NCBI GenBank assembly: GCA_020851565.1
Contig: JADZCN010000120.1
Coordinates: 1 to 64,000, forward strand
Reading direction: 5' to 3'
Source of the DNA: Acidobacteriota bacterium
GTDB taxonomy: Bacteria > Acidobacteriota > Vicinamibacteria > Vicinamibacterales > UBA2999
Length of the DNA: 64,000 nt
The first letter of the stretch is position 1. The number at the start of each line of letters is the position of its first letter. The translations under genes were made by a program, and so were the position numbers. This document shows positions 1-64,000 of the stretch, piece by piece. Under the pieces are notes generated by a model. That model ran no database searches. It worked only from the letters and a program-made list of their open reading frames with translations, and had not been told where the DNA came from.

Positions 1-2
1 AG

Positions 3-2267
3 GAGTTCCAGGTGGGCGGTGCCGGCAGCGGCGCCGACAGCTTCGGCGGCGGCACGAACATGTCCATCAGCGTGAAGTCGGGCGGCGACCGCTTCACGGG
101 CAGCTGGTACAGCGACTGGGAGGGTGATGCCACCATCAGCGACAACGTGCCGGACGCCTTCACGGTGGCCAACCAGCGCGACGACGATGGCTACTTCGTG
201 AGCCGGGCACTCACGCGCGGCAACCCCATCGACCGACAGTACGACATCAACGCGAACATCGGCGGCCCGCTCTGGAAGCAGAAGGCGTGGTTCTTCTACA
301 GCTACCGCCTGAACGACCAGTACAAGTACACGCTGGGCATCGACGAGCTCGCCCGCTCGAAGCTGTCCAATAAGTACACCTTCAAGGGCACCTTCCAGAT
401 CGGGCGGAACAACCAGGTCATCGGCTTCCTGAACAAGCGCGAGAAGCTGCAGGAGCTGCGCGACCTCGGCCCGCTGGTCCCGGTGTCGGCGGCGCGCTAC
501 CAGTCATCACGCAACTACCCGTGGAAGTGGCAGTGGACCAGCGTCCTCGGCAGCCGGGCCTTCCTCGATGTGATGTACGCGAACTGGTACAACTTCTTCC
601 CGCTGGAGCCGACGGATCAGTACGGCTTCGCCAGCAATGTCGAGCCGGGCCGCATCGACACGGGTTCGAATCAGCGCACGGGCTATCACGATTCCTACCA
701 GGACCAGAAGCGCTTCAAGCCGCAGGTGTACGTCTCGCTGGCGTACTTCAAGGACGGCTGGGCGGGTTCGCACGACTTCAAGGTCGGCTACGACTGGAAG
801 CGCGACCGCCGCTTCTTCACCAAGCCGCAGCCCGGCAACATCTTCTACCGCGACCTCAACGGCGCCGTGAACGAGCTGGAGCTCTACAACTCGCCCACCA
901 CCTCGCAGAACGACGTGGTCTACAACGCGGGCCACATCAGCGACACGTGGAAGCTGACCAATCGGCTGACGCTGAACCTCGGCATCCGCTTCGAGCGCTA
1001 CGTGGACGAGTTCCCGGAGCTGTCGGTGACACCGGGTGGACACGCGGCCCTGGCCAACTGGCCGGTGGGCCTCAACCCGACGGAGCGCGCGCGCTACCTG
1101 GCGCTCATCGCGCCGCGCACCGTGCAAGGCCGCGAGGTGGCCAACACGTTCAACATCTCCCCCCGCGCCGGCTTCGCGTACGACCTCACCGGCGACAACA
1201 AGACGGTCGTCAAGGCCTACTACGGCCGCTTCTACTTCAACTCGGCCGACACGCTGGCCGACCGCGAGAACCCGGTGGGCGACGCGCGGTTGCGCTACCA
1301 GTTCCGCGACCTCAACGGCAACCGGCTGCTCGACGGGCCGGAGGAGCTCGGCCTGTTCCGGCAGGCGCTGGGCAACGCCGGCGCCGTGGAGGTGGACGAC
1401 AACATCAAGCGGCCGTACTCGCAGGAAATCTCGGGTCACCTCGAGCGCGAGATCGTCGAGGGCCTGTCGGGCCGCGTCTCCTACGTCTACAAGAACGTGC
1501 GCAACGAGTGGGTGGAGATCGACCCGAACCGCGCGCCCACTTTTACCGTCCCGTTCTCGTTCGTGGACATCGGCGCCGACGGCGTGCGCGGCACCGGTGA
1601 CGACCAGACGCTCAGCCTGCTGGACCGTCCCGCGGGCGTCGCGCAGAGCCGCTTCTTCACCAACCCGACGGACCCGGCGTACAACAGCGACTTCCAGACC
1701 ATCGAGTTCGCCGTCAACCGCCGCTTCGCCAACGGCTGGATGCTGCTCACGTCGTTCGGCTACACGTGGCTCGACCAGTTCCATGCCACGACGACCAACA
1801 CCGGCGCGCTCGACGCGCTGGCCCAGGGCAAGGCCTACAACTGGCGCGAGAACCAGCGCCTCTACGGCGACGAGGGCCGCGAGACCTCGACGCTCTGGAA
1901 CTACAAGGTCATCGGCCGCTACACCATGCCCTGGGAGATCGGCTTCTCGGGCTCCTGGAAGGTGCAGAGCGGCCGTCAGTGGGGCCGCAACACCGCCGTG
2001 GCGTTCCCGGGTGACGGCACGCAGAACATCCGGATGGAAGAGGTGACCGCGAACCGCGCGCCCACGGTATCGATCCTCGACTTCCGCGCGGACAAGAGCT
2101 TCACCTTCGGCCGCTACGGCCGACTGACCGCCATGGTGGACGTGTTCAACGCGCTCAACAACGGCACGATCGTCAACTTCGCGACGACCACCGGCACGAA
2201 CTTCAAGCGGGTCCTCGGCATCCTCGACCCGCGCATCGTCCGCTTCGGCGTGCGGTACGACTTCTAG
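3..2267 (+). CDS. TonB-dependent receptor, Oar/carboxypeptidase-regulatory-like type (5' truncated by window edge)
   Basis: Frame open from the window edge; TonB-receptor-like N-terminal 'GGTNMSISVKSGGDRFTGS', many aromatic beta-strands, C-terminus 'RIVRFGVRYDF'. Confidence 0.85.
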   Translation, partial: EFQVGGAGSGADSFGGGTNMSISVKSGGDRFTGSWYSDWEGDATISDNVPDAFTVANQRDDDGYFVSRALTRGNPIDRQYDINANIGGPLWKQKAWFFYSYRLNDQYKYTLGIDELARSKLSNKYTFKGTFQIGRNNQVIGFLNKREKLQELRDLGPLVPVSAARYQSSRNYPWKWQWTSVLGSRAFLDVMYANWYNFFPLEPTDQYGFASNVEPGRIDTGSNQRTGYHDSYQDQKRFKPQVYVSLAYFKDGWAGSHDFKVGYDWKRDRRFFTKPQPGNIFYRDLNGAVNELELYNSPTTSQNDVVYNAGHISDTWKLTNRLTLNLGIRFERYVDEFPELSVTPGGHAALANWPVGLNPTERARYLALIAPRTVQGREVANTFNISPRAGFAYDLTGDNKTVVKAYYGRFYFNSADTLADRENPVGDARLRYQFRDLNGNRLLDGPEELGLFRQALGNAGAVEVDDNIKRPYSQEISGHLEREIVEGLSGRVSYVYKNVRNEWVEIDPNRAPTFTVPFSFVDIGADGVRGTGDDQTLSLLDRPAGVAQSRFFTNPTDPAYNSDFQTIEFAVNRRFANGWMLLTSFGYTWLDQFHATTTNTGALDALAQGKAYNWRENQRLYGDEGRETSTLWNYKVIGRYTMPWEIGFSGSWKVQSGRQWGRNTAVAFPGDGTQNIRMEEVTANRAPTVSILDFRADKSFTFGRYGRLTAMVDVFNALNNGTIVNFATTTGTNFKRVLGILDPRIVRFGVRYDF

Positions 2268-2277
2268 GGGGCCGGGG

Positions 2278-2309
2278 ACGCGGGCCACGGTCCGCGTCCC
2301 CGGTGAGCC
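2278..2309. terminator. Long GC hairpin just after the TonB receptor stop
   Basis: ccggggacgcgg-gccacggt-ccgcgtccccgg, 12-bp perfect stem. Confidence 0.55.
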
Positions 2310-2371
2310 CTTCGGGTGGGCCCTCGCTGTGCTCGGGTAGGCCGCGCCACACGCGGTAGGACACGGTTCGG

Positions 2372-2412
2372 ACACGGCCGGATCACTTCGGTGGTCCGGC
2401 CGTGTTCTTTTT
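2372..2412 (+). terminator. Rho-independent-type terminator
   Basis: acacggccggatcac-ttcg-gtggtccggccgtgt followed by tcttttt. Confidence 0.85.
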
Positions 2413-2577
2413 CGGCCTGGAGCCGTCGGCCCTGCGGCCCACGGCCGCGAGGCGGCGGCCTCACCGCGCGAAGCGCGGCCCACCCGGCCCTACCGCAGCG
2501 AATGCGGGGGCCCACCCGCAGCGCCCTGGTTCCCGGCTCAGCCATTCCCGTGATAAATGTAAACGCACCTGCCTGAC

Positions 2578-4527
2578 ATGGGTCGCCAGCCGTGGCTCGC
2601 CCGACTCGGCGTCGTGCTGGGCTACGCGGGAATCGCGCTCGCTTTCGCGTGGCCATTGCCGCTCCTCCTGGGGACTCACCTGACTGGGGATCCCACAGGA
2701 GATTCCGGCGTGTACGTCTGGAACCAGTGGGTCTTCCGCCACGAGCTGGCGTCGGGGCACAACCCCTTCACCACGGACCGCCTCCTCTCGCTGTCCGGAC
2801 GCGTGGACCTCTCGCAGCACAACTACACCGCCTTCCTCAACGTGCTGGCCTTTCCGCTCATTCCCCTGATCGGCGTCGTGGCCTCGTTCAACGTGGTGCT
2901 CCTCATCGCCATGGTCGTCACGGCGCTCTGCGCCTATGCGCTGGCCCGGCTCGCGTTTCCGGTCACGCGGCTCGAGGCGTTCATCGCCGGCCTGGCGTTC
3001 GCATGGTCACCCGCACTCGTGGCCCGAACGACCGGACACTACAGCCTCGTGGTCGGCGCGCCGCTGGCGGCCTTCTCCTACCTGCTGATTCGCGCGCACC
3101 GGACGCAGTCGGCCGGCATCGCCGCAATGGCCGGGCTCGCGCTGGCTTGGGCCGCATACTGCGACCCGTACTTCGCGGTCTTCTGCGTCCTGATGGCCGG
3201 GCTCTACGTCCTGGCGGAGCTCGTCCAGGTGAGCCGATGGGAGCGCGCGGGCGGCAGCCGGTGGATTCGACTGCTCGACCTCGTTCTCCTGGTGGCGGGC
3301 GTCGCCGTCTTCGTGCTCGTGCTCGGGGGCGGAGGGCGCATCGACCTCGGGATTGCGGCGGTCAGCGTCCGCGGGCTCTACACGCCGGTCCTCATCCTCA
3401 CTCTGCTCGTGCTGCTGCGAGTGGCGGTGATGTTCCGGGTGCGCCTGGTGGAGCCCGCCCGGCACCAATGGGTCTTCAGGTTTGTCCTGAGCGCCGGCCT
3501 CGCCGGCTCGGCGGCCCTGGCCCCGGTGCTTTACGGGCTTGCCAGCCGGATCGTCGATGGAAGATTCGTCAACCCGCCCATCCAGTGGCGGAGCAGCGCA
3601 CGGGGCGTCGATCTGCTCGCGTTCTTCGAGCCCAATCCCAATCACGTTGTCTCGCGGTGGCTGCTCGGCGAGGAGCGCGCCGCTGCGATGGCCTGGTCTC
3701 CGGAGTACATCGCGGCCCTCAGCCTGGTGGCCCTCGCCGTCGTGGCCTTCGCCGTGCTCGCGGCTCGATTCCGGCCGGCTCAGTACTGGCCGTGGCTCAC
3801 CATCGGCTTCATGACGCTGGCCCTCGGGCCGTTCGTCATCGTCGGTGGGCTCAACACGCACGTGCCCACACTGTGGGCCCTGCTCCGCTACGTCCCGGTC
3901 ATCAACTTCGCGCGCACGCCCACTCGCTTCGCCATCGTCGCCGCGCTGGGCCTCGCGATGCTTCTCGCCGGCGCGCTCGCCGCAATCGGGCGGAGGTGGC
4001 CCGGGCGGCGGCACGCTATCGGGTGGATGGTCTGCCTGGCCCTGGCGATGGAACTGTGCCCCGCGCCGCGCCGCTTGTTCCCCGCTACGTACTCATCGCT
4101 CAGCGACATCATCGCGGCGGACCCGCGCCCTGTCCGCGTCCTGAACCTGCCGTTTGGCGTGCGGGACGGCGTGTCGTCCGCAGGCAACTTCGCCGCGCGC
4201 TCGCAGTTCGAGCAGACGCGCCACCAGAAACCCCTCTTTGGCGGCTACCTGTCCCGCGTCTCGCGGAGGCGCCTCACGATGACGCAACGCGATTTCCCGG
4301 TGCTGGCCTCTTTGATGCGGATGAGCGAGGGGCGGCCCCCCGAACCAGGCGAGGCCGAACGCCTCCTGGCCGAGGGCCCGGGCTTCGTCGCTCAGAGCAG
4401 CCTGGGCTACGTCGTAATCGATCACGCGCAGGCTTCGCCCCAGCTCACGGCTCTCGCGATCGACGCCTTCCGCCTCGAGCTGATCGAGCGCGACGGGGTG
4501 TTCGCGTTGTATCGCCCTCGCGAGTAG
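2578..4527 (+). CDS. Polytopic membrane protein, GT-C glycosyltransferase-like
   Basis: Many hydrophobic helices; N-terminal loop 'GTHLTGDPTGDSGVYVWNQWVF' resembles GT-C proteins. Confidence 0.6.
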   Translation: MGRQPWLARLGVVLGYAGIALAFAWPLPLLLGTHLTGDPTGDSGVYVWNQWVFRHELASGHNPFTTDRLLSLSGRVDLSQHNYTAFLNVLAFPLIPLIGVVASFNVVLLIAMVVTALCAYALARLAFPVTRLEAFIAGLAFAWSPALVARTTGHYSLVVGAPLAAFSYLLIRAHRTQSAGIAAMAGLALAWAAYCDPYFAVFCVLMAGLYVLAELVQVSRWERAGGSRWIRLLDLVLLVAGVAVFVLVLGGGGRIDLGIAAVSVRGLYTPVLILTLLVLLRVAVMFRVRLVEPARHQWVFRFVLSAGLAGSAALAPVLYGLASRIVDGRFVNPPIQWRSSARGVDLLAFFEPNPNHVVSRWLLGEERAAAMAWSPEYIAALSLVALAVVAFAVLAARFRPAQYWPWLTIGFMTLALGPFVIVGGLNTHVPTLWALLRYVPVINFARTPTRFAIVAALGLAMLLAGALAAIGRRWPGRRHAIGWMVCLALAMELCPAPRRLFPATYSSLSDIIAADPRPVRVLNLPFGVRDGVSSAGNFAARSQFEQTRHQKPLFGGYLSRVSRRRLTMTQRDFPVLASLMRMSEGRPPEPGEAERLLAEGPGFVAQSSLGYVVIDHAQASPQLTALAIDAFRLELIERDGVFALYRPRE

Positions 4528-4561
4528 GCGATCACCATCGGGCATGCGCTAATCTGGAGCG

Positions 4562-7500
4562 ATGGGCCGTGGTCCCTTCCTCGTGCTGTTCGCGTTGTCC
4601 GGTGCGGCGGCGCTCGTCTACGAAGTGGTCTGGACCCGGCTCCTGACCCTCCAGATTGGCCATGGCCTCGCGGCAGCCAGCACCGTGCTGGCCGCATTCA
4701 TGGGCGGGCTCGCCGTCGGCGCGGCGGCCGGCGGCCGCGTCGGCCAGCGACTGGCCCCGCCCGCGGCCCTCAAGGCCTACGCGGTGCTCGAGCTCGCCAT
4801 CGCTGCAGTGGCGATCCTGCTGCCCTTCATCCTGTCGGCCCTTCGCCCTGTGCTGGCCGCGCTCTACGACAACGGCGACGGCGGCCTGGCATTCGGTGCC
4901 GTGCGGATGGGGACGAGCCTCCTGCTCCTGTCGCTGCCTGCGGCGGCCATGGGTGCGACCTTCCCAATAGCCTCGCGCTGGATGGTGCGCGGCGCCTCGT
5001 CGGTCTCGGCGGATGCCGGCCACCTCTACGCGGCCAACACGCTCGGGGCCGCAGCCGGGGCCCTCGCGGCCGGGTTCGTGCTGCTGCCCGCGCTCGGGCT
5101 CGCCGGCGCCACCGCCGCGGGTGTCTTGCTGAACACTGCGGCGGCGGCCGGCGCGTGGTGGATAGCCTCGCGCATCGCGGTGCCAGACGCCCCTGTCCCG
5201 GTCGAACGAGCCCGGGGCCGCAAGGCGACTCGCCCCCCCGCACCAGACCGCGTCGGCCGGCCCGGCCTGGCCGCCTCGGCGCTGGGCGTGACCGGGTTTG
5301 CCTCACTCAGCCTCCAGGTCGTCTGGACTCGCCTGCTGGCCTCCATCCTCGGGCCCACGACTTACGCGTTCAGCGCCGTGGTGGCCATTTTCATCCTCGG
5401 CATTGCTGGCGGCGCCGCCATCGGGGCCCGCCTGACCCGAAACCTCCGCCAGCCAGCCCAGGCGCTCGCCATCTGCGTGATGCTCGCGGGCGGCCTGGCG
5501 CTGGCGGCAGCCACGATGGTGGACGCCACGCTGCTCTCGGTGGCGCGCCTGGTCGCCACGCCCGGCGTGACCTTCGGTGACGTGCTCCGCCAGGAGTGGA
5601 TGCTGACCGCTGCGATCCTGCTGCCCATGGCGCTGGCATTCGGGGCGGCGTTCCCCCTGGCGCTGGCTGTCGCCGCCCGGGGTGAAGACACTGTCGTGTC
5701 GGATCTGGGCTACGTCTACGCCGTCAACACGGCCGGGGCCATCGCCGGCTCGCTCCTGGCCGGGTTTGCGCTGGTCCCCCGGCTGGGCCTCCACGACACC
5801 ATCCGGCTCGTCGGCGGCCTGACCGCCGTGGCCGGCGCGGGGGTCGCGCTGCTGGCCAGGACCAGGCGGCCGCTGCTGCCGGTGGCCCTGGCCATCGTCG
5901 TCGCCGTCGGCGCCTGGCTCCTGCCGTCCTGGGACCCGCGGCTGCTGTCGAGCGGCGCCTACAAGTACGCGGCGGCCCTGCAGGGGCCGGACCTCGAGAC
6001 CGCGCTCACGGCCGGGGAACTGCGGTACTACAAGGAGGGTGCGACGGCCACGGTGGCCGTCCGACAGCTGGCGGGCACCACGTCCCTCGCGATCGACGGG
6101 AAGGTGGATGCATCCGATGCCGCCGACATGCTCACCCAGCGCATGCTCGCACACGTGCCGCTCCTGCTCCACCCCGCCCCGAAGACGGCGGCAATCCTGG
6201 GCCTGGGCAGCGGCGTCACGCTGGGGTCTGCCCTCACCCACGGGCTCGAGCGCGCCACCGTCCTCGAAATCTCGCCGGAGGTGGTGGAAGCCTCGCGGTT
6301 CTTCGACGATGACAATCACCGGGCGCTCGACGATCCGCGCACGCGGCTCATCGTCGGGGATGGGCGCACGCACCTGCTGCTGGCCGACGACCAGTACGAC
6401 GTCATCGTCTCGGAGCCGTCCAACCCCTGGATGGCGGGCATCGCCTCGCTGTTCACGCGCGAGTTCTTCGAGGTGGCGAAGTCGCGGCTGGCCCCCGGAG
6501 GCATCCTCTGCCAGTGGGCGCACACCTACGACATCAGCGACCCGGACCTGCGGTCCATCGTGGCCACCTTCATGTCGGTCTTCCCGGACGGCACGATGTG
6601 GCTCGTGGGCGAGGCGGATGTCCTGCTGGTCGGCAGCGCCGAGCCGCTCACGCCGCGTCTTCCTGGCATCCGTTCGGCGTGGCAACGTTCCGGCGTGGCC
6701 GCAGATCTCGCCTCGGTAGGCGCGCGGGACCCACTGGCGGTGTGGTCGTTCTTCGTCGCCGAGGGCCAGGCGCTGGCACGCTGGGCGGGCGATGCTCCCA
6801 TCCAGACCGACAACCGCGCACGGCTCGAGTTCTCCGGTCCCCGCAGCGTCTTTGGCGGCGCCGGCGGCGACAACGCGAAGAACCTGCGGGCACTGGCGGC
6901 CAGTCCTCGCCCGGCGGCGGTCGAGGATGCGTGGGCCGGCGCCACTGTCGAGTCGTTGCGACACCTGGGCGAGATGCTGCTGAAGGCCGACAGTTACGGC
7001 CCAGCCGTCGAGAGTTTCAGCCGCGCCGTCGAGCTCGACCCGGGGGACGCTGTCGCTCTGGACGGGTTGATCCGGGCCTCGACGCCGGCCGGCCGGAACG
7101 CGTCCACACGAGAGTTCCTGGCACGGCTCGCCGCGAACCCGGGCACCGTCGAGGCCAGGCTGGCCCTTTCTCGCCTGCTGGCGGCGGAAGGCCACTTCGA
7201 CGAGAGTGCTCGCATCCCGCTGGCGCTGCTCCAGGCCAACCCCGGCCACCTGGGAGCGCTCGAGCAACTGGCCTCGGTGTTGAGCGATGCCGGGGACGTC
7301 GAGCGCCTCGAACCGGTCGTCGCCCGGCTGCGGATCGAGTCGCCCTACTCGGCCGTCACGCGGTACTACGCGGCCACCCTGGCCTACCTGCAACAGCGGC
7401 CAGAGGTCGCGGTACGCGAGGCCGAGGCGGCGCTGGCGCTCGACCCGTCGCATGCGCGCGCGCAGAACATTCTGGGTGCCGCGCTCGCCGGCCTCGGGCA

Positions 7501-7702
7501 GCGCGACCGTGCACGGGCGGCGTTCACGGCCTCGCTCGCAGCCGATCCGCGCGATCCCGCGACGTACTCCAACCTCGCCACGCTCGAGCTCGAAAGCGGG
7601 AACACCGCCGCCGCGCAGCGCTACTTCGCCGAGGCCCTCACCATCGATCCGACAAACACCGTTGCGCGCGATGGCCTCGCCGCCGTGCTCGCGCTCCGTT
7701 GA
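4562..7702 (+). CDS. Membrane-bound spermidine synthase-like protein with C-terminal TPR repeats
   Basis: MFS-like TM half, SAM-binding half 'AAILGLGSGVTLGSAL...YDVIVSEPSNPWMAGIASLFTREFF', then TPRs. Confidence 0.85.
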   Translation: MGRGPFLVLFALSGAAALVYEVVWTRLLTLQIGHGLAAASTVLAAFMGGLAVGAAAGGRVGQRLAPPAALKAYAVLELAIAAVAILLPFILSALRPVLAALYDNGDGGLAFGAVRMGTSLLLLSLPAAAMGATFPIASRWMVRGASSVSADAGHLYAANTLGAAAGALAAGFVLLPALGLAGATAAGVLLNTAAAAGAWWIASRIAVPDAPVPVERARGRKATRPPAPDRVGRPGLAASALGVTGFASLSLQVVWTRLLASILGPTTYAFSAVVAIFILGIAGGAAIGARLTRNLRQPAQALAICVMLAGGLALAAATMVDATLLSVARLVATPGVTFGDVLRQEWMLTAAILLPMALAFGAAFPLALAVAARGEDTVVSDLGYVYAVNTAGAIAGSLLAGFALVPRLGLHDTIRLVGGLTAVAGAGVALLARTRRPLLPVALAIVVAVGAWLLPSWDPRLLSSGAYKYAAALQGPDLETALTAGELRYYKEGATATVAVRQLAGTTSLAIDGKVDASDAADMLTQRMLAHVPLLLHPAPKTAAILGLGSGVTLGSALTHGLERATVLEISPEVVEASRFFDDDNHRALDDPRTRLIVGDGRTHLLLADDQYDVIVSEPSNPWMAGIASLFTREFFEVAKSRLAPGGILCQWAHTYDISDPDLRSIVATFMSVFPDGTMWLVGEADVLLVGSAEPLTPRLPGIRSAWQRSGVAADLASVGARDPLAVWSFFVAEGQALARWAGDAPIQTDNRARLEFSGPRSVFGGAGGDNAKNLRALAASPRPAAVEDAWAGATVESLRHLGEMLLKADSYGPAVESFSRAVELDPGDAVALDGLIRASTPAGRNASTREFLARLAANPGTVEARLALSRLLAAEGHFDESARIPLALLQANPGHLGALEQLASVLSDAGDVERLEPVVARLRIESPYSAVTRYYAATLAYLQQRPEVAVREAEAALALDPSHARAQNILGAALAGLGQRDRARAAFTASLAADPRDPATYSNLATLELESGNTAAAQRYFAEALTIDPTNTVARDGLAAVLALR

Positions 7703-7931
7703 CCATCCAAAACGACGAAGCCCGATCCAACCTGCGGGAACGGCCGGGATCGTCGAGCCTCATGCGGGCGTCACACGCAGATGGCAGGATGTCTGCTCCG
7801 GAGACGACAACGAGATTTTTGGCCAGTCTGCGCACTGCTTTTGGACACCTCGATCTCGTCGACGTCCGGATTCAGTGTCGTCACCGTTCGGTACGAACCT
7901 TGCTTAGTGACGATGCAAGGGGGCTGAAGGT

Positions 7932-8144
7932 ATGAGCGTGGTTCGTTTGCTCGGGTTCGCCACGCTGCCGTGCGGGTGCGTCGTCGGGAAATACCGGGAC
8001 GTCGCCAGCACGCGCGAAGTGGTCTACGTGGAAGAGAAGGGCGCGGCGTGCGAAAGCCCGGCGCATCGGCGTAATCACACGGTGACGCCAGAGCGGGAAC
8101 GGTTTGCCAGCACGTTGATCTCGACGACGGCACGGGCGTCCTAG
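7932..8144 (+). CDS. Small conserved hypothetical protein with CGC motif
   Basis: 70 aa, purine-rich SD upstream, 'PCGCVVGKYRD...YVEEKGAACESPAHRRNH'. Confidence 0.55.
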   Translation: MSVVRLLGFATLPCGCVVGKYRDVASTREVVYVEEKGAACESPAHRRNHTVTPERERFASTLISTTARAS

Positions 8145-8150
8145 GGACTT

Positions 8151-8226
8151 GGGGCCTGGGACTTGGGTCTTGGGGCGAGCCCAGGAACCTGAGAACCTCG
8201 AGAACCTGAGAACCCCGCGAACCCGT
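8151..8226. repeat. Composite short tandem repeat (CTTGGGG-like then GAGAACCT-like)
   Basis: acttggggcctgggacttgggtcttgggg then gaacctgagaacctcgagaacctgagaaccccgcgaaccc. Confidence 0.7.
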
Positions 8227-8247
8227 GTACTACAATCGTGGGCGCGA

Positions 8248-9144
8248 ATGCCTCATCCGCCCATCCCGTACGCCACCGTCCAACCTGGTCCCCGCGAACT
8301 TCGCTTCTACCTCGGCGACTCCCTCGAATATCTGCGCCGTTCGGCTGACGGCTCCGTCTCGGCGGTGGTCACCTCACCGCCCTACAACCTGGGCATCCGG
8401 TACCGGAGCTTCAATGATGCGGGACCGCGGGATGAGTACCTGCGCTGGACATCGGCCTGGGTGGCCGAGGTGGCGCGCGTGCTGGTGCCCGACGGGTCAC
8501 TCTTCCTGAATGTCGGCGGCAAGCCGACCGACCCCTGGACGGCGCTCGACGTGGCGCAGGCGGCTCGCCCGCACCTGCGGCTCCAGAACGTCATCCACTG
8601 GATCAAGTCCATAGCGATTGAGCGCGATCTCGCCGGCGCCCGGTCCGGCCTCGCAGACGACGTTGCGGTGGGCCACTACAAGCCCATCAACAGCAACCGC
8701 TTCCTGAACGACTGCCACGAGTTCGTCTTCCACTTCACCCCGGAGGGCCGGACGCCGCTCGAGCGACGGGCCATCGGGGTGAAGTATCAGGACCAGTCGA
8801 ACGTCGGCCGCTGGGCCGGCGCCTCGGAGGGGCTCCGCTGCAGGGGAAACACGTGGTTCATCCCCTACGACACGATCCAGAGCCGGGACCGTGAGCGGCC
8901 GCACCCGGCCACCTTCCCGGTGCGGCTGCCGGAACAGTGCCTGAAGCTGCACGGCGTCGCCCGGCTGGACATGGTGCTGGATCCCTTCCTGGGCCTGGGC
9001 AGCACCGCCGTGGCGTGCGCGCGACTGGGCGTGCCCTTCACCGGCGTCGAAATGGACGAGCACTACCTCCGCGAGGCCGTGGCCCGCGTGCGGGCCGCCT
9101 GTGCTGCCCGAAGTCCATCTGATTCATACGGTGGAGAGGCTTGA
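8248..9144 (+). CDS. Site-specific DNA methyltransferase, beta-class (N4-C/N6-A)
   Basis: Motif IV 'TSPPYNLG' before motif I-like 'LDPFLGLGSTAVA'; ATG at 8248 preferred over 8149, which lies in repeat DNA. Confidence 0.85.
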   Translation: MPHPPIPYATVQPGPRELRFYLGDSLEYLRRSADGSVSAVVTSPPYNLGIRYRSFNDAGPRDEYLRWTSAWVAEVARVLVPDGSLFLNVGGKPTDPWTALDVAQAARPHLRLQNVIHWIKSIAIERDLAGARSGLADDVAVGHYKPINSNRFLNDCHEFVFHFTPEGRTPLERRAIGVKYQDQSNVGRWAGASEGLRCRGNTWFIPYDTIQSRDRERPHPATFPVRLPEQCLKLHGVARLDMVLDPFLGLGSTAVACARLGVPFTGVEMDEHYLREAVARVRAACAARSPSDSYGGEA

Positions 9145-9147
9145 ATC

Positions 9148-9164
9148 CATCTATCTCATAGATG
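9148..9164. promoter_or_regulatory. Perfect dyad, candidate LysR binding site
   Basis: CATCTAT-CTC-ATAGATG immediately upstream of the LysR gene. Confidence 0.5.
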
Positions 9165-9188
9165 TATCCTCGGCGGCGGAGCGCATCC

Positions 9189-10091
9189 GTGGACCTTCGC
9201 CAACTCGAGATCATCCGGGCCATCGCCGAGACCGGCTCGTTCACCGCCGCGGGCCACAAGCTGCACGTGTCGCAGTCGGCCATCAGCCGCCAGATCCTGT
9301 TGCTCGAGGACGAGCTGAAAGAGCCCGTCTTCCTCCGCGTGGGGCGGCGCATCCGCATCACCCCGGCCGGCGAGGCATTGCTCCAGCTCAGCCACCGGGT
9401 CTTCCAGGATCTCAAGGACACCATCGCGGGGATCACCGACAGCCAGGAATCGCTGCGGGGCACGGTCCGCCTGCTGGGTGGCATGACCGTCTGCCTCTAC
9501 GTGTTCCCGACGCTGATGACGGAGCTGAAGCGCCAGCACCCCGAGGTGGACCTGAAGGTCATGTCGGGCAGCTCCGAGCGGTGCATCCAGCAGCTGCGGT
9601 CCGGGGCCGGAGACCTCGCGCTGCTCACCCTCCCGGTGGATCAGCCGGACCTGGTGACGGTGCCGGTCCTGCAGGAGGAGCTGCTGCTGATCGCCGCGGC
9701 CAAGCACCCCCTTTCCCGGAAGCGCAGGGTGCTCCCCCAGGATCTCGTCCGCCAGCCCTTCGTCCTCTTCGAGCAGGGCTCGAACACGCGGCGGGCCATT
9801 GACGAGTTCTTCCTCTCCGCCCGCATCGAGCCGCAAATCGTCATGGAGACCGAGAACGTCGAGATCATCAAGGCGATGGTGCGCACCGGCATCGGCATCA
9901 GCATCATCCCCTACCAGGCGGCCGCCCGCGATGTCTCGGGCGGGCACCTCTTCTTCTCGCGGATCGAGGGCCGCTCGCTGGTGCGGGAGACCGGGTGGGT
10001 CTACCCGCGCATGAGCCGCACGCCCCGGGCCGTCCAGGAAACCATCAAGGCCTTCGAGCGCGTGAAGCCGAAGCTGCGCCTGGCGCCCTGA
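9189..10091 (+). CDS. LysR family transcriptional regulator
   Basis: 'VDLRQLEIIRAIAETGSFTAAGHKLHVSQSAISRQI' HTH; GTG start preferred because the upstream ATG 9162 is inside the dyad. Confidence 0.88.
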   Translation: MDLRQLEIIRAIAETGSFTAAGHKLHVSQSAISRQILLLEDELKEPVFLRVGRRIRITPAGEALLQLSHRVFQDLKDTIAGITDSQESLRGTVRLLGGMTVCLYVFPTLMTELKRQHPEVDLKVMSGSSERCIQQLRSGAGDLALLTLPVDQPDLVTVPVLQEELLLIAAAKHPLSRKRRVLPQDLVRQPFVLFEQGSNTRRAIDEFFLSARIEPQIVMETENVEIIKAMVRTGIGISIIPYQAAARDVSGGHLFFSRIEGRSLVRETGWVYPRMSRTPRAVQETIKAFERVKPKLRLAP

Positions 10092-10196
10092 GCCTGAGGA
10101 TGATCCAAAGGCATCGACGGAATCCGATCATTCTATTTTCCAACTGGCTCGCCGGGGCCTAGGATTGGGGGGTCCCTTCAACCCGCGAGGTGCCCC

Positions 10197-10385
10197 ATGA
10201 CCGATCCCCGCGACCACGTCATCTCGGTGGTCCTGTCCGATGAGGAATGGAAGGCGTTCCTCAGCCGCCAGCCGCAGCCCGTGGCCTGGCTGCGCGAGCG
10301 CATCTCGGAGCTGATCTCCGCTACTTCTGCGTCGACGCCGCGGCCGGCTGGCGCAGGGTGTACGACGTCCGCGAGATCACGTTGA
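10197..10385 (+). CDS. Small hypothetical protein overlapping convergently with the VWA gene
   Basis: 62 aa, 'MTDPRDHVISVVLSDEEWKAFLSRQPQPVAWLRERISELI'; good start context. Confidence 0.4.
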   Translation: MTDPRDHVISVVLSDEEWKAFLSRQPQPVAWLRERISELISATSASTPRPAGAGCTTSARSR

Positions 10386-11583
10386 GCCCGGGCTTGTTCA
10401 CCTTGACCTCGACCTTCCGCGTCCGCTTCAGCGGGTCCGGGTTCGAGGAGTAGTAGCCCAGCACGTAGTAGTCGCTCGTCTCGGCATCGATCCGCTTCAG
10501 GGCCTTGTCGAAGTCGTTCTGGTTCACGACGGCGATGCCGCCCGTCTCGTCCGCGAGAATGCGCAGGCTGTCCTGCGTCTTGCGCACCCAGTTGCCGTAC
10601 TCCACCGGGCTCAGCTGCTCGTCCAGGTCCGCGCCGGCCACCAGGCCCCGCGGGTCCACGGTGTAGAGCGTCGCGTTGGCGCGGTTGGCCGTGCGCGTCA
10701 CCTCGGCCAGTTCGCGCGCCAGGTCCGCGTCTGCGAACTGCGCGCCCTGATTGAACTGTTCGTTCAGCCGCTGTCCCTCTTCGCGCGTCTGGCCGAAGCG
10801 GCCGCCGAAGACCGGGTCCTCGCCCAGCCGCGACTCAGCGAAGGGATTGAAGTCGTAGCCGTTGCTCACCCACACCACCGCCTTGCGGCGGTTCGTGATC
10901 TTCTCCATCTGCCGCAGCATGTCGTGGGCCGTCGAGAAGGCGACGTGGGCGCGGTAGCGCACCTCGGCCGGGCCGTCGGCGTTGTCCTGCCCCTGGATGA
11001 CGTCCGAGGGCTTCAGGCCGCTGCCCGTGATCTTCTTGATGGCCTCGTCCAGCACCTTGCGGTCGTAGGTCGGGTCGATGGCGAGCGACGAGGGCCCCGT
11101 GGAGACGATGCAGAACATGTCCCCCTCGTGGATCAGGTTCTTCGAGATCTTCTGGAAGAGGCTCCGGATGCGCCCCGTGTTGCGGAAGTCGAGGTGCAGG
11201 TCGTCCACGATGAGCAGGAAGATGCGGCCCGTGGTGTCGTTGCGCGGCCGGGACGGCGGCAGGATGACGCCCTCCTGCGCGGGCGGCGGCGGCGGTTCCA
11301 GCAGGTTGTGCACGCGCCCGCCGTGGACCAGCGTGAAGGAGGTGACCTCCTGGGGCACGCCATCCTCGAGGATCTGAAAGTCGTCCTTCGTCAGGTCCGC
11401 CACGAACTGGTCCTGGCCGTTCCGGACGATGGCGTCCATGGTGACCAGGTCGATGTTCACGCGGAACGTCGGCTGCGATCCCTGGGCGTTCGAGGCCGGG
11501 GGTGCCGGGGCCTGGGCGCCAAGGGCGACCACCGACAGGGCCAGTCCGACTGCGACGGCGAGGCGAAGGCCGTGAACCTGCAT
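10321..11583 (-). CDS. VWA (VWFA-related) domain protein, secreted
   Basis: Signal-like N-terminus; 'DDFQILEDGVPQEVTSFTLV', 'FLLIVDDLHLDFRNTGRI'. Confidence 0.85.
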   Translation of the reverse strand: MQVHGLRLAVAVGLALSVVALGAQAPAPPASNAQGSQPTFRVNIDLVTMDAIVRNGQDQFVADLTKDDFQILEDGVPQEVTSFTLVHGGRVHNLLEPPPPPAQEGVILPPSRPRNDTTGRIFLLIVDDLHLDFRNTGRIRSLFQKISKNLIHEGDMFCIVSTGPSSLAIDPTYDRKVLDEAIKKITGSGLKPSDVIQGQDNADGPAEVRYRAHVAFSTAHDMLRQMEKITNRRKAVVWVSNGYDFNPFAESRLGEDPVFGGRFGQTREEGQRLNEQFNQGAQFADADLARELAEVTRTANRANATLYTVDPRGLVAGADLDEQLSPVEYGNWVRKTQDSLRILADETGGIAVVNQNDFDKALKRIDAETSDYYVLGYYSSNPDPLKRTRKVEVKVNKPGLNVISRTSYTLRQPAAASTQK

Positions 11584-11617
11584 GATGGAATTATAAGACG
11601 GGTAGGATAAGGGACAC

Positions 11618-12076
11618 ATGCGAATTGCCATCGGCGCGGATCATGCCGGGGTCGAGCTGAAGCGCGACCTCGCCGGACACCTGGCCCAGCAGGGCCACGA
11701 GGTGACGGACCTCGGGACGCACTCTACGGCCCCGGTGGACTACCCGGATACGGCCGAGGCGGTCGCCACCGCCGTCCGCAACGGGCAGGCCGATCGCGGC
11801 GTGCTCGTGTGCGGCAGCGGCGCCGGCGTCTCGGTGGCGGCCTCGAAGTTCCCGGGCATCCGCGCCGCGGTGTGCCACGATACCTACTCTGCACGCCAGG
11901 CGGTCGAGCACGACGACCTGAACGTGCTTTGCCTGGGGGCGCGGGTGGTCGGCCCGGCGCTCGCGCGCGCGCTGGTGGATGCCTTTCTCGGCGCCACGTT
12001 CACCAGCGAGGAGCGCTACCTGCGGCGCGTGGCCAAGATCGACGCCATCGAAAGCCGCTTCCTCCGCGACGAGTAG
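11618..12076 (+). CDS. rpiB: Ribose 5-phosphate isomerase B
   Basis: 'MRIAIGADHAGVELK...GVLVCGSGAGVSVAASKFPGIRAAVCHD...NVLCLGARVVG'. Confidence 0.92.
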   Translation: MRIAIGADHAGVELKRDLAGHLAQQGHEVTDLGTHSTAPVDYPDTAEAVATAVRNGQADRGVLVCGSGAGVSVAASKFPGIRAAVCHDTYSARQAVEHDDLNVLCLGARVVGPALARALVDAFLGATFTSEERYLRRVAKIDAIESRFLRDE

Positions 12077-12129
12077 CCCCCCAATACCCCGTCCCGCCCG
12101 AACCCGATGAAGAGTCCCGCCCCCTCTGC

Positions 12130-12828
12130 ATGAAAACCGCCGTCAAGATCGCCGCCGCCGTCGCTGGCCTCGCCGTGCTCGTGCTCCTCGGGCGCGAGGC
12201 GCCGGCCATGCTCCCGAAATTCGCGGCCTGGGTGGGCTCGCTCGGCGCCTGGGGGCCGCTCGCGTTCATCGCGGGTTACAGCATCGCGCCGGTGATCTTC
12301 GCGCCGGCCTTCCTGCTCACGCTCGCAGCCGGCGCGATCTTCGGGTTCGTGAAGGGCGTGATCTACGTGATGATCGGCGCGACGATCGGGGCGACACTCG
12401 CCTTCCTGACGGGGCGCTACCTCGCGCGGCACTTCGTGGAACGGCTGCTGCGGCACGAGCCGCGGCTGGCAATCATCGACCGGGCCGTGGAGCGCCACGG
12501 CTTCCGGCTGGTTGCTCTGCTACGCATGTCGCCGGCCGTGCCGTTCGTGCTGCTCAACTACGCCCTCGGGCTGAGCCGGGTCCGCCTCCTGGACTACGTG
12601 GCCGCCTGCATCGGGATGCTGCCGGTGGTGGCGATGTACGTGTACTCGGGCAAGGTCGCGGGCGACCTCGCCAAGCTGGCAGGGGGCGTGGCTCCGCCGA
12701 GAGGACCGGTCTACTACACCTCCATCGCGCTCGGGCTCGCCTCGACCGTCGCGGTCACCATCGTCGTCACGCGCATCGCGAAGAAGGCGATCGAGCAGGA
12801 GCTGCACCTGACGAGAAGTGAGAAGTGA
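12130..12828 (+). CDS. TVP38/TMEM64 (SNARE-associated/DedA-like) membrane protein
   Basis: 'FAPAFLLTLAAGAIFGFVKGVIYVMIGATIGATLAFLTGRYLAR'; ATG at 12130 within a longer ORF. Confidence 0.85.
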   Translation: MKTAVKIAAAVAGLAVLVLLGREAPAMLPKFAAWVGSLGAWGPLAFIAGYSIAPVIFAPAFLLTLAAGAIFGFVKGVIYVMIGATIGATLAFLTGRYLARHFVERLLRHEPRLAIIDRAVERHGFRLVALLRMSPAVPFVLLNYALGLSRVRLLDYVAACIGMLPVVAMYVYSGKVAGDLAKLAGGVAPPRGPVYYTSIALGLASTVAVTIVVTRIAKKAIEQELHLTRSEK

Positions 12829-12840
12829 GAAGTGAGAAGT
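12813..12840. repeat. GAGAAGT heptamer x4
   Basis: Four perfect contiguous copies; contains the stop codon of the TVP38 gene. Confidence 0.9.
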
Positions 12841-12850
12841 CCCGACTGGA

Positions 12851-14608
12851 TCAGGGCACGCTGACGACGACTTCCGCCGACGGCGCTCCCACTCCACACG
12901 CGTTCGTGGCGCGCACGCGCACGTAGTAGGTCCCCGGCGGGACGCTGCTGACGTCGAGCCCGTTGTGGCTCACTGACAGCGCGGCCAGGTTCGCGAGGCC
13001 GCTCGACGAGCCCGCTTCGACGAGATAGCCGGTCGCGCCAGCAGAGGGCGACCACGACAACGAGACCGTGTCGCCGCTCACCGTGTGGGTCAGCCCGGCG
13101 GGCGCGGGGGGCGCGCAGGCAACGACGACTTCCACCTCGTTCGACGCCGGCCCGACGGCGCCGCTGGCGATGCCGCGGACCCGCACGAAGTAGCGGCCAT
13201 CGGGCACACCCGCCACGCCCACGGATGGCGACGGGGCCGTCGTGAACACCGCAATGTCGGACGCACCGTGGCTGCTGCCGGCTTCCAGCCGATAGGCGAG
13301 GGGCGCGGGCGCGCCCACGGGCGGCGTCCACGCGAGCGTCACGTTCCGACCCGACACGCTGGCCTGCAAACCGATCGGCGCGCCCGGCGCACCGGCCGCC
13401 ACGATCTTCAGGATGCGGCCGGCGAAGGTCACGAGGTAGAGCTCGCCTTCGTGGTCGCGACCAAACGACACGATGCCGCCCAGCGAGCCGCCGAGCTCCG
13501 CCGTGTGCTCGACCACGTCGGTCACGGTGGCCTCGCCGGTCGCCGGACTGACGCTGAGGCCCACGGAGCCCACCACGGACGTCGCCGAGTCGGCGACGAA
13601 GTACCGCCCGCGATAGGCCGCCGGCAGCTGCGTGCCGCGATAGACATAACCGCCAGTGACCGCACGGCCGATGGTGCGCACGTAGTCGAACAGTGGATTG
13701 GTGAGCGGGAGGTATGCCGCCGGCGGCGCCGCCGGCACGCCGGGCGTCGCGATGGTGCCTTCGCGCAGGCGCCAGCCATAGTTGCGGCCGCCCGCGCCGG
13801 CCGGTTCGTAGTCCACCTCTTCGAGCGCGCCCTGGCCCACGTCGCCGATGATCAGCGCACCGGTCGCGCCCGGCCCGAGGTCGTCGAAGCTGTAGCGCCA
13901 CGGATTGCGCAGGCCGAACGCCCAGATCTCGCCAAGCGCGGGGATCGGCTGACCATCGAACGGGTTGTCCGGCGGGACCTGGTACCCGGTGGGATGACCG
14001 TCGGGCACGTTGACGTCGATGCGCAGCATCTTGCCGAGCAGCGAATCGGGGTTCTGCGCGTTGTGGTCAGGATCGTTGCCGCCGCCTCCGTCGCCGGTGC
14101 CGATGTAGAGATAGCCGTCGGGGCCGAACGCGAGGTGACCACCGTTGTGGTTGCTGTTGTCCGGATGAGGGATGTACGGCAGCCCGCCGGGCCAGATCAG
14201 ATCGACGCGTGTCGAAAGGTCGACCGTCGGTGCGTTGGCAGGAGTGCGCGTGAACCGCGCGACGACGATGTCGCCGGCCAGGCTGGTGAAGTTGACGAAG
14301 AAGCGTCCACTGGTCGCAGCGTCCGGGGCGAAGGCCATGCCCAGCAGCCCCTCTTCCCCGCCCCCTCCCGTGCGAATGACGGACCTCAGATCGAGAAACG
14401 TCGACAGCATGCCGTTCTCGAGCATGCGGATCAACCCGCCCTGCTGAACGATGAGAAACCGCGTGGCCGACGTCGGGTCCGGCACGAAGGCCACCGGTCG
14501 GGACAGGCCCTCGGCGACGACCTGCGTTCGCAACTGCGCCGATGCCGGCACCGCCACACCCGCCAGCAGGACCGACAGGCACACCCCGACCCACAGCATT
14601 CGACGCAT
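12851..14608 (-). CDS. PQQ-dependent sugar dehydrogenase-like (YliI/GSDH fold) with C-terminal FnIII-type repeats
   Basis: 'LSRPVAFVPDPTSATRFLIVQQGGLIRM', 'GDGGGGNDPDHNAQNPDSLLGKMLRIDV', 'EIWAFGLRNPWRYSFD'. Confidence 0.88.
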   Translation of the reverse strand: MRRMLWVGVCLSVLLAGVAVPASAQLRTQVVAEGLSRPVAFVPDPTSATRFLIVQQGGLIRMLENGMLSTFLDLRSVIRTGGGGEEGLLGMAFAPDAATSGRFFVNFTSLAGDIVVARFTRTPANAPTVDLSTRVDLIWPGGLPYIPHPDNSNHNGGHLAFGPDGYLYIGTGDGGGGNDPDHNAQNPDSLLGKMLRIDVNVPDGHPTGYQVPPDNPFDGQPIPALGEIWAFGLRNPWRYSFDDLGPGATGALIIGDVGQGALEEVDYEPAGAGGRNYGWRLREGTIATPGVPAAPPAAYLPLTNPLFDYVRTIGRAVTGGYVYRGTQLPAAYRGRYFVADSATSVVGSVGLSVSPATGEATVTDVVEHTAELGGSLGGIVSFGRDHEGELYLVTFAGRILKIVAAGAPGAPIGLQASVSGRNVTLAWTPPVGAPAPLAYRLEAGSSHGASDIAVFTTAPSPSVGVAGVPDGRYFVRVRGIASGAVGPASNEVEVVVACAPPAPAGLTHTVSGDTVSLSWSPSAGATGYLVEAGSSSGLANLAALSVSHNGLDVSSVPPGTYYVRVRATNACGVGAPSAEVVVSVP

Positions 14609-14772
14609 CCCGGCACACTCCTTGGGGGGGATGGTGATCTTCTCACGAGAACGGCCGCCCGCCTAGTTCGCAGGGGAAGCCCCAGCCTGAAGGCACACCA
14701 GGCACGATGCAGAAGGCAATCTGCGGCGTCAAGCCGTTCTGCCTTTTGTCTTTTGCCTTCTGTGTTCTGTGT

Positions 14773-15459
14773 TCAGGCCTGCCCGCGCGGCTGTTCGAGC
14801 AGAGCGCGCCGGAGCTCTTCGAATCGGGCGTCGGCGTCGCGGACGCCCGTGAGTACCGCGTCCGGCGTCAGCCACGTGTCGGGATCCAGCGTCTCGGCCC
14901 GGCTCACCCACTGCTCGAGCGTCGCCGCGTCGAAGCCCTGGTCGTGGATGCGCGCCATGACTTCCGCGTGCCGGGCGCGAAGACGGGTGGCGATCTCGCG
15001 ACCGACGAGCTCCTCGAGCAGGCCGCGCGTGGTGGGGACCTCGGGCTCGGTGAAGGTGTCCGGCGCGAATTCGGCCTCGGCCTCCGCTTCGGCCTCGGCT
15101 GGCGGTTCCGGGATGGCGATGGGTGCAGCCGCGGCGGCTCGCCGCTCTGCCGGACGGGGCGGCCCGCCCTCCCGTCGACCACCACGCCCACGACGTGGCT
15201 GCCGGACGGGTGTCTGCTCTTCCTCTGGCGGCATCGCCTCGCGCAGGGCGAGGATCGCCGGCCAGTCGAACTCGATCTCCGGGTGCTGCTCCTCGATGGT
15301 GCGGATGGCTTCCTCGTCCAGCGCAGCGCGCCCAATCAGCACCTCGGGCGCCGTGCGATACCAGTAGAGGACGCGCGGCCGCTCGCCTGGCGACGCGGCG
15401 TGCAACAGGAATGTGTGTTCGATCCCGCGTCGGTCGCGGGTCAGTCGCAGGAACGGCAC
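14773..15459 (-). CDS. Hypothetical protein with central acidic AEAEAEAE segment
   Basis: 228 aa complete ORF with plausible codon usage. Confidence 0.6.
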   Translation of the reverse strand: MPFLRLTRDRRGIEHTFLLHAASPGERPRVLYWYRTAPEVLIGRAALDEEAIRTIEEQHPEIEFDWPAILALREAMPPEEEQTPVRQPRRGRGGRREGGPPRPAERRAAAAAPIAIPEPPAEAEAEAEAEFAPDTFTEPEVPTTRGLLEELVGREIATRLRARHAEVMARIHDQGFDAATLEQWVSRAETLDPDTWLTPDAVLTGVRDADARFEELRRALLEQPRGQA

Positions 15460-15468
15460 GCCTCTAGA

Positions 15469-16182
15469 TTACCGCCGCTTCTTCGCGGCCGCGCGTTTGG
15501 GCGCAGGCTTCGACGCCTTGGCCCTCGCGGGCTTCGACGCCTTCGAGGCCGTGGCGGGCCTGGCGGGCGCGGCCTTCTTCTTCACGGCTTTCGCGGCAGG
15601 CCTGGAGGCTGCCTTGGCCTTCGGCGCGGCCTTCTTCGCGGCGGATGGCTTCTTCTCCGCAGCGGGCTTCTTCTCGGCGGCGGGCTTCCTCTCAGCGGCG
15701 AGCCTCTTCTCGGCGGTGGGCTTCTTCTCCGGCGCCGCCTTGGGCAGGGCGGCGGCAGGCGCCTTGTACACCTGGAGGAAACGGACCTGATCCATCGCGA
15801 TGTGATAGGTCCAGATCTCCGCGACGGGGAACTGGTGCTCCTCGCACAGCCGCCGCGCGGCGTCCAGGGCCTGCGGCGGCACGTAGAGATGAAACGGCGC
15901 CCTCAATTTGCTGAACACCCCCCACTCGGCTCGCGCCTCGAGCAGGTGGACCGACTCGCCCGTCTCCACCTCCACGGTGCCCTCGAGCTTGCGCGCCCGT
16001 TCCTGGCTGAACAGTACCAGGTCCGGGTAGACGGCCAGATCCCCCACCATGACCGACTGGTTCTGCTCGTGGCCGGGGTTGATGGCCACGTCGTGCTTGC
16101 GCTTGTAACGGGCCTGCAATTGGCGAATGACGCGATCGTGCTCGAGCTGCTCGCGAATCGGGCGGGTGAGAATCGGGCTCAC
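15469..16182 (-). CDS. Putative PD-(D/E)XK-like protein with histone H1-like Lys/Ala/Pro C-terminal tail
   Basis: 'YPDLVLFSQERARKLEGTVEVETGESV' plus 'KKPAAEKKPAAEKKPSAAKKAAPKAKAASRPAAKAVKKK' tail. Confidence 0.55.
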   Translation of the reverse strand: MSPILTRPIREQLEHDRVIRQLQARYKRKHDVAINPGHEQNQSVMVGDLAVYPDLVLFSQERARKLEGTVEVETGESVHLLEARAEWGVFSKLRAPFHLYVPPQALDAARRLCEEHQFPVAEIWTYHIAMDQVRFLQVYKAPAAALPKAAPEKKPTAEKRLAAERKPAAEKKPAAEKKPSAAKKAAPKAKAASRPAAKAVKKKAAPARPATASKASKPARAKASKPAPKRAAAKKRR

Positions 16183-16256
16183 TGGGCCTCCGGAGACTCC
16201 AGAGAAAACGCGATACTATAGCACGCACGTTCGGCGGGCCCGGCTAGAATGCCCGG

Positions 16257-16907
16257 ATGCGCACTTTTGCAGCTTTTCTGGCCCTCGCCGTCGTGGCAAC
16301 CGGGCCTGCCTTCGGTCAATCACCAAAATCAACCGCCGAACCCGCGGGCCACGTGCCTCCGGCCATTCGGCACATCCTGGCCTCCATCCGCGCTGCCGAC
16401 AAGGGCCAGCTGGCCGTGTCGGAAGAGGATGGCCGTTTCCTCCGTGCCCTGGTGGCATCGACCAACGCCAAACGGGTGCTCGAGATTGGTGCGGCCAGCG
16501 GCTATAGCGGCATCTGGATGGGCCTCGGCCTGCGCGAGACGGGAGGCCGGCTCGTCACCATCGAGTACGACCCCGCCCGCGCACGGGAGGCGGCGGCCAA
16601 CATCAAGGCGGCGGGCCTGGCCGACATCGTTCAGGTCATCCCGGGCGATGCCTTTGCGCACATCCCCAGGCTCGAGGGGTCGTTCGACCTCGTCTTCCTC
16701 GACGCCTGGAAGCCCGACTACAAGCGGTTCTTCGACCTGGTGTTCCCGCGCGTCACGCCGGGCGGGCTCTTCCTCGCGCACAACGTCATCAACAAGAAGA
16801 GCGAGATGGGCGACTTCCTCGCCGCCATCGAGACGCACCCGCAGGCGCTCACGAGCATTGTCTCGCCGGGGCACGAGGGCATCTCGATGACCTATCGGAG
16901 GCGGTGA
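16257..16907 (+). CDS. Class I SAM-dependent O-methyltransferase (caffeoyl-CoA-like), secreted
   Basis: 'RVLEIGAASGYSGIWMGLGLRE...FDLVFLDAWKPDYKRFFDLVFPRVTPGGLFLAHNV'; signal-like N-terminus. Confidence 0.85.
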   Translation: MRTFAAFLALAVVATGPAFGQSPKSTAEPAGHVPPAIRHILASIRAADKGQLAVSEEDGRFLRALVASTNAKRVLEIGAASGYSGIWMGLGLRETGGRLVTIEYDPARAREAAANIKAAGLADIVQVIPGDAFAHIPRLEGSFDLVFLDAWKPDYKRFFDLVFPRVTPGGLFLAHNVINKKSEMGDFLAAIETHPQALTSIVSPGHEGISMTYRRR

Positions 16908-16911
16908 CCCG

Positions 16912-17820
16912 ATGCGCGCGGTCCATGTCATCGGCACCCCACTCGACCTGGGCGGCAACCGTCGCGGCACCGACATGGGGCCGTCGGCGTTCCGTATTGC
17001 CGGGCTGGGCGATCAACTCGCCACTCTGGGCCTCCGCGTGACCGACAAGGGCGACATCGCGTCCCCGATTCCGGAGAGCAAGGGCCCCGGCGACGCGCGC
17101 AAGCGGTACGTCCGGGAGATTGCCCGCGTCTGCCAGAAGCTCTACCAGACCTCGCTGGCGTCCCTCGAGGACGGCGCGCTGCCGCTGGTGCTGGGCGGCG
17201 ATCACAGCCTGGCCGCGGGCTCCGTCGCGGCCAGCGCGGCCCACGTGCGCCGGCGCGGCCGGCCGCTGGGCCTCATCTGGGTGGATGCGCACGGCGACAT
17301 GAACAGCCCCTCGACCAGCGAGTCGGGCAACGTGCACGGCATGCCGCTGGCCGCCCTGCTCGGGCGCGAGCCGCTCGAGCTCGCCCGCTTTCACGGGCCG
17401 GGGCCGGCCGTGCTGCCCAGACACACCGTGCTGGTCGGCATCCGGAACCTGGACGAGGTGGAGAAGGAGATCGTCAAGGCGTCGAAGGTGCACGTCTTCA
17501 CGATGAAGGACGTGGATCGGCTGGGGATCACCGAGGTGATGGAACGGGCACTGGCCATCGCCAGCCGCGGCACCGGCGGCATCCACGTGTCGTTCGACAT
17601 GGACGTGTGCGACCCGGCCATCGCACCCGGCGTCGGCACGCCGGTGAAGGGCGGCCTCGACTACCGCGAGGCGCACGTCGTGATGGAGATGGCGGCGGAA
17701 TCGGGGACGCTGCTGGCGCTGGACCTCGTCGAGGTGAACCCGACCCTGGACGTCAGGAACGCCACCGCGGAGCTCGGAGTGGAACTGGCGCTCTCGGCGC
17801 TCGGCAAGAAGATCCTCTAG
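16912..17820 (+). CDS. rocF: Arginase
   Basis: 'LGGDHSLAAGSV', 'IWVDAHGDMNSP', 'SFDMDVCDPAIAPGVGTPVKGGLDYREAH'. Confidence 0.92.
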   Translation: MRAVHVIGTPLDLGGNRRGTDMGPSAFRIAGLGDQLATLGLRVTDKGDIASPIPESKGPGDARKRYVREIARVCQKLYQTSLASLEDGALPLVLGGDHSLAAGSVAASAAHVRRRGRPLGLIWVDAHGDMNSPSTSESGNVHGMPLAALLGREPLELARFHGPGPAVLPRHTVLVGIRNLDEVEKEIVKASKVHVFTMKDVDRLGITEVMERALAIASRGTGGIHVSFDMDVCDPAIAPGVGTPVKGGLDYREAHVVMEMAAESGTLLALDLVEVNPTLDVRNATAELGVELALSALGKKIL

Positions 17821-18197
17821 GGCTTCATGGACCGCGCTTGCTCGAGCATGTCCTCGAGGGTGTCCATGAGCATGACCAGCGAGTAGGGCTTCTCGACCAG
17901 GCGGGTGAGCGGGCGGATGCTCTCGAGATCCGCGGATTCGGACCTCAGGCCTGAGAAGATGATCACCGGCACGTCGGGCGGCATCGACACCACCACTTCC
18001 CGGCCGGTGCCGCGCCTCAGCCGCAGGTCCACGATGGCGGCCGCGGGACGCTGCCGGCGGATGGCGTCCAGCCCTTCGTCTGCCGTCTCTGCCGTGACGA
18101 CCGTGTACTGTCGCATCTGGAGGAACTTCACCAGCGGCTGTCGTACGGCCGTGTCGTCTTCGACGACGAGGATGACGGGCGAGGGCTCGGTAGTCAC
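17817..18197 (-). CDS. Single-domain response regulator receiver protein
   Basis: 'ILVVEDDTAVRQPLVKFLQ...AAIVDLRLRRGTGREVV...VIIFSG...LVEKPYS'. Confidence 0.85.
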   Translation of the reverse strand: MTTEPSPVILVVEDDTAVRQPLVKFLQMRQYTVVTAETADEGLDAIRRQRPAAAIVDLRLRRGTGREVVVSMPPDVPVIIFSGLRSESADLESIRPLTRLVEKPYSLVMLMDTLEDMLEQARSMKP

Positions 18198-18281
18198 GGT
18201 CAGGTCAGTGCGTCCACGATCGCGAAGTCGCGAGTATTCTGTGCGATCCGGCCGGAAACGACAAGCGTGGCCCGCATCCGC

Positions 18282-18788
18282 TCACGACACGGGCCGGCGC
18301 CGTTGGAGGATCTGCTTCTGGTGGTGCCGCGTGTGCACGTGGTGAAAGCGGCGCCACTCGGCTGGCGTGAACGGCCCGAGGATGGGGTGATCGAGAACCG
18401 GGCCGGGCCCGAACCGGGCCTCGGCGGCGTCGATGATGGCGTCCATGGCCTCGAGGTCTGCGCGCGAGCGCGCCAGCACCTCGGAGAGCCGCAAGCGACC
18501 GGTGGGGACGACGTGCTTCGGGGCCTCGATGCCGGTCGGGAACCTGCCCAGCGAGACGACCCAGAACGTGAGGGCCCGCGACCGCAGGCTCCGCGCGGAG
18601 GCGCGCGCGGCCCCGCCGTCGAGACAGCGCTGCAGGCCCTTCACGGTGCCGGTGTACGTGCGGTCCAGGTGCTCGACGATCTCGGCGATGGACCAGCGCC
18701 CGTTCACGCGCTCCCCGGCCCGCTCGTCGTCGAGGCCGGCGGTCGCGTCGGTGATGAGCGTCAGGCAGCCGGCCAGGTCGGGGTGCAT
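18282..18788 (-). CDS. DinB family protein
   Basis: 'RWSIAEIVEHLDRTYTGTVKGL' and C-terminal 'HHVHTRHHQKQI'. Confidence 0.85.
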   Translation of the reverse strand: MHPDLAGCLTLITDATAGLDDERAGERVNGRWSIAEIVEHLDRTYTGTVKGLQRCLDGGAARASARSLRSRALTFWVVSLGRFPTGIEAPKHVVPTGRLRLSEVLARSRADLEAMDAIIDAAEARFGPGPVLDHPILGPFTPAEWRRFHHVHTRHHQKQILQRRRPVS

Positions 18789-18791
18789 ACG

Positions 18792-18928
18792 GGGTTCTCA
18801 GGTTCTCAGGTTCTCGGGTTCTGGGGTTCTCGGGTTCTGGGGTTCTCGGGTTCTGGGGTTCGCGGGTTCTGGGGTTCTGGGGTTCTGGGGTTCGCGGGTT
18901 CGCGGGTTCTGAGGTTCCCGGGTTCTGC
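18792..18928. repeat. GGTTCTNN octamer tandem array, about 17 copies
   Basis: ggttctca ggttctca ggttctcg ggttctgg ... direct reading. Confidence 0.92.
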
Positions 18929-19005
18929 CCGCTTCGGTGTTGCGCGCCACCTGCGGCTTGCGAATGAATGGCTTGCCAACCTCCGCGTGCCTCTGCGAGC
19001 GGAGG

Positions 19006-19051
19006 TTGGTGGGCCGCGCAGGGATCGAACCTGCGACCCTCTGCTTAAAAG
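19006..19051. repeat. attL-like 46-bp direct repeat (displaced 3' half of tRNA-Lys)
   Basis: ttggtgggccgcgcagggatcgaacctgcgaccctctgcttaaaag, identical to 27209-27254. Confidence 0.93.
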
Positions 19052-19078
19052 TTATCTGGTAGATCGTGGCCCTTCGCG

Positions 19079-20392
19079 TCAGTTTACGGTTTCTGGTGGT
19101 TTCGTGTCACCGCCCGTCGCCGTTGTCGCATCCGGTCGCGGTGCGTCGGGCACCGTCGAGGACGCCGTTGCAGACGGTTGCAAAGCCTCCCGCACCTTCT
19201 CGAAGCGCCGCATCGCGTCGTGCTGCCCTTGCAGCGTGCTGGCCAGGTAGGTGGACGTCTGGGCGATGTTCACGTGCCCGAGCCAGTCGCGCACCGTCTG
19301 CAGCGGCACGCCGCCCTCGAGCCAGCGCGAGCCCGCCTCGCGCCGGAGGTCGTGGAAGTGCAGGTCGGCGATGTTCGCGCGCCGGCATGCCGCCAACCAC
19401 GCTGTCTTGATGGATCCGACCTTCCGGCCGATCTCGTCCCCGAACACGTAGGCGCCCTCCAGCAGTTCCTTGCCATCGGGCCCGAGGCGCCGCAACTCGA
19501 GGATCGCGCGCAGCCGCGACGACATCGGCACCACCCGGTCGCTCTTCGTCTTCGTCTTCGACGCCGGGAGCCAGATTTCCCCGCGGGGCTTCATCCGCAC
19601 CTGCCACCACTGCAACGTGAGCAGCTCACCCAGGCGGCAGCCCGTCTCCAGCGCGGCCTCCACGATGGCTCGCAGTCGCGGGTTGCACGCCTTCAGCAGC
19701 GCTTCCGCCTGGTCGGGTTCGAGGCGCCGGCGGCGCGGCGTCTCGCGCCGGAACCGCACCACCGTCTCTGTCCCGACCTTGAATGGCGTCTCCTTCAGCA
19801 GCCGGCAGCGCACGGCCCAGTTGAACATCGCCCGGAGCAGGGCCAGGTTCCGGTTCGCCGTGACCGCGCCTCCGCTGTGGCGCGCACCCCGGCCCTCCTT
19901 CTTGACCGCGACCTTCACCGAGCGGGCGGCGTAGAGGCGCTCCAGCGCCAACGGCGTCACGTCCACCACCAGCCACTCGCCGAACGGCCGGACCTCACCC
20001 GTCGGCAGCTCCACCGCCGTCCGGCAGATAGCCGCGAGCTGGTAGGCGTCGTTCGTGAGGCTCGCGGCTCTCCTGGTCGTCAGGTAGTCCTTCCGGTACT
20101 GTCCGCAGAGCTGTTCCACCGTGAGGGTCGCGGCCGCGGGCTTCACGCCGACGACGCCGTCGCGGATCTCCGTCCGCAGCCGGTCTGCTTCCTTGCGAGC
20201 CTCCGCCTTGCTCTTCAGCCGACGGCCGACGTGCTTGTCGAGCGAGAACCGATGCGACACCCCATTCCACTTGAAGTTGAAGTGCCAGGAGTGCGGGCAC
20301 TTCGGCCACGCGCGCCGCGAGCAGCCGCAGACTTTCCGCAGCCCGTCATTTCGGTGTCTGTTTGCCACGTGCCTCCTCCCGTCAGGCGCCAA
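19079..20392 (-). CDS. Tyrosine recombinase/integrase
   Basis: 'ALETGCRLGELLTLQW', 'HDLRREAGSRWLEGGVPLQTVRDWLGHVNIAQTSTYL'. Confidence 0.93.
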   Translation of the reverse strand: MAPDGRRHVANRHRNDGLRKVCGCSRRAWPKCPHSWHFNFKWNGVSHRFSLDKHVGRRLKSKAEARKEADRLRTEIRDGVVGVKPAAATLTVEQLCGQYRKDYLTTRRAASLTNDAYQLAAICRTAVELPTGEVRPFGEWLVVDVTPLALERLYAARSVKVAVKKEGRGARHSGGAVTANRNLALLRAMFNWAVRCRLLKETPFKVGTETVVRFRRETPRRRRLEPDQAEALLKACNPRLRAIVEAALETGCRLGELLTLQWWQVRMKPRGEIWLPASKTKTKSDRVVPMSSRLRAILELRRLGPDGKELLEGAYVFGDEIGRKVGSIKTAWLAACRRANIADLHFHDLRREAGSRWLEGGVPLQTVRDWLGHVNIAQTSTYLASTLQGQHDAMRRFEKVREALQPSATASSTVPDAPRPDATTATGGDTKPPETVN

Positions 20393-20455
20393 TGCTCAGC
20401 GCCCATTCAAGTCCTCCTGCACGCGCTCAGGATTGGCCCCCTATCAGTTCTGAAC

Positions 20456-21094
20456 TCACTCCGTCTCCCCGGTGGGTGCCGCCGTTAAGGGAGCGCCCGG
20501 GCGTTCGCCCGGAATCTCAAACGCATTGAGTTGGTCGAACAGGTTCGGGCAGCGACTGACAAACTCCGAAAGCGGGCCTTCAAACTCAAGAGCATCGCCG
20601 AGATGCGCGAACCCGTGCACGACAACATTCGGCCCGACAATGTTCATGGTTACTGTCCAGCGCCGCCGTGTCCCTGGTCGGGCTTCCGCGATCAGCAGAT
20701 GACGCGGAGCCGGTGCCCGGTCAAGCGGCACACTGTCGCCCGACTTCAATGAACCAAATGGCACCGGTGGATACCCCTCGACCAGACACCAGACGTTGGC
20801 GGCGAGCCCAGCGCCGGCGTTCGAGATCACGTACCCGTCGGCTCGCCGGTCGGTGAACACAACTGGCTTGCCTTGGACAATCTCTCGCGTCCACTTGTTC
20901 CTAAACTCGGCGTCGGCGGCTGTCGCCAGCGCGAGCGTCGCTTCCGTGTAGAACCAGACAAGGGCCAATGTCTCCAAAAGAAAGAATGCCTGGAGCACCG
21001 CGGCCGCTTCTGAAATCTTCAGCGTGACCGTTGTGGTGACAATCGCCACTGCGTTCAACAGGACGACTCCAGTGATTAGCGCTCTCTTCGACAT
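20456..21094 (-). CDS. Hypothetical membrane-anchored protein (two N-terminal TM segments)
   Basis: 'MSKRALITGVVLLNAVAIVTTTVTLKISEAAAVLQAFFLLETLALVWFY'; inner ATG chosen, overlapping an upstream stop. Confidence 0.55.
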   Translation of the reverse strand: MSKRALITGVVLLNAVAIVTTTVTLKISEAAAVLQAFFLLETLALVWFYTEATLALATAADAEFRNKWTREIVQGKPVVFTDRRADGYVISNAGAGLAANVWCLVEGYPPVPFGSLKSGDSVPLDRAPAPRHLLIAEARPGTRRRWTVTMNIVGPNVVVHGFAHLGDALEFEGPLSEFVSRCPNLFDQLNAFEIPGERPGAPLTAAPTGETE

Positions 21095-21342
21095 TAGCGC
21101 CTCCCTTGCCCCTTGGCCCCTCGGCCGGCTCTCGTCAGCCACTTCGTGAGCAGTTCCTCAACCAGTTCGCCGAACTGCTTTGGTGGCTCCTGCTGCAGCA
21201 GTTCGATCTTCACGTCGCGGTGGGTATCCCTCCGGATGTGGACGGTGAGGGGCGTGTAGTCGGGGTCACTGCGGCGCCCCGTGCGCGGCCGACCGGGGCC
21301 GCGCCGCTCCGTGGGTCGTTCCTTCGGTGCGCGTTTCCGTAT
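21094..21342 (-). CDS. Possible ribbon-helix-helix protein with an ATA codon at the expected start (not in ORF track)
   Basis: Hand translation: (I)RKRAPKERPTERRGPGRPRTGRRSDPDYTPLTVHIRRDTHRDVKIELLQQEPPKQFGELVEELLTKWLTRAGRGAKGQGRR*; TAA overlaps the next ATG. Confidence 0.4.
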   Translation of the reverse strand: MRKRAPKERPTERRGPGRPRTGRRSDPDYTPLTVHIRRDTHRDVKIELLQQEPPKQFGELVEELLTKWLTRAGRGAKGQGRR

Positions 21343-21399
21343 TGTAGGCGCCCGTGCCGTGTTCCTCGCTCACCGATATGCGTCAGCATCCCTGCCTCC

Positions 21400-21780
21400 T
21401 CACAGGTGCGCGACCGACCAGCCTCGTGCCCGGTGGAGGAACCGCGCCACCGTCGCGCGATGGCACGGGCTCGCCTCCCGACACGCACATAGCAGCAGGG
21501 CCGGTCGCTCCAGCCCAACGCCAGCCTGATCCAGCAGCTCAAGGCCCGCGGCCGGGTCCGCGAGCTCGATCGGCGCGCCTGGCGTCTTGTAGTTCCGGTT
21601 GCCGAACGCGCGCACCCACAGGTAGTCCGAGCCGAAGACGAGCGCCAGAGGCCCGCGCCTGAACGCGGGCGCCCGGCTGAAGGGTTTGTAGCGGACATCG
21701 ACGATCAGGGCGCGGCGCGCCTCCTGGTGGCGCTGGAGGGTGTCCAGCGTCCCGGTGAGGTATCCCCAGGTGTAGATCAC
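21400..21780 (-). CDS. DUF488-family-like protein
   Basis: 'VIYTWGYLTGTLDTLQRHQEARRALIVDVRYKPFS...LLLCACREASPCHRATVARFL'; GTG start overlapping the upstream stop (GTGA). Confidence 0.7.
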   Translation of the reverse strand: MIYTWGYLTGTLDTLQRHQEARRALIVDVRYKPFSRAPAFRRGPLALVFGSDYLWVRAFGNRNYKTPGAPIELADPAAGLELLDQAGVGLERPALLLCACREASPCHRATVARFLHRARGWSVAHL

Positions 21781-21944
21781 CGGGCGCTCGCCGCCGACGC
21801 ACTCGGCGCCGGCCGCAGCACGAGCCGCGTTCCCCGTCCCACCGACACGACCTCCACCTGCGCGCCACCCAGGCGCCCCACCAGCCGCCGCCCCTGCCGC
21901 CGCAGCCGCACCAAGACCTCCGCCCTCTCGTTGCGCTTCCTCAT
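21777..21944 (-). CDS. 55-aa basic small protein (not in ORF track)
   Basis: Hand translation MRKRNERAEVLVRLRRQGRRLVGRLGGAQVEVVSVGRGTRLVLRPAPSASAASAR*. Confidence 0.4.
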   Translation of the reverse strand: MRKRNERAEVLVRLRRQGRRLVGRLGGAQVEVVSVGRGTRLVLRPAPSASAASAR

Positions 21945-21977
21945 GGCTGACCTCCAGTGTGTCGAAAAGAGTTGGTT

Positions 21978-22631
21978 TCACAACGTCGCCTCGTGCCCCG
22001 AAAACGATGGATTGATGGGGGTGGACTCCCCCGAGTGCCGGGGAGGGTTTTGCGACAGCCGCGCGCGCTCCCGGTGCACCCGCGACGCGGGCACCCCCAG
22101 CGCCTTCGCGGCCTCGCGCACCGACAGGTGCGCCACACCCTCCAGGGCTCGGGTGGGGATCCGCGCCCTGGGCCGACCGATGCGCACGCCCTCGCGCCGC
22201 GCCCGCGCCAAGCCCGCGTGGATGCGCTCGCGGATGCGCTCCCGCTCGAACTCCGCAAGGGCGGCCAGAATGTGCAGCTGCAGTTTCCCGGCGGGGGTGG
22301 TGCAGTCGATCCCCTCGCCAAGGCTGACGAAGGCCACCCCGACACCCTGAAGCTCCTCGAGCAGCGTCACGAGGTGGCGCAGGTTACGGCCAAGGCGGTC
22401 CAGACGCCAGCAGACGAGGACGTCGAACCTTCGGCGGCGGGCGTCCTTCACGAGTTCGTCCAGGGCCGGCCGGCGGTCCTTGGAACCGCTCACTCCGGTG
22501 TCCATGTACTCCGCGACCGACCAGCCGCGCACCTCGCAGTAGCGCCGGAGTTCCGGGAGCTGGTTCTCGCAGGTCTGGTCCGTCGTGCTCACGCGCGCGT
22601 AGAGGGCCGCGCGCAGCCCCGGCGCGCTCAC
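21978..22631 (-). CDS. Serine recombinase (resolvase/invertase family)
   Basis: 'LRAALYARVSTTDQTCENQLPELRRYCEVRGW', 'WRLDRLGRNLRHLV', 'AALAEFERERIRERI'. Confidence 0.93.
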   Translation of the reverse strand: MSAPGLRAALYARVSTTDQTCENQLPELRRYCEVRGWSVAEYMDTGVSGSKDRRPALDELVKDARRRRFDVLVCWRLDRLGRNLRHLVTLLEELQGVGVAFVSLGEGIDCTTPAGKLQLHILAALAEFERERIRERIHAGLARARREGVRIGRPRARIPTRALEGVAHLSVREAAKALGVPASRVHRERARLSQNPPRHSGESTPINPSFSGHEATL

Positions 22632-23134
22632 GCCGCCCTCCCTGCCGCCACCGCGGCGTCAGCCGCCCGCCGCCTCATGCAGTCCAGGCAGGCCCAGATG
22701 CTGCCCTCCCGCAGCGCGCGTTCGGTGACGTGGAGGCGCGGGCCAACGCGGTGCGCCGTCAGGCCACGGCGCCCGCACAGGCAGACACACTCGCAGACCC
22801 ACTGCTGGCCCTCTCGATGGGCGCCGGCCACCCACAGCTCGCCGAACCGGGTGAAGCGGAATCGGTACTCACGCTGCTCGGGCAGCAGCAGCCGGCCGCA
22901 CCCGCAGGTCGCGTCCATCGACGCGAACATCGAGGACGCGGTGCGCACGCAGTGCCGCTGCCGGCAGGCCAGGCAGGTAATCACGAACTGCGGCGCGCCG
23001 CGATGCGTGCCTGTCGTGCGCCCGAAGAGGAAGAACCCGTGGTGGTGGTTGTAGAGCTCTCGCGGCGCAAGCTGGTGGGCGTGAAGTGGAGAGTCCAGCG
23101 AGGTGAGAACGGAGGGTGCGGGTGTCGAAACCAT
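22628..23134 (-). CDS. Cys-rich zinc-ribbon-like hypothetical protein
   Basis: Multiple CxxC/CxC pairs (TCLACRQRHC, CGCG, CECVCLCG, ACLDC); GTGA overlap with the resolvase start. Confidence 0.55.
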   Translation of the reverse strand: MVSTPAPSVLTSLDSPLHAHQLAPRELYNHHHGFFLFGRTTGTHRGAPQFVITCLACRQRHCVRTASSMFASMDATCGCGRLLLPEQREYRFRFTRFGELWVAGAHREGQQWVCECVCLCGRRGLTAHRVGPRLHVTERALREGSIWACLDCMRRRAADAAVAAGRAA

Positions 23135-23165
23135 CGGAAGCCTCCCATGTGAGTGGATAATTTAA

Positions 23166-23783
23166 TTACGCACGGAAGGCAACTGGAAAGCATTCGCACG
23201 CGCACGATTTCAGACAGGCGGCTTCGCGTCGCCCAGGCAGGCGAGCGCCTGGTGGAGTAGCTCGACCGCCTCCGGACTCGCAAGGACCGATCGCGCTCTC
23301 GAAGTAGGACTCAGCCGGGGGCTCGGCGTCGACCCGCGCCGTCGCCGCGCCCAACGCGAGGCGCTCAACCTTCACCGCCACGTCGAACATCTGCGCCATG
23401 GTGCCCGGTGTCAACTCCTCGGCTCGGAGCGTCTGTAGCCGCTGGATCAACTGGGCCTGCATGCCCTTCGCAATCGCGACGTGGCGCTCCTCCATCTCGC
23501 GGATCGCCTTCTGTCGCGCCTCCCGGCGCGCGGCTTCATCCCGGAGTCGCTCCGCCCTCTCCCAGGCCCGGACTCGTTCGACCCAACCCCATTTGCCGCT
23601 CCAGCGCCCGACCAGCGCCTTTCGGATCCCGAGCTGTCGAGCCACTTTCGCCCCACTCCTGTCCGCACCCATGTCGCGATAGGTCAAGAACGCGCGGTAG
23701 GACCGACCCGTCTCGCCCGGTTGCTGATCCCACGCCTCGACCTGCTCGACGGTTCGACGGCGGTGGCCTACTCGAACAGGCAC
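23166..23783 (-). CDS. Phage-type HTH protein, possibly small-terminase-like
   Basis: 'VEAWDQQPGETGRSYRAFLTYRDMGADRSGAKVARQLGIRKALVGRWSGKWGWVERVRAWERAE'; GTG at 23783 chosen. Confidence 0.5.
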   Translation of the reverse strand: MPVRVGHRRRTVEQVEAWDQQPGETGRSYRAFLTYRDMGADRSGAKVARQLGIRKALVGRWSGKWGWVERVRAWERAERLRDEAARREARQKAIREMEERHVAIAKGMQAQLIQRLQTLRAEELTPGTMAQMFDVAVKVERLALGAATARVDAEPPAESYFESAIGPCESGGGRATPPGARLPGRREAACLKSCACECFPVAFRA

Positions 23784-23962
23784 GGCGTCCTCGAAGTAGT
23801 CCTCCGCGCCAGACGCGCGGCCTGACGCCGCTCGAACGTGAGCTTGCGGCAGCTCGGGCGGCAGTGGCGCTGGTGTGGTCGCACCGGCGTGAACGGCGCC
23901 CCGCAGCCCTCGCAGGCTCGCAGAACGCGTTCTGAACGCGAAACTCCGGTCACCCCTTGCAT
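23768..23962 (-). CDS. Small zinc-ribbon protein
   Basis: 'CEGCGAPFTPVRPHQRHCRPSCRKLTFERRQAARLA' (CxxC-x12-C-x3-C). Confidence 0.55.
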   Translation of the reverse strand: MQGVTGVSRSERVLRACEGCGAPFTPVRPHQRHCRPSCRKLTFERRQAARLARRTTSRTPCLFE

Positions 23963-24051
23963 GGATTCGTCCTTCCCTTGCCACCCTCCTGCGCGGCTGT
24001 GTGGTCGTCTCCTTGGCTCCTGCCGACTCGTCGGCCTCGTCGTCCGCGTGG

Positions 24052-24723
24052 TCAGCGCGGCGTCGCCAGCACCCGCTCGATGTGGGTGGCGATGGTCCCG
24101 TAGAGGTCCGCGGCGAAGGCACGGGGCCCCTGCGGGCTGACGCGCTCCGCGACAGCCTCGCGAATCTTGGCGAGCAGATCCGCAGGCATCAGCACTGGCC
24201 AGGCGCCGATGCCTCCCATCGGGGGGCCCGGGAACGTCAGCGCCGCGCGCAGCACGCCCGTGTCGTCGCCCTGGCGCGCCGCGGCGAGGAGGATCTGTTC
24301 GCGCACGACCGGGTCCTCCCGCTCGAGCAGCTCCTGGAGCTGCCGCAACCGGGCGAACTCGAGCACGTCGCGCGCCGGCTGGGCGTGCTGCCGCATCTCG
24401 CGCTCGACGTTCGCCGTCAGCTCCTGCACCAGCGCCTGTTGTTTCCTCCGGGCGGTGGCCGCTGTCACTACCAGCGCCTCCGCGTGGAGCCGACGCCGTG
24501 CCAACCTCCCCGCGTCGGTGTACTGGCCGCCCGCTGCGTCTTCGTTCGTCCGCCGGAGGAACGCGTGAATTTCGTCGACCGCCTCCCGCCCGAATGCCGG
24601 CGCACCCGCGAGCTCGTCGTCCTGATAGCCGGCCTCTGCCGCCATGAGCGCCAGCGTGCTCGCCAGCGCGTCCGCCTCCGCCGAGCCGCCCGGCGTGTTC
24701 ACCATCCGCATCACTTCCGCCAT
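24052..24723 (-). CDS. Hypothetical protein of the integrated element
   Basis: Complete ORF, 'MAEVMRMVNTPGGSAEADALASTLALMAAEAGYQDDELAG'. Confidence 0.5.
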   Translation of the reverse strand: MAEVMRMVNTPGGSAEADALASTLALMAAEAGYQDDELAGAPAFGREAVDEIHAFLRRTNEDAAGGQYTDAGRLARRRLHAEALVVTAATARRKQQALVQELTANVEREMRQHAQPARDVLEFARLRQLQELLEREDPVVREQILLAAARQGDDTGVLRAALTFPGPPMGGIGAWPVLMPADLLAKIREAVAERVSPQGPRAFAADLYGTIATHIERVLATPR

Positions 24724-24786
24724 GCGTTTCCTCCCTTCAACGCGTTGCAATCAACGTTGCAACCATGCAGTTCCGCAGATTCCCGG

Positions 24787-25104
24787 TCACCCTCGCGCGC
24801 CGTGAAGCCCACCTCGTGAGCATTTCGTCGGCGAGCGGGCATCCCTCGCTTCATCACTGAACACCGCGGCGTTCAGATCGGTGAACGTGCACCGCTCCAA
24901 GTAAGCCCGCAATTCGGCGTAGTGCCGTCGAACCGCCGCGCGGTCGGCGTCGGTCACCAGGTGCCGCGGTCCGAGCTCGATAGCGGCGTCGTCCAGAACT
25001 CGGAGCCAGAGGCCGCGCGCCTCCAAGTCGAACACGAGCTTGAAGGCATCCGCGGGCACCACATCGCCCCCTCGCAACACCACCAGTTCGCGTTTTTCGG
25101 TCAT
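24787..25104 (-). CDS. Hypothetical protein of the integrated element
   Basis: 105 aa; ATGA overlap with the upstream rep-like gene (25101-25104). Confidence 0.5.
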   Translation of the reverse strand: MTEKRELVVLRGGDVVPADAFKLVFDLEARGLWLRVLDDAAIELGPRHLVTDADRAAVRRHYAELRAYLERCTFTDLNAAVFSDEARDARSPTKCSRGGLHGARG

Positions 25105-25772
25105 GGTCGTCCCTCCAGCACGTGGTCACGCGGCGTCGAGACGATGCGCTCGACGATGGTCCCCGCCAGCACCGCGAGGAGCTGGGCCACGGCGTCGTCC
25201 TCGTCGTGTTTACCGAACAGGCCAGTCCCCGCCACGCGAAGAGCTTCACCGAGAGCCGCATTCGAGATGCCGCGACGCCTCAGTAACTCGATGTTCATCA
25301 CAGCCTGTCGCGCGGAGACGGGCGAGGGTGGCCCGCTCGCCAGAGCGGGCTCGATGCGCTCTCCCTCCCTCTCTGGATCACTGATCGGATCACTTGATCG
25401 GATCAGGTGACCACCGGTCACCATCGGTGGTGACCACCGGTCACTATCCCGATGACCACCTGTCACTATCTCCGTCGTCTCATCGTGACCGGGTGTCACC
25501 ATCGCCAGACGGTAGACGTTCGCCTGTCGCCGGCCGGCGCGTCTCGAAATCACGAGCAGACCGGCACGTTCGAGGCGCTTGAGGGCGCGCACAACCTCGC
25601 GACTGGACACGCCCGCCATGCGCGCGAGGGTGGGGACCGATGGGAAGGCGTGCGCGCCGCGGTCGTCGGCATGGTCCGCGATGGCCATCAGAACGAGCCG
25701 ATCGCTCGGCCGCAGCGGGTTGTCGCCGTGGCGCAGGTGGTTCAGCACCCACCGTAGCCCTGCGAAGCTCAC
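25101..25772 (-). CDS. Replication-initiator-like winged-HTH protein (lambda O-like)
   Basis: 'RPSDRLVLMAIADHADDRGAHAFPSVPTLARMAGVSSREVVRALKRLERAGLLVISRRAGRRQANVYRL'; GTG start. Confidence 0.65.
   Translation of the reverse strand: MSFAGLRWVLNHLRHGDNPLRPSDRLVLMAIADHADDRGAHAFPSVPTLARMAGVSSREVVRALKRLERAGLLVISRRAGRRQANVYRLAMVTPGHDETTEIVTGGHRDSDRWSPPMVTGGHLIRSSDPISDPEREGERIEPALASGPPSPVSARQAVMNIELLRRRGISNAALGEALRVAGTGLFGKHDEDDAVAQLLAVLAGTIVERIVSTPRDHVLEGRP
25376..25503. repeat. GATC-rich direct repeats plus four palindromic iterons inside the rep-like gene
   Basis: gtgaccaccggtcacYatc at 25407, 25430, 25452, 25485 (spacings 23, 22, 33); ggatcact-gatc repeats at 25376-25406. Confidence 0.8.
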
Positions 25773-26083
25773 GTGGCCTCCGTCGGCGGCTGGCGGGCCG
25801 CGCCCTGACTCGGGAACGAGGGAGGCCCAAGTCCCGTGCCCCGGCAGGGCGCGGCCACGCCAGATTCCTTGGCCACCACCGCCGACCGTTCGATGAACTC
25901 GTCGATCCACTCTTGACGGAGCACGAGCAATCGCCGCCCGCCAATGCGCGCGGCGCGGAGCTGGCCGGTCGCGCAGGCCTGATAAATCAGCTTGACACCG
26001 CATCTGGCGCGCGCCGCCGCCTCGCGGGCGGTCAACCAAGGCGAGGACGCCGATGGAGTCTGATGTCCGCTCTGGGAGTCCAT
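25769..26083 (-). CDS. Excisionase/AlpA-like HTH protein
   Basis: 'PWLTAREAAARARCGVKLIYQACATGQLRAARIGGRRLLVLRQEWIDEFI'. Confidence 0.75.
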   Translation of the reverse strand: MDSQSGHQTPSASSPWLTAREAAARARCGVKLIYQACATGQLRAARIGGRRLLVLRQEWIDEFIERSAVVAKESGVAAPCRGTGLGPPSFPSQGAARQPPTEAT

Positions 26084-26347
26084 GGCTACTCCCGAATCAT
26101 GAAAGGACAGCTACAGGGCGATCAAGATTTCCTCATACCAATCAAGGGCGCATTGATTCGCCGAATAGTGACACGCTTGGCCCCTCGTGAACAGACCACG
26201 ACACTCCCCGACAAGGAGCGTCATAGGAGGCCAAAGATTTAACATTGCCCTTAACAGCGTGAGGGCCTACGCCGCAGCCGGTTCGGCGCGGTTAGTGCTC
26301 TCCGCGCGGCCTCTTGGAAGAGCCGTCGTCTGCTGCCAGGCGCTGTC

Positions 26348-27079
26348 TCACTCGCGAGCGGGGATTTCCTCAGCGTTCATCTCCTCAAGGCCAGCCGCGA
26401 CGCTGAGCAGGACTACGGTCGTTGCGAAGACCTGGCGGAACATGTAGGCGATTCCTGCCAGGCCTTCGGCCCGTTCCCCATGTGCCTTGTGCGCCAGCGT
26501 CAGCAGGATGGTCTTGTCAGACAGGTGGCCGGAGCGAAGGGCGGCCTCGACAGCCTTGAGGGCGTTCAGCGCCTCGCCTTTGAATCCGTCCTCACCATGC
26601 TGGAGTCCGTGCCGAACCTCGTACAGGTCCTTGAGATACTCCTCGTACCCGTCGCGCAGTTGTCTGACGTGATCGCGGGTGATGTAGCCCCTCTTGCGCA
26701 TCGCGACAGCGACCTTGAACACGAGTTCCTTGCCGCGATAGGCCTCGCTCCAAAACACGCGTACGAGCAACTCCAGGCGCACTGAGGGTGACCCGCGAAG
26801 GGTGGGCGCGAGGGCCGCAAGCTCCTCGAGGTCCGCGTTGATAGTGTTGAACGAGTCGACGATGCCGTTGAGCAAGTCGGCCAGCAGGCAGACGAGGTAC
26901 TGAGGCATCAGGCGCTCAGGGACCATGAAGCCATCGATGCCCCTGTTGTTCAAGAAGGCATCCACGACGCGCGGAACGTCCCCCACAGTGAGAGCGCTGT
27001 AGCGCGCGTCTCGATCGGCGAGGTACTCGGCAACGCCGACCGGGTACGGAATCGAGTCGAGGTAGCGCGGAGCGGGCAT
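26348..27079 (-). CDS. Edge-cargo protein with HEPN-like RX4H motif
   Basis: 'YEEYLKDLYEVRHGLQHGEDGF' and C-terminal hydrophobic segment; start at 'MPAPRYLDSIPYPVG'. Confidence 0.5.
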   Translation of the reverse strand: MPAPRYLDSIPYPVGVAEYLADRDARYSALTVGDVPRVVDAFLNNRGIDGFMVPERLMPQYLVCLLADLLNGIVDSFNTINADLEELAALAPTLRGSPSVRLELLVRVFWSEAYRGKELVFKVAVAMRKRGYITRDHVRQLRDGYEEYLKDLYEVRHGLQHGEDGFKGEALNALKAVEAALRSGHLSDKTILLTLAHKAHGERAEGLAGIAYMFRQVFATTVVLLSVAAGLEEMNAEEIPARE

Positions 27080-27208
27080 CGGTCTCCGCCTCCTTATGGG
27101 CGAACCTGATAAACACACCAAGGCGTCATGGAGACGCCTCCCGTTGCAATCCCGTTGCAAACAGGACGGGCGCGGACCGAAGTCCACGCCCGTAACCTGT
27201 TGATTCTA

Positions 27209-27254
27209 TTGGTGGGCCGCGCAGGGATCGAACCTGCGACCCTCTGCTTAAAAG
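27209..27254. repeat. attR-like 46-bp direct repeat overlapping the intact tRNA-Lys
   Basis: Identical to 19006-19051. Confidence 0.93.
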
Positions 27255-27284
27255 GCAGGTGCTCTACCACTGAGCTAGCGGCCC
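27210..27284 (-). tRNA. tRNA-Lys (anticodon TTT)
   Basis: 7-bp acceptor stem GGGCCGC/GCGGCCC, loop CTTTTAA, TTCGATCC T-arm, encoded CCA. Confidence 0.95.
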
Positions 27285-27301
27285 CTCGGTTGATTTTACA
27301 G

Positions 27302-27357
27302 GTCTTGGGGGCTTGAGGTCTTGGGGCTTGGGGCTTGGGGCTTGGGGCTTGGGGGGC
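27302..27357. repeat. CTTGGGG heptamer tandem array
   Basis: tcttggggcttggggcttggggcttggggcttgggggg. Confidence 0.9.
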
Positions 27358-27360
27358 CAG

Positions 27361-28062
27361 TTATCGCCCCAGCTTCCTCTGACGCTCCACCTGCAGGAGC
27401 TCGCGGGTTTCCTCGTGCTGGGCGTGCTCCAGCACCTGGTGGGGGTCGCCCTGCTCCACCACGCGGCCGCCGGCCAGGATCACCACACGCGAGGCGAAGT
27501 CGCGAACGAAGTCATCATCGTGCGAGGTCAGGAGCAGCGTCCGCCCGCTGGCGGCCAGCGCCTTCAGGACGTCGCCGAGGTCGTTGCGACGCGCGGGATC
27601 CAGCGAGGCCGTGGGCTCGTCGAGCAGCAGCAGCGGCGGGTCCACCGCCAGCGCGCGGGCGATGGCCACGCGCTGGGCTTCCCCGCCGGAGAGCTCGCGC
27701 GGGAGCGCGTGGGCGCGATGGCCGACGCCAAGCTCGCCGAGGAGCGCCTCGGCCCGCGCCTGTGCCTGGGCGCGCGTCTGGCGCTGCACGTGGACGGGCG
27801 CCAGGCACACGTTCTCCAGCGCGGTCAGGTGCTCGAAGAGGTAATGGAACTGGAAGACCATGCCCGCCTTCGGCACCTGGATCTCCCCGGCGTCGGCGCG
27901 CTCGAGGCCCGCGAGGATGCGCAGGACGGTCGTCTTGCCCGAGCCCGACAGGCCCATCAGTGCGACCACTTCCCCCGGCGCGGCGTCGAGGTCGATGCCG
28001 GCGAGGATCTGCCGGTCGCCACGCCACAGCCGCAGGCCGCGCACGCGGAGCGTCGTTGTCAC
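27361..28062 (-). CDS. Amino-acid ABC transporter ATP-binding protein
   Basis: 'ALMGLSGSGKTTVLRILAG', 'ELSGGEAQRVAIARALAVDPPLLLLDEPTASLD'; GTG start overlapping the permease stop. Confidence 0.88.
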   Translation of the reverse strand: MTTTLRVRGLRLWRGDRQILAGIDLDAAPGEVVALMGLSGSGKTTVLRILAGLERADAGEIQVPKAGMVFQFHYLFEHLTALENVCLAPVHVQRQTRAQAQARAEALLGELGVGHRAHALPRELSGGEAQRVAIARALAVDPPLLLLDEPTASLDPARRNDLGDVLKALAASGRTLLLTSHDDDFVRDFASRVVILAGGRVVEQGDPHQVLEHAQHEETRELLQVERQRKLGR

Positions 28063-29546
28063 GGCGTGGCCACCTTCCAGCGGTCCTCGAGCCTTCGCGC
28101 GAGGTGCGACAGCGGCAGCGACATCGCCAGGTAGAGCGCGGCACAGAGCAGGCCCGGCACCAGCCAGCTGCCGATGTTGGTGGCGAAGATCTGCGTCTGC
28201 TTGGTGAGTTCGACCACTGTCAGCACCGACACGAGCGACGAGTCCTTGAGCAGCGCGACGAAGTCGTTGGTCATCGGCGCCAGCGCGAGGCGGAAGGCCT
28301 GTGGTGCGCGCACCAGCCGCAGGGTCTGCAGCCGCGTGAGCCCGAGGATCCGCGCGGCCTCGAGTTGCCCGCGCGGTACGGCCTCGAGAGCACTCCGGTA
28401 GATCTCGCTCTCGTAGGCGGCGTAGTTCAGCCCCAGCCCCACCAGCGCCGCAATGAACGCCGGCAGCCGCACCATGCCCGCCAGGCCGTAGTAGATGACG
28501 AAGAGCTGCAGCAGCACGGGCGTGCCGCGCATCACCTCGACGTAGACGGTGAGCACCGCGCGTGTCAGCGGATCCCCGTAGACACGGCCGGTGGCGATGA
28601 AGACCCCCAGCACGACGGCGAGGAGCATCGCGGCACAGGAGAGCACCAAAGTCAGCACCGCGGCGCTCAGCAGCGAGGGCAGGTAGCGCGGGAGCGCCTC
28701 CCAGGCGCGCGCGACGCTGCCGAGCGGCGCGCCGCCGGTGGCACCAGGCGCGTCCGAGCCCTCCGCCGCCAGCACGCGGGCGTAGAGCGCCGGCTGGTCT
28801 TCGGTCCAGCAGTCCCACTTGCGGAAGATGCGCTCGAGCGTGCCGTCCCGCATGGCGGCCCGGAGGATCGCGTCCACCTGGTCCCGGAGATCCGTCCGCT
28901 CCGGGGCGGCGATGATGATGTAGTGCCCCACCGCCACGGCCTCGGGATGCGTGACGAGGCCCGTGTTGCGGCGCATCGCGCGCTCGGCCAGCACGTGGTC
29001 CAGCAGCACGGCGTCCACGCGCCCCAGCAGCAGATCCGAGTACGGGTGGACGTCGTCGTCGTAGGACACGGCGGTGAGGCCGTGTTCCCCCTCGGCCTCG
29101 AGCAGGATGTCGTAGGCCATCGTCCCGCCCAGCGTGGCGACGCGCCGCCCGCGCAGGTCGGCGAGCGACCGGAACCGCTCCCGATCGCCCTCGCGGACCG
29201 TGATGACCTCGCGGAACTCGTAGTACGGCACGCTCGCGGCGACCGACGCGCGTCGGCCGGGCGAGTCCTCGATGCCGCTCAGGCCGATGTCGAAATCGCC
29301 GCGACGGGCCGACTGGTCCAGCGAGGAGTAGGCAATCTGGACGAACTGGGCGGGACGGCCCAGCTCCGCGGCGATGTGCTCCGCAATCTCGACGTCGAAG
29401 CCGATCATCTTCGCCGGGTCGGCCGGGTCGGCCTCCACGAACGGGGCGCCGCCCTCTGAGTCGCCCCCCCAGCGGAGCGGCGGTTGCGCGACCGCCGGGA
29501 CGGCCGTGCACAGCAGCAGCAATGCGAGAAGCGCGAGGCGGATCAA
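28059..29546 (-). CDS. Amino-acid ABC transporter: fused periplasmic substrate-binding domain and permease
   Basis: SBP 'ADPAKMIGFDVEIAEHIAAELG' followed by HisM-like permease 'VEVMRGTPVLLQLFVIYYGLAGM'; TTG start inferred. Confidence 0.82.
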   Translation of the reverse strand: MIRLALLALLLLCTAVPAVAQPPLRWGGDSEGGAPFVEADPADPAKMIGFDVEIAEHIAAELGRPAQFVQIAYSSLDQSARRGDFDIGLSGIEDSPGRRASVAASVPYYEFREVITVREGDRERFRSLADLRGRRVATLGGTMAYDILLEAEGEHGLTAVSYDDDVHPYSDLLLGRVDAVLLDHVLAERAMRRNTGLVTHPEAVAVGHYIIIAAPERTDLRDQVDAILRAAMRDGTLERIFRKWDCWTEDQPALYARVLAAEGSDAPGATGGAPLGSVARAWEALPRYLPSLLSAAVLTLVLSCAAMLLAVVLGVFIATGRVYGDPLTRAVLTVYVEVMRGTPVLLQLFVIYYGLAGMVRLPAFIAALVGLGLNYAAYESEIYRSALEAVPRGQLEAARILGLTRLQTLRLVRAPQAFRLALAPMTNDFVALLKDSSLVSVLTVVELTKQTQIFATNIGSWLVPGLLCAALYLAMSLPLSHLARRLEDRWKVATP

Positions 29547-29562
29547 CGCCGACAGTATAGGG

Positions 29563-30789
29563 TCAGACCAGCGCGTCGCGATCGCGCACGCCGAGCAGGT
29601 AGAGGATGCCGTCCAGTCCCATCGTCGAGATGGACTGCCGCGCGCTCTGCCGGACCAGCGGCTTGGCGCGGAACGCGATGCCCAGCCCTGCGAGGCGCAG
29701 CATCGGCAGATCGTTGGCGCCGTCGCCCACGGCGATGACCTGCTCCATGCTGAGGCCCTCGGCGCGGGCAATCTCGGCAAGATGGCGGGCCTTGCGGGCG
29801 CCGTCCACGATATCGCCGCGCACCTGGCCCGTCACGATGCCGTCGACGATGTCCAGCTCGTTGGCGTGCAGGTAGTCGATACCCAGCCGGCGCTGCAGCT
29901 CGCGGCCGACGAAGGTGAACCCTCCCGACAGGATGGCGGTCTTATAGCCGAGCCGCCGCAGCGTGGATGTCAGCCGCTCGGCCCCGTCCATCAGCGGCAC
30001 CATGTCCACCACCTGCCGGAGCGCCGACGCCGGAAGCCCCTTCAACAGCGAGACGCGCTTCCGGAAGCTCGCCTGGAAGTCCAGCTCGCCGCGCATGGCC
30101 GACTCGGTGATGGCCTGCACCTGCGCGCCGACGCCCGCCAGTTTCGCCAGCTCGTCGATCACCTCGGCATTGATGAGCGTCGAGTCCATGTCGAAGGCCA
30201 CGAGCCGCCGGTTGCGCCGGTACACGTTGTCGTGCTGGAAGGCGATGTCCACGTCGTGCTGGTGGGTCAGCTCCAGCAGCGCTGCCCGCATCTCGTCCTC
30301 GCTGCCGAGGTCGCCCGACGCAGCCAGCTCGACGCAGACGCGGCCCGCGGAGCCCGTGTCGAGCGGGGTGCGTCCCGACAGCCGCTCGATGCGGTCGATG
30401 TTGAGGCCCGCCTTCAGGATGATGCCGCTCACGTCCGCCAGCTGCGCGGCCGTGAGCGCCGGGCCGAGGACGCTGACCAGGTATCGGCCCTTCCCCTGCG
30501 TGCCCACCCACGCCTGGTACTCGTCGCCGGTGATGGCGCTGAACCGGATCTGGACGCCCAGCTCGTGTGCCTTCAGTAGCAGCTCCGTGAGCAGCGACGA
30601 GGACTTCATCTCGTCGGTGAGCTCCACCAGGATGCCGAGCGCGAGCGCGTCGTGGATGACGGCCTGGCCGATGTCCAGGATGCGCGCGCCGGATCGCGCG
30701 AGGATGCTCGTCAGCGCGTGGGTGACGCCAGGGGCGTCGTGGCCGGTAATGTCGATGTGCAGGACACGGGATTCAGGCAGCGTGGGCAT
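29563..30789 (-). CDS. serB: Phosphoserine phosphatase with N-terminal ACT-like domains
   Basis: 'LVAFDMDSTLINAEVIDELAKLAG', 'AILSGGFTFVGRELQRRLGIDYLHANELDI', 'VIAVGDGANDLPML'. Confidence 0.93.
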   Translation of the reverse strand: MPTLPESRVLHIDITGHDAPGVTHALTSILARSGARILDIGQAVIHDALALGILVELTDEMKSSSLLTELLLKAHELGVQIRFSAITGDEYQAWVGTQGKGRYLVSVLGPALTAAQLADVSGIILKAGLNIDRIERLSGRTPLDTGSAGRVCVELAASGDLGSEDEMRAALLELTHQHDVDIAFQHDNVYRRNRRLVAFDMDSTLINAEVIDELAKLAGVGAQVQAITESAMRGELDFQASFRKRVSLLKGLPASALRQVVDMVPLMDGAERLTSTLRRLGYKTAILSGGFTFVGRELQRRLGIDYLHANELDIVDGIVTGQVRGDIVDGARKARHLAEIARAEGLSMEQVIAVGDGANDLPMLRLAGLGIAFRAKPLVRQSARQSISTMGLDGILYLLGVRDRDALV

Positions 30790-30837
30790 GCGAACAGGAA
30801 ATTATCCCCCATTCGCGCCGCCGGCCCTCGCCGCGAG

Positions 30838-31755
30838 CTATTGCGGCAGCACGCGTGCCCCGGTGAGGAACCGGCGATAGCTCGCGTACTCGGTGACGGT
30901 GCGCAGCCGTGGCTGCCCCGATCCGCGCGTGATGCGCAGCTGCGTGGACGAGACCGGCAGCACCAGCGTTTCTTCCGGGTCCGTGAACGTGATGGGCTTG
31001 AAGCGGATGGAGGTGTCCATGCGCTCGAGCGTGAGGTGAGGCTCGACGTTGGCGCGCCGCGCGATGCGCCGGGGCATGGGAACCTCGACCAGTCCCGACA
31101 GGCCCTGATCCAGCCGCAGCACTTCGTGCGTGTCGGGGTCGAGCCAGATCCGACCACGGACGCCCCCTTCCACGTTGTAGCTGATGCAGTCCTCGTTGCC
31201 CTCGACCTCGCTCACCTCGACGGCAACCGGCGTGGTGAGCCGGTAGTCGACGACGAGAACGACGCGGCCGTCGATCTTCTGGGGCCTGGCCAGCGAGAAC
31301 ACGTAGTCGCGCCGCTGCTCGGGCAGCAGCATCGAGAGCGGTTGCGTTTCCGAGGCGTTCTGCTCGGGCGTGGTGCAGTTGTCGTAGTCGTTCTTCCGCG
31401 GCAGGTGCCCGTTCACCGTCAGCACCTGGCGGAGTGTCTTCGCCTCGACCGGCTGGACCGAATCGAGCAGCGGATCCCACGAGAGGCGGAGCTCCGATTC
31501 GACGACGCGCGCGAAGCCGTCGGCGGTGAGCCCGGAGTTGAGTGGCTGGAGGCGGACCGTCTCGACGCAGATGAGGCTCTGCGCACGCGCGAAGTAGTCG
31601 GCCACCTTCTCGCCGGCGCGCGCGAGGATGGTGCCAAGCTCCACGGCCCCCTCGCGTGGCTGGGCGCCCACGGCGACGACGGAGGCGCCCGCGAGCACCG
31701 CCACCATCGCACCGACGCGCACACCCAGACGTCGCATCGCGCGGATTATAGCCAC
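30838..31755 (-). CDS. Secreted hypothetical protein
   Basis: Complete ORF with signal-like N-terminus. Confidence 0.65.
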   Translation of the reverse strand: MAIIRAMRRLGVRVGAMVAVLAGASVVAVGAQPREGAVELGTILARAGEKVADYFARAQSLICVETVRLQPLNSGLTADGFARVVESELRLSWDPLLDSVQPVEAKTLRQVLTVNGHLPRKNDYDNCTTPEQNASETQPLSMLLPEQRRDYVFSLARPQKIDGRVVLVVDYRLTTPVAVEVSEVEGNEDCISYNVEGGVRGRIWLDPDTHEVLRLDQGLSGLVEVPMPRRIARRANVEPHLTLERMDTSIRFKPITFTDPEETLVLPVSSTQLRITRGSGQPRLRTVTEYASYRRFLTGARVLPQ

Positions 31756-31867
31756 CGGGCCGGCGCATTCAAGTGTCTTTCAGCGCCGCGCGCGGACGCG
31801 CCGCCGAGTTGTCTCCGGATGTCACGTAATGCTGGCCGTCGAGGGCGAATCGGCGCATAATCCGCGC

Positions 31868-33100
31868 ATGTCACTGCCTCCCTCCTCGCGACGTGCTTTC
31901 CTGGCGGCCACGGGTGCCGCTGCCGCATCCGTGTGGATACCGCGTCCCGTGAAGGGGTACTCCCCCGCCGAGATTCGAGCCGTGAACCTCGACGACGTCG
32001 GGATTTCGAAGTGGGAGATCGATACGCCCGCGCTCTGCGTGGATCTCGACCGCCTCGAGCGGAACATCGCGAAGATGCAGGCCGCCGTGAAGAAGAACGG
32101 GATTGCCACGCGGCCACATGCCAAGACCCACAAGACCGCGGCCATCGCGCGCCTGCAGCTGGCCGCGGGCGCCATCGGCATCTGCACGGCGAAGCTGGGC
32201 GAGGCCGAGGCGCTCTTCGCCGCGGGCATCGAGCCGATCTGCATGACCACCAGCAACCTGTCGCCTCGAAAGATTCGGCGCGCCATGCAGTTGAGGAAGG
32301 CGAACCGGCAGTTCATCCAGGCCGTGGACGAGCCACAGAACGCGCGGGACCTCTCGGCGGCGGCGCGCGAGGCCGGCGTCACCGCCGACATCGTCGTGGA
32401 CGTGGCCGTCGGCACGCGCAGCGGCATCCCGCCGGGCGACGGCGCCGTGGCGTTGGCGAAGCTGGTGGACACGCTGCCGAACCTGACGCTGCGCGGCCTG
32501 CTCTCCTATGACGGCGGTGCGCAGCACGTCAACGGCTTCGCCGCGCGCAAGGAGCGCGCGCTGAAGGGCCTGGAGGGAAACGTCGAGACGCGCGAGGCGA
32601 TGAAGCGGGCTGGTCTCTCCACCGAGATCTTCAGCGGCGGAGGGACCGGCACCTACAGCGTGCAGCACCTCACGCCCGGCTTCACCGACGTGCAGGTCGG
32701 CAGCTACGTCTTCATGGACATGCAGTACCTGGCCATCGGCAGCGAGGACGGCGACGCCGTCTACAAGGACTTCGATCCGTCGCTCACCGTGGTGGCGACC
32801 GTGCTGAACAACCGCTTTCCGGGCCGGCTCACCACCGACGCCGGTGCGAAAGCACTCACCCTCAACGTGCCCCGCCCCGGCGTCGTGGGCGAGCCCGGCA
32901 TGGACTACAACCCGGGCTCGGACGAGTTCGGCGTCATCACCTTCACCGAGGCGCGGCGCACGTACAAGATGGGCGACCGCATCGAGATGATCGTCCCCCA
33001 CTGCGACCCAGTGGTGAACCTCTACGACCAGATGTACGGCATCCGCGGCGACAAGGTCGAGGTGGTGTGGCCCGTGACCGCGCGAGGCAAGTCGCAGTAG
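31868..33100 (+). CDS. DSD1/D-threonine-aldolase-like PLP enzyme with Tat-type signal
   Basis: 'SSRRAFLAATGAAAASVW'; 'TPALCVDLDRLERNIAKM...TRPHAKTHK'; metal-site-like 'VPHCDPVVNLYD'. Confidence 0.85.
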   Translation: MSLPPSSRRAFLAATGAAAASVWIPRPVKGYSPAEIRAVNLDDVGISKWEIDTPALCVDLDRLERNIAKMQAAVKKNGIATRPHAKTHKTAAIARLQLAAGAIGICTAKLGEAEALFAAGIEPICMTTSNLSPRKIRRAMQLRKANRQFIQAVDEPQNARDLSAAAREAGVTADIVVDVAVGTRSGIPPGDGAVALAKLVDTLPNLTLRGLLSYDGGAQHVNGFAARKERALKGLEGNVETREAMKRAGLSTEIFSGGGTGTYSVQHLTPGFTDVQVGSYVFMDMQYLAIGSEDGDAVYKDFDPSLTVVATVLNNRFPGRLTTDAGAKALTLNVPRPGVVGEPGMDYNPGSDEFGVITFTEARRTYKMGDRIEMIVPHCDPVVNLYDQMYGIRGDKVEVVWPVTARGKSQ

Positions 33101-33177
33101 CGCCTCGCCAGCGGGGTGAGAAGCACGGGAATCCGGCTGCGCGGCCGCGCGCCTCTCGAATTCGTGCCTGATTCCGG

Positions 33178-33224
33178 CCGCCTCCGGGTGGCAGGGCTGA
33201 TGCATTGCCCTCATCCGGAGGCGG
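33178..33224 (+). promoter_or_regulatory. Hairpin overlapping the Shine-Dalgarno of the following gene
   Basis: CCGCCTCCGGGTGGCAGGGC-loop-GCCCTCATCCGGAGGCGG, ATG at 33229. Confidence 0.6.
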
Positions 33225-33228
33225 TCAT

Positions 33229-33855
33229 ATGGCTCGACTCATCACCACCCTGCTCGCGCTGGCCCTGGCGGCCGTGCCCGGGCTGGCCACCGCGCAGACC
33301 TTTGACGGGGGCGTCAAGGGCGGTGCGTCCTTCGCCGACGTCCCGACACTCGCGGAGGACCTCGAAGATGCCGGGGCCACGGATCTCGAGTGGCGCTGGG
33401 GCCGGGTCCTCGGCGGCTTCATCGCTATTGGCCTGACGGACAACCTGGCGTTCCAACCCGAGCTCCTGTGGACCCAGAAAGGGTTGAAGGGCCAGGATCC
33501 GCTTCTCGACACCGAGCTCAGGCTCGAGCTGGATTACTTCCAGATCCCGCTGCTCGCCCGGTTCGGGCCCGAAGATGGCCGCGGCTTCCACGTGCTCGCG
33601 GGCCCGTCCATCAACTTCCTGAGCGAGGCGCACGCCTATGAGGTGGGCGCTTTCAGCGGAGACGAGGACATCCAGGACGAGACCGAGGCCGTCGACATCG
33701 GCCTGGTCGTGGGCCTGGGCTACTACGGCCGCCTGCTGCTGGTCGAAGGCCGCTTCGAGGAGGGCCTGAGGAACGTGGCGAAGTTCCCGGAGGGTGACGA
33801 GAACTATCGCAACCGGGCGTTCATGATCCTGGGCGGCATCCGGTTCGGTCGGTAG
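33229..33855 (+). CDS. Outer-membrane beta-barrel (porin-like) protein
   Basis: Signal peptide, 'FQPELLWTQKGLKG' motif. Confidence 0.75.
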   Translation: MARLITTLLALALAAVPGLATAQTFDGGVKGGASFADVPTLAEDLEDAGATDLEWRWGRVLGGFIAIGLTDNLAFQPELLWTQKGLKGQDPLLDTELRLELDYFQIPLLARFGPEDGRGFHVLAGPSINFLSEAHAYEVGAFSGDEDIQDETEAVDIGLVVGLGYYGRLLLVEGRFEEGLRNVAKFPEGDENYRNRAFMILGGIRFGR

Positions 33856-33859
33856 GGGG

Positions 33860-34369
33860 CTACTTGACCCGCTCCCAGTAGAGGGACTGCGTCACCCGCT
33901 CGCCGTTCTTCAGCGACAGCGTCAGGCCGTTGCCGTCCGGCGAGAAGGCGAAATGACGCACCTGGTTCGAGCCGACCCATGCCGGGTTGGACGAGCCGGC
34001 CACGTGGTGCGTGACGATGCCCCTCGCCTCGTCCACGGTGAAGGGCCCGAAGTACCCGAGGTACCGGCGATACGCCGCCGCGCGATCCGCATCGGTAGCC
34101 GGCGGCTGCGCCGCCTTGTTGGACGAGTGCATCAGCTGCGCGGACATGTGGCCGGACGGGTCGTAGGTGATGCGTCCCACGTCGTACGCGCCCGGGCGCG
34201 AGGGACCCCCATCGGGATCCAGGATCTGGTAGGTGACCAGCTGCCAGGTCCCGACCAGTCGGTCGCGCGCTGTCCCGGACCGTGGCTGTGCGGCCGGCGC
34301 CGCGGCCCCGGACACGATCGCTACCAACGCCACCGTCGCCGTCAGGGTCCTGATGCACATGGGGCGCAT
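33860..34369 (-). CDS. Lipocalin-like domain protein (paralogue of 38124..38759)
   Basis: 'LVGTWQLVTYQILDPDGG...ITYDPSGHMSAQLM...YFGPFTVDEARGIVTHHV'. Confidence 0.8.
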   Translation of the reverse strand: MRPMCIRTLTATVALVAIVSGAAAPAAQPRSGTARDRLVGTWQLVTYQILDPDGGPSRPGAYDVGRITYDPSGHMSAQLMHSSNKAAQPPATDADRAAAYRRYLGYFGPFTVDEARGIVTHHVAGSSNPAWVGSNQVRHFAFSPDGNGLTLSLKNGERVTQSLYWERVK

Positions 34370-34432
34370 TCTACGCCGGTCGCGTGCCGTTCCAGCCTGG
34401 CTCCTCGCGCCTCGCCCTCACGGTCGCTGCGT

Positions 34433-35530
34433 TCAGTTGGACGCCGCCGGGAACCCCAGGAACTTGCCGTGCATGAACGTGACCCCGAACTGCAGGCGGT
34501 TGATGTTCTCCAGGAAGCTCGCGTTGTAGTAGTCCTGCCCCCGGTAGTAGCGCACGAACAGCCCCGCGCCGCCCCAGCCGCCCGGCAGGCACGCCGCCTC
34601 CGCCGAGGTCACCACGTTCTCGACCGACGACGCGGCGCCGCGGATGAAGGTCAGCGACAAGTCGGCCCAGGCGCGCCCGCACGTCACGCGGCGCAGAACC
34701 GGCGGCCGCCAGTTGCCCGCGATGACGTCGGCCGAGAGGCCCACCCGCGTCGGGCCATACAGGGGCCGGAGCGTATCGGAGATGGACCCGCCCAGGTACC
34801 CGCGCGGGTTCAGCTCGAGGCTCGCGCCCACGCCCCATTCGCGGCGCGTGATGGCGCGGACGTCCACGGGGTCGTCGCCGCGCGGATGGAGCCGGCGGTA
34901 CTGCACACCGACGCGGATGTAGTTCGTCGAGAAGCTGCCGTCCTTCCTGTTCACCGTCTCGGGCCGCGGCTCCGACGGCTCCTCGGGTACGCACTCATCG
35001 TCTACGCGCGCCTGATCGGTGAAGAGGCATCCGTCCTGCCCGTTCGAGTGATGACCGAAGGGGATGGCGCTCACCAGCCACATCTCGATGGGGCCCTCGA
35101 GAAATGCCACGGGCGAGTCCTCCCGGTCCGCGGTGGAGAGGTTCTTCAGCCAGGCGAGCTGTACCGTCCCCTTCGGCATGTAGGAGGGCGTCCGGACCGG
35201 GCTGGAGGTGGTGTCGAACATGCGCAGGCGTACCATGAACGTGCCGAACACCGAGAACGCGAACACGCGCGGCCGCTCGGGCCGCATCACGCGTTCCAGC
35301 TGGCGGCTCACGTTGTCCACGATGCGCACCTCGGGCGCCGTCTGCGCCTCGAAGACCAGGGCGCCGTCGGTGTGGTTGAACAGGTAGCTGCCGTCGGGAT
35401 CGAACGACACCTTCTCGTCGGCGAGGAACGTGAAGGAGCCCACGCGCGGGAACGCGTCGGCGTCTTGCGCCTTCGCCGCCGGGGCGAGGGCCAGCAGGAT
35501 CGCGATGAGGGCGAGGAGTCTCGTGGCCAT
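34433..35530 (-). CDS. Secreted hypothetical protein
   Basis: Signal-like N-terminus, complete ORF. Confidence 0.65.
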   Translation of the reverse strand: MATRLLALIAILLALAPAAKAQDADAFPRVGSFTFLADEKVSFDPDGSYLFNHTDGALVFEAQTAPEVRIVDNVSRQLERVMRPERPRVFAFSVFGTFMVRLRMFDTTSSPVRTPSYMPKGTVQLAWLKNLSTADREDSPVAFLEGPIEMWLVSAIPFGHHSNGQDGCLFTDQARVDDECVPEEPSEPRPETVNRKDGSFSTNYIRVGVQYRRLHPRGDDPVDVRAITRREWGVGASLELNPRGYLGGSISDTLRPLYGPTRVGLSADVIAGNWRPPVLRRVTCGRAWADLSLTFIRGAASSVENVVTSAEAACLPGGWGGAGLFVRYYRGQDYYNASFLENINRLQFGVTFMHGKFLGFPAASN

Positions 35531-35533
35531 GGC

Positions 35534-35848
35534 TCACGCCTCGATGATCTGCCGGGCCAGCTCGTGGTTGTGCTCGACCCGGATCCTGATGGGGTCGTTG
35601 CGCGAGCGGAGCGAGAACGTGTAGTTGAACTGGCCGTCGAGGTCCGTGCGGAGCCGGTTCAGGCGACTGTTGGTGGCCTCGAAGTCGTTCAGGTTGGCAA
35701 TCTCGCAAATGAGCGAGTCCTGGAGCAGGGGGCAGCGCTTGCGCTCGGCCCCGCCCGGCTTCAGGGCGAACGAGTCCAGGACCTCCAGGAGCACATCCTC
35801 CACGGGACGCGTGCCCGGCACCAGCTCGAACGAGAACTCGGCGTACAT
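35534..35848 (-). CDS. Hypothetical protein
   Basis: 'MYAEFSFELVPGTRPVEDVLLEVLDSF'; inner ATG at 35848. Confidence 0.55.
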   Translation of the reverse strand: MYAEFSFELVPGTRPVEDVLLEVLDSFALKPGGAERKRCPLLQDSLICEIANLNDFEATNSRLNRLRTDLDGQFNYTFSLRSRNDPIRIRVEHNHELARQIIEA

Positions 35849-36114
35849 GGGATCCCCCCGTCGTGACGGCTGGTGGGGGTCCAGCCACCTCACTGGTGTG
35901 CGATTGGCGGCTGGCGTTTCACGCCGCCGGATGCCTGATGAGACGGCCGTCGGTCGAGGATTCCCGGTCGCGCCAGTGACAACCCTGTAGGCGGAGCGAC
36001 AATTCCGTATCTGCTATCCTGCCACCGCGCCCGTGATCCGGGCGATTGTCGGACAACTGCTGACGGAGATCGCACGGCCTGGAGTTTGCCTAGGGCCTCG
36101 GCACGGAGGAGTGG

Positions 36115-36453
36115 ATGAGCAACGGTCAGTCGATTGTGATCAAGGGAGATATCTCAGGCAGCGAGGATCTGGTCATCGCCGGCCGCGTGGAAGGCAGCAT
36201 CACGCTGGATGGCCGTGCGCTGACGCTGGCCCCGGGCGCCACGGTGGTTGGCACCATTTCCGCCGCCTCCGTCGTCGTCTCGGGAACCGTGGAGGGCAGC
36301 GTCGAGGCCGGCGAGCGGCTCGAGGTGAAGGACACCGCGGTCATCGAGGGCGACCTGAGCACGCCTGCGCTGGTGGTGGCCGATGGAGCTCATTTGAACG
36401 CGACCATCGAGATGCCGGCCCGCACGGGCTCGAAGCTGGCCGGCGTCGCCTGA
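36115..36453 (+). CDS. Bactofilin (polymer-forming cytoskeletal protein)
   Basis: 'SIVIKGDISGSEDLVIAGRVEGSITLDGRALTLAPGATVVGTISAASVVVSGTVEGSV' right-handed repeat pattern. Confidence 0.92.
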   Translation: MSNGQSIVIKGDISGSEDLVIAGRVEGSITLDGRALTLAPGATVVGTISAASVVVSGTVEGSVEAGERLEVKDTAVIEGDLSTPALVVADGAHLNATIEMPARTGSKLAGVA

Positions 36454-36485
36454 CGCCGCTGGCGGCAATTCCGGCCAGGTGCGAT

Positions 36486-36513
36486 CGCCTTCGGACGTCA
36501 GCGTCCGAAGGCG
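36486..36513. terminator. Candidate bidirectional terminator hairpin
   Basis: cgccttcggacg-tcag-cgtccgaaggcg, 12-bp perfect stem containing the end of the minus-strand gene. Confidence 0.6.
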
Positions 36514-37198
36514 ACGCCCACGTACACCAGCACCATGTCCGTCCGTGACCGGCTGACGTCGAAGAACGCCTGGCCGCCCTCACGGCGGATGGCGCCTTCT
36601 CTCAGGTAGTCGGCCTTGCTCCGGCGAGATACCGCACCGACAGGTCCAGCTTCCATCGGTGTGGCGCGGCGCCAAACCCCACCTGCAGGCCGGCGCCGGC
36701 ACCCAGGCTCACCGTGAAGTCGTCCAGGTTGGTGGCGCCGAGGCTGGAGCATCCCCACGGATCGCAGTCGATGCTTTCATCGATGGACGTCCGCGTGGCG
36801 ATGTACGAGAACCCGAGGAGCCCGTCCGCATAGGGCCGTACGCGCCCGCGGCGCGGCTGGAGGCGCACGCGGCCGTGCACCAGCGCCACGCTGTTACTGG
36901 TATCCACGGTCACGACGATGTCGGGAATGGTCGGGCTGAGCGGAACCCGTCGGCTCTCGGTCCCGTACAGGAGATAGCTCCCCTCCACGCCAAGGCTGAC
37001 GATGCTGTCGCCGAGCGCGACGTCAGCGTGACCGGAGAGGCCGCCGGCGCCGTCCACGTTGTCACCGAACTCCCCTACCGGCACGCCGACGATGAACCCG
37101 GCGCCCACTTGCCACGGGGGACCCTCAGCAGTCGCCTGGGCCCACGCCGGTGCGACTGGCAGTAACGCAAGGAGAAATGCAAGGACTCTCGGCGTCAT
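36498..37198 (-). pseudogene. Outer-membrane beta-barrel gene with apparent frameshift near 36,620
   Basis: Frame 1 'WKLDLSVRYLAGARPTT*' continues in another frame as 'KADYLREGAIRREGGQAFFDVSRSRTDMVLVYVGVAFGR*'. Confidence 0.65.
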
Positions 37199-37425
37199 GG
37201 AACCACCTCGCTGCCAGGCCTTCCGGTAGCCAACGGTCTGCTCTGCAGAGTGTGGGCCAAGAGCACGCGGAGATTGCACGCGGGAAACCGAGCGATGTAG
37301 TCTCACACTGGCCGGGGTGACGGCTTCCCGGCGTCACGCTGGGGACGGTGTCGAGTCTGGACGGCTGCGATACCCTGGGTCGACCGTGCGCGCGGAAATG
37401 GTGGCGTCGAGCGTCCCGCGAGCGC

Positions 37426-38121
37426 TCAGGGCCTCGCGGCTCGGCCGTCACCACTGCCAGAGCATCGGCACGCGGCGACACCGCCAGCCGTGTCACCGCA
37501 CCCAGCCCGTGAGGTGCGACGTCCAGCACCTCGCGCCACCCAGGCGCGCCCCTCGACCAGGCGAACACCTTCGTGCCGGCCGACATCAGGAGCGCCTGGC
37601 CGTCGGGCATCCACTCGTAGTCCCGGTCGAGGCTGCCTTTGACGGTCCCAGTGAGTCGCTCGCTCCGGCCGGTTGCCGGGTCGAGGGACATGATGGGGGT
37701 TCTGTCCCTGCCGATCGAACTGCCACAGGCGCTGCGTGCCGTCGGCTTCGACGCGAATGACGGTGAAACCGTCGCGCGCCAGCGAGGGCGCGGCGGGACG
37801 CACCGGGGGGATGGTCGGCGAGTATTCCCCTTCCGGAGTGCGTGTCAGCTGGCGCGTGGCGCCCGTGCGCCGGTCGAACTCGTAGATGTCGGTCTGCTGG
37901 CCATCGCGATTCGCCGTGAAGAGCACGCACTGCCCGTCCGGATCGAAGAACGGCTGGTTCTCGTAGCCGGGTGAGGTGGCCATCGGCTGAGGCCGCGCCC
38001 CGGTGAGGCTCCCCACTCCGCCGCTCATCGGGAACAGGTGGATGTCGGTGGCGGTCTGGGGGCGCAGGGCCGCGGGCTGTCCGAGAAGGATCGCGGCGAG
38101 CCCGACTACGGCGATGCGCAT
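37426..38121 (-). pseudogene. TolB/PD40-type beta-propeller gene with apparent frameshift at a C5 homopolymer
   Basis: '...LWQFDRQGQNP' continues in another frame as 'MSLDPATGRSERLTGTVKGSLDRDYEWMPDGQALLMSAGTKVFAW'; true 3' limit uncertain. Confidence 0.6.
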
Positions 38122-38123
38122 GG

Positions 38124-38759
38124 CTACCTCGATCGCTGGAAGACGAGCGTCCGGGAGATGTCGGTTCCATCGGCCGCGCGCGAGGTAAAGCTCAGCTCGA
38201 GGGTGTCGCCCTTCACCCGGAAGTACCGCGTGAACTCCTTGCCCAGGTCGTCGGGGAACAGCGAGCCCTGGACGTGGTGCGTGACTGTCCCCCTTACCCC
38301 ATCTGCGCCATCTGCGCCATCTGCGGCTACTGCGGCTACTGCGGCATCTGCGGCTCCTGCGGTTCCTTTGCCATCTGCGGCGACGGTATCGACGTTGAAG
38401 GTGCCGAAGTACGCGTCATAGCCGAGGCGCACGCGCGCGTTCGCGGCGTCCTCCGGCGACGCGGGCTCGCCAATCGCCTGCGCGCGCCCCTGGCGCATCA
38501 TCTGCAGCGCCATGTGCCCGCTCGCGTCGTAGAAGAGGCGACCGATGGGCGCTTCGCCAAGCACCGCGTCGTTGACCACTTCCCCGCTCGCGCGGCGCAC
38601 CGTGCGGGTTTGCAGTTCCCACGAGCCGATCATCTGCTCGCGGGCGCTTCGCGTGGATCGCGGAGCGCCCGTGGACGGTGCCGACACCGAGCACGCCGCG
38701 CCGCCGACGGCGGCAAGCAGGAGGACGATTCCGGCGGATACGACGTGACGATGCTTCAT
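38124..38759 (-). CDS. Lipocalin-like domain lipoprotein with in-frame 9-bp repeat insertion
   Basis: 'YDAYFGTFNVDTV[AADGKGTAGAADAAVAAVAADGADGADGV]RGTVTHHV'; lipobox-like 'GGAACS'. Confidence 0.8.
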   Translation of the reverse strand: MKHRHVVSAGIVLLLAAVGGAACSVSAPSTGAPRSTRSAREQMIGSWELQTRTVRRASGEVVNDAVLGEAPIGRLFYDASGHMALQMMRQGRAQAIGEPASPEDAANARVRLGYDAYFGTFNVDTVAADGKGTAGAADAAVAAVAADGADGADGVRGTVTHHVQGSLFPDDLGKEFTRYFRVKGDTLELSFTSRAADGTDISRTLVFQRSR

Positions 38760-38776
38760 GGCTGCGGTCGCTCCGT

Positions 38777-39232
38777 CTAAAGGCCGAGGAGATGCTTCTT
38801 CCTCTCCGCGAACTCCTCCGGGGTGAGCGCGCCCTCGTCCACCAGCCCCTTCAGCGCGCGGATCTCGTCAGTGGGAGACGGGCGGGGTGTGTCGAAGTCG
38901 TGCGCGGCCGGCGTCCACGATTCGATGTGGACTTTGATCTTCAGCGCCAGATCGTACGCGTCCATGTCGCTGAAGGTGACGGAGTTCTCATCCCGCGCGG
39001 CGTCGAAGGCGCCACCGGTCAGCGAAGAAGCTCGGTCGTGTGGCGTCCCGCCGGCGAAGGAGAACTGGATGAAGCCGTCGAAGGCGCCCGGCTTCTTCAC
39101 CTCGACGGCGGTGACGTGGCGCAGCAGGATGGCCTTGTCCCGCCGCTCGTCCAGGTGTTCCTGGACGATGCGGATGCTGTCGCGTGAGACGAACAGGGTC
39201 TTGCCCTGCCCGCCGTGGAGCACGAGGCTCAT
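38777..39232 (-). CDS. Hypothetical protein with C-terminal SHOCT domain
   Basis: 'EIRALKGLVDEGALTPEEFAERKKHLLGL'. Confidence 0.75.
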   Translation of the reverse strand: MSLVLHGGQGKTLFVSRDSIRIVQEHLDERRDKAILLRHVTAVEVKKPGAFDGFIQFSFAGGTPHDRASSLTGGAFDAARDENSVTFSDMDAYDLALKIKVHIESWTPAAHDFDTPRPSPTDEIRALKGLVDEGALTPEEFAERKKHLLGL

Positions 39233-39324
39233 GCGTGACCTCTCGTCGTGGACGGGCGCGGCGACGCCGTCGCCCGACATGGTAGCGCGGGTGAAGGCGT
39301 GGGACGGAATATGGAGCTGAACGG

Positions 39325-39400
39325 TGGCGTCCCCGGCGGGATTCGAACCCGCGTTTTAGCCTTGAAAGGGCCACGTCCTAGGCCTCTGGACGACGGGGAC
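39325..39400 (-). tRNA. tRNA-Glu (anticodon TTC)
   Basis: Acceptor GTCCCCG/CGGGGAC, loop CTTTCAA, GGTTCGAATCC T-arm, encoded CCA. Confidence 0.95.
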
Positions 39401-39467
39401 GCGAGGTGTGGAACATAGAAGTCTAGCACGCGCCCGCGCGGTGGCTCCAGACGCCGGCAGGGTGCCG

Positions 39468-39669
39468 CGGCAGGCCGAGGCCCTCGCCGCCGTGCGGCCT
39501 TGCGAGCCGGCTCGCGAGCGACACCGAACACGGATCCGCAGGCGTCCCGGCCGCGTGGGGGACGAAGTGGGGCCCCACGCCTCCAGCGGATAGAAGTCGG
39601 CGGACCGCCGGAGGATCCGTTTTCCGAGCCGGCGAGCGGCCACGCGGTGGCGAGGGCCTCGGCCTGCCG
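39468..39669. repeat. Long imperfect inverted repeat (~200 bp) downstream of the tRNA-Glu 5' end
   Basis: CGGCAGGCCGAGGCCCTCGCCGCCG... vs reverse complement of ...CGGTGGCGAGGGCCTCGGCCTGCCG; inner gcgtgggg/ccccacgc. Confidence 0.7.
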
Positions 39670-39803
39670 CTCACCATCCGACGGAGTGCCCCGCAAGCGG
39701 CTGGTTAAGGCCCTCGACCCGCCGCTCAGGCCCGAGCAAAGTGTGCGACCGACCTGGTCCGACTGGCACCGCGAGCTAGGCGTGCGCGCGCTATACTCCG
39801 CGC

Positions 39804-41027
39804 GTGAACCGACGACGCTTCCTCGGCGCCACCACCCTCGCCGCCGCCTCCTCGCTGCTCCCCCGCGCCCTCGAGCACGCCACCGCCGCGCAGCGCCCCA
39901 GCGAGTATCCCACCGACTCGTTCGACCCATGGATCGAGGTCCACGCCCCCAACCTCACGCACAACGCCCGCGAGGTCGCCCGCGCGGCCGGCAAGCGCCC
40001 CATCCTCGCCGTCATCAAGAACAACGCCTACGGCCTCGGCGGTCCCGCCGTCGCCAGGCTCCTCGAGCCCCTCCCCGAGATCCACGGCTTCGCCGTCGTC
40101 AAGCTGGACGAAGCCGTGCTGTTACGGGATCGCGGCATCAAGAAGCCCGTGCTGCTGATGGGCCCGTTCACCACCGGTGAGCTGGCCACGCTCACCGCGA
40201 AGGACATCATGCCGATGGTCTACACGCCCATCGGCGCGGACCTCGAGCGTGCGTCCGCCGGCCTCGGCCGGCCGCTGGACATCCACGTGTGCGTGGACAT
40301 GGGCCTCGGCCGCGTCGGCGTGCCCCATGCCGAGGCCGCCGCGCGCATCCGGGATCTCGCGGGCCGGAAGAACGTGCGCATCGCCGGCGTGATGATGACG
40401 TTCACGGAGGACCAGGCGTTCGACCAGGAGATGCTGACGCGCTTCGAGGCGCTCACGGGGGAGCTCACCGCCGGCGGCATCGCCCTCGGCCGGCGCCACG
40501 CCGCGTCCAGCTACACGTTCTTCCAGCTGGACAACGCGTGGCTCGACATGGTCCGCACCGGCATGATCCTCTACGGGGTGTACCCCGACGTGAAGTTCCG
40601 CAAGGACACCCGTATGAACCTCAGGCCCGCCGCGGCACTCCGCGCCCGCGTCGTCTACGTGAAGAAGCTCGCCGCCGGCTCGAGCGCCGGCTACGAGCGC
40701 GCCTACATGGCGAAGCAGGACACATGGATCGCGACGATCCCCGTCGGGCACACCGACGGCTGGCCGCGCGTGGCGGCGAAGGGTGCGCGAGTTCGCATCA
40801 ACAATCGCCTCTACCCCGTCATCGCGTCCGTCTCGGCCAGCCACACCATCGTCGAGATAGGCTCGGAGCAGACGGTGAAGGTCGGCGACGTGGCGACGAT
40901 GTTCGACTGGGCGAACGGCTCACGTCCCGAGGACGTGTCGGCGGCGTGCGGTGCGTCCGTGTACGACCTGCTGATGCACCTGAATCCGGTCGTGCCCAGG
41001 TATGTGATGACCGAAGGTGAGAAGTGA
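39804..41027 (+). CDS. Alanine racemase with Tat-type signal peptide
   Basis: 'MNRRRFLGATTLAAASSLLPRAL'; 'ILAVIKNNAYGLG'; 'SSYTFFQLDNAWLDMVRTGMILYGVYP'. Confidence 0.85.
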   Translation: MNRRRFLGATTLAAASSLLPRALEHATAAQRPSEYPTDSFDPWIEVHAPNLTHNAREVARAAGKRPILAVIKNNAYGLGGPAVARLLEPLPEIHGFAVVKLDEAVLLRDRGIKKPVLLMGPFTTGELATLTAKDIMPMVYTPIGADLERASAGLGRPLDIHVCVDMGLGRVGVPHAEAAARIRDLAGRKNVRIAGVMMTFTEDQAFDQEMLTRFEALTGELTAGGIALGRRHAASSYTFFQLDNAWLDMVRTGMILYGVYPDVKFRKDTRMNLRPAAALRARVVYVKKLAAGSSAGYERAYMAKQDTWIATIPVGHTDGWPRVAAKGARVRINNRLYPVIASVSASHTIVEIGSEQTVKVGDVATMFDWANGSRPEDVSAACGASVYDLLMHLNPVVPRYVMTEGEK

Positions 41028-41053
41028 AAAGTGAGAGGCCCGGAGGAGTCACG

Positions 41054-43147
41054 ATGATGCGCTCGCTCACGCTCGTGCTGCTGCTGGCGGCAGGCAGCCT
41101 GGACACGGTCACGGCGCAGACGCGCCCACTCGCGCTCACCGACTACTACCGCGTGGAGACCGTCAACGGGACGGCCATCTCACCCGACGGACGCACCGTG
41201 GCGTACGTCCGCACGTTCATCGTCGAGAGCGAGAACCGGCGGCACAGCGAGATCTGGGCCGTGCCGGCCGATGGCAGCGGGACGCCGCGGCGCCTCACGA
41301 ACCCTGCCTTCAGCTCCTCAGCTCCGCGCTGGAGCCCGGACGGGAAGCTCCTGGCCTTCACGTCGCGAAGGCGGGTGATCACGGCCGGCGGGCCCCAGGA
41401 GGAGTCCGTCTGGTTCCTGCGGATGGACGAGGGCGGCGGCGAGGCGTTCCAGATTCCCGGCGTCGAGGGGACACCGGTCTTCAGCCTCGACAACAAGTGG
41501 ATCGCGTTCACGAAGGCCGTGAAGCCCACTCCTGGCAACGGCGGCCCCACGCTCACCGAGGCGGAACGGCTGATCGAGGAGCGGTTCAAGGGGCGCAAGT
41601 ACGACTGGATGAACGCGCGCTTCGACGGCCGCGGCTACCTGCCGGACCCGCGGGATCCCGGCGCGACCCCGCCCGAGGAGCTCTTCATCGTCTCCCGTGA
41701 GGGCGGCGAGCCGCGCCAGCTCACCACCCTCGGCGTCAACGTCCGCGCGGCGGCGTGGCGGCCGGATTCCGGCGCGCTCGCCTTCGTAGCCGACACGCAC
41801 CAGCGAGACGAGTACTCGTACGATCGCGCGGACATCTTCACGGTCACCCTGACGGGCACTCTCACGCGCGTGACCGACGATGGGTTCGATCACGGCGCGC
41901 CGGTCTGGACGGGCACGGGGGACGCCATCGTCGCCATCCGCGAGCAGAGCCTGAACCAGGTTCTGGCCGCGAAGCAGGCGCATGGCTCGCCGACGGACCT
42001 CTATCGTTTCGCGCCCTCCGGCGGCCCACCCGTCAACCTGACGGCGGAGTGGGACCTCATTCCCGGCGCGCCGCAGGCCAGCCCCGACGGCCGCCACGTC
42101 TACTTCACGGCCGGCACGGCGGGCACGACGCAGCTGTTCCGCGTGCCGGTGGCGGGCGGGCGCGTCGAGCAGGCGACCAACGGCGAGCGGCGCCGCTCGG
42201 ACCTCTCCATCAGCTGGAGTGCGGGCCGCATCGCCTTCGCGTCATCGGCGGTGACGCAGCCGTGGGAGGCGTTCACGGCGGGGCTCGATGGATCGGGTGA
42301 GCGGCAGCTGACGCGAGTCAATGCGGCGTTGCTCGGCGAGGTCATGCTCCGTCCCGCCGAACGCGTGCGCTTCGCCAGCAAGGACGGCACGCAGGTGGAC
42401 GGCTGGGTGATGATGCCCTCGGCCGCGACCGGCACGCGCGTGCCGCTGGTGCTGGCCATCCACGGCGGCCCCCACAGCGCCTACGGCACCGACTTCAACT
42501 TTCAGTTCCAGTGGATGGCCGCCAATGGCCTGGCCGTCCTCTACACCAACCCGCGCGGCTCGACGGAGTACGGCGAGAAGTTCCTGTGGGCCACGTGGGG
42601 CGGCTGGGGCGGCGTGGACTACGAGGACGTGATGGCCGGCGTGGATCACGTGGTGGCGCGCTACCCGGTGGCCCCGAAGCGCCTGGGCGTCACGGGCTAT
42701 TCGTACGGCGGCTTCCTCACCAACTGGGTCATCACGCAGACCCAGCGCTTCCAGGCGGCGGTGGTGGGCGCGGGCATCTCGAACTGGGTCAGTGACTACG
42801 GCACCGCGGACATCCCACGGACGAAGGAGACGGAGTTCTTCGGCACGCCGTGGGAGCCGAAGGGCGCCGAGACTCTACTCAAGTGGTCGCCGGTGATGCG
42901 CGCCGGTTCAGTGACGACGCCGACGCTGTTCGTGCACGGCGAGTCGGACCTGCGCGTTCCCATCGAGGAAGGCGAGCAGATGTACACCGCGCTCAAGAAG
43001 CGCAAGGTGCCGGCGGCATTCATCCGCTACCCTGACAGCTACCACACGGGCTGGACGCCGTGGAACACGGTGCACCGGTATCACCACGAGATGAAGTGGT
43101 GGAAGCAGTACCTCGGCGCGACGACCGCCGACACGTCCCAGCGCTAG
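41054..43147 (+). CDS. S9 family peptidase (acylaminoacyl/prolyl oligopeptidase type)
   Basis: 'GVTGYSYGGFLTNWVITQTQRF' nucleophile, 'LFVHGESDLRVPIEEGEQMYTALK', N-terminal WD40-like propeller. Confidence 0.92.
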   Translation: MMRSLTLVLLLAAGSLDTVTAQTRPLALTDYYRVETVNGTAISPDGRTVAYVRTFIVESENRRHSEIWAVPADGSGTPRRLTNPAFSSSAPRWSPDGKLLAFTSRRRVITAGGPQEESVWFLRMDEGGGEAFQIPGVEGTPVFSLDNKWIAFTKAVKPTPGNGGPTLTEAERLIEERFKGRKYDWMNARFDGRGYLPDPRDPGATPPEELFIVSREGGEPRQLTTLGVNVRAAAWRPDSGALAFVADTHQRDEYSYDRADIFTVTLTGTLTRVTDDGFDHGAPVWTGTGDAIVAIREQSLNQVLAAKQAHGSPTDLYRFAPSGGPPVNLTAEWDLIPGAPQASPDGRHVYFTAGTAGTTQLFRVPVAGGRVEQATNGERRRSDLSISWSAGRIAFASSAVTQPWEAFTAGLDGSGERQLTRVNAALLGEVMLRPAERVRFASKDGTQVDGWVMMPSAATGTRVPLVLAIHGGPHSAYGTDFNFQFQWMAANGLAVLYTNPRGSTEYGEKFLWATWGGWGGVDYEDVMAGVDHVVARYPVAPKRLGVTGYSYGGFLTNWVITQTQRFQAAVVGAGISNWVSDYGTADIPRTKETEFFGTPWEPKGAETLLKWSPVMRAGSVTTPTLFVHGESDLRVPIEEGEQMYTALKKRKVPAAFIRYPDSYHTGWTPWNTVHRYHHEMKWWKQYLGATTADTSQR

Positions 43148-43153
43148 CAAACA

Positions 43154-43277
43154 AGGAAACCACGAAGATACGAAGGCAATCACGAAGCCCACGAAGTCTC
43201 CTGGGAAAGCACCGCGATGCTCCCCCAATTGGCGCTTCGTGAGGCCTTCGTGTCCTTCGCGACTTCGTGGTTTCGCT
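43154..43277. repeat. CACGAAG repeat palindrome between convergent genes
   Basis: gaaaccacgaagatacgaaggcaatcacgaagcccacgaag ... cttcgtgaggccttcgtgtccttcgcgacttcgtggtttc. Confidence 0.85.
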
Positions 43278-44164
43278 TATCCGCGTTCCGGCGCGTCGAT
43301 CCGTTCGGTTTCGCCGGGGATGGGCCGGAACCGGCCCGCCTGCCAGTCGGCGCGGGCCTGCTCGATGCGCTCCTCTGAGCTCGAGACGAAGTTCCACCAG
43401 ATGTGCCGCGGTCCGTCCATCGGCTCGCCGCCGAGGAGGACGAACGTGGCCGGCGTGACGGCGCGGACGTCCACGGCCACGCCAGGCTTCAGAACGTACA
43501 GCGGCCCGGCGTTCAGAATCTGGCCGCCCATTTCCAGCTGTCCGTGGGTCAGGAAGATCGCCCGCTCGTCGTGATGGGCCGAGATGGGGAGCGCCGCGCC
43601 CGCGGCCAGCGTCACGTCGGCGAGCAGCGTCTCCCACAGCACCCGGACGGGCGACTGCACGCCGAGGAAGCTGCCCGCCACCACGCGCACCTGCGCGCCG
43701 GCGTCTTCCACCATCGGCAGTGTCGCTCGATCGTGGTGGGCGAAGACCGGGTCCGTTTCCTCGTGCGCCTTCGGGAGCGCCACCCAGAGCTGCACACCGC
43801 TGATGGGACCGCCGGCCGGCCGCGCGCAGCCCGGGGTCCGCTCAGAGTGCGCGATGCCCTTCCCCGCCGTCATCCAGTTCACGTCCCCGGGACGGATGGT
43901 GACCACGCTCCCCACGCTGTCCCGGTGCAGGAACTCGCCGGCGGAGAGGTAGGTGACCGTGGCCAGCCCGATGTGCGGGTGCGGCCGGACGTCCACGCCC
44001 TCGCCCGGCTGCAGGATGGCCGGCCCCATCTGGTCCAGGAAGATGAACGGCCCCACCATCTTCCGGCGCGAGGAAGGCAGCACGCGCTGCACCTGGAAGC
44101 CGCCGAGGTCGCGGACCCGCGGAACGATCTGCAGCTCGACGGACGGATGGACAAGGTCTGACAT
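43277..44164 (-). CDS. Pirin family protein
   Basis: '[46 protein letters not shown]...[17 protein letters not shown]'. Confidence 0.92.
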
Positions 44165-44228
44165 CTGCGGCTCTTCGTCATCTGCGCGTCTGCGGCCCTG
44201 CTTGTCTGCGCATCTGCGGCCTCGGTGT

Positions 44229-44618
44229 TCAGAGTTTCACGTCGTTCTTCAGCTCGACGACGATGACCTCGATGGGCTCGGTGCCCTTGTTCATGTCGCC
44301 GTGCTGCGTGTTGGGCGGATCCGCGTCCAGCCAGTACGCCTTCCCCGTCTCCCACGTCATCTTCGTCGTCGTCGCGCCCTTCGCGTCCACGACGTCCAGC
44401 GTGCCGCCCTTGAGCGCCACGATCGTGCGCCCGTGATCGTGCCGGTGCAGCGACAGCGGCTGGTTCGGCATGATGATCGACTTCCAGACCCTCACTTCGC
44501 TGTTCTCGAACTGCGGCTCGCGTCGCGTGCCCGCCGCCTGCTGCTGCACCGCGTCCACCGCCGCCGTCGCGGCGCAAATCGCCGCCGCCGCCCACACGCT
44601 CTTCCACATCGCTGTCAT
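44229..44618 (-). CDS. Secreted cupin-domain protein
   Basis: '[26 protein letters not shown]'. Confidence 0.75.
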
Positions 44619-44672
44619 CGCGTCACTCCTTGCCCCTGCACCCTTGCACCCTGCACCCCTGCACCCCTGCAC

Positions 44673-45644
44673 CTACAACTTGAGAATCCGCGCAGCGTTT
44701 TCCCCCATCATCTTCCGCCGCTCCTCCTCGGTCACGTCCAGCCCGCGGAGCGCGTGCAGCATCTTCGGGATGCTGCCAATCTGGTGCGGGTAGTCGCTGC
44801 CGGCCATGATGTGGTCCGGGCCGGCGAAGGCCATCGCCAGCTCGATGCAGTTCGGATCGAAGTTCACCGTGTCGTAGTAGAACTGCTTCAGGTACGCGCT
44901 GGGCGGCTGGTCGATGTTCTTCCGGCACTCGGAGAACGCCTCGTAGCCGCGGTCCAGCCGCTCGGCCAGGTACGGGATGGCGCCGCCCATGTGGCACAGC
45001 ACCCAGGTGATGTTCGGGTAGCGGCGCGGCACGCCGGCGAACACCAGGTGCGCCGCGGCCAGCGTGGTGTCCATCAGGAACCCCACGAGCGGCATCAGCC
45101 AGTACTGTTCCATCGCCTCCACGCCAAGCGGGTGCGCCGGGTGGATGTAGATGACCGCCTTCAGCTCGTCCGCTTTCCGCCAGAGAGGCTCGTAGCGCGC
45201 GTCGGCCAGCGCCACCCCGTTCACGTTGCTGAAGACCATCGCGCCGGGCAACCCTGCGGCCATCGCTCGTTCGAGCTCGGCCACCGAGGCGGGCGGATCG
45301 TTCAGCGGCAGCGTGGCCAGGAACGTGAACGCCTTGCGGCGCGTCCGTTCCGCGGCGTAGGCGTCGTTGACGGCGCGGGCGAGCTCCACCGCGAGCTCCG
45401 GCTCCTCCATGTGCACGCCGGGCGTGGTGAAGGTGGCCACCTGCATGTCCACGCCGTGCTCGGCCAGGACCTTCTCGCGATAGTCCAGGTCGCGATGGCC
45501 GGGCACGAGGATGTTGTAGTCGCCCGGGTAGTGGAGCCGCGGGTTGCCTTCGGCGTCGTAGTCCAGCTTGATGGACGAGCGGCCCGCCTTCACGGCGTCA
45601 AGATACTCGGGCGGATAGTAGTGGTTGTGGAAGTCGATGATCAT
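44673..45644 (-). CDS. Amidohydrolase family protein (ACMSD-like)
   Basis: 'MIIDFHNHYYPPEYLDAV', 'HMGGAIPYLAERLDRGYE', 'IMAGSDYPHQIG'. Confidence 0.88.
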   Translation of the reverse strand: MIIDFHNHYYPPEYLDAVKAGRSSIKLDYDAEGNPRLHYPGDYNILVPGHRDLDYREKVLAEHGVDMQVATFTTPGVHMEEPELAVELARAVNDAYAAERTRRKAFTFLATLPLNDPPASVAELERAMAAGLPGAMVFSNVNGVALADARYEPLWRKADELKAVIYIHPAHPLGVEAMEQYWLMPLVGFLMDTTLAAAHLVFAGVPRRYPNITWVLCHMGGAIPYLAERLDRGYEAFSECRKNIDQPPSAYLKQFYYDTVNFDPNCIELAMAFAGPDHIMAGSDYPHQIGSIPKMLHALRGLDVTEEERRKMMGENAARILKL

Positions 45645-45648
45645 GTCG

Positions 45649-45725
45649 GGGTCAGGGGTCGGGGGTCGGGGTCGGGGGTCAGGGATCAGGGATCAGGGAT
45701 CAGGGATCAGGGATCAGGGGTCAGG
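45649..45725. repeat. GGTCAGG/TCAGGGA heptamer array
   Basis: ggtcaggggtcgggggtcggggtcgggggtcagggatcagggatcagggatcaggg... Confidence 0.9.
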
Positions 45726-47037
45726 CTTGCCCGCCGTAGCCTTGGCGACGGCAGGACCAGAGCCAGTAAACGGGCAGGCCTGAGAGCACGAGGCCCAGGC
45801 CCACGGCGCTCTCGCGCGGGTCGGCGATCAGCTGGTTCACGACAATCGCCGCAGACGCGAGGACGAACACCAGGGGGGCAACGGGAACCAGTGGCATCGG
45901 CCAGGGAGGATCGTAACCGCGTCGGCGCCGGAGCAGCAAGACCGCGACGCCCAGCAAGGCGAAGAAGATCCACTCCGTGTAGATGACGCGCGTAAAAAGC
46001 GCCCGGTAGGTGCCCGTCCACACCAGCGCGCTCGACCAGACGGCCTGCAGGACGATGGCGCGCGCGGGTGTCTGGAAACGAGGGTGCACGGCGCCGGCCC
46101 AGCGGAAGAGCAGGCCGTCCTGGGCCATCTGGTAATACACGCGCGGGCCGACCAGGATGATGCCGTTCAGCGCGCCGAAGGCGCTCACCATCACCAGCGC
46201 GGCAATCGCCACCGCGCCTGCCGGCCCGATCAGGCGGTCGAACGTGTCGGCCGCCACCCGCGTGGACGCCACCACTTCCGGGACCGAGAGCACGCTCAGG
46301 TACACCGCGTTCAGGCCCACGTAGCAGATCGTCACCACGGCGATGCCGAGCATCAGCGCGCGCGGGATGGTGCGCGCAGCGTCGACGGTCTCTTCCGCCG
46401 TGTAGGTGACCATGTGCCACCCGCCGAACGCGAAGAGGCCGGCCGACACGGCAAGCATCAGGTCGACCGGGCCCCACGCCCCCACCTCGCCCGGCGCCAC
46501 GGGCGGCGGCGCGGCCGGCGCCAGCCACCACCCGGCGGCGACGATGGCAACCACCGCGGCCAGCTTCACGGCGGTGATGGCGGCCTGGAACCGGCTGCCC
46601 GTGCGTGTGCCCCCGTAGTTGATGGCCGAGAGGAACAGGATGGCGCCCACCGCCAGCAGGCGCGTGCCGGTGTCGCCGAGGTTGAGGAACGTGCCCGCGT
46701 AGCGCGCGAACACGGTGGCCACCGCCGCCGCGATGCCGCTGTGCATGCTCCAGAACATCGCCCAGCCCCAGAGGAACCCGAGCGCGGGCGAGTAGACCTC
46801 CCGGAGGAAGACGTACACGCCGCCCGTGCGCGGATACGCGGAGGCGAGCTCGGCGCACACCTGTGCGCCGAGCAGCGTCAGGCCGCCGGCCAGCAGCCAC
46901 GCCAGCACGACGCCGCCGGCGGTGGGCACACGGGCCGTGATCTCGGATGCCTGGACGAACACCGAGGCCCCGATGATGGTGCCGACGACGAGCGCCGTCG
47001 CGTGCGACAGCCCGATGACGCGCGCGAGACGGTTCAG
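45721..47037 (-). CDS. APC family amino-acid permease
   Basis: 'ALVVGTIIGASVFVQASEI...YPRTGGVYVFLREVYSPALGFLWGWAMFW'; ORF track starts at 46962 but TM1 extends upstream, possible CTG start. Confidence 0.82.
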   Translation of the reverse strand: MNRLARVIGLSHATALVVGTIIGASVFVQASEITARVPTAGGVVLAWLLAGGLTLLGAQVCAELASAYPRTGGVYVFLREVYSPALGFLWGWAMFWSMHSGIAAAVATVFARYAGTFLNLGDTGTRLLAVGAILFLSAINYGGTRTGSRFQAAITAVKLAAVVAIVAAGWWLAPAAPPPVAPGEVGAWGPVDLMLAVSAGLFAFGGWHMVTYTAEETVDAARTIPRALMLGIAVVTICYVGLNAVYLSVLSVPEVVASTRVAADTFDRLIGPAGAVAIAALVMVSAFGALNGIILVGPRVYYQMAQDGLLFRWAGAVHPRFQTPARAIVLQAVWSSALVWTGTYRALFTRVIYTEWIFFALLGVAVLLLRRRRGYDPPWPMPLVPVAPLVFVLASAAIVVNQLIADPRESAVGLGLVLSGLPVYWLWSCRRQGYGGQA

Positions 47038-47849
47038 AGCGGGTTATCCGGGAACATCATCGTCCGCCACATGTGGGCGGTGGGGCTGCCGTCGTTGCCC
47101 AGGCCTTCCTTGGGCTGCTTGAAGTGCCGGCCGATGATGTCGATGAACGGCTCGATCGACACCTTCGCGTTCGGGTCGAACGCGTAGAGGTCGTTCACCG
47201 TGACCATGCGCGCGTCGATGTACCACTTGTGCTTGCGCGCGTACTCATAGGCCGCCTTGATGTGCGGCTGCGGCTCGTAGTCCTTGCCGAAAATGCGATT
47301 GTAGAGCTCGGGGTACTCGTACCCGTTGGCCGGGTCGGGGTAGAAGCGCAGCGCCTGGTGGTAGCGGATGGCCCAGCTGGTGCGCTCCGGCACGTACGGC
47401 TCGAGCATCTGCGCGCCCCACCAGCCGTGGTCCACCTTCACCAGGTTGAGGACCACGTCGTGCAGCAGGCAGGCGAGGACGATCTCCTCGCTCATGCCGG
47501 TCTTGAGCGCGCGCGTCGCGCTCTGCAGCACGTGGTTGGCCGGGGCGAAGCGCTTCTCGAAGAACTCGATGAGCGTCGGCTTGTCGGACATGGGAGCCAG
47601 GGCGGGCATGGCGCGCTTGCCCTCCGGCCCGCGCGGCCCGAAGAGGCTCCCGGCGCCGCGCCGGATGGTCGCGTCGGCCGGCGCCGCGACGACCTGCGCC
47701 TCGCCGTCGAGAGCGAGGCCGCCGGCCTCCGCGTCGAGCTTCTCCATCATGTAATGCTCGAGCGCCTCGGCTTTCGCCTCGGGATCGAGGGCCTCGACCA
47801 CCGCCAGTCCACCTACGCTCGCGAGAAACGCACGTCGATCGATATCCAT
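47034..47849 (-). CDS. HD/PhnZ-MIOX-like protein with Tat-type signal
   Basis: 'MDIDRRAFLASVGGLAVVEAL'; 'NHVLQSATRALKTGMSEEIVLACLLHDVVLNLVKVDHGWWGAQML...WAIRYHQALRFYPD'. Confidence 0.6.
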   Translation of the reverse strand: MDIDRRAFLASVGGLAVVEALDPEAKAEALEHYMMEKLDAEAGGLALDGEAQVVAAPADATIRRGAGSLFGPRGPEGKRAMPALAPMSDKPTLIEFFEKRFAPANHVLQSATRALKTGMSEEIVLACLLHDVVLNLVKVDHGWWGAQMLEPYVPERTSWAIRYHQALRFYPDPANGYEYPELYNRIFGKDYEPQPHIKAAYEYARKHKWYIDARMVTVNDLYAFDPNAKVSIEPFIDIIGRHFKQPKEGLGNDGSPTAHMWRTMMFPDNPL

Positions 47850-48013
47850 CGGCGACCTCCCGTCCAGCCCGTGAAGACTTCAAAAAAAGAAACCGGGTTC
47901 CGCGCCCGTGGGTGGCGAGCGAGAAACCCGGTTGGTGGTCGTCGGCCAGGTGGCGTGTCAGCTCCCGTTGAGGGTGGCCGTCTGCCGTGTGGTCCTGTCC
48001 TCGTGGTCGCGTG

Positions 48014-49171
48014 CTACGCAGCCGCCTTGGATGGCTGGGCCAGCGCGTGCTCGAAGACCTGCACGGCCTTCTGCATCTCCGCCATCGTGCCGATGGAGAT
48101 GCGGACGTGCGTCTTCTCGTACGGCGGGAAGTCGCGCCCGATGAGCACGCCTTCCTTCAGGCAGGCCTCGCGGAACTCGCGCGCCGGCCGCTTGACGTCG
48201 ATGAACATGAAGTTGGTCTGGGAGTCGGTGTGCGTGTAGCCCCGATCCGCGAACCACTTCTGCGTGAAGTTCCGAGCCGCCTCGTTGCGCTTCTGCTCTT
48301 CCTTCACCCAGCTGTCGGGCACCGCGAGCGCGGCCTTCGCGCCCTGCAGCGCCATCACGCTGATGTTGCCCACGCCGTCCCAGTCGGCCATCTTCTTGAT
48401 GGTGTCCCGGTGACCGATGGCGTAGCCGATGCGGATGCCGGCCATGCCGAAGCACTTCGAGAAGGTGCGGGCGACGACCACGCGGGGGTTCGTCACCGCC
48501 AGCGGGATCATCGTCTCGTAGCCCGGCATGGTGCCGTACTCGAAGTAGGCCTCGTCCACGAGGACGGTGGTGCTCGGCGACGCCTTCATCAGCGTGTCGA
48601 GGTAGGCGCGGGTGTCCGATCCGGTGACCGCGGTCGCGACCGGGTTGTTCGGGTTGCAGTAGAACACCAGGCCCGCGCCCTTCGACGCCTGCTGCATGGC
48701 GTCGAGGTCCATCTTCAGGCCGGCGCCGAGCTTGACGCCCGTGATGGGGTGGCCCATCAGCCGCGCGTAGTCCGCGCACTCCTCGTAGGCCGGGATGGCG
48801 GCCACGAGGCCCGCGGTCTTCGACGTGAAGACGTGCGTGCTCGTCCGCAGGATCTGCGTCGAGCCCGAGCCGAGCAGCACGTTCTCGCGCTTGACCCCGT
48901 GCTTCTTCGCCACCAGCTCCGAGACCTCCTCGGCCGTGGCGAACGGGTAGCGGCCGGCCTCGGGGAAGGCGGCATTCTTGATGGCGGCGAGAACGTCGGC
49001 GTTGCAGCCGAGCGGGTTCTCGTTGCTGGACAGGATGATCGACGGGGCAGGACCCGCGAGGGGCTGGATGCCCTGCGCGAAGAGCGAGGCCTCGCGGCCC
49101 CGTGCCGTGATCCACAACCCGGCGCCGCCGACGCCCAGCGTCTGAACGAACGAACGTCGCGAGAGCGACAT
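48014..49171 (-). CDS. HisC-like PLP aminotransferase with Tat signal
   Basis: 'MSLSRRSFVQTLGVGGAGLW'; 'VLLGSGSTQILR', 'YCNPNNPVATAV', 'VDEAYFEYG', 'RTFSKCFGMAGIRIGYAIG'. Confidence 0.88.
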   Translation of the reverse strand: MSLSRRSFVQTLGVGGAGLWITARGREASLFAQGIQPLAGPAPSIILSSNENPLGCNADVLAAIKNAAFPEAGRYPFATAEEVSELVAKKHGVKRENVLLGSGSTQILRTSTHVFTSKTAGLVAAIPAYEECADYARLMGHPITGVKLGAGLKMDLDAMQQASKGAGLVFYCNPNNPVATAVTGSDTRAYLDTLMKASPSTTVLVDEAYFEYGTMPGYETMIPLAVTNPRVVVARTFSKCFGMAGIRIGYAIGHRDTIKKMADWDGVGNISVMALQGAKAALAVPDSWVKEEQKRNEAARNFTQKWFADRGYTHTDSQTNFMFIDVKRPAREFREACLKEGVLIGRDFPPYEKTHVRISIGTMAEMQKAVQVFEHALAQPSKAAA

Positions 49172-49202
49172 GGCTGAAACCTCCTTCACTCTGGACATCG
49201 GA

Positions 49203-50381
49203 TTACTGCCCGTCCTTGCTGGACGTGGTCGTGGTGGTGCCGAGCACCTTCTTGAACACCTCGACCGCCTTCTGCATCTCGGCCATCGTGCCGATGGAGA
49301 TGCGGCAGTGCGTCTTCTCGTAGGGCGGGAAGTCCCGTCCCACCAGCACCCCCTGCGCACGGCAGGCATCGCGGAACCCTGCGGCCGGCCGCTTGATGTC
49401 CATGAACAGGAAGTTGGTCTGCGAGTCGGTGCCGGAAATGCCCATGTCGGCGAACGCCTTCACCGTGAAGGCCTTCACCTCGGTGTTGCGCTTCCGCTCG
49501 TTGTCGATGTGCCCCTGGTTGGCCCACCCGGCGATGGCGCCGCCCAGCGTGAGCGTGCCGAGGCCATACGGCATCTTGAAGGCCTGGATGGCCTTGATCG
49601 TCGGCGCGTGGCCGATGGCGTATCCCGCGCGCAGGCCTGCCATGCCATACGCCTTCGAGAAGGTGCGCGTGACGAACACGTTGGGCGTCGAGAGGGCGAT
49701 GTCCACGGCCGACTGGTAGGAGGGGTCCGTGACGTAGTCGTGGTACGCCTCGTCGATGAGGATCAACGTGTCGGGCGAGGCCGAACGAATGGCCTTGACC
49801 ATGTCGGCCACCGCCGTCTTCCCGTGCACGGTCGCCGTCGGGTTGTTGGGGTTGCAGAAGAACACCAGGCCGGCGCCCTTCGACGCCTCGATCATCTTCG
49901 CGATGTCGATGCGCAGCTTCCCGTCCAGCTGAACCTCGCGCACGGGCGTCCCGATCTTCTTCGCCGTGTCGCGCGGGTTCTCGAACGACGGCCACGCCGT
50001 CACCAGTGGCTTGGACGCCGAGGTGAACGCGCGGACCGAGTGCGTCAGGATCTCCCCCGACCCGGGCCCGAGGAGCACGTTCTCGTTCTTCGCCTGGAAC
50101 TTCTGGGCAATCGCCGTGATGAGCGCGCCCTCGGTCTGCTTGGCATTGAACGGGTACCGATGGGCTTCGGGGAACTTCCCGACGATGGCGTCGAGCACGT
50201 GCTGTCCGGGCCCGAGGGGATTTTCATTGCTGGCGATGCGGACGGGCGTGGCTCCAGCCATGCCCTGCTCGCCGTACTCCATCATGCCGGCTTCGCGGCC
50301 CCTGGCCGAAATCCACTCCGCCTGGGCGGAGTAGTCCGGGGTCGCAAGACGCTGAAAGAGTCGCCGACGGGTCAGCGACAT
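49203..50381 (-). CDS. HisC-like PLP aminotransferase (tandem paralogue, degenerate signal)
   Basis: 'MSLTRRRLFQRLATPDYSAQAEW'; 'FCNPNNPTATVHG', 'IDEAYHDYV', 'RTFSKAYGMAGLRAGYAIG'. Confidence 0.88.
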   Translation of the reverse strand: MSLTRRRLFQRLATPDYSAQAEWISARGREAGMMEYGEQGMAGATPVRIASNENPLGPGQHVLDAIVGKFPEAHRYPFNAKQTEGALITAIAQKFQAKNENVLLGPGSGEILTHSVRAFTSASKPLVTAWPSFENPRDTAKKIGTPVREVQLDGKLRIDIAKMIEASKGAGLVFFCNPNNPTATVHGKTAVADMVKAIRSASPDTLILIDEAYHDYVTDPSYQSAVDIALSTPNVFVTRTFSKAYGMAGLRAGYAIGHAPTIKAIQAFKMPYGLGTLTLGGAIAGWANQGHIDNERKRNTEVKAFTVKAFADMGISGTDSQTNFLFMDIKRPAAGFRDACRAQGVLVGRDFPPYEKTHCRISIGTMAEMQKAVEVFKKVLGTTTTTSSKDGQ

Positions 50382-50443
50382 ACGATGCCTCCTTGGTTCA
50401 CTGCGGCGATGGACGCCACCTGGGTTGTGCCTCGCCGGAGATT

Positions 50444-52453
50444 TTACACGCTTTCAATGGCTTGGGGGGACCGATCCTCTCCCGGGGCGCCGCCGGTCAC
50501 CAGCCGCGCCCGGCCCTGGCGGACGCTGGCCTCGTCGCCCACGACGTACACCACGTCCCCAGCCGCGAATTCCCAGTCCACCGTCGGGGGAGCCAGCGTC
50601 GTGCCGCCGCGCTTCAGGGCCAGGATCGTCGCTCCGGTCTCGGCCCGGAGGTTGACTACGGCCAAGGTACGCCCCACCGCCCAGTCACCCGTGGTCAATT
50701 GGTACGACGACACCGGGGTAGCCCCCAGGAGCCCGGCAACCTGGTCGGTAGGGGCCGGCGGCGCCGCCACGGCCCGGGCCGAAGAGGTGGCCATCAGCCG
50801 CCGGGCATCGCCCACCAGCTGTTCGGTGACGTTCCCCGGCACGTCCAGGCGCACCAGCAGCTGGGCCATGACCTCCAGCGAGGCCTCCAGCTCCTCCGCC
50901 ACGGCCCGGGTCGCCCCCGCCCGGATCATGCGCTCGGCCTCGGCGCGATAGCGTGTCCGGACCAGGATCGGCACGGTACGGTTCAGTTCGCGCACCGCGC
51001 GGATCGCCCGCTCCGAGGCGCCCGGATCGCTCAGCACTCCCACCACGGCCGCCGCCCGCTCCACCCCGGCGGCCTTCAGCGGCTCGGCCGCCGTGGCATC
51101 GCCGTACAGAATATGGTGACCCTGGGCCACGGCATCACGGACCGTCGTCCCATCCAGCTCGAGCACGACGTGCGGCGTCTGCACGCCGCGCAGGGCCCAG
51201 GCGATGAGCCGGCCGCCCACGCCAAACCCGAGAATCAGCACGTGGCCGGTCAGCTCCTCGCGGGGCCCGGGTTCGGCCTCGACACCCGCCTCCCGACCGC
51301 CACTCACCCACTCCCCGAAGGCCGGGGCCACCCCCACCAGCCACGGAGTGGCCATCATCGTCAGCACGCTCGCGGCCAGCAGTACCTGCCAGGCGTCGGG
51401 GGCGATGGCTCCGTGGGACACCGCCGCGTTCCCGAGGACGAACGAGAACTCGCCAATCTGCGCGAGTCCCAGCGCCGTCGTGGCGGCCACGCGGTGTGGC
51501 ACCCGGGCCAGGCGGAGCGCCAGAGTCGCGCCGAAGGTCTTGAGCGCCACGATGGCCAGCGCCGCCCCCACCACCCAGGGAAACACGGGAGCCAGGGCCG
51601 CTGGCTGGACGAGCAGCCCCACCGAGATGAAGAAGAGGCTGCTCAGCAGATCGCGCAACGGGCGAATCTCGGCGTGGATCTGGTGGCTGAACTCGCTCTC
51701 GTCGATCACCAGGCCCGCGAGGAACGCCCCGATGGTCATCGACAGTCCCAGGGCGGAGGCGAGCCAGGCGGTGCCCAGGCTGGCGACGAGCACCATCAAC
51801 CCGAAGGCTTCGCGGCCCGACAGCGTGGCCAGGCGGAACAGCACGGGCAGCAGGAACCGCGTCACCGCCGCCAGCGCAATGGCGATGACGGCCAGCTGAA
51901 GCAGCGAGCGGCCGAGCCCGGGGGCGTCGGTGGCCCCGAGCAGCACCGGCGCCAGCACCAGCGCCACCAGCGCCGCCAGGTCCTGCAGCAGCAGGATCCC
52001 GACCGCCAGGCTCCCGTGCGGCGCGTGCAGTTCGTTCCGGCGCGCGAGTTCGCGGATGATGATCGAGGTATTCGAGACGGCGACGAAGACGCCGACGAAC
52101 ACGGCGGTCTCGACGCGGCTTCCGAGCAGGACATACGCGATGGGTGCCGTCACCGCCATCGTGCCCACCATCTGCGCGCCGCCTCCGACGACGACCTTGC
52201 GCCACAGCCGGCGCACCTCGCCGAACGAGAGGTCGAGGCCGACCATGAAGAGCAAGAGGGCGATGCCGATCTCGGAGAGGACCGTGACGGTTTCTTCGGA
52301 GTGGACCAATGCCAGTCCGCCCGGTCCCGCGATGACCCCGGTGGCGATGAGGCTGACGATGACCGGGGCACGCAGGCGGCCGCCGATGAGCAGCAGGACG
52401 AGCGCCAGCGCGTAGAGCAGAACGAGGTCCTGGACGATGGAGCCGCCGTGCAC
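50444..52453 (-). CDS. KefB/CPA2-type cation:proton antiporter with RCK/TrkA domains
   Basis: 'LGLSMTIGAFLAGLVIDESEFSHQI', 'HVLILGFGVGGRLIAWALRG', C-terminal TrkA-C; GTG start 52453 proposed. Confidence 0.88.
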   Translation of the reverse strand: MHGGSIVQDLVLLYALALVLLLIGGRLRAPVIVSLIATGVIAGPGGLALVHSEETVTVLSEIGIALLLFMVGLDLSFGEVRRLWRKVVVGGGAQMVGTMAVTAPIAYVLLGSRVETAVFVGVFVAVSNTSIIIRELARRNELHAPHGSLAVGILLLQDLAALVALVLAPVLLGATDAPGLGRSLLQLAVIAIALAAVTRFLLPVLFRLATLSGREAFGLMVLVASLGTAWLASALGLSMTIGAFLAGLVIDESEFSHQIHAEIRPLRDLLSSLFFISVGLLVQPAALAPVFPWVVGAALAIVALKTFGATLALRLARVPHRVAATTALGLAQIGEFSFVLGNAAVSHGAIAPDAWQVLLAASVLTMMATPWLVGVAPAFGEWVSGGREAGVEAEPGPREELTGHVLILGFGVGGRLIAWALRGVQTPHVVLELDGTTVRDAVAQGHHILYGDATAAEPLKAAGVERAAAVVGVLSDPGASERAIRAVRELNRTVPILVRTRYRAEAERMIRAGATRAVAEELEASLEVMAQLLVRLDVPGNVTEQLVGDARRLMATSSARAVAAPPAPTDQVAGLLGATPVSSYQLTTGDWAVGRTLAVVNLRAETGATILALKRGGTTLAPPTVDWEFAAGDVVYVVGDEASVRQGRARLVTGGAPGEDRSPQAIESV

Positions 52454-52470
52454 GCAGGATCTACTGTAGC

Positions 52471-52603
52471 GAAGCACGGGGGTTCGAGCACGGGGGTTCG
52501 AAGCACGGGAGTTCGAAGCACGGGGGTTCGAAGCACGGGGGTTCGAAGCACGGGGGTTCGAAGCACGAACGTTCTAAGCACGGCGTTCAAGGCACGGTGG
52601 TTC
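52471..52603. repeat. 15-bp tandem array GAAGCACGGGGGTTC, about 9 copies
   Basis: Direct reading; GAA...TTC palindromic unit ends, 3' copies diverged. Confidence 0.93.
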
Positions 52604-52696
52604 GTGGTGGGTGGCGGCGGCCCGCGACGCGGCGCTCGGCCTGGGCAACGTCGCTACTCTGGATCACCTAGCTTCCCCCCACGCACTGTCCTTACC

Positions 52697-52840
52697 CCGC
52701 CCGCACCCGTTCGCACCCGTTCGCACCCGCCCGCACCCGCCCGCACCCGTTCGCACCCGTTCGCACCCGCCCGCACCCGCCCGCACCCGTTCGCACCCGC
52801 CCGCACCCGTTCGCACCCGCCGCACCTGTTCGCACCCCCC
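52697..52840. repeat. 10-bp tandem array CGCACCCGYY
   Basis: 52701-52780 is two perfect copies of a 40-mer built of four decamers, then further decamers. Confidence 0.93.
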
Positions 52841-52886
52841 GTGCGTGTCCCGCTGCCCCGTTACACCCCTTTGATAAGCTAGGTTT

Positions 52887-55061
52887 GTGTCGACTCCCCA
52901 AGCGCTGACGGGCCGGCGGGCGCGGCGCCGTCGTGGCCCCGAGGCCGTCGACCAGCATCGCGGCGCGGCTCCCATCGACTGGTCCCGCCTGGACCCCACC
53001 GACCTCGCGGCGCCGGCCCTGTACATCAACCGGGAGCTCAGCTGGCTGGAATTCAACCGCCGGGTCCTGGCGCAGGCGCTGGACGGGTCGCACCCCCTGC
53101 TCGAACGGGTGAAGTTCCTGGCCATCGCCGGCACCAATCTCGACGAGTTCTTCATGGTGCGGGTGGCGACCATCCTGAAGAAGTTCCGGGCGGGCATCGA
53201 AGAGACGTCGTTCGACGGGCTGAGCACCGCCGAGGAACTCGCCCTGATCCGCAGCCGGGCCCTGGCGCAAATCGACGAGCAGACGGCGTGCTGGACGCGG
53301 GACCTGCGGCCGCAGCTGGCCGCCGAGGGCATCCACTTCCTGGAGCCGTCCGATTACACGCCCGCCATCGACGCCTGGCTCGCCCAGTACTTCAAGGCGC
53401 ACATCTTCCCGGTCCTGACGCCGCTCGCCTTCGACCCCGGGCACCCGTTCCCGTACATCTCGAACCTCAGCATGAACCTGGCGGTCCGCGTCCGCCATGG
53501 GGGCCGCACGAAGTTCGCCCGCGTGAAGGTGCCGGGCATGCTGCCGCGCTTCGTGGCGCTGCCCGAGGCGCTCGCCCCGCAGGGGGGCGTGGCGCACGTC
53601 TTCCTCGAGGACGTGATCCGGCGCAACGTCCAGGAGCTCTTCCCCGGCACGCTGGTCGAGGGCGCGCACATCTTCCGCGTGATCCGCGACACCGACATGG
53701 TGATCCAGGAGGACGAGGCCGACGACCTGCTCGAGACCGTGGACCGCGGGCTGAAGCAGCTGCGCTACGGCGCGCTGTCCCTGCTGCAGGTCGAGTCGGA
53801 CATGCCGCGCCGCGTGCTGAACATCCTGGTCGAGAACTTCGAGATCGACGAGGACATCGTCACGCGCACGTCCGAGCGCGTGGGCTTCGGCGACTGGCAC
53901 GCGCTCACGAAGCTGCACCGCCCCTCCCTCAAGGACCCGGTCTTCACGCCGCAGACGCTCTGGGGCCCGGACGACGCCGACACGGTCTTCGAGCAGATCG
54001 CGGACCAGGACTACCTGGTCCACCACCCGTTCGAGTCGTTCACGTCGGTGGAGACCTTTCTGCGCGCCGCGGTGGCCGATCCCAACGTCGTGGCCATCAA
54101 GATGACGCTGTACCGGATTGGCCCGAATTCCCCGCTCGTCGACCTGCTGATCCAGGCGGCCGAGCAGGGCAAGCAGGTGGCGGTGCTCGTCGAGCTGAAG
54201 GCGCGCTTCGACGAGCGCAACAACATCGCGTGGGCGAACCGGCTGGAAGACGCGGGCATCCACGTCGTGTACGGGCTCGTGAACCTGAAGGTCCACTGCA
54301 AGCTGTGCCTGGTGGTCCGCAAGGAGACCGACGGCATCCACCGCTACGCACACGTCGCCACCGGCAACTACAACCGGGTGACGTCGCAGATCTACACGGA
54401 CCTCGGCGTCTTCACCGCGGACGAGCAGATCCTGGACGATGTGACCGAGGTGTTCAACTCGCTGACGGGCTACTCGAGCCGTCGTTCGTACCAGCGGCTC
54501 CTCGTGGCGCCAGGCGGGCTGCGCCAGGGCTTCCGGGCGCTGGTCGAGCGCGAGGTAGCGCACGCGGCGGCGGGGCGGCCGGCGGGCATCGTCATCAAGA
54601 ACAACGCGGTGGCCGACCCGGCCATGATCCGCACGCTCTACAAGGCCTCGCAGGCGGGCGTCTCCATCGACATGGTCGTGCGCGGGGTCTGCTGCCTCCG
54701 CCCCGGCATTCCCGGCATCAGCGACCGCATCCGCGTCCGCTCCATCGTCGGGCGCTTCCTCGAGCACTCGCGCATCTACTCCTTCGAGAACGGCGGCGAG
54801 CCCGAGATCTTCATCGGCAGCGCCGACCTCATGGAGCGGAACCTGGATCGGCGCGTGGAGGTGCTCTGCCCCATCGTCGACCCCGACCTGCGCCAGCACC
54901 TGCGCGACGTCGTCCTGGCGGCGGTCACCTCCGATACCGAACGCGCGTGGACGCTGCAGACCGACGGCACCTACGTGCGCATCCCCGCCGTCCCCGGCAC
55001 GCCCGCGGTGAACTCGCAGCTGCTGCTGCTCGCGCACTACACGGCGGGCGAGCGGGGCTGA
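52887..55061 (+). CDS. ppk1: Polyphosphate kinase 1
   Basis: 'YINRELSWLEFNRRVL', 'MTLYRIGPNSPLVDLLIQAAEQGKQVAVLVELKARFDERNNIAWA', 'VKVHCKLCLV'-like region. Confidence 0.95.
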   Translation: MSTPQALTGRRARRRRGPEAVDQHRGAAPIDWSRLDPTDLAAPALYINRELSWLEFNRRVLAQALDGSHPLLERVKFLAIAGTNLDEFFMVRVATILKKFRAGIEETSFDGLSTAEELALIRSRALAQIDEQTACWTRDLRPQLAAEGIHFLEPSDYTPAIDAWLAQYFKAHIFPVLTPLAFDPGHPFPYISNLSMNLAVRVRHGGRTKFARVKVPGMLPRFVALPEALAPQGGVAHVFLEDVIRRNVQELFPGTLVEGAHIFRVIRDTDMVIQEDEADDLLETVDRGLKQLRYGALSLLQVESDMPRRVLNILVENFEIDEDIVTRTSERVGFGDWHALTKLHRPSLKDPVFTPQTLWGPDDADTVFEQIADQDYLVHHPFESFTSVETFLRAAVADPNVVAIKMTLYRIGPNSPLVDLLIQAAEQGKQVAVLVELKARFDERNNIAWANRLEDAGIHVVYGLVNLKVHCKLCLVVRKETDGIHRYAHVATGNYNRVTSQIYTDLGVFTADEQILDDVTEVFNSLTGYSSRRSYQRLLVAPGGLRQGFRALVEREVAHAAAGRPAGIVIKNNAVADPAMIRTLYKASQAGVSIDMVVRGVCCLRPGIPGISDRIRVRSIVGRFLEHSRIYSFENGGEPEIFIGSADLMERNLDRRVEVLCPIVDPDLRQHLRDVVLAAVTSDTERAWTLQTDGTYVRIPAVPGTPAVNSQLLLLAHYTAGERG

Positions 55062-55074
55062 CGCTCGGCCTGCG

Positions 55075-55225
55075 CCCGACGAGGCCTTCGGTGGGCGGCG
55101 CTCCGCGCCGTGGGCCGGCCGCAGGCCGGTGGGCCTTCGGTAGGATCCTCAGGCGCCGCAGGCGCGCCTACCGAGCGCAGCGAGGCCCACGCCGCGAAAC
55201 GCCGCCCACCGCGCGCGCGAGCCCG
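55075..55225. repeat. Palindromic array of GGTGGGC/GGTAGG boxes separated by mini-hairpins
   Basis: ggtgggc-ggcgctccgcgcc-gtgggcc-ggccgcaggcc-ggtgggcc-ggtagg ... cctacc ... ggcccac ... gcccacc. Confidence 0.75.
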
Positions 55226-55229
55226 CGGC

Positions 55230-56276
55230 CTACTGCCAGCGGAACAGCCGGAGGGCCAGCGCGAACGTGCCGAGGCCCCACGCCAGCAGGATCGCCAGCT
55301 CGCCGCGGAGCGCGGCGAGCGACAGGCCTTCGTTCATCACGCCGCGCAGCGCGTCGTTGAGCGCGGTCAGCGGCAGCGCCTGGATGAAGGGCTGCATCAC
55401 GTCGGGGAAGTTGCTCGAGGCGAAGAAGACCCCCGAGAGCACCCACATCGGCATCATCACCAGGTTCATCAGGCCCGACACCGCCTCGATGGTGCGGGCG
55501 CGGCTGGCGACGAGCAGGCCGAGGCCACCGAAGGTGAGCGCGCCGGCCAGCGCCAGCACGGCCAGCGCCGCCACGCCCCCGCGGACGCCGACGCCAAACA
55601 CCGCCCAGGCGAACCCGACGATGACGACGGTCTCCATCGCGAGGAACAGCAGCCGGCTCAGGACGTGCGACGCCAGGTACGCCGCGCGCGACATCGGGGT
55701 CGCGACCAGGCGCTTCAGCAGCTTCTTCGTGCGCGCCTGCACGATGGAGAAGCCCACGCCCCAGAGACCCGTGCCCATGATGTTCATGCCGAGCAGGCCC
55801 GGCACCAGCCAGTCGATGTAGCGCGAGCCGATGGTGTCGATGGGCCGCTCCTCGGCGACGAACGCATCCTGGCGCCCGGCCGCGCGCTGCAGGGCCCGGT
55901 CCACGGCCAGGCGCGCCACCTGGCTCTCGGCCCGCGCCTCGTCGAAGCGGTAGACGGGAGGCGCGCCCGGCACGACCACCACGGGCGCGCGGCCATCGCG
56001 CAGCGCCCGCTCGATCTCGGCCGGTGCGATCGGGCGGACGCTGAACCCGCCGGCCGCCTCGAGCGTGGCGGTGAGTGCGGCGGCTCCGTCCCGCTGCACC
56101 ACGCCCACGATGACGGGCTCGGCCCCACGCGATCGGAACGCGATGCCGAGCGCGCACGTCATGATGACCGGGAAGGCGAACACCCAGAACACGGCCTCCG
56201 GCTCACGCAGGAACTCGCGGAACCGCGCGAGAGTGAGCTCCACCAGCGGGTGGGACGCGCCGCCGCGATCAGTCAT
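55230..56276 (-). CDS. ABC-2 type transporter permease
   Basis: 'FLREPEAVFWVFAFPVIMTCALGIAFR', 'LMNLVMMPMWVLSGVFFASSNFPDVMQPFIQALPLTALNDALRGVM'. Confidence 0.88.
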   Translation of the reverse strand: MTDRGGASHPLVELTLARFREFLREPEAVFWVFAFPVIMTCALGIAFRSRGAEPVIVGVVQRDGAAALTATLEAAGGFSVRPIAPAEIERALRDGRAPVVVVPGAPPVYRFDEARAESQVARLAVDRALQRAAGRQDAFVAEERPIDTIGSRYIDWLVPGLLGMNIMGTGLWGVGFSIVQARTKKLLKRLVATPMSRAAYLASHVLSRLLFLAMETVVIVGFAWAVFGVGVRGGVAALAVLALAGALTFGGLGLLVASRARTIEAVSGLMNLVMMPMWVLSGVFFASSNFPDVMQPFIQALPLTALNDALRGVMNEGLSLAALRGELAILLAWGLGTFALALRLFRWQ

Positions 56277-57210
56277 CGCGCAGGTGCCTCCCGGTGAGCG
56301 ACACGAACACGTCCTCGAGCGTTGCGCTGTGTGTGCCCAGCAGGCTCAGCGCCGCGCCGTCCTGGCGCAGTCGATCGAGCAACGCTGGAACGGTCGCGTG
56401 CAGTTCGGACGTGGCAAGCGCCACGTGCCCGTCGCGATGACGCACATCCCGTACGCCGGGCAGCGAGTGCAGCACCTCGTCGGCCGGCGGCGCGCCCTCC
56501 ACCGCGAACTCGACCACGTGCGCGGCACCGATCGACGCAACCAGCTCGCGCGGCGTGCCGAGCGCGATGAGCGTGCCGCCGTCCATGATGCCCACCCGAT
56601 CGCACAGGGCGTGCGCCTCGTCCATGTAGTGCGTGGTCAGGAGGATGGTGCCGCCCGCGGCGCGAAACCGGCCGAGCACGTCCCAGAGCTGGCGGCGCGA
56701 CTGCGGGTCGAGGCCGGTGGTGGGCTCGTCCAGGAACAGCAGCTCCGGCCGGCCCGCCAGCGCGCAGGCGACGGCCAGGCGCTGCTTCTGCCCGCCCGAG
56801 AGCTTGCCGACCCAGGACGCGCGCTTGGCGCCCAGCTCGACGAGATCCAGCAGTTCGGTCACGGTGGGCCCATCGGTGAAGAACGATCGGAAGAGCCGCA
56901 GTGTCTCCTCCACCGTCAGCTTGTCGGCCAGCTGGGTTTCCTGCAGCTGGACGCCGAGCCGGCGGCGCAGCTCGTCGCGATCGGTGCGCCACCGGCGGCC
57001 CAGCACCTCCACGTCCCCTTCGTCCTGGTCGAGGAGGCCCTCGAGGATCTCGATCGTCGTGGTCTTGCCGGCGCCGTTCGGCCCGAGCAGGCCGAAGCAC
57101 TCGCCGCGCCGCACCTCGAGATCGAGCCCGGCCACGGCGACGACGTCGGGATAGCGCTTGACCAGGCCGCGGCAGGCCAGCGCGGGTGAGTCCGTGGGCA
57201 CGTGGTTCAT
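56269..57210 (-). CDS. ABC transporter ATP-binding protein (CcmA/NatA-like)
   Basis: 'FGLLGPNGAGKTTTIEILEG', 'LSGGQKQRLAVACALAGRPELLFLDEPTTGLDPQSRR'. Confidence 0.92.
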   Translation of the reverse strand: MNHVPTDSPALACRGLVKRYPDVVAVAGLDLEVRRGECFGLLGPNGAGKTTTIEILEGLLDQDEGDVEVLGRRWRTDRDELRRRLGVQLQETQLADKLTVEETLRLFRSFFTDGPTVTELLDLVELGAKRASWVGKLSGGQKQRLAVACALAGRPELLFLDEPTTGLDPQSRRQLWDVLGRFRAAGGTILLTTHYMDEAHALCDRVGIMDGGTLIALGTPRELVASIGAAHVVEFAVEGAPPADEVLHSLPGVRDVRHRDGHVALATSELHATVPALLDRLRQDGAALSLLGTHSATLEDVFVSLTGRHLRDD

Positions 57211-57282
57211 TGTAGAAGAGGGGCGCTTCGCGCAGGCCGCGCACGGCCCGAAGGGCCACCGCCTGGTGTACACTCCCTCCTT

Positions 57283-59256
<1,974 letters not shown>

Positions 59257-59265
59257 CTACGGCCG

Positions 59266-60780
59266 ATGATTCCCCTCGACGGCTCGCACCTGACGCTCGA
59301 CCAGCTGATCGCGATCGCGGACCGGGGCGCGGCGGTGGAGCTCGCGCCCGCGGCGCGCGACGGCGACGCCGCCGCACGCGCCGTCGTGGATCGCGTGGCC
59401 GACGGCGACGCGCCGGTGTACGGCATCAACACCGGCTTCGGCAACTTCGCCGAGACGCGCATCGAGCACGCGGATCTCGCGCGGCTGCAGGTGAACCTGG
59501 TGCGCAGCCATGCCGCCGGCGTGGACGATCCGCTGCCGCCGCGCGCGGTGCGCGCGATGATGGCGCTCAGGGCCAACGTGCTGGCGAAAGGCTACTCGGG
59601 CATCCGCGTGGACACGCTGGAGCGGCTGCTCGCCCTCCTCAATCACGGTGTGCATCCGCGCGTGCCGAGCCGCGGCTCGGTCGGCGCCAGCGGCGACCTC
59701 GCGCCGCTCGCGCACCTGGCGCTCGTGCTCATCGGCGAGGGGCAGACCTGGGACGGGCATCGCGCGGAGGACGGGGCGCGGGCGCTGGCCGCGGCGGGCC
59801 TCGCGCCGGTGACGCTCGGCCCGAAGGAAGGCATCGCGCTCATCAACGGCACGCAGGCGTCGACGGCGGTGCTGGCCCTCGCGCTCGCGGGCGCCGAGCA
59901 GCTGGCGCGCGCCGCCGACATCGTCGCGGCGCTCAGCATCGACGCGCTGCTCGGATCGCGCGGGCCCTTCGACCCGCGCATTCACGCCTCGCGCGCGTTC
60001 CCCGGCCAGGCGGCATCGGCCGACAACCTGTGGCGCCTCATCGAGGGGAGCCCGCTCAACGAGTCGCACCGGGGGTGCGGCCGCGTGCAGGACGCCTACT
60101 CGGAGCGCTGCGTGCCGCAGGTGCACGGCGCGGCGCGCGAGGCCCTCGCGTGGGTGCGGCACGTGGTCACCGTGGAGATGAACGCGGCGACCGACAACCC
60201 GATGGTCTTCGCCGAGGCGGGCGACGTCGTCTCGGGCGGGAACTTCCACGGCGCGCCGGTGGCGCTGGCGGCGGACCTGCTCGCGATGGCCGTGACGCAG
60301 CTGGCCACGATCAGCGAGCGCCGCTCCGAGCGCCTGGTGAACCCCACGCTGAGCGGCCTGCCGGCGTTCCTGACCACGCACGGCGGCCTGCAGTCGGGGC
60401 TGATGATGGCGCAGGTGACGGCGGCCGCGCTGGCCTCCGAGATCAAGACGCTGTGCCACCCGGCGTCGGCCGACACGATCCCGACCTCGGCGAACAAGGA
60501 GGATCACGTCAGCATGAGCATGGGCGCCGCGCTCAAGGCGGAGCGCGCGCTGCAACTCGCGCGCCACGTGCTGGCCGTCGAGATGCTCTGCGCCTGCCAG
60601 GCCCTCGACCTGCGCGCGCCGCTCACGAGCACGCGCGCGCTGATGGGCGCCCACGCCGCGGTCCGCGCGGTGGTGCCGACGCTCGTCGACGATCGCCCCC
60701 CGGCGCCCGACATCGATGCGATCGCCGCATTGATCTCGACGAGTGCGCTCGAGTACGCGACCGGCATGGTTGTCAACTGA
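59266..60780 (+). CDS. hutH: Histidine ammonia-lyase
   Basis: 'VYGINTGFGNFAETRI', MIO motif 'GSVGASGDLAPLAHLAL', 'INGTQAS', 'PTSANKEDHVSMSMGAALKA'. Confidence 0.97.
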   Translation: MIPLDGSHLTLDQLIAIADRGAAVELAPAARDGDAAARAVVDRVADGDAPVYGINTGFGNFAETRIEHADLARLQVNLVRSHAAGVDDPLPPRAVRAMMALRANVLAKGYSGIRVDTLERLLALLNHGVHPRVPSRGSVGASGDLAPLAHLALVLIGEGQTWDGHRAEDGARALAAAGLAPVTLGPKEGIALINGTQASTAVLALALAGAEQLARAADIVAALSIDALLGSRGPFDPRIHASRAFPGQAASADNLWRLIEGSPLNESHRGCGRVQDAYSERCVPQVHGAAREALAWVRHVVTVEMNAATDNPMVFAEAGDVVSGGNFHGAPVALAADLLAMAVTQLATISERRSERLVNPTLSGLPAFLTTHGGLQSGLMMAQVTAAALASEIKTLCHPASADTIPTSANKEDHVSMSMGAALKAERALQLARHVLAVEMLCACQALDLRAPLTSTRALMGAHAAVRAVVPTLVDDRPPAPDIDAIAALISTSALEYATGMVVN

Positions 60781-60800
60781 TTTCAGATCGCATTTTCAGT

Positions 60801-60829
60801 TTGACAAGGGACGCGACGGTGCTTAGTTT
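60801..60829 (+). promoter_or_regulatory. Sigma70-like promoter for hutU overlapped by an inverted repeat
   Basis: TTGACA-N17-TAGTTT; TTGTCAACTG (60770) ... CAGTTTGACAA (60797). Confidence 0.5.
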
Positions 60830-60871
60830 CTTATCTTCGCGTTCCACTCCCGCCCACGCTGCTCGCTGTCG

Positions 60872-62542
60872 ATGACCACCACCGTTCGTTCCATCCGCGC
60901 GCCACGCGGCACGTCGCTGACGTGCAAGGGCTGGCCCCAGGAGGCCGCCCTGCGGATGCTGATGAACAACCTCGACCCCGAGGTCGCCGAGCGTCCCGAG
61001 GACCTGGTGGTCTACGGCGGCACGGGCCGGGCCGCGCGGTCGTGGGAGGCCTTCGACGCCATCGTCCGGTCGCTGCGCGCGCTCGATCACGACGAGACGC
61101 TCCTCATCCAGTCGGGCAAGCCCGTCGGCGTCTTCCGCACCTCCACGCACGCGCCGCGCGTGCTCATCGCCAACGCGAACCTCGTGCCGAAGTGGGCCAC
61201 GTGGGAGACGTTCCGGGATCTCGAGGATCGCGGCCTCACCATGTACGGCCAGATGACGGCCGGCAGCTGGATCTACATCGGCACGCAGGGCATCCTGCAG
61301 GGCACCTACGAGACGCTGGCGGAGATCGCGCGGCGCCACTTCGGCGGATCGCTGGCCGGGCGGGTCACGGTCACGGCCGGCCTCGGCGGCATGGGCGGCG
61401 CCCAGCCGCTCGCCGTCACCATGAACGAGGGCGTGGCCCTCGTCGTGGAGGTGGATCCCGCGCGCATCGAGCGGCGGCTGGCCAGCCGCTACCTGGACGA
61501 GTCCACCGACGATCTCGACGAGGCCCTCGCGCGCGTCGGCCGGTGGGCCGCATCGCGCACGGCCCGATCGGTCGGCCTGCTGGGTAACGCCGCCGACGTG
61601 CTCCCGGAGCTCGTGCGCCGCGGGTTCACGCCCGACATCGTCACGGATCAGACCTCCGCGCACGATCCGGTGGGCGGCTACGTCCCCAACGGCGTCACGC
61701 TGGCGGAAGCGGCCCGCCTGCGCGCGGCGGATCCGGCGGAGTACCAGCGGCGCAGCATCGCGGCCATGGGCCGGCACGTAGCGGCCATGCGCGCGATGCA
61801 GCAGCGCGGTGCGGTGGCCTTCGACTACGGCAACAACATCCGCGCGCAGGCCGTCAAGGCCGGCGTCGCCGACGCGTTCGAGATCCCGGGCTTCGTGCCG
61901 GCCTACATCCGGCCGCTCTTCTGCGAGGGCAAGGGGCCGTTCCGGTGGGCGGCGCTCTCCGGCGATCCGGAGGACATCCGCGTGACGGACCGCGCCGCGC
62001 TCGAGATGTTCGCCGACGACGAGGCGCTCTGCCGGTGGATTCGGCTGGCCGACGCGCGCGTCGCCTTCCAGGGGCTGCCGGCGCGCATCTTCTGGCTGGG
62101 CTATGGCGACCGCGCGCGCTTCGGCCTGAAACTGAACGAGCTGGTGCGGACCGGCGCGGTCCGCGCGCCCATCGTCATCGGCCGCGATCACCTCGACACC
62201 GGATCGGTGGCCTCGCCCAACCGCGAGACCGAGGGCATGCGCGACGGCAGCGACGCCATCGCGGACTGGCCGATCCTGAACGCGCTGCTGAACGCGTCGG
62301 CCGGCGCGACCTGGGTGTCGGTGCATCATGGAGGAGGCGTCGGCATCGGCTACTCGATCCACGCCGGGATGGTCATCGTGGCCGACGGCACGGCCGAGGC
62401 CGACGAGAAGCTGCAGCGCGTGCTCACGTGCGACCCCGGCACCGGGGTCGCGCGGCACGCCGATGCGGGGTATCCGGAGGCGATACGAACGGCGCGCGAG
62501 CGCGGGGTGACGATTCCGATGGCGGAGCACACGGGGCGATGA
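60872..62542 (+). CDS. hutU: Urocanate hydratase
   Basis: '[35 protein letters not shown]', '[41 protein letters not shown]'. Confidence 0.97.
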
Positions 62543-63666
62543 TGGCGCCACACGAGGGACTCGAGCGGCGTGTGCTGGCGGCCCTGGAGGCCAGCCCGGC
62601 GCGTATTCCGGTGGTCCTGGGCGGGTGCGGCACGGGACGCACCACGCTGCTGCACGCGCTGGCCGATCGGCTCGGCCGCGGCCAGTGCCAGTACATCGAC
62701 GTCGAGCGCGCGGCGAGCACCCCCGAGCGCTTCCATCGCGCCATCTCGGCCGACTCGCCCTTCCTCCCGCCGTCGGCCCCCGCACCCGAGCCCGGCTCCG
62801 CGCGCGAGGCCTTCGATCGCACGCTGCGGCTGCTCACGCGGCCCGCCCCGGGGGATCGGCCCGCCACGTTCCTGCTCGACGAGGTGCTCGAGCTGCGCAC
62901 GTTCGAGAGCTTCCCGGGCCTGCGCCACGTGCAGCGCGAGCTGCTCCAGGCGCTGGCCGAGAGCGCCAACCGCTTCGTGCTCACCAGCCGCTACGTGGCG
63001 CGCGCGCACCGGCTGCTCCGCGACGCGGGCAGCCGCTTCGAGGTCATCCACCTGCCCGCGCTGAGCGCGGCCGATGTGACGGGCATGCTGCCCCCGCTCG
63101 GCGAGACCTCCGCCGAGGATCGCGAGTTCCTCGGGCGCGCCATCCAGGCGCTCACCGACGGCCGCGCGGCCTACGTGCGCGCGCTCGGCGACGCCACCGC
63201 CCAGATGAGCACGCGGGGCGGGGATCCCATCAGCGCGCTCACGGCGCTGCTCACCGCCGACGGCGCGCTCACGGCGTGGTGCGGCTACCGCTACGAGCTG
63301 CGCCTGCACCGCGCTCGCGGGTACGGCGCGCTCAAGGCCATCCTCGAAATCCTGGCGGAGGACGAGCCGCTCACGCTCACCGAGATCGCCCAGCGGCTGC
63401 AGCGCACGCCCGGCTCGACGAAGGACTACCTGTCGTGGCTGGAGGACGTGGACCTGATCGTCTCGCGGCAGAAGCGGTACAGCTACGCGGACCCGCTGAT
63501 GCGGCTCTGGGTGCGCCTGCACTGCCGGCCCGTGCCGCCGTCGGTGGACGAGGTCGCGCGCGAGGTGCAGACCTACGCCGCGTCCCGCCTGCCCGAGGCC
63601 GAACCGGCCGTGGCCCGCGTGGCCGCCAGCGATCGCCGCGCCGTCGGCATCATCGAAATCGACTGA
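62539..63666 (+). CDS. ATP-binding protein, archaeal-ATPase/DUF234-like, translationally coupled to hutU
   Basis: P-loop-like '[19 protein letters not shown]', '[16 protein letters not shown]', wHTH '[30 protein letters not shown]', '[15 protein letters not shown]'; ATGA overlap. Confidence 0.75.
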
Positions 63667-63738
63667 AACCCGGGTGCGGCGGGTGCGCACGGGTGCGGAC
63701 AGGTGCGGGCGGGTGCGGACAGGTGCGCACGGGTGCGG
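63666..63738. repeat. 10-bp tandem array GGGTGCGNNN (same family as 52697-52840, opposite strand)
   Basis: cgggtgcggcgggtgcgcacgggtgcggacaggtgcgggcgggtgcggacaggtgcgcacgggtgcgg. Confidence 0.88.
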
Positions 63739-64000
63739 TCACGGCGTCTCGCCGTCGCCCTCCGCCGCCAGCCGCTCCAGCGCCGCGCGCGCGGCTTCCT
63801 GCTCGGCGTCCTTCTTCGTGCGGCCCTCGCCCTCCGCCAGCACCAGGTCGTCCACGACCACCTGCACCGAGAACTGCTTGCGGTGCTCCGGCCCGGCCTC
63901 CGCCGACACGCGGTAGCACGGCAGCGAGCGGCCCAGGCCCTGCAGCCGTTCCTGCAGCCGCGACTTGTGGTCGCGACCGAAGTAGCCCGGCACGCGCGCC
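63739..64000 (-). CDS. rnc: Ribonuclease III C-terminal dsRBD (5' part beyond window)
   Basis: 'DHKSRLQERLQGLGRSLPCYRVSAEAGPEHRKQFSVQVVVDDLVLAEGEGRTKKDAEQEAARAALERL' dsRBD. Confidence 0.88.
   Translation of the reverse strand, partial: ARVPGYFGRDHKSRLQERLQGLGRSLPCYRVSAEAGPEHRKQFSVQVVVDDLVLAEGEGRTKKDAEQEAARAALERLAAEGDGETP

Follow-up and report, generated by a model that had tools for sequence, protein, structure and literature searches.

Dispersed heptameric repeats have been described in the genomes of Xanthomonas (unit GGGAATC) and Nostoc (unit GGGGA(C/T)T) (PMC4692102). In the intergenic regions of Xanthomonas, the 5' side of the heptamer arrays lies nearer to the ORF than the 3' side (28 vs 160 nt), 70 convergent inverted pairs are found, 7-11% of the repeats are non-intergenic, and quadruplex formation has been proposed as an explanation (PMC4692102). 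A different type of dispersed repeat is represented by the Rickettsia palindromic elements, fixed-length palindromes of 100-150 bp that form about ten families (Ogata 2000; PMC10969869; PMC4316617) and sit in frame within unrelated metabolic genes, dozens of genes being affected in total (PMC10969869, PMC4316617). Species-restricted families of related tandem repeats within one genome were identified by a survey of satellites in prokaryotes. In that survey, coding satellites often have units that are a multiple of three, coding and dispersed non-coding families are handled as separate classes, and transposed non-coding families of long repeats are described as rare (PMC6749651). No report of repeats of such kind in Acidobacteriota was found in the open-access literature searched.

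The 9-bp repeat described here, found in frame in a lipocalin-like gene of a soil-type Acidobacteriota bacterium, resembles the Xanthomonas and Nostoc heptamers in that short tandem units are spread across the genome. As in Xanthomonas, convergent pairs are frequent and the 5' end lies close to an ORF whatever its orientation: it is the end nearer to the gene in 33 of 38 intergenic arrays (median 15 vs 176 bp, p = 4e-6), independently of whether a gene start or stop faces the array. It differs from the Xanthomonas heptamers by the length of its unit and by the fact that about one third of the surveyed arrays lie inside genes. Moreover, the unit CGCAGATGN is devoid of any run of G and cannot form a G-quadruplex. 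Quadruplexes therefore cannot explain its architecture, for which another cause is needed. The repeat belongs to a wider kind of dispersed, polar short tandem repeat and not to the quadruplex class. With the Rickettsia palindromic elements it shares the presence of a dispersed non-coding repeat in frame in many unrelated genes (18 arrays here), at positions compatible with protein function, but it is a direct tandem array of variable length instead of a fixed palindrome of 100-150 bp. Like prokaryotic satellite families, it consists of related tandem repeats dispersed in one genome; unlike the classes of the satellite survey, this single short-repeat family occupies both the coding and the non-coding compartments.

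The insert of the lipocalin gene

The window, i.e. the whole 64,000-nt stretch of DNA analysed, contains two paralogous lipocalin genes, one of which carries the 9-bp repeat in frame (Table 1), as an earlier note on this DNA had claimed. The host gene scores 67.7 bits against the Lipocalin_5 profile, for a cut-off (gathering score) of 25, and the N-terminus of its product looks like a lipoprotein signal peptide, as judged by eye. The repeat, delimited by TRF at 38299-38381 with periods of 9, 18 and 27, encodes the peptide AADGKGTAGAADAAVAAVAADGADGADGV, flanked by FNVDTV and RGTVTHHV. The insert is 87 nt long, a whole number of codons but not of 9-bp units. Eight CGCAG words are found in the insert, against a maximum of three among 20,000 base shuffles. 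Its GC3 is 0.34 vs 0.87 in the remainder of the gene, as expected for DNA that has not evolved as coding sequence.

Table 1. Repeat-bearing and related features of the window.
Feature	Positions	Strand	Basis or remark
Lipocalin_5 (PF13924) gene, 211 aa	38124..38759	minus	Pfam E 1.3e-18; insert falls within the domain (residues 44-208)
In-frame 29-codon insert, degenerate 9-bp array	38295..38381	minus	Coding-strand unit CGCAGATGN, read as GCAGATGGC, Ala-Asp-Gly
Paralogous Lipocalin_5 gene without insert (in-window control)	33860..34369	minus	Reads YFGPFTVDEARGIVTHHV at the insert point
Degenerate non-coding copy of the 9-bp repeat	44162..44222	minus	Between pirin gene (43277-44164) and ORF 44229-44672
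Other short tandem repeat sites	18792-18926, 8144-8174, 27308-27354, 45648-45725, 52470-52604, 52702-52837		

The AlphaFold model of the protein (mean pLDDT 80.8) is rich in β-structure. The insert, with a pLDDT of ~52, is located between the long adjacent strands 114-125 and 155-166, while the flanking strands exceed 90. The earlier note had suggested modelling whether the insert lies in a surface loop; the model supports such a location, the insert being the floppy, low-confidence tip of a β-hairpin in the predicted fold, and a 29-residue Ala-Asp-Gly extension at this place is probably neutral or nearly so. A Foldseek search with the model returned weak matches to nitrobindin, lipocalins and the lipocalin-like EF0376, and a sequence search against the PDB returned no match up to an E value of 1.

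The in-window paralogue reads YFGPFTVDEARGIVTHHV at the insert point, exactly as the earlier note gave it. The position is likewise empty in all of the ~80 homologues examined, which cover many phyla (28-29 from same-order relatives and 51 from named genomes); the nearest one, 55% identical, displays an ordinary tight turn, YFGRYTVDEQAGTVTHHV. The examined homologues of distant genera, where the same insert would have spoken against capture, do not carry it. None of the same-genus genomes searched has the lipocalin gene, and these provide no pair of empty and filled sites at the DNA level. The second copy announced by the earlier note, in non-coding DNA, is real though degenerate, with three CATCTGCG words accompanied by imperfect ones. 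In the window as a whole, the pattern CGCAGATGNCGCAGATG is matched 10 times with up to 3 mismatches, for 1.8 expected by chance and a maximum of 6 in 100 shuffles. Other short tandem families are also present in the window, with units of 8 bp (GGGTTCTC), 7 bp (GGGGCTT and GGGGTCA), 15 bp and 10 bp.

A dispersed and polar family

The genome to which the window belongs is a metagenome-assembled draft of 6.06 Mb in 171 contigs, 88% complete. A two-unit pattern, with at most 2 mismatches, yields 600 loose matches genome-wide vs 24 for the reversed control. Three-unit matches number 101 in this genome, 19 in the sister genome G004 and 18 in G005, and in the wider comparison they are present in just 10 of 149 relatives at the order level and in 14 of the 297 genomes that sample the phylum. 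The distribution is patchy, with its maximum in the genome under study. Three genomes of a distant genus of the same phylum (G301, G322 and G335) harbor convergent pairs of the 9-bp repeat with arms ~20-50 bp apart; these would form tight hairpins, an arrangement unlike the wide pairs observed here. Genes for Ku/NHEJ were considered as a marker of the route of capture and dropped: among the 59 genomes searched, Ku is found in every repeat carrier, yet also in 44 of the 59 overall, and does not discriminate.

The arrays possess a common polarity. The sequence GACGCCGA precedes 14 arrays and follows none, and CGCAGATA/T is for the most part found downstream. Among the 38 intergenic arrays, an inverted convergent partner lies downstream of 13 and upstream of none; 13-15 of the arrays take part in convergent pairs. 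Such polarity is absent from the 8-bp family (17:12). The spacers between convergent arms share no sequence, so the inverted pairs do not constitute a transposable element built around a common core. A MITE was rejected on the same ground and because the insert in the isoleucyl-tRNA synthetase gene (IleRS) shows no target duplication.

Arrays inside genes

A census of 57 array loci was established from exact two-unit seeds among the matches listed (contigs to about C120) and from 20 sampled stretches of 20 kb. Genes were called by a home-made finder whose model of codon usage was derived from the window, and an array was considered internal when at least 40 codons separated it from either gene end. 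Automatic internal calls due to ORFs reading through upstream of their start (the 8-mer locus L281; L083/L068) were removed by hand. On this basis, 18 of the 57 arrays are well inside genes and in frame, the rest being intergenic or at gene edges. For 12 of these 18, in 11 genes, a Pfam domain spans the array (IleRS, NuoF, PhzF, an M20 peptidase and the lipocalin) or there are domains before and after it (ClpA twice, UvrA, two E2 acyltransferases, a kinase-TPR protein and a DinB-glyoxalase fusion); Pfam support is missing for three of the 18. The E2 and kinase cases are weaker when taken alone because their linkers are naturally rich in Ala, Pro and Ser. In-gene copies are located at loops and interdomain linkers. 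The same finder assigns ~91% of the sampled DNA to coding sequence, and arrays in genes are far fewer than random placement predicts (p about 1e-23); insertion or survival in genes is therefore strongly disfavoured.

The earlier note had proposed that the lipocalin insert was kept because its unit is a multiple of three. The dispersed 8-bp repeat GGGTTCTC, with 379 matches in the same genome at no more than 1 mismatch and none for the control, provides a genome-wide comparison that bears this out: 18 of 57 arrays of the 9-bp repeat are internal vs 0 of 39 for the 8-bp repeat (p = 3e-5). The raw computer calls give 19/57 vs 5/39 (p = 0.03). Of those five 8-bp calls, four are no more than ~80 bp from a predicted start; the remaining one precedes a signal-peptide start. 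The 8-bp family is essentially restricted to non-coding DNA.

The reading frames used within genes are far from equally represented (p = 2e-6): (P/S/A)SA occurs 12 times, QM 3, AD(G/D) 2 and HLR once, while IC and R-W/stop-R never occur. Residues specified by the preferred frames are small or polar and prone to disorder. This bias is compatible with selection that acts on the peptide product and not on the DNA; a bias of insertion is another possible source.

Comparison with sister genomes documents the age and behavior of several in-gene arrays. The IleRS insert measures 72 nt in the genome under study and 54 nt in G004, i.e. two whole units fewer, and is absent from all of the 15 other genomes compared. 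The large insert of ClpA, made of two arrays facing each other, is found in the same two genomes only, and UvrA is lengthened by repeat sequence in both. This distribution places capture before the two close species separated, and copy number has changed since. Unit-wise slippage is cleanly shown for IleRS alone; lengths at intergenic sites differ between the sister species by amounts that do not divide cleanly by 9. In ClpA (L218, G000:C5:92500-96400; L216), a QM-frame array is followed by a PSA-frame array after a spacer of ~100 bp, and in G004 the two arms are almost adjacent. At one intergenic site (L229:6870-7240, L212:1340-1590), the units are of the AATCCGCG type in the genome under study and of the CATCTGCG type in the sister, as though one array sequence had been swapped for another at the same position.

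Origin of the insert

The lipocalin insert has to be read against a background of arrays that share one short unit, occur at many unlinked sites and are over-represented in non-coding DNA (57 arrays, 18 internal). With a probability of roughly 85%, the insert represents a single copy of a polar 9-bp tandem repeat, (CGCAGATGN)n, dispersed over the genome, which multiplied in this lineage, probably of the Vicinamibacterales, and was captured in genes. The capture of an intergenic repeat by a coding region, put forward in the earlier note, gains support and extends well beyond one gene; we infer that the movement went from non-coding to coding DNA. A copy of the repeat would land in a gene by a templated or recombinational copying event, and most such arrivals would presumably be purged. 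Arrays at loop tips or in linkers would be tolerated as near-neutral, because gain or loss of units by 9-bp slippage never shifts the frame and because, among the six frames, some specify small residues prone to disorder ((P/S/A)SA, ADG).

Alternatively, a CGCAGATG word present by chance in the gene might have been expanded into the array by slippage, independently of the other copies. Slippage does alter copy number, as the two IleRS lengths attest, and imperfect units are found at both ends of the lipocalin insert. However, dozens of unlinked loci contain this unit, read in varied frames and lying on either strand with respect to the gene, and local slippage would not repeatedly make the common polar structure with its upstream GACGCCGA and mostly downstream CGCAGATA/T; such a local birth is unlikely. 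Somewhat less likely still is a linker or loop selected for a function in the lipocalin, for example as a binding or surface feature, its likeness to a genomic repeat being secondary. The AlphaFold model places the insert where the structure tolerates an extension, the frame is open across 29 codons, and frame use within genes is strongly non-random. Against this, no homologue has such an extension, the codon use of the insert is alien to the gene, and the same DNA occurs in unrelated enzymes. The least probable explanation, by a clear distance, is an artefact of assembly or binning. A metagenome-assembled genome in 171 contigs and 88% complete invites the suspicion, since repeats are error-prone, but the frame is preserved across many conserved genes, and the arrays of IleRS, ClpA and UvrA occupy the same places in a separate sister genome of ~90% DNA identity.

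This lineage offers a natural experiment on how essential proteins take in non-coding DNA and remain unbroken. Within one genome, a family with a unit divisible by three is found in genes and an 8-bp family is kept out, and the sister species display before, after and length variants. An architecture shared with the Xanthomonas heptamers by a unit unable to form quadruplexes makes the spread of such repeats testable by comparison. More speculatively, a dedicated and hitherto unrecognised process may spread polar short tandem repeats of unrelated units in unrelated phyla, anchoring their 5' ends at gene borders; in lineages with a unit divisible by three, it might also keep supplying core proteins with new disordered linkers of variable length. 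We regard this wider proposal as tentative, with the odds rather against it.

Two minor observations concern other copies. In the sister genome, a 579-codon ORF (L209, G004:C88:25200-28300) contains an array in the Ala-Asp-Asp/Gly frame, the same as that of the lipocalin insert. In the window, the predicted start codon of the pirin gene is complementary to the first CAT of the degenerate non-coding copy: the last CGCAGATG of this copy (44162-44169) holds the predicted ATG, and the 9-bp repeat may also supply start codons.
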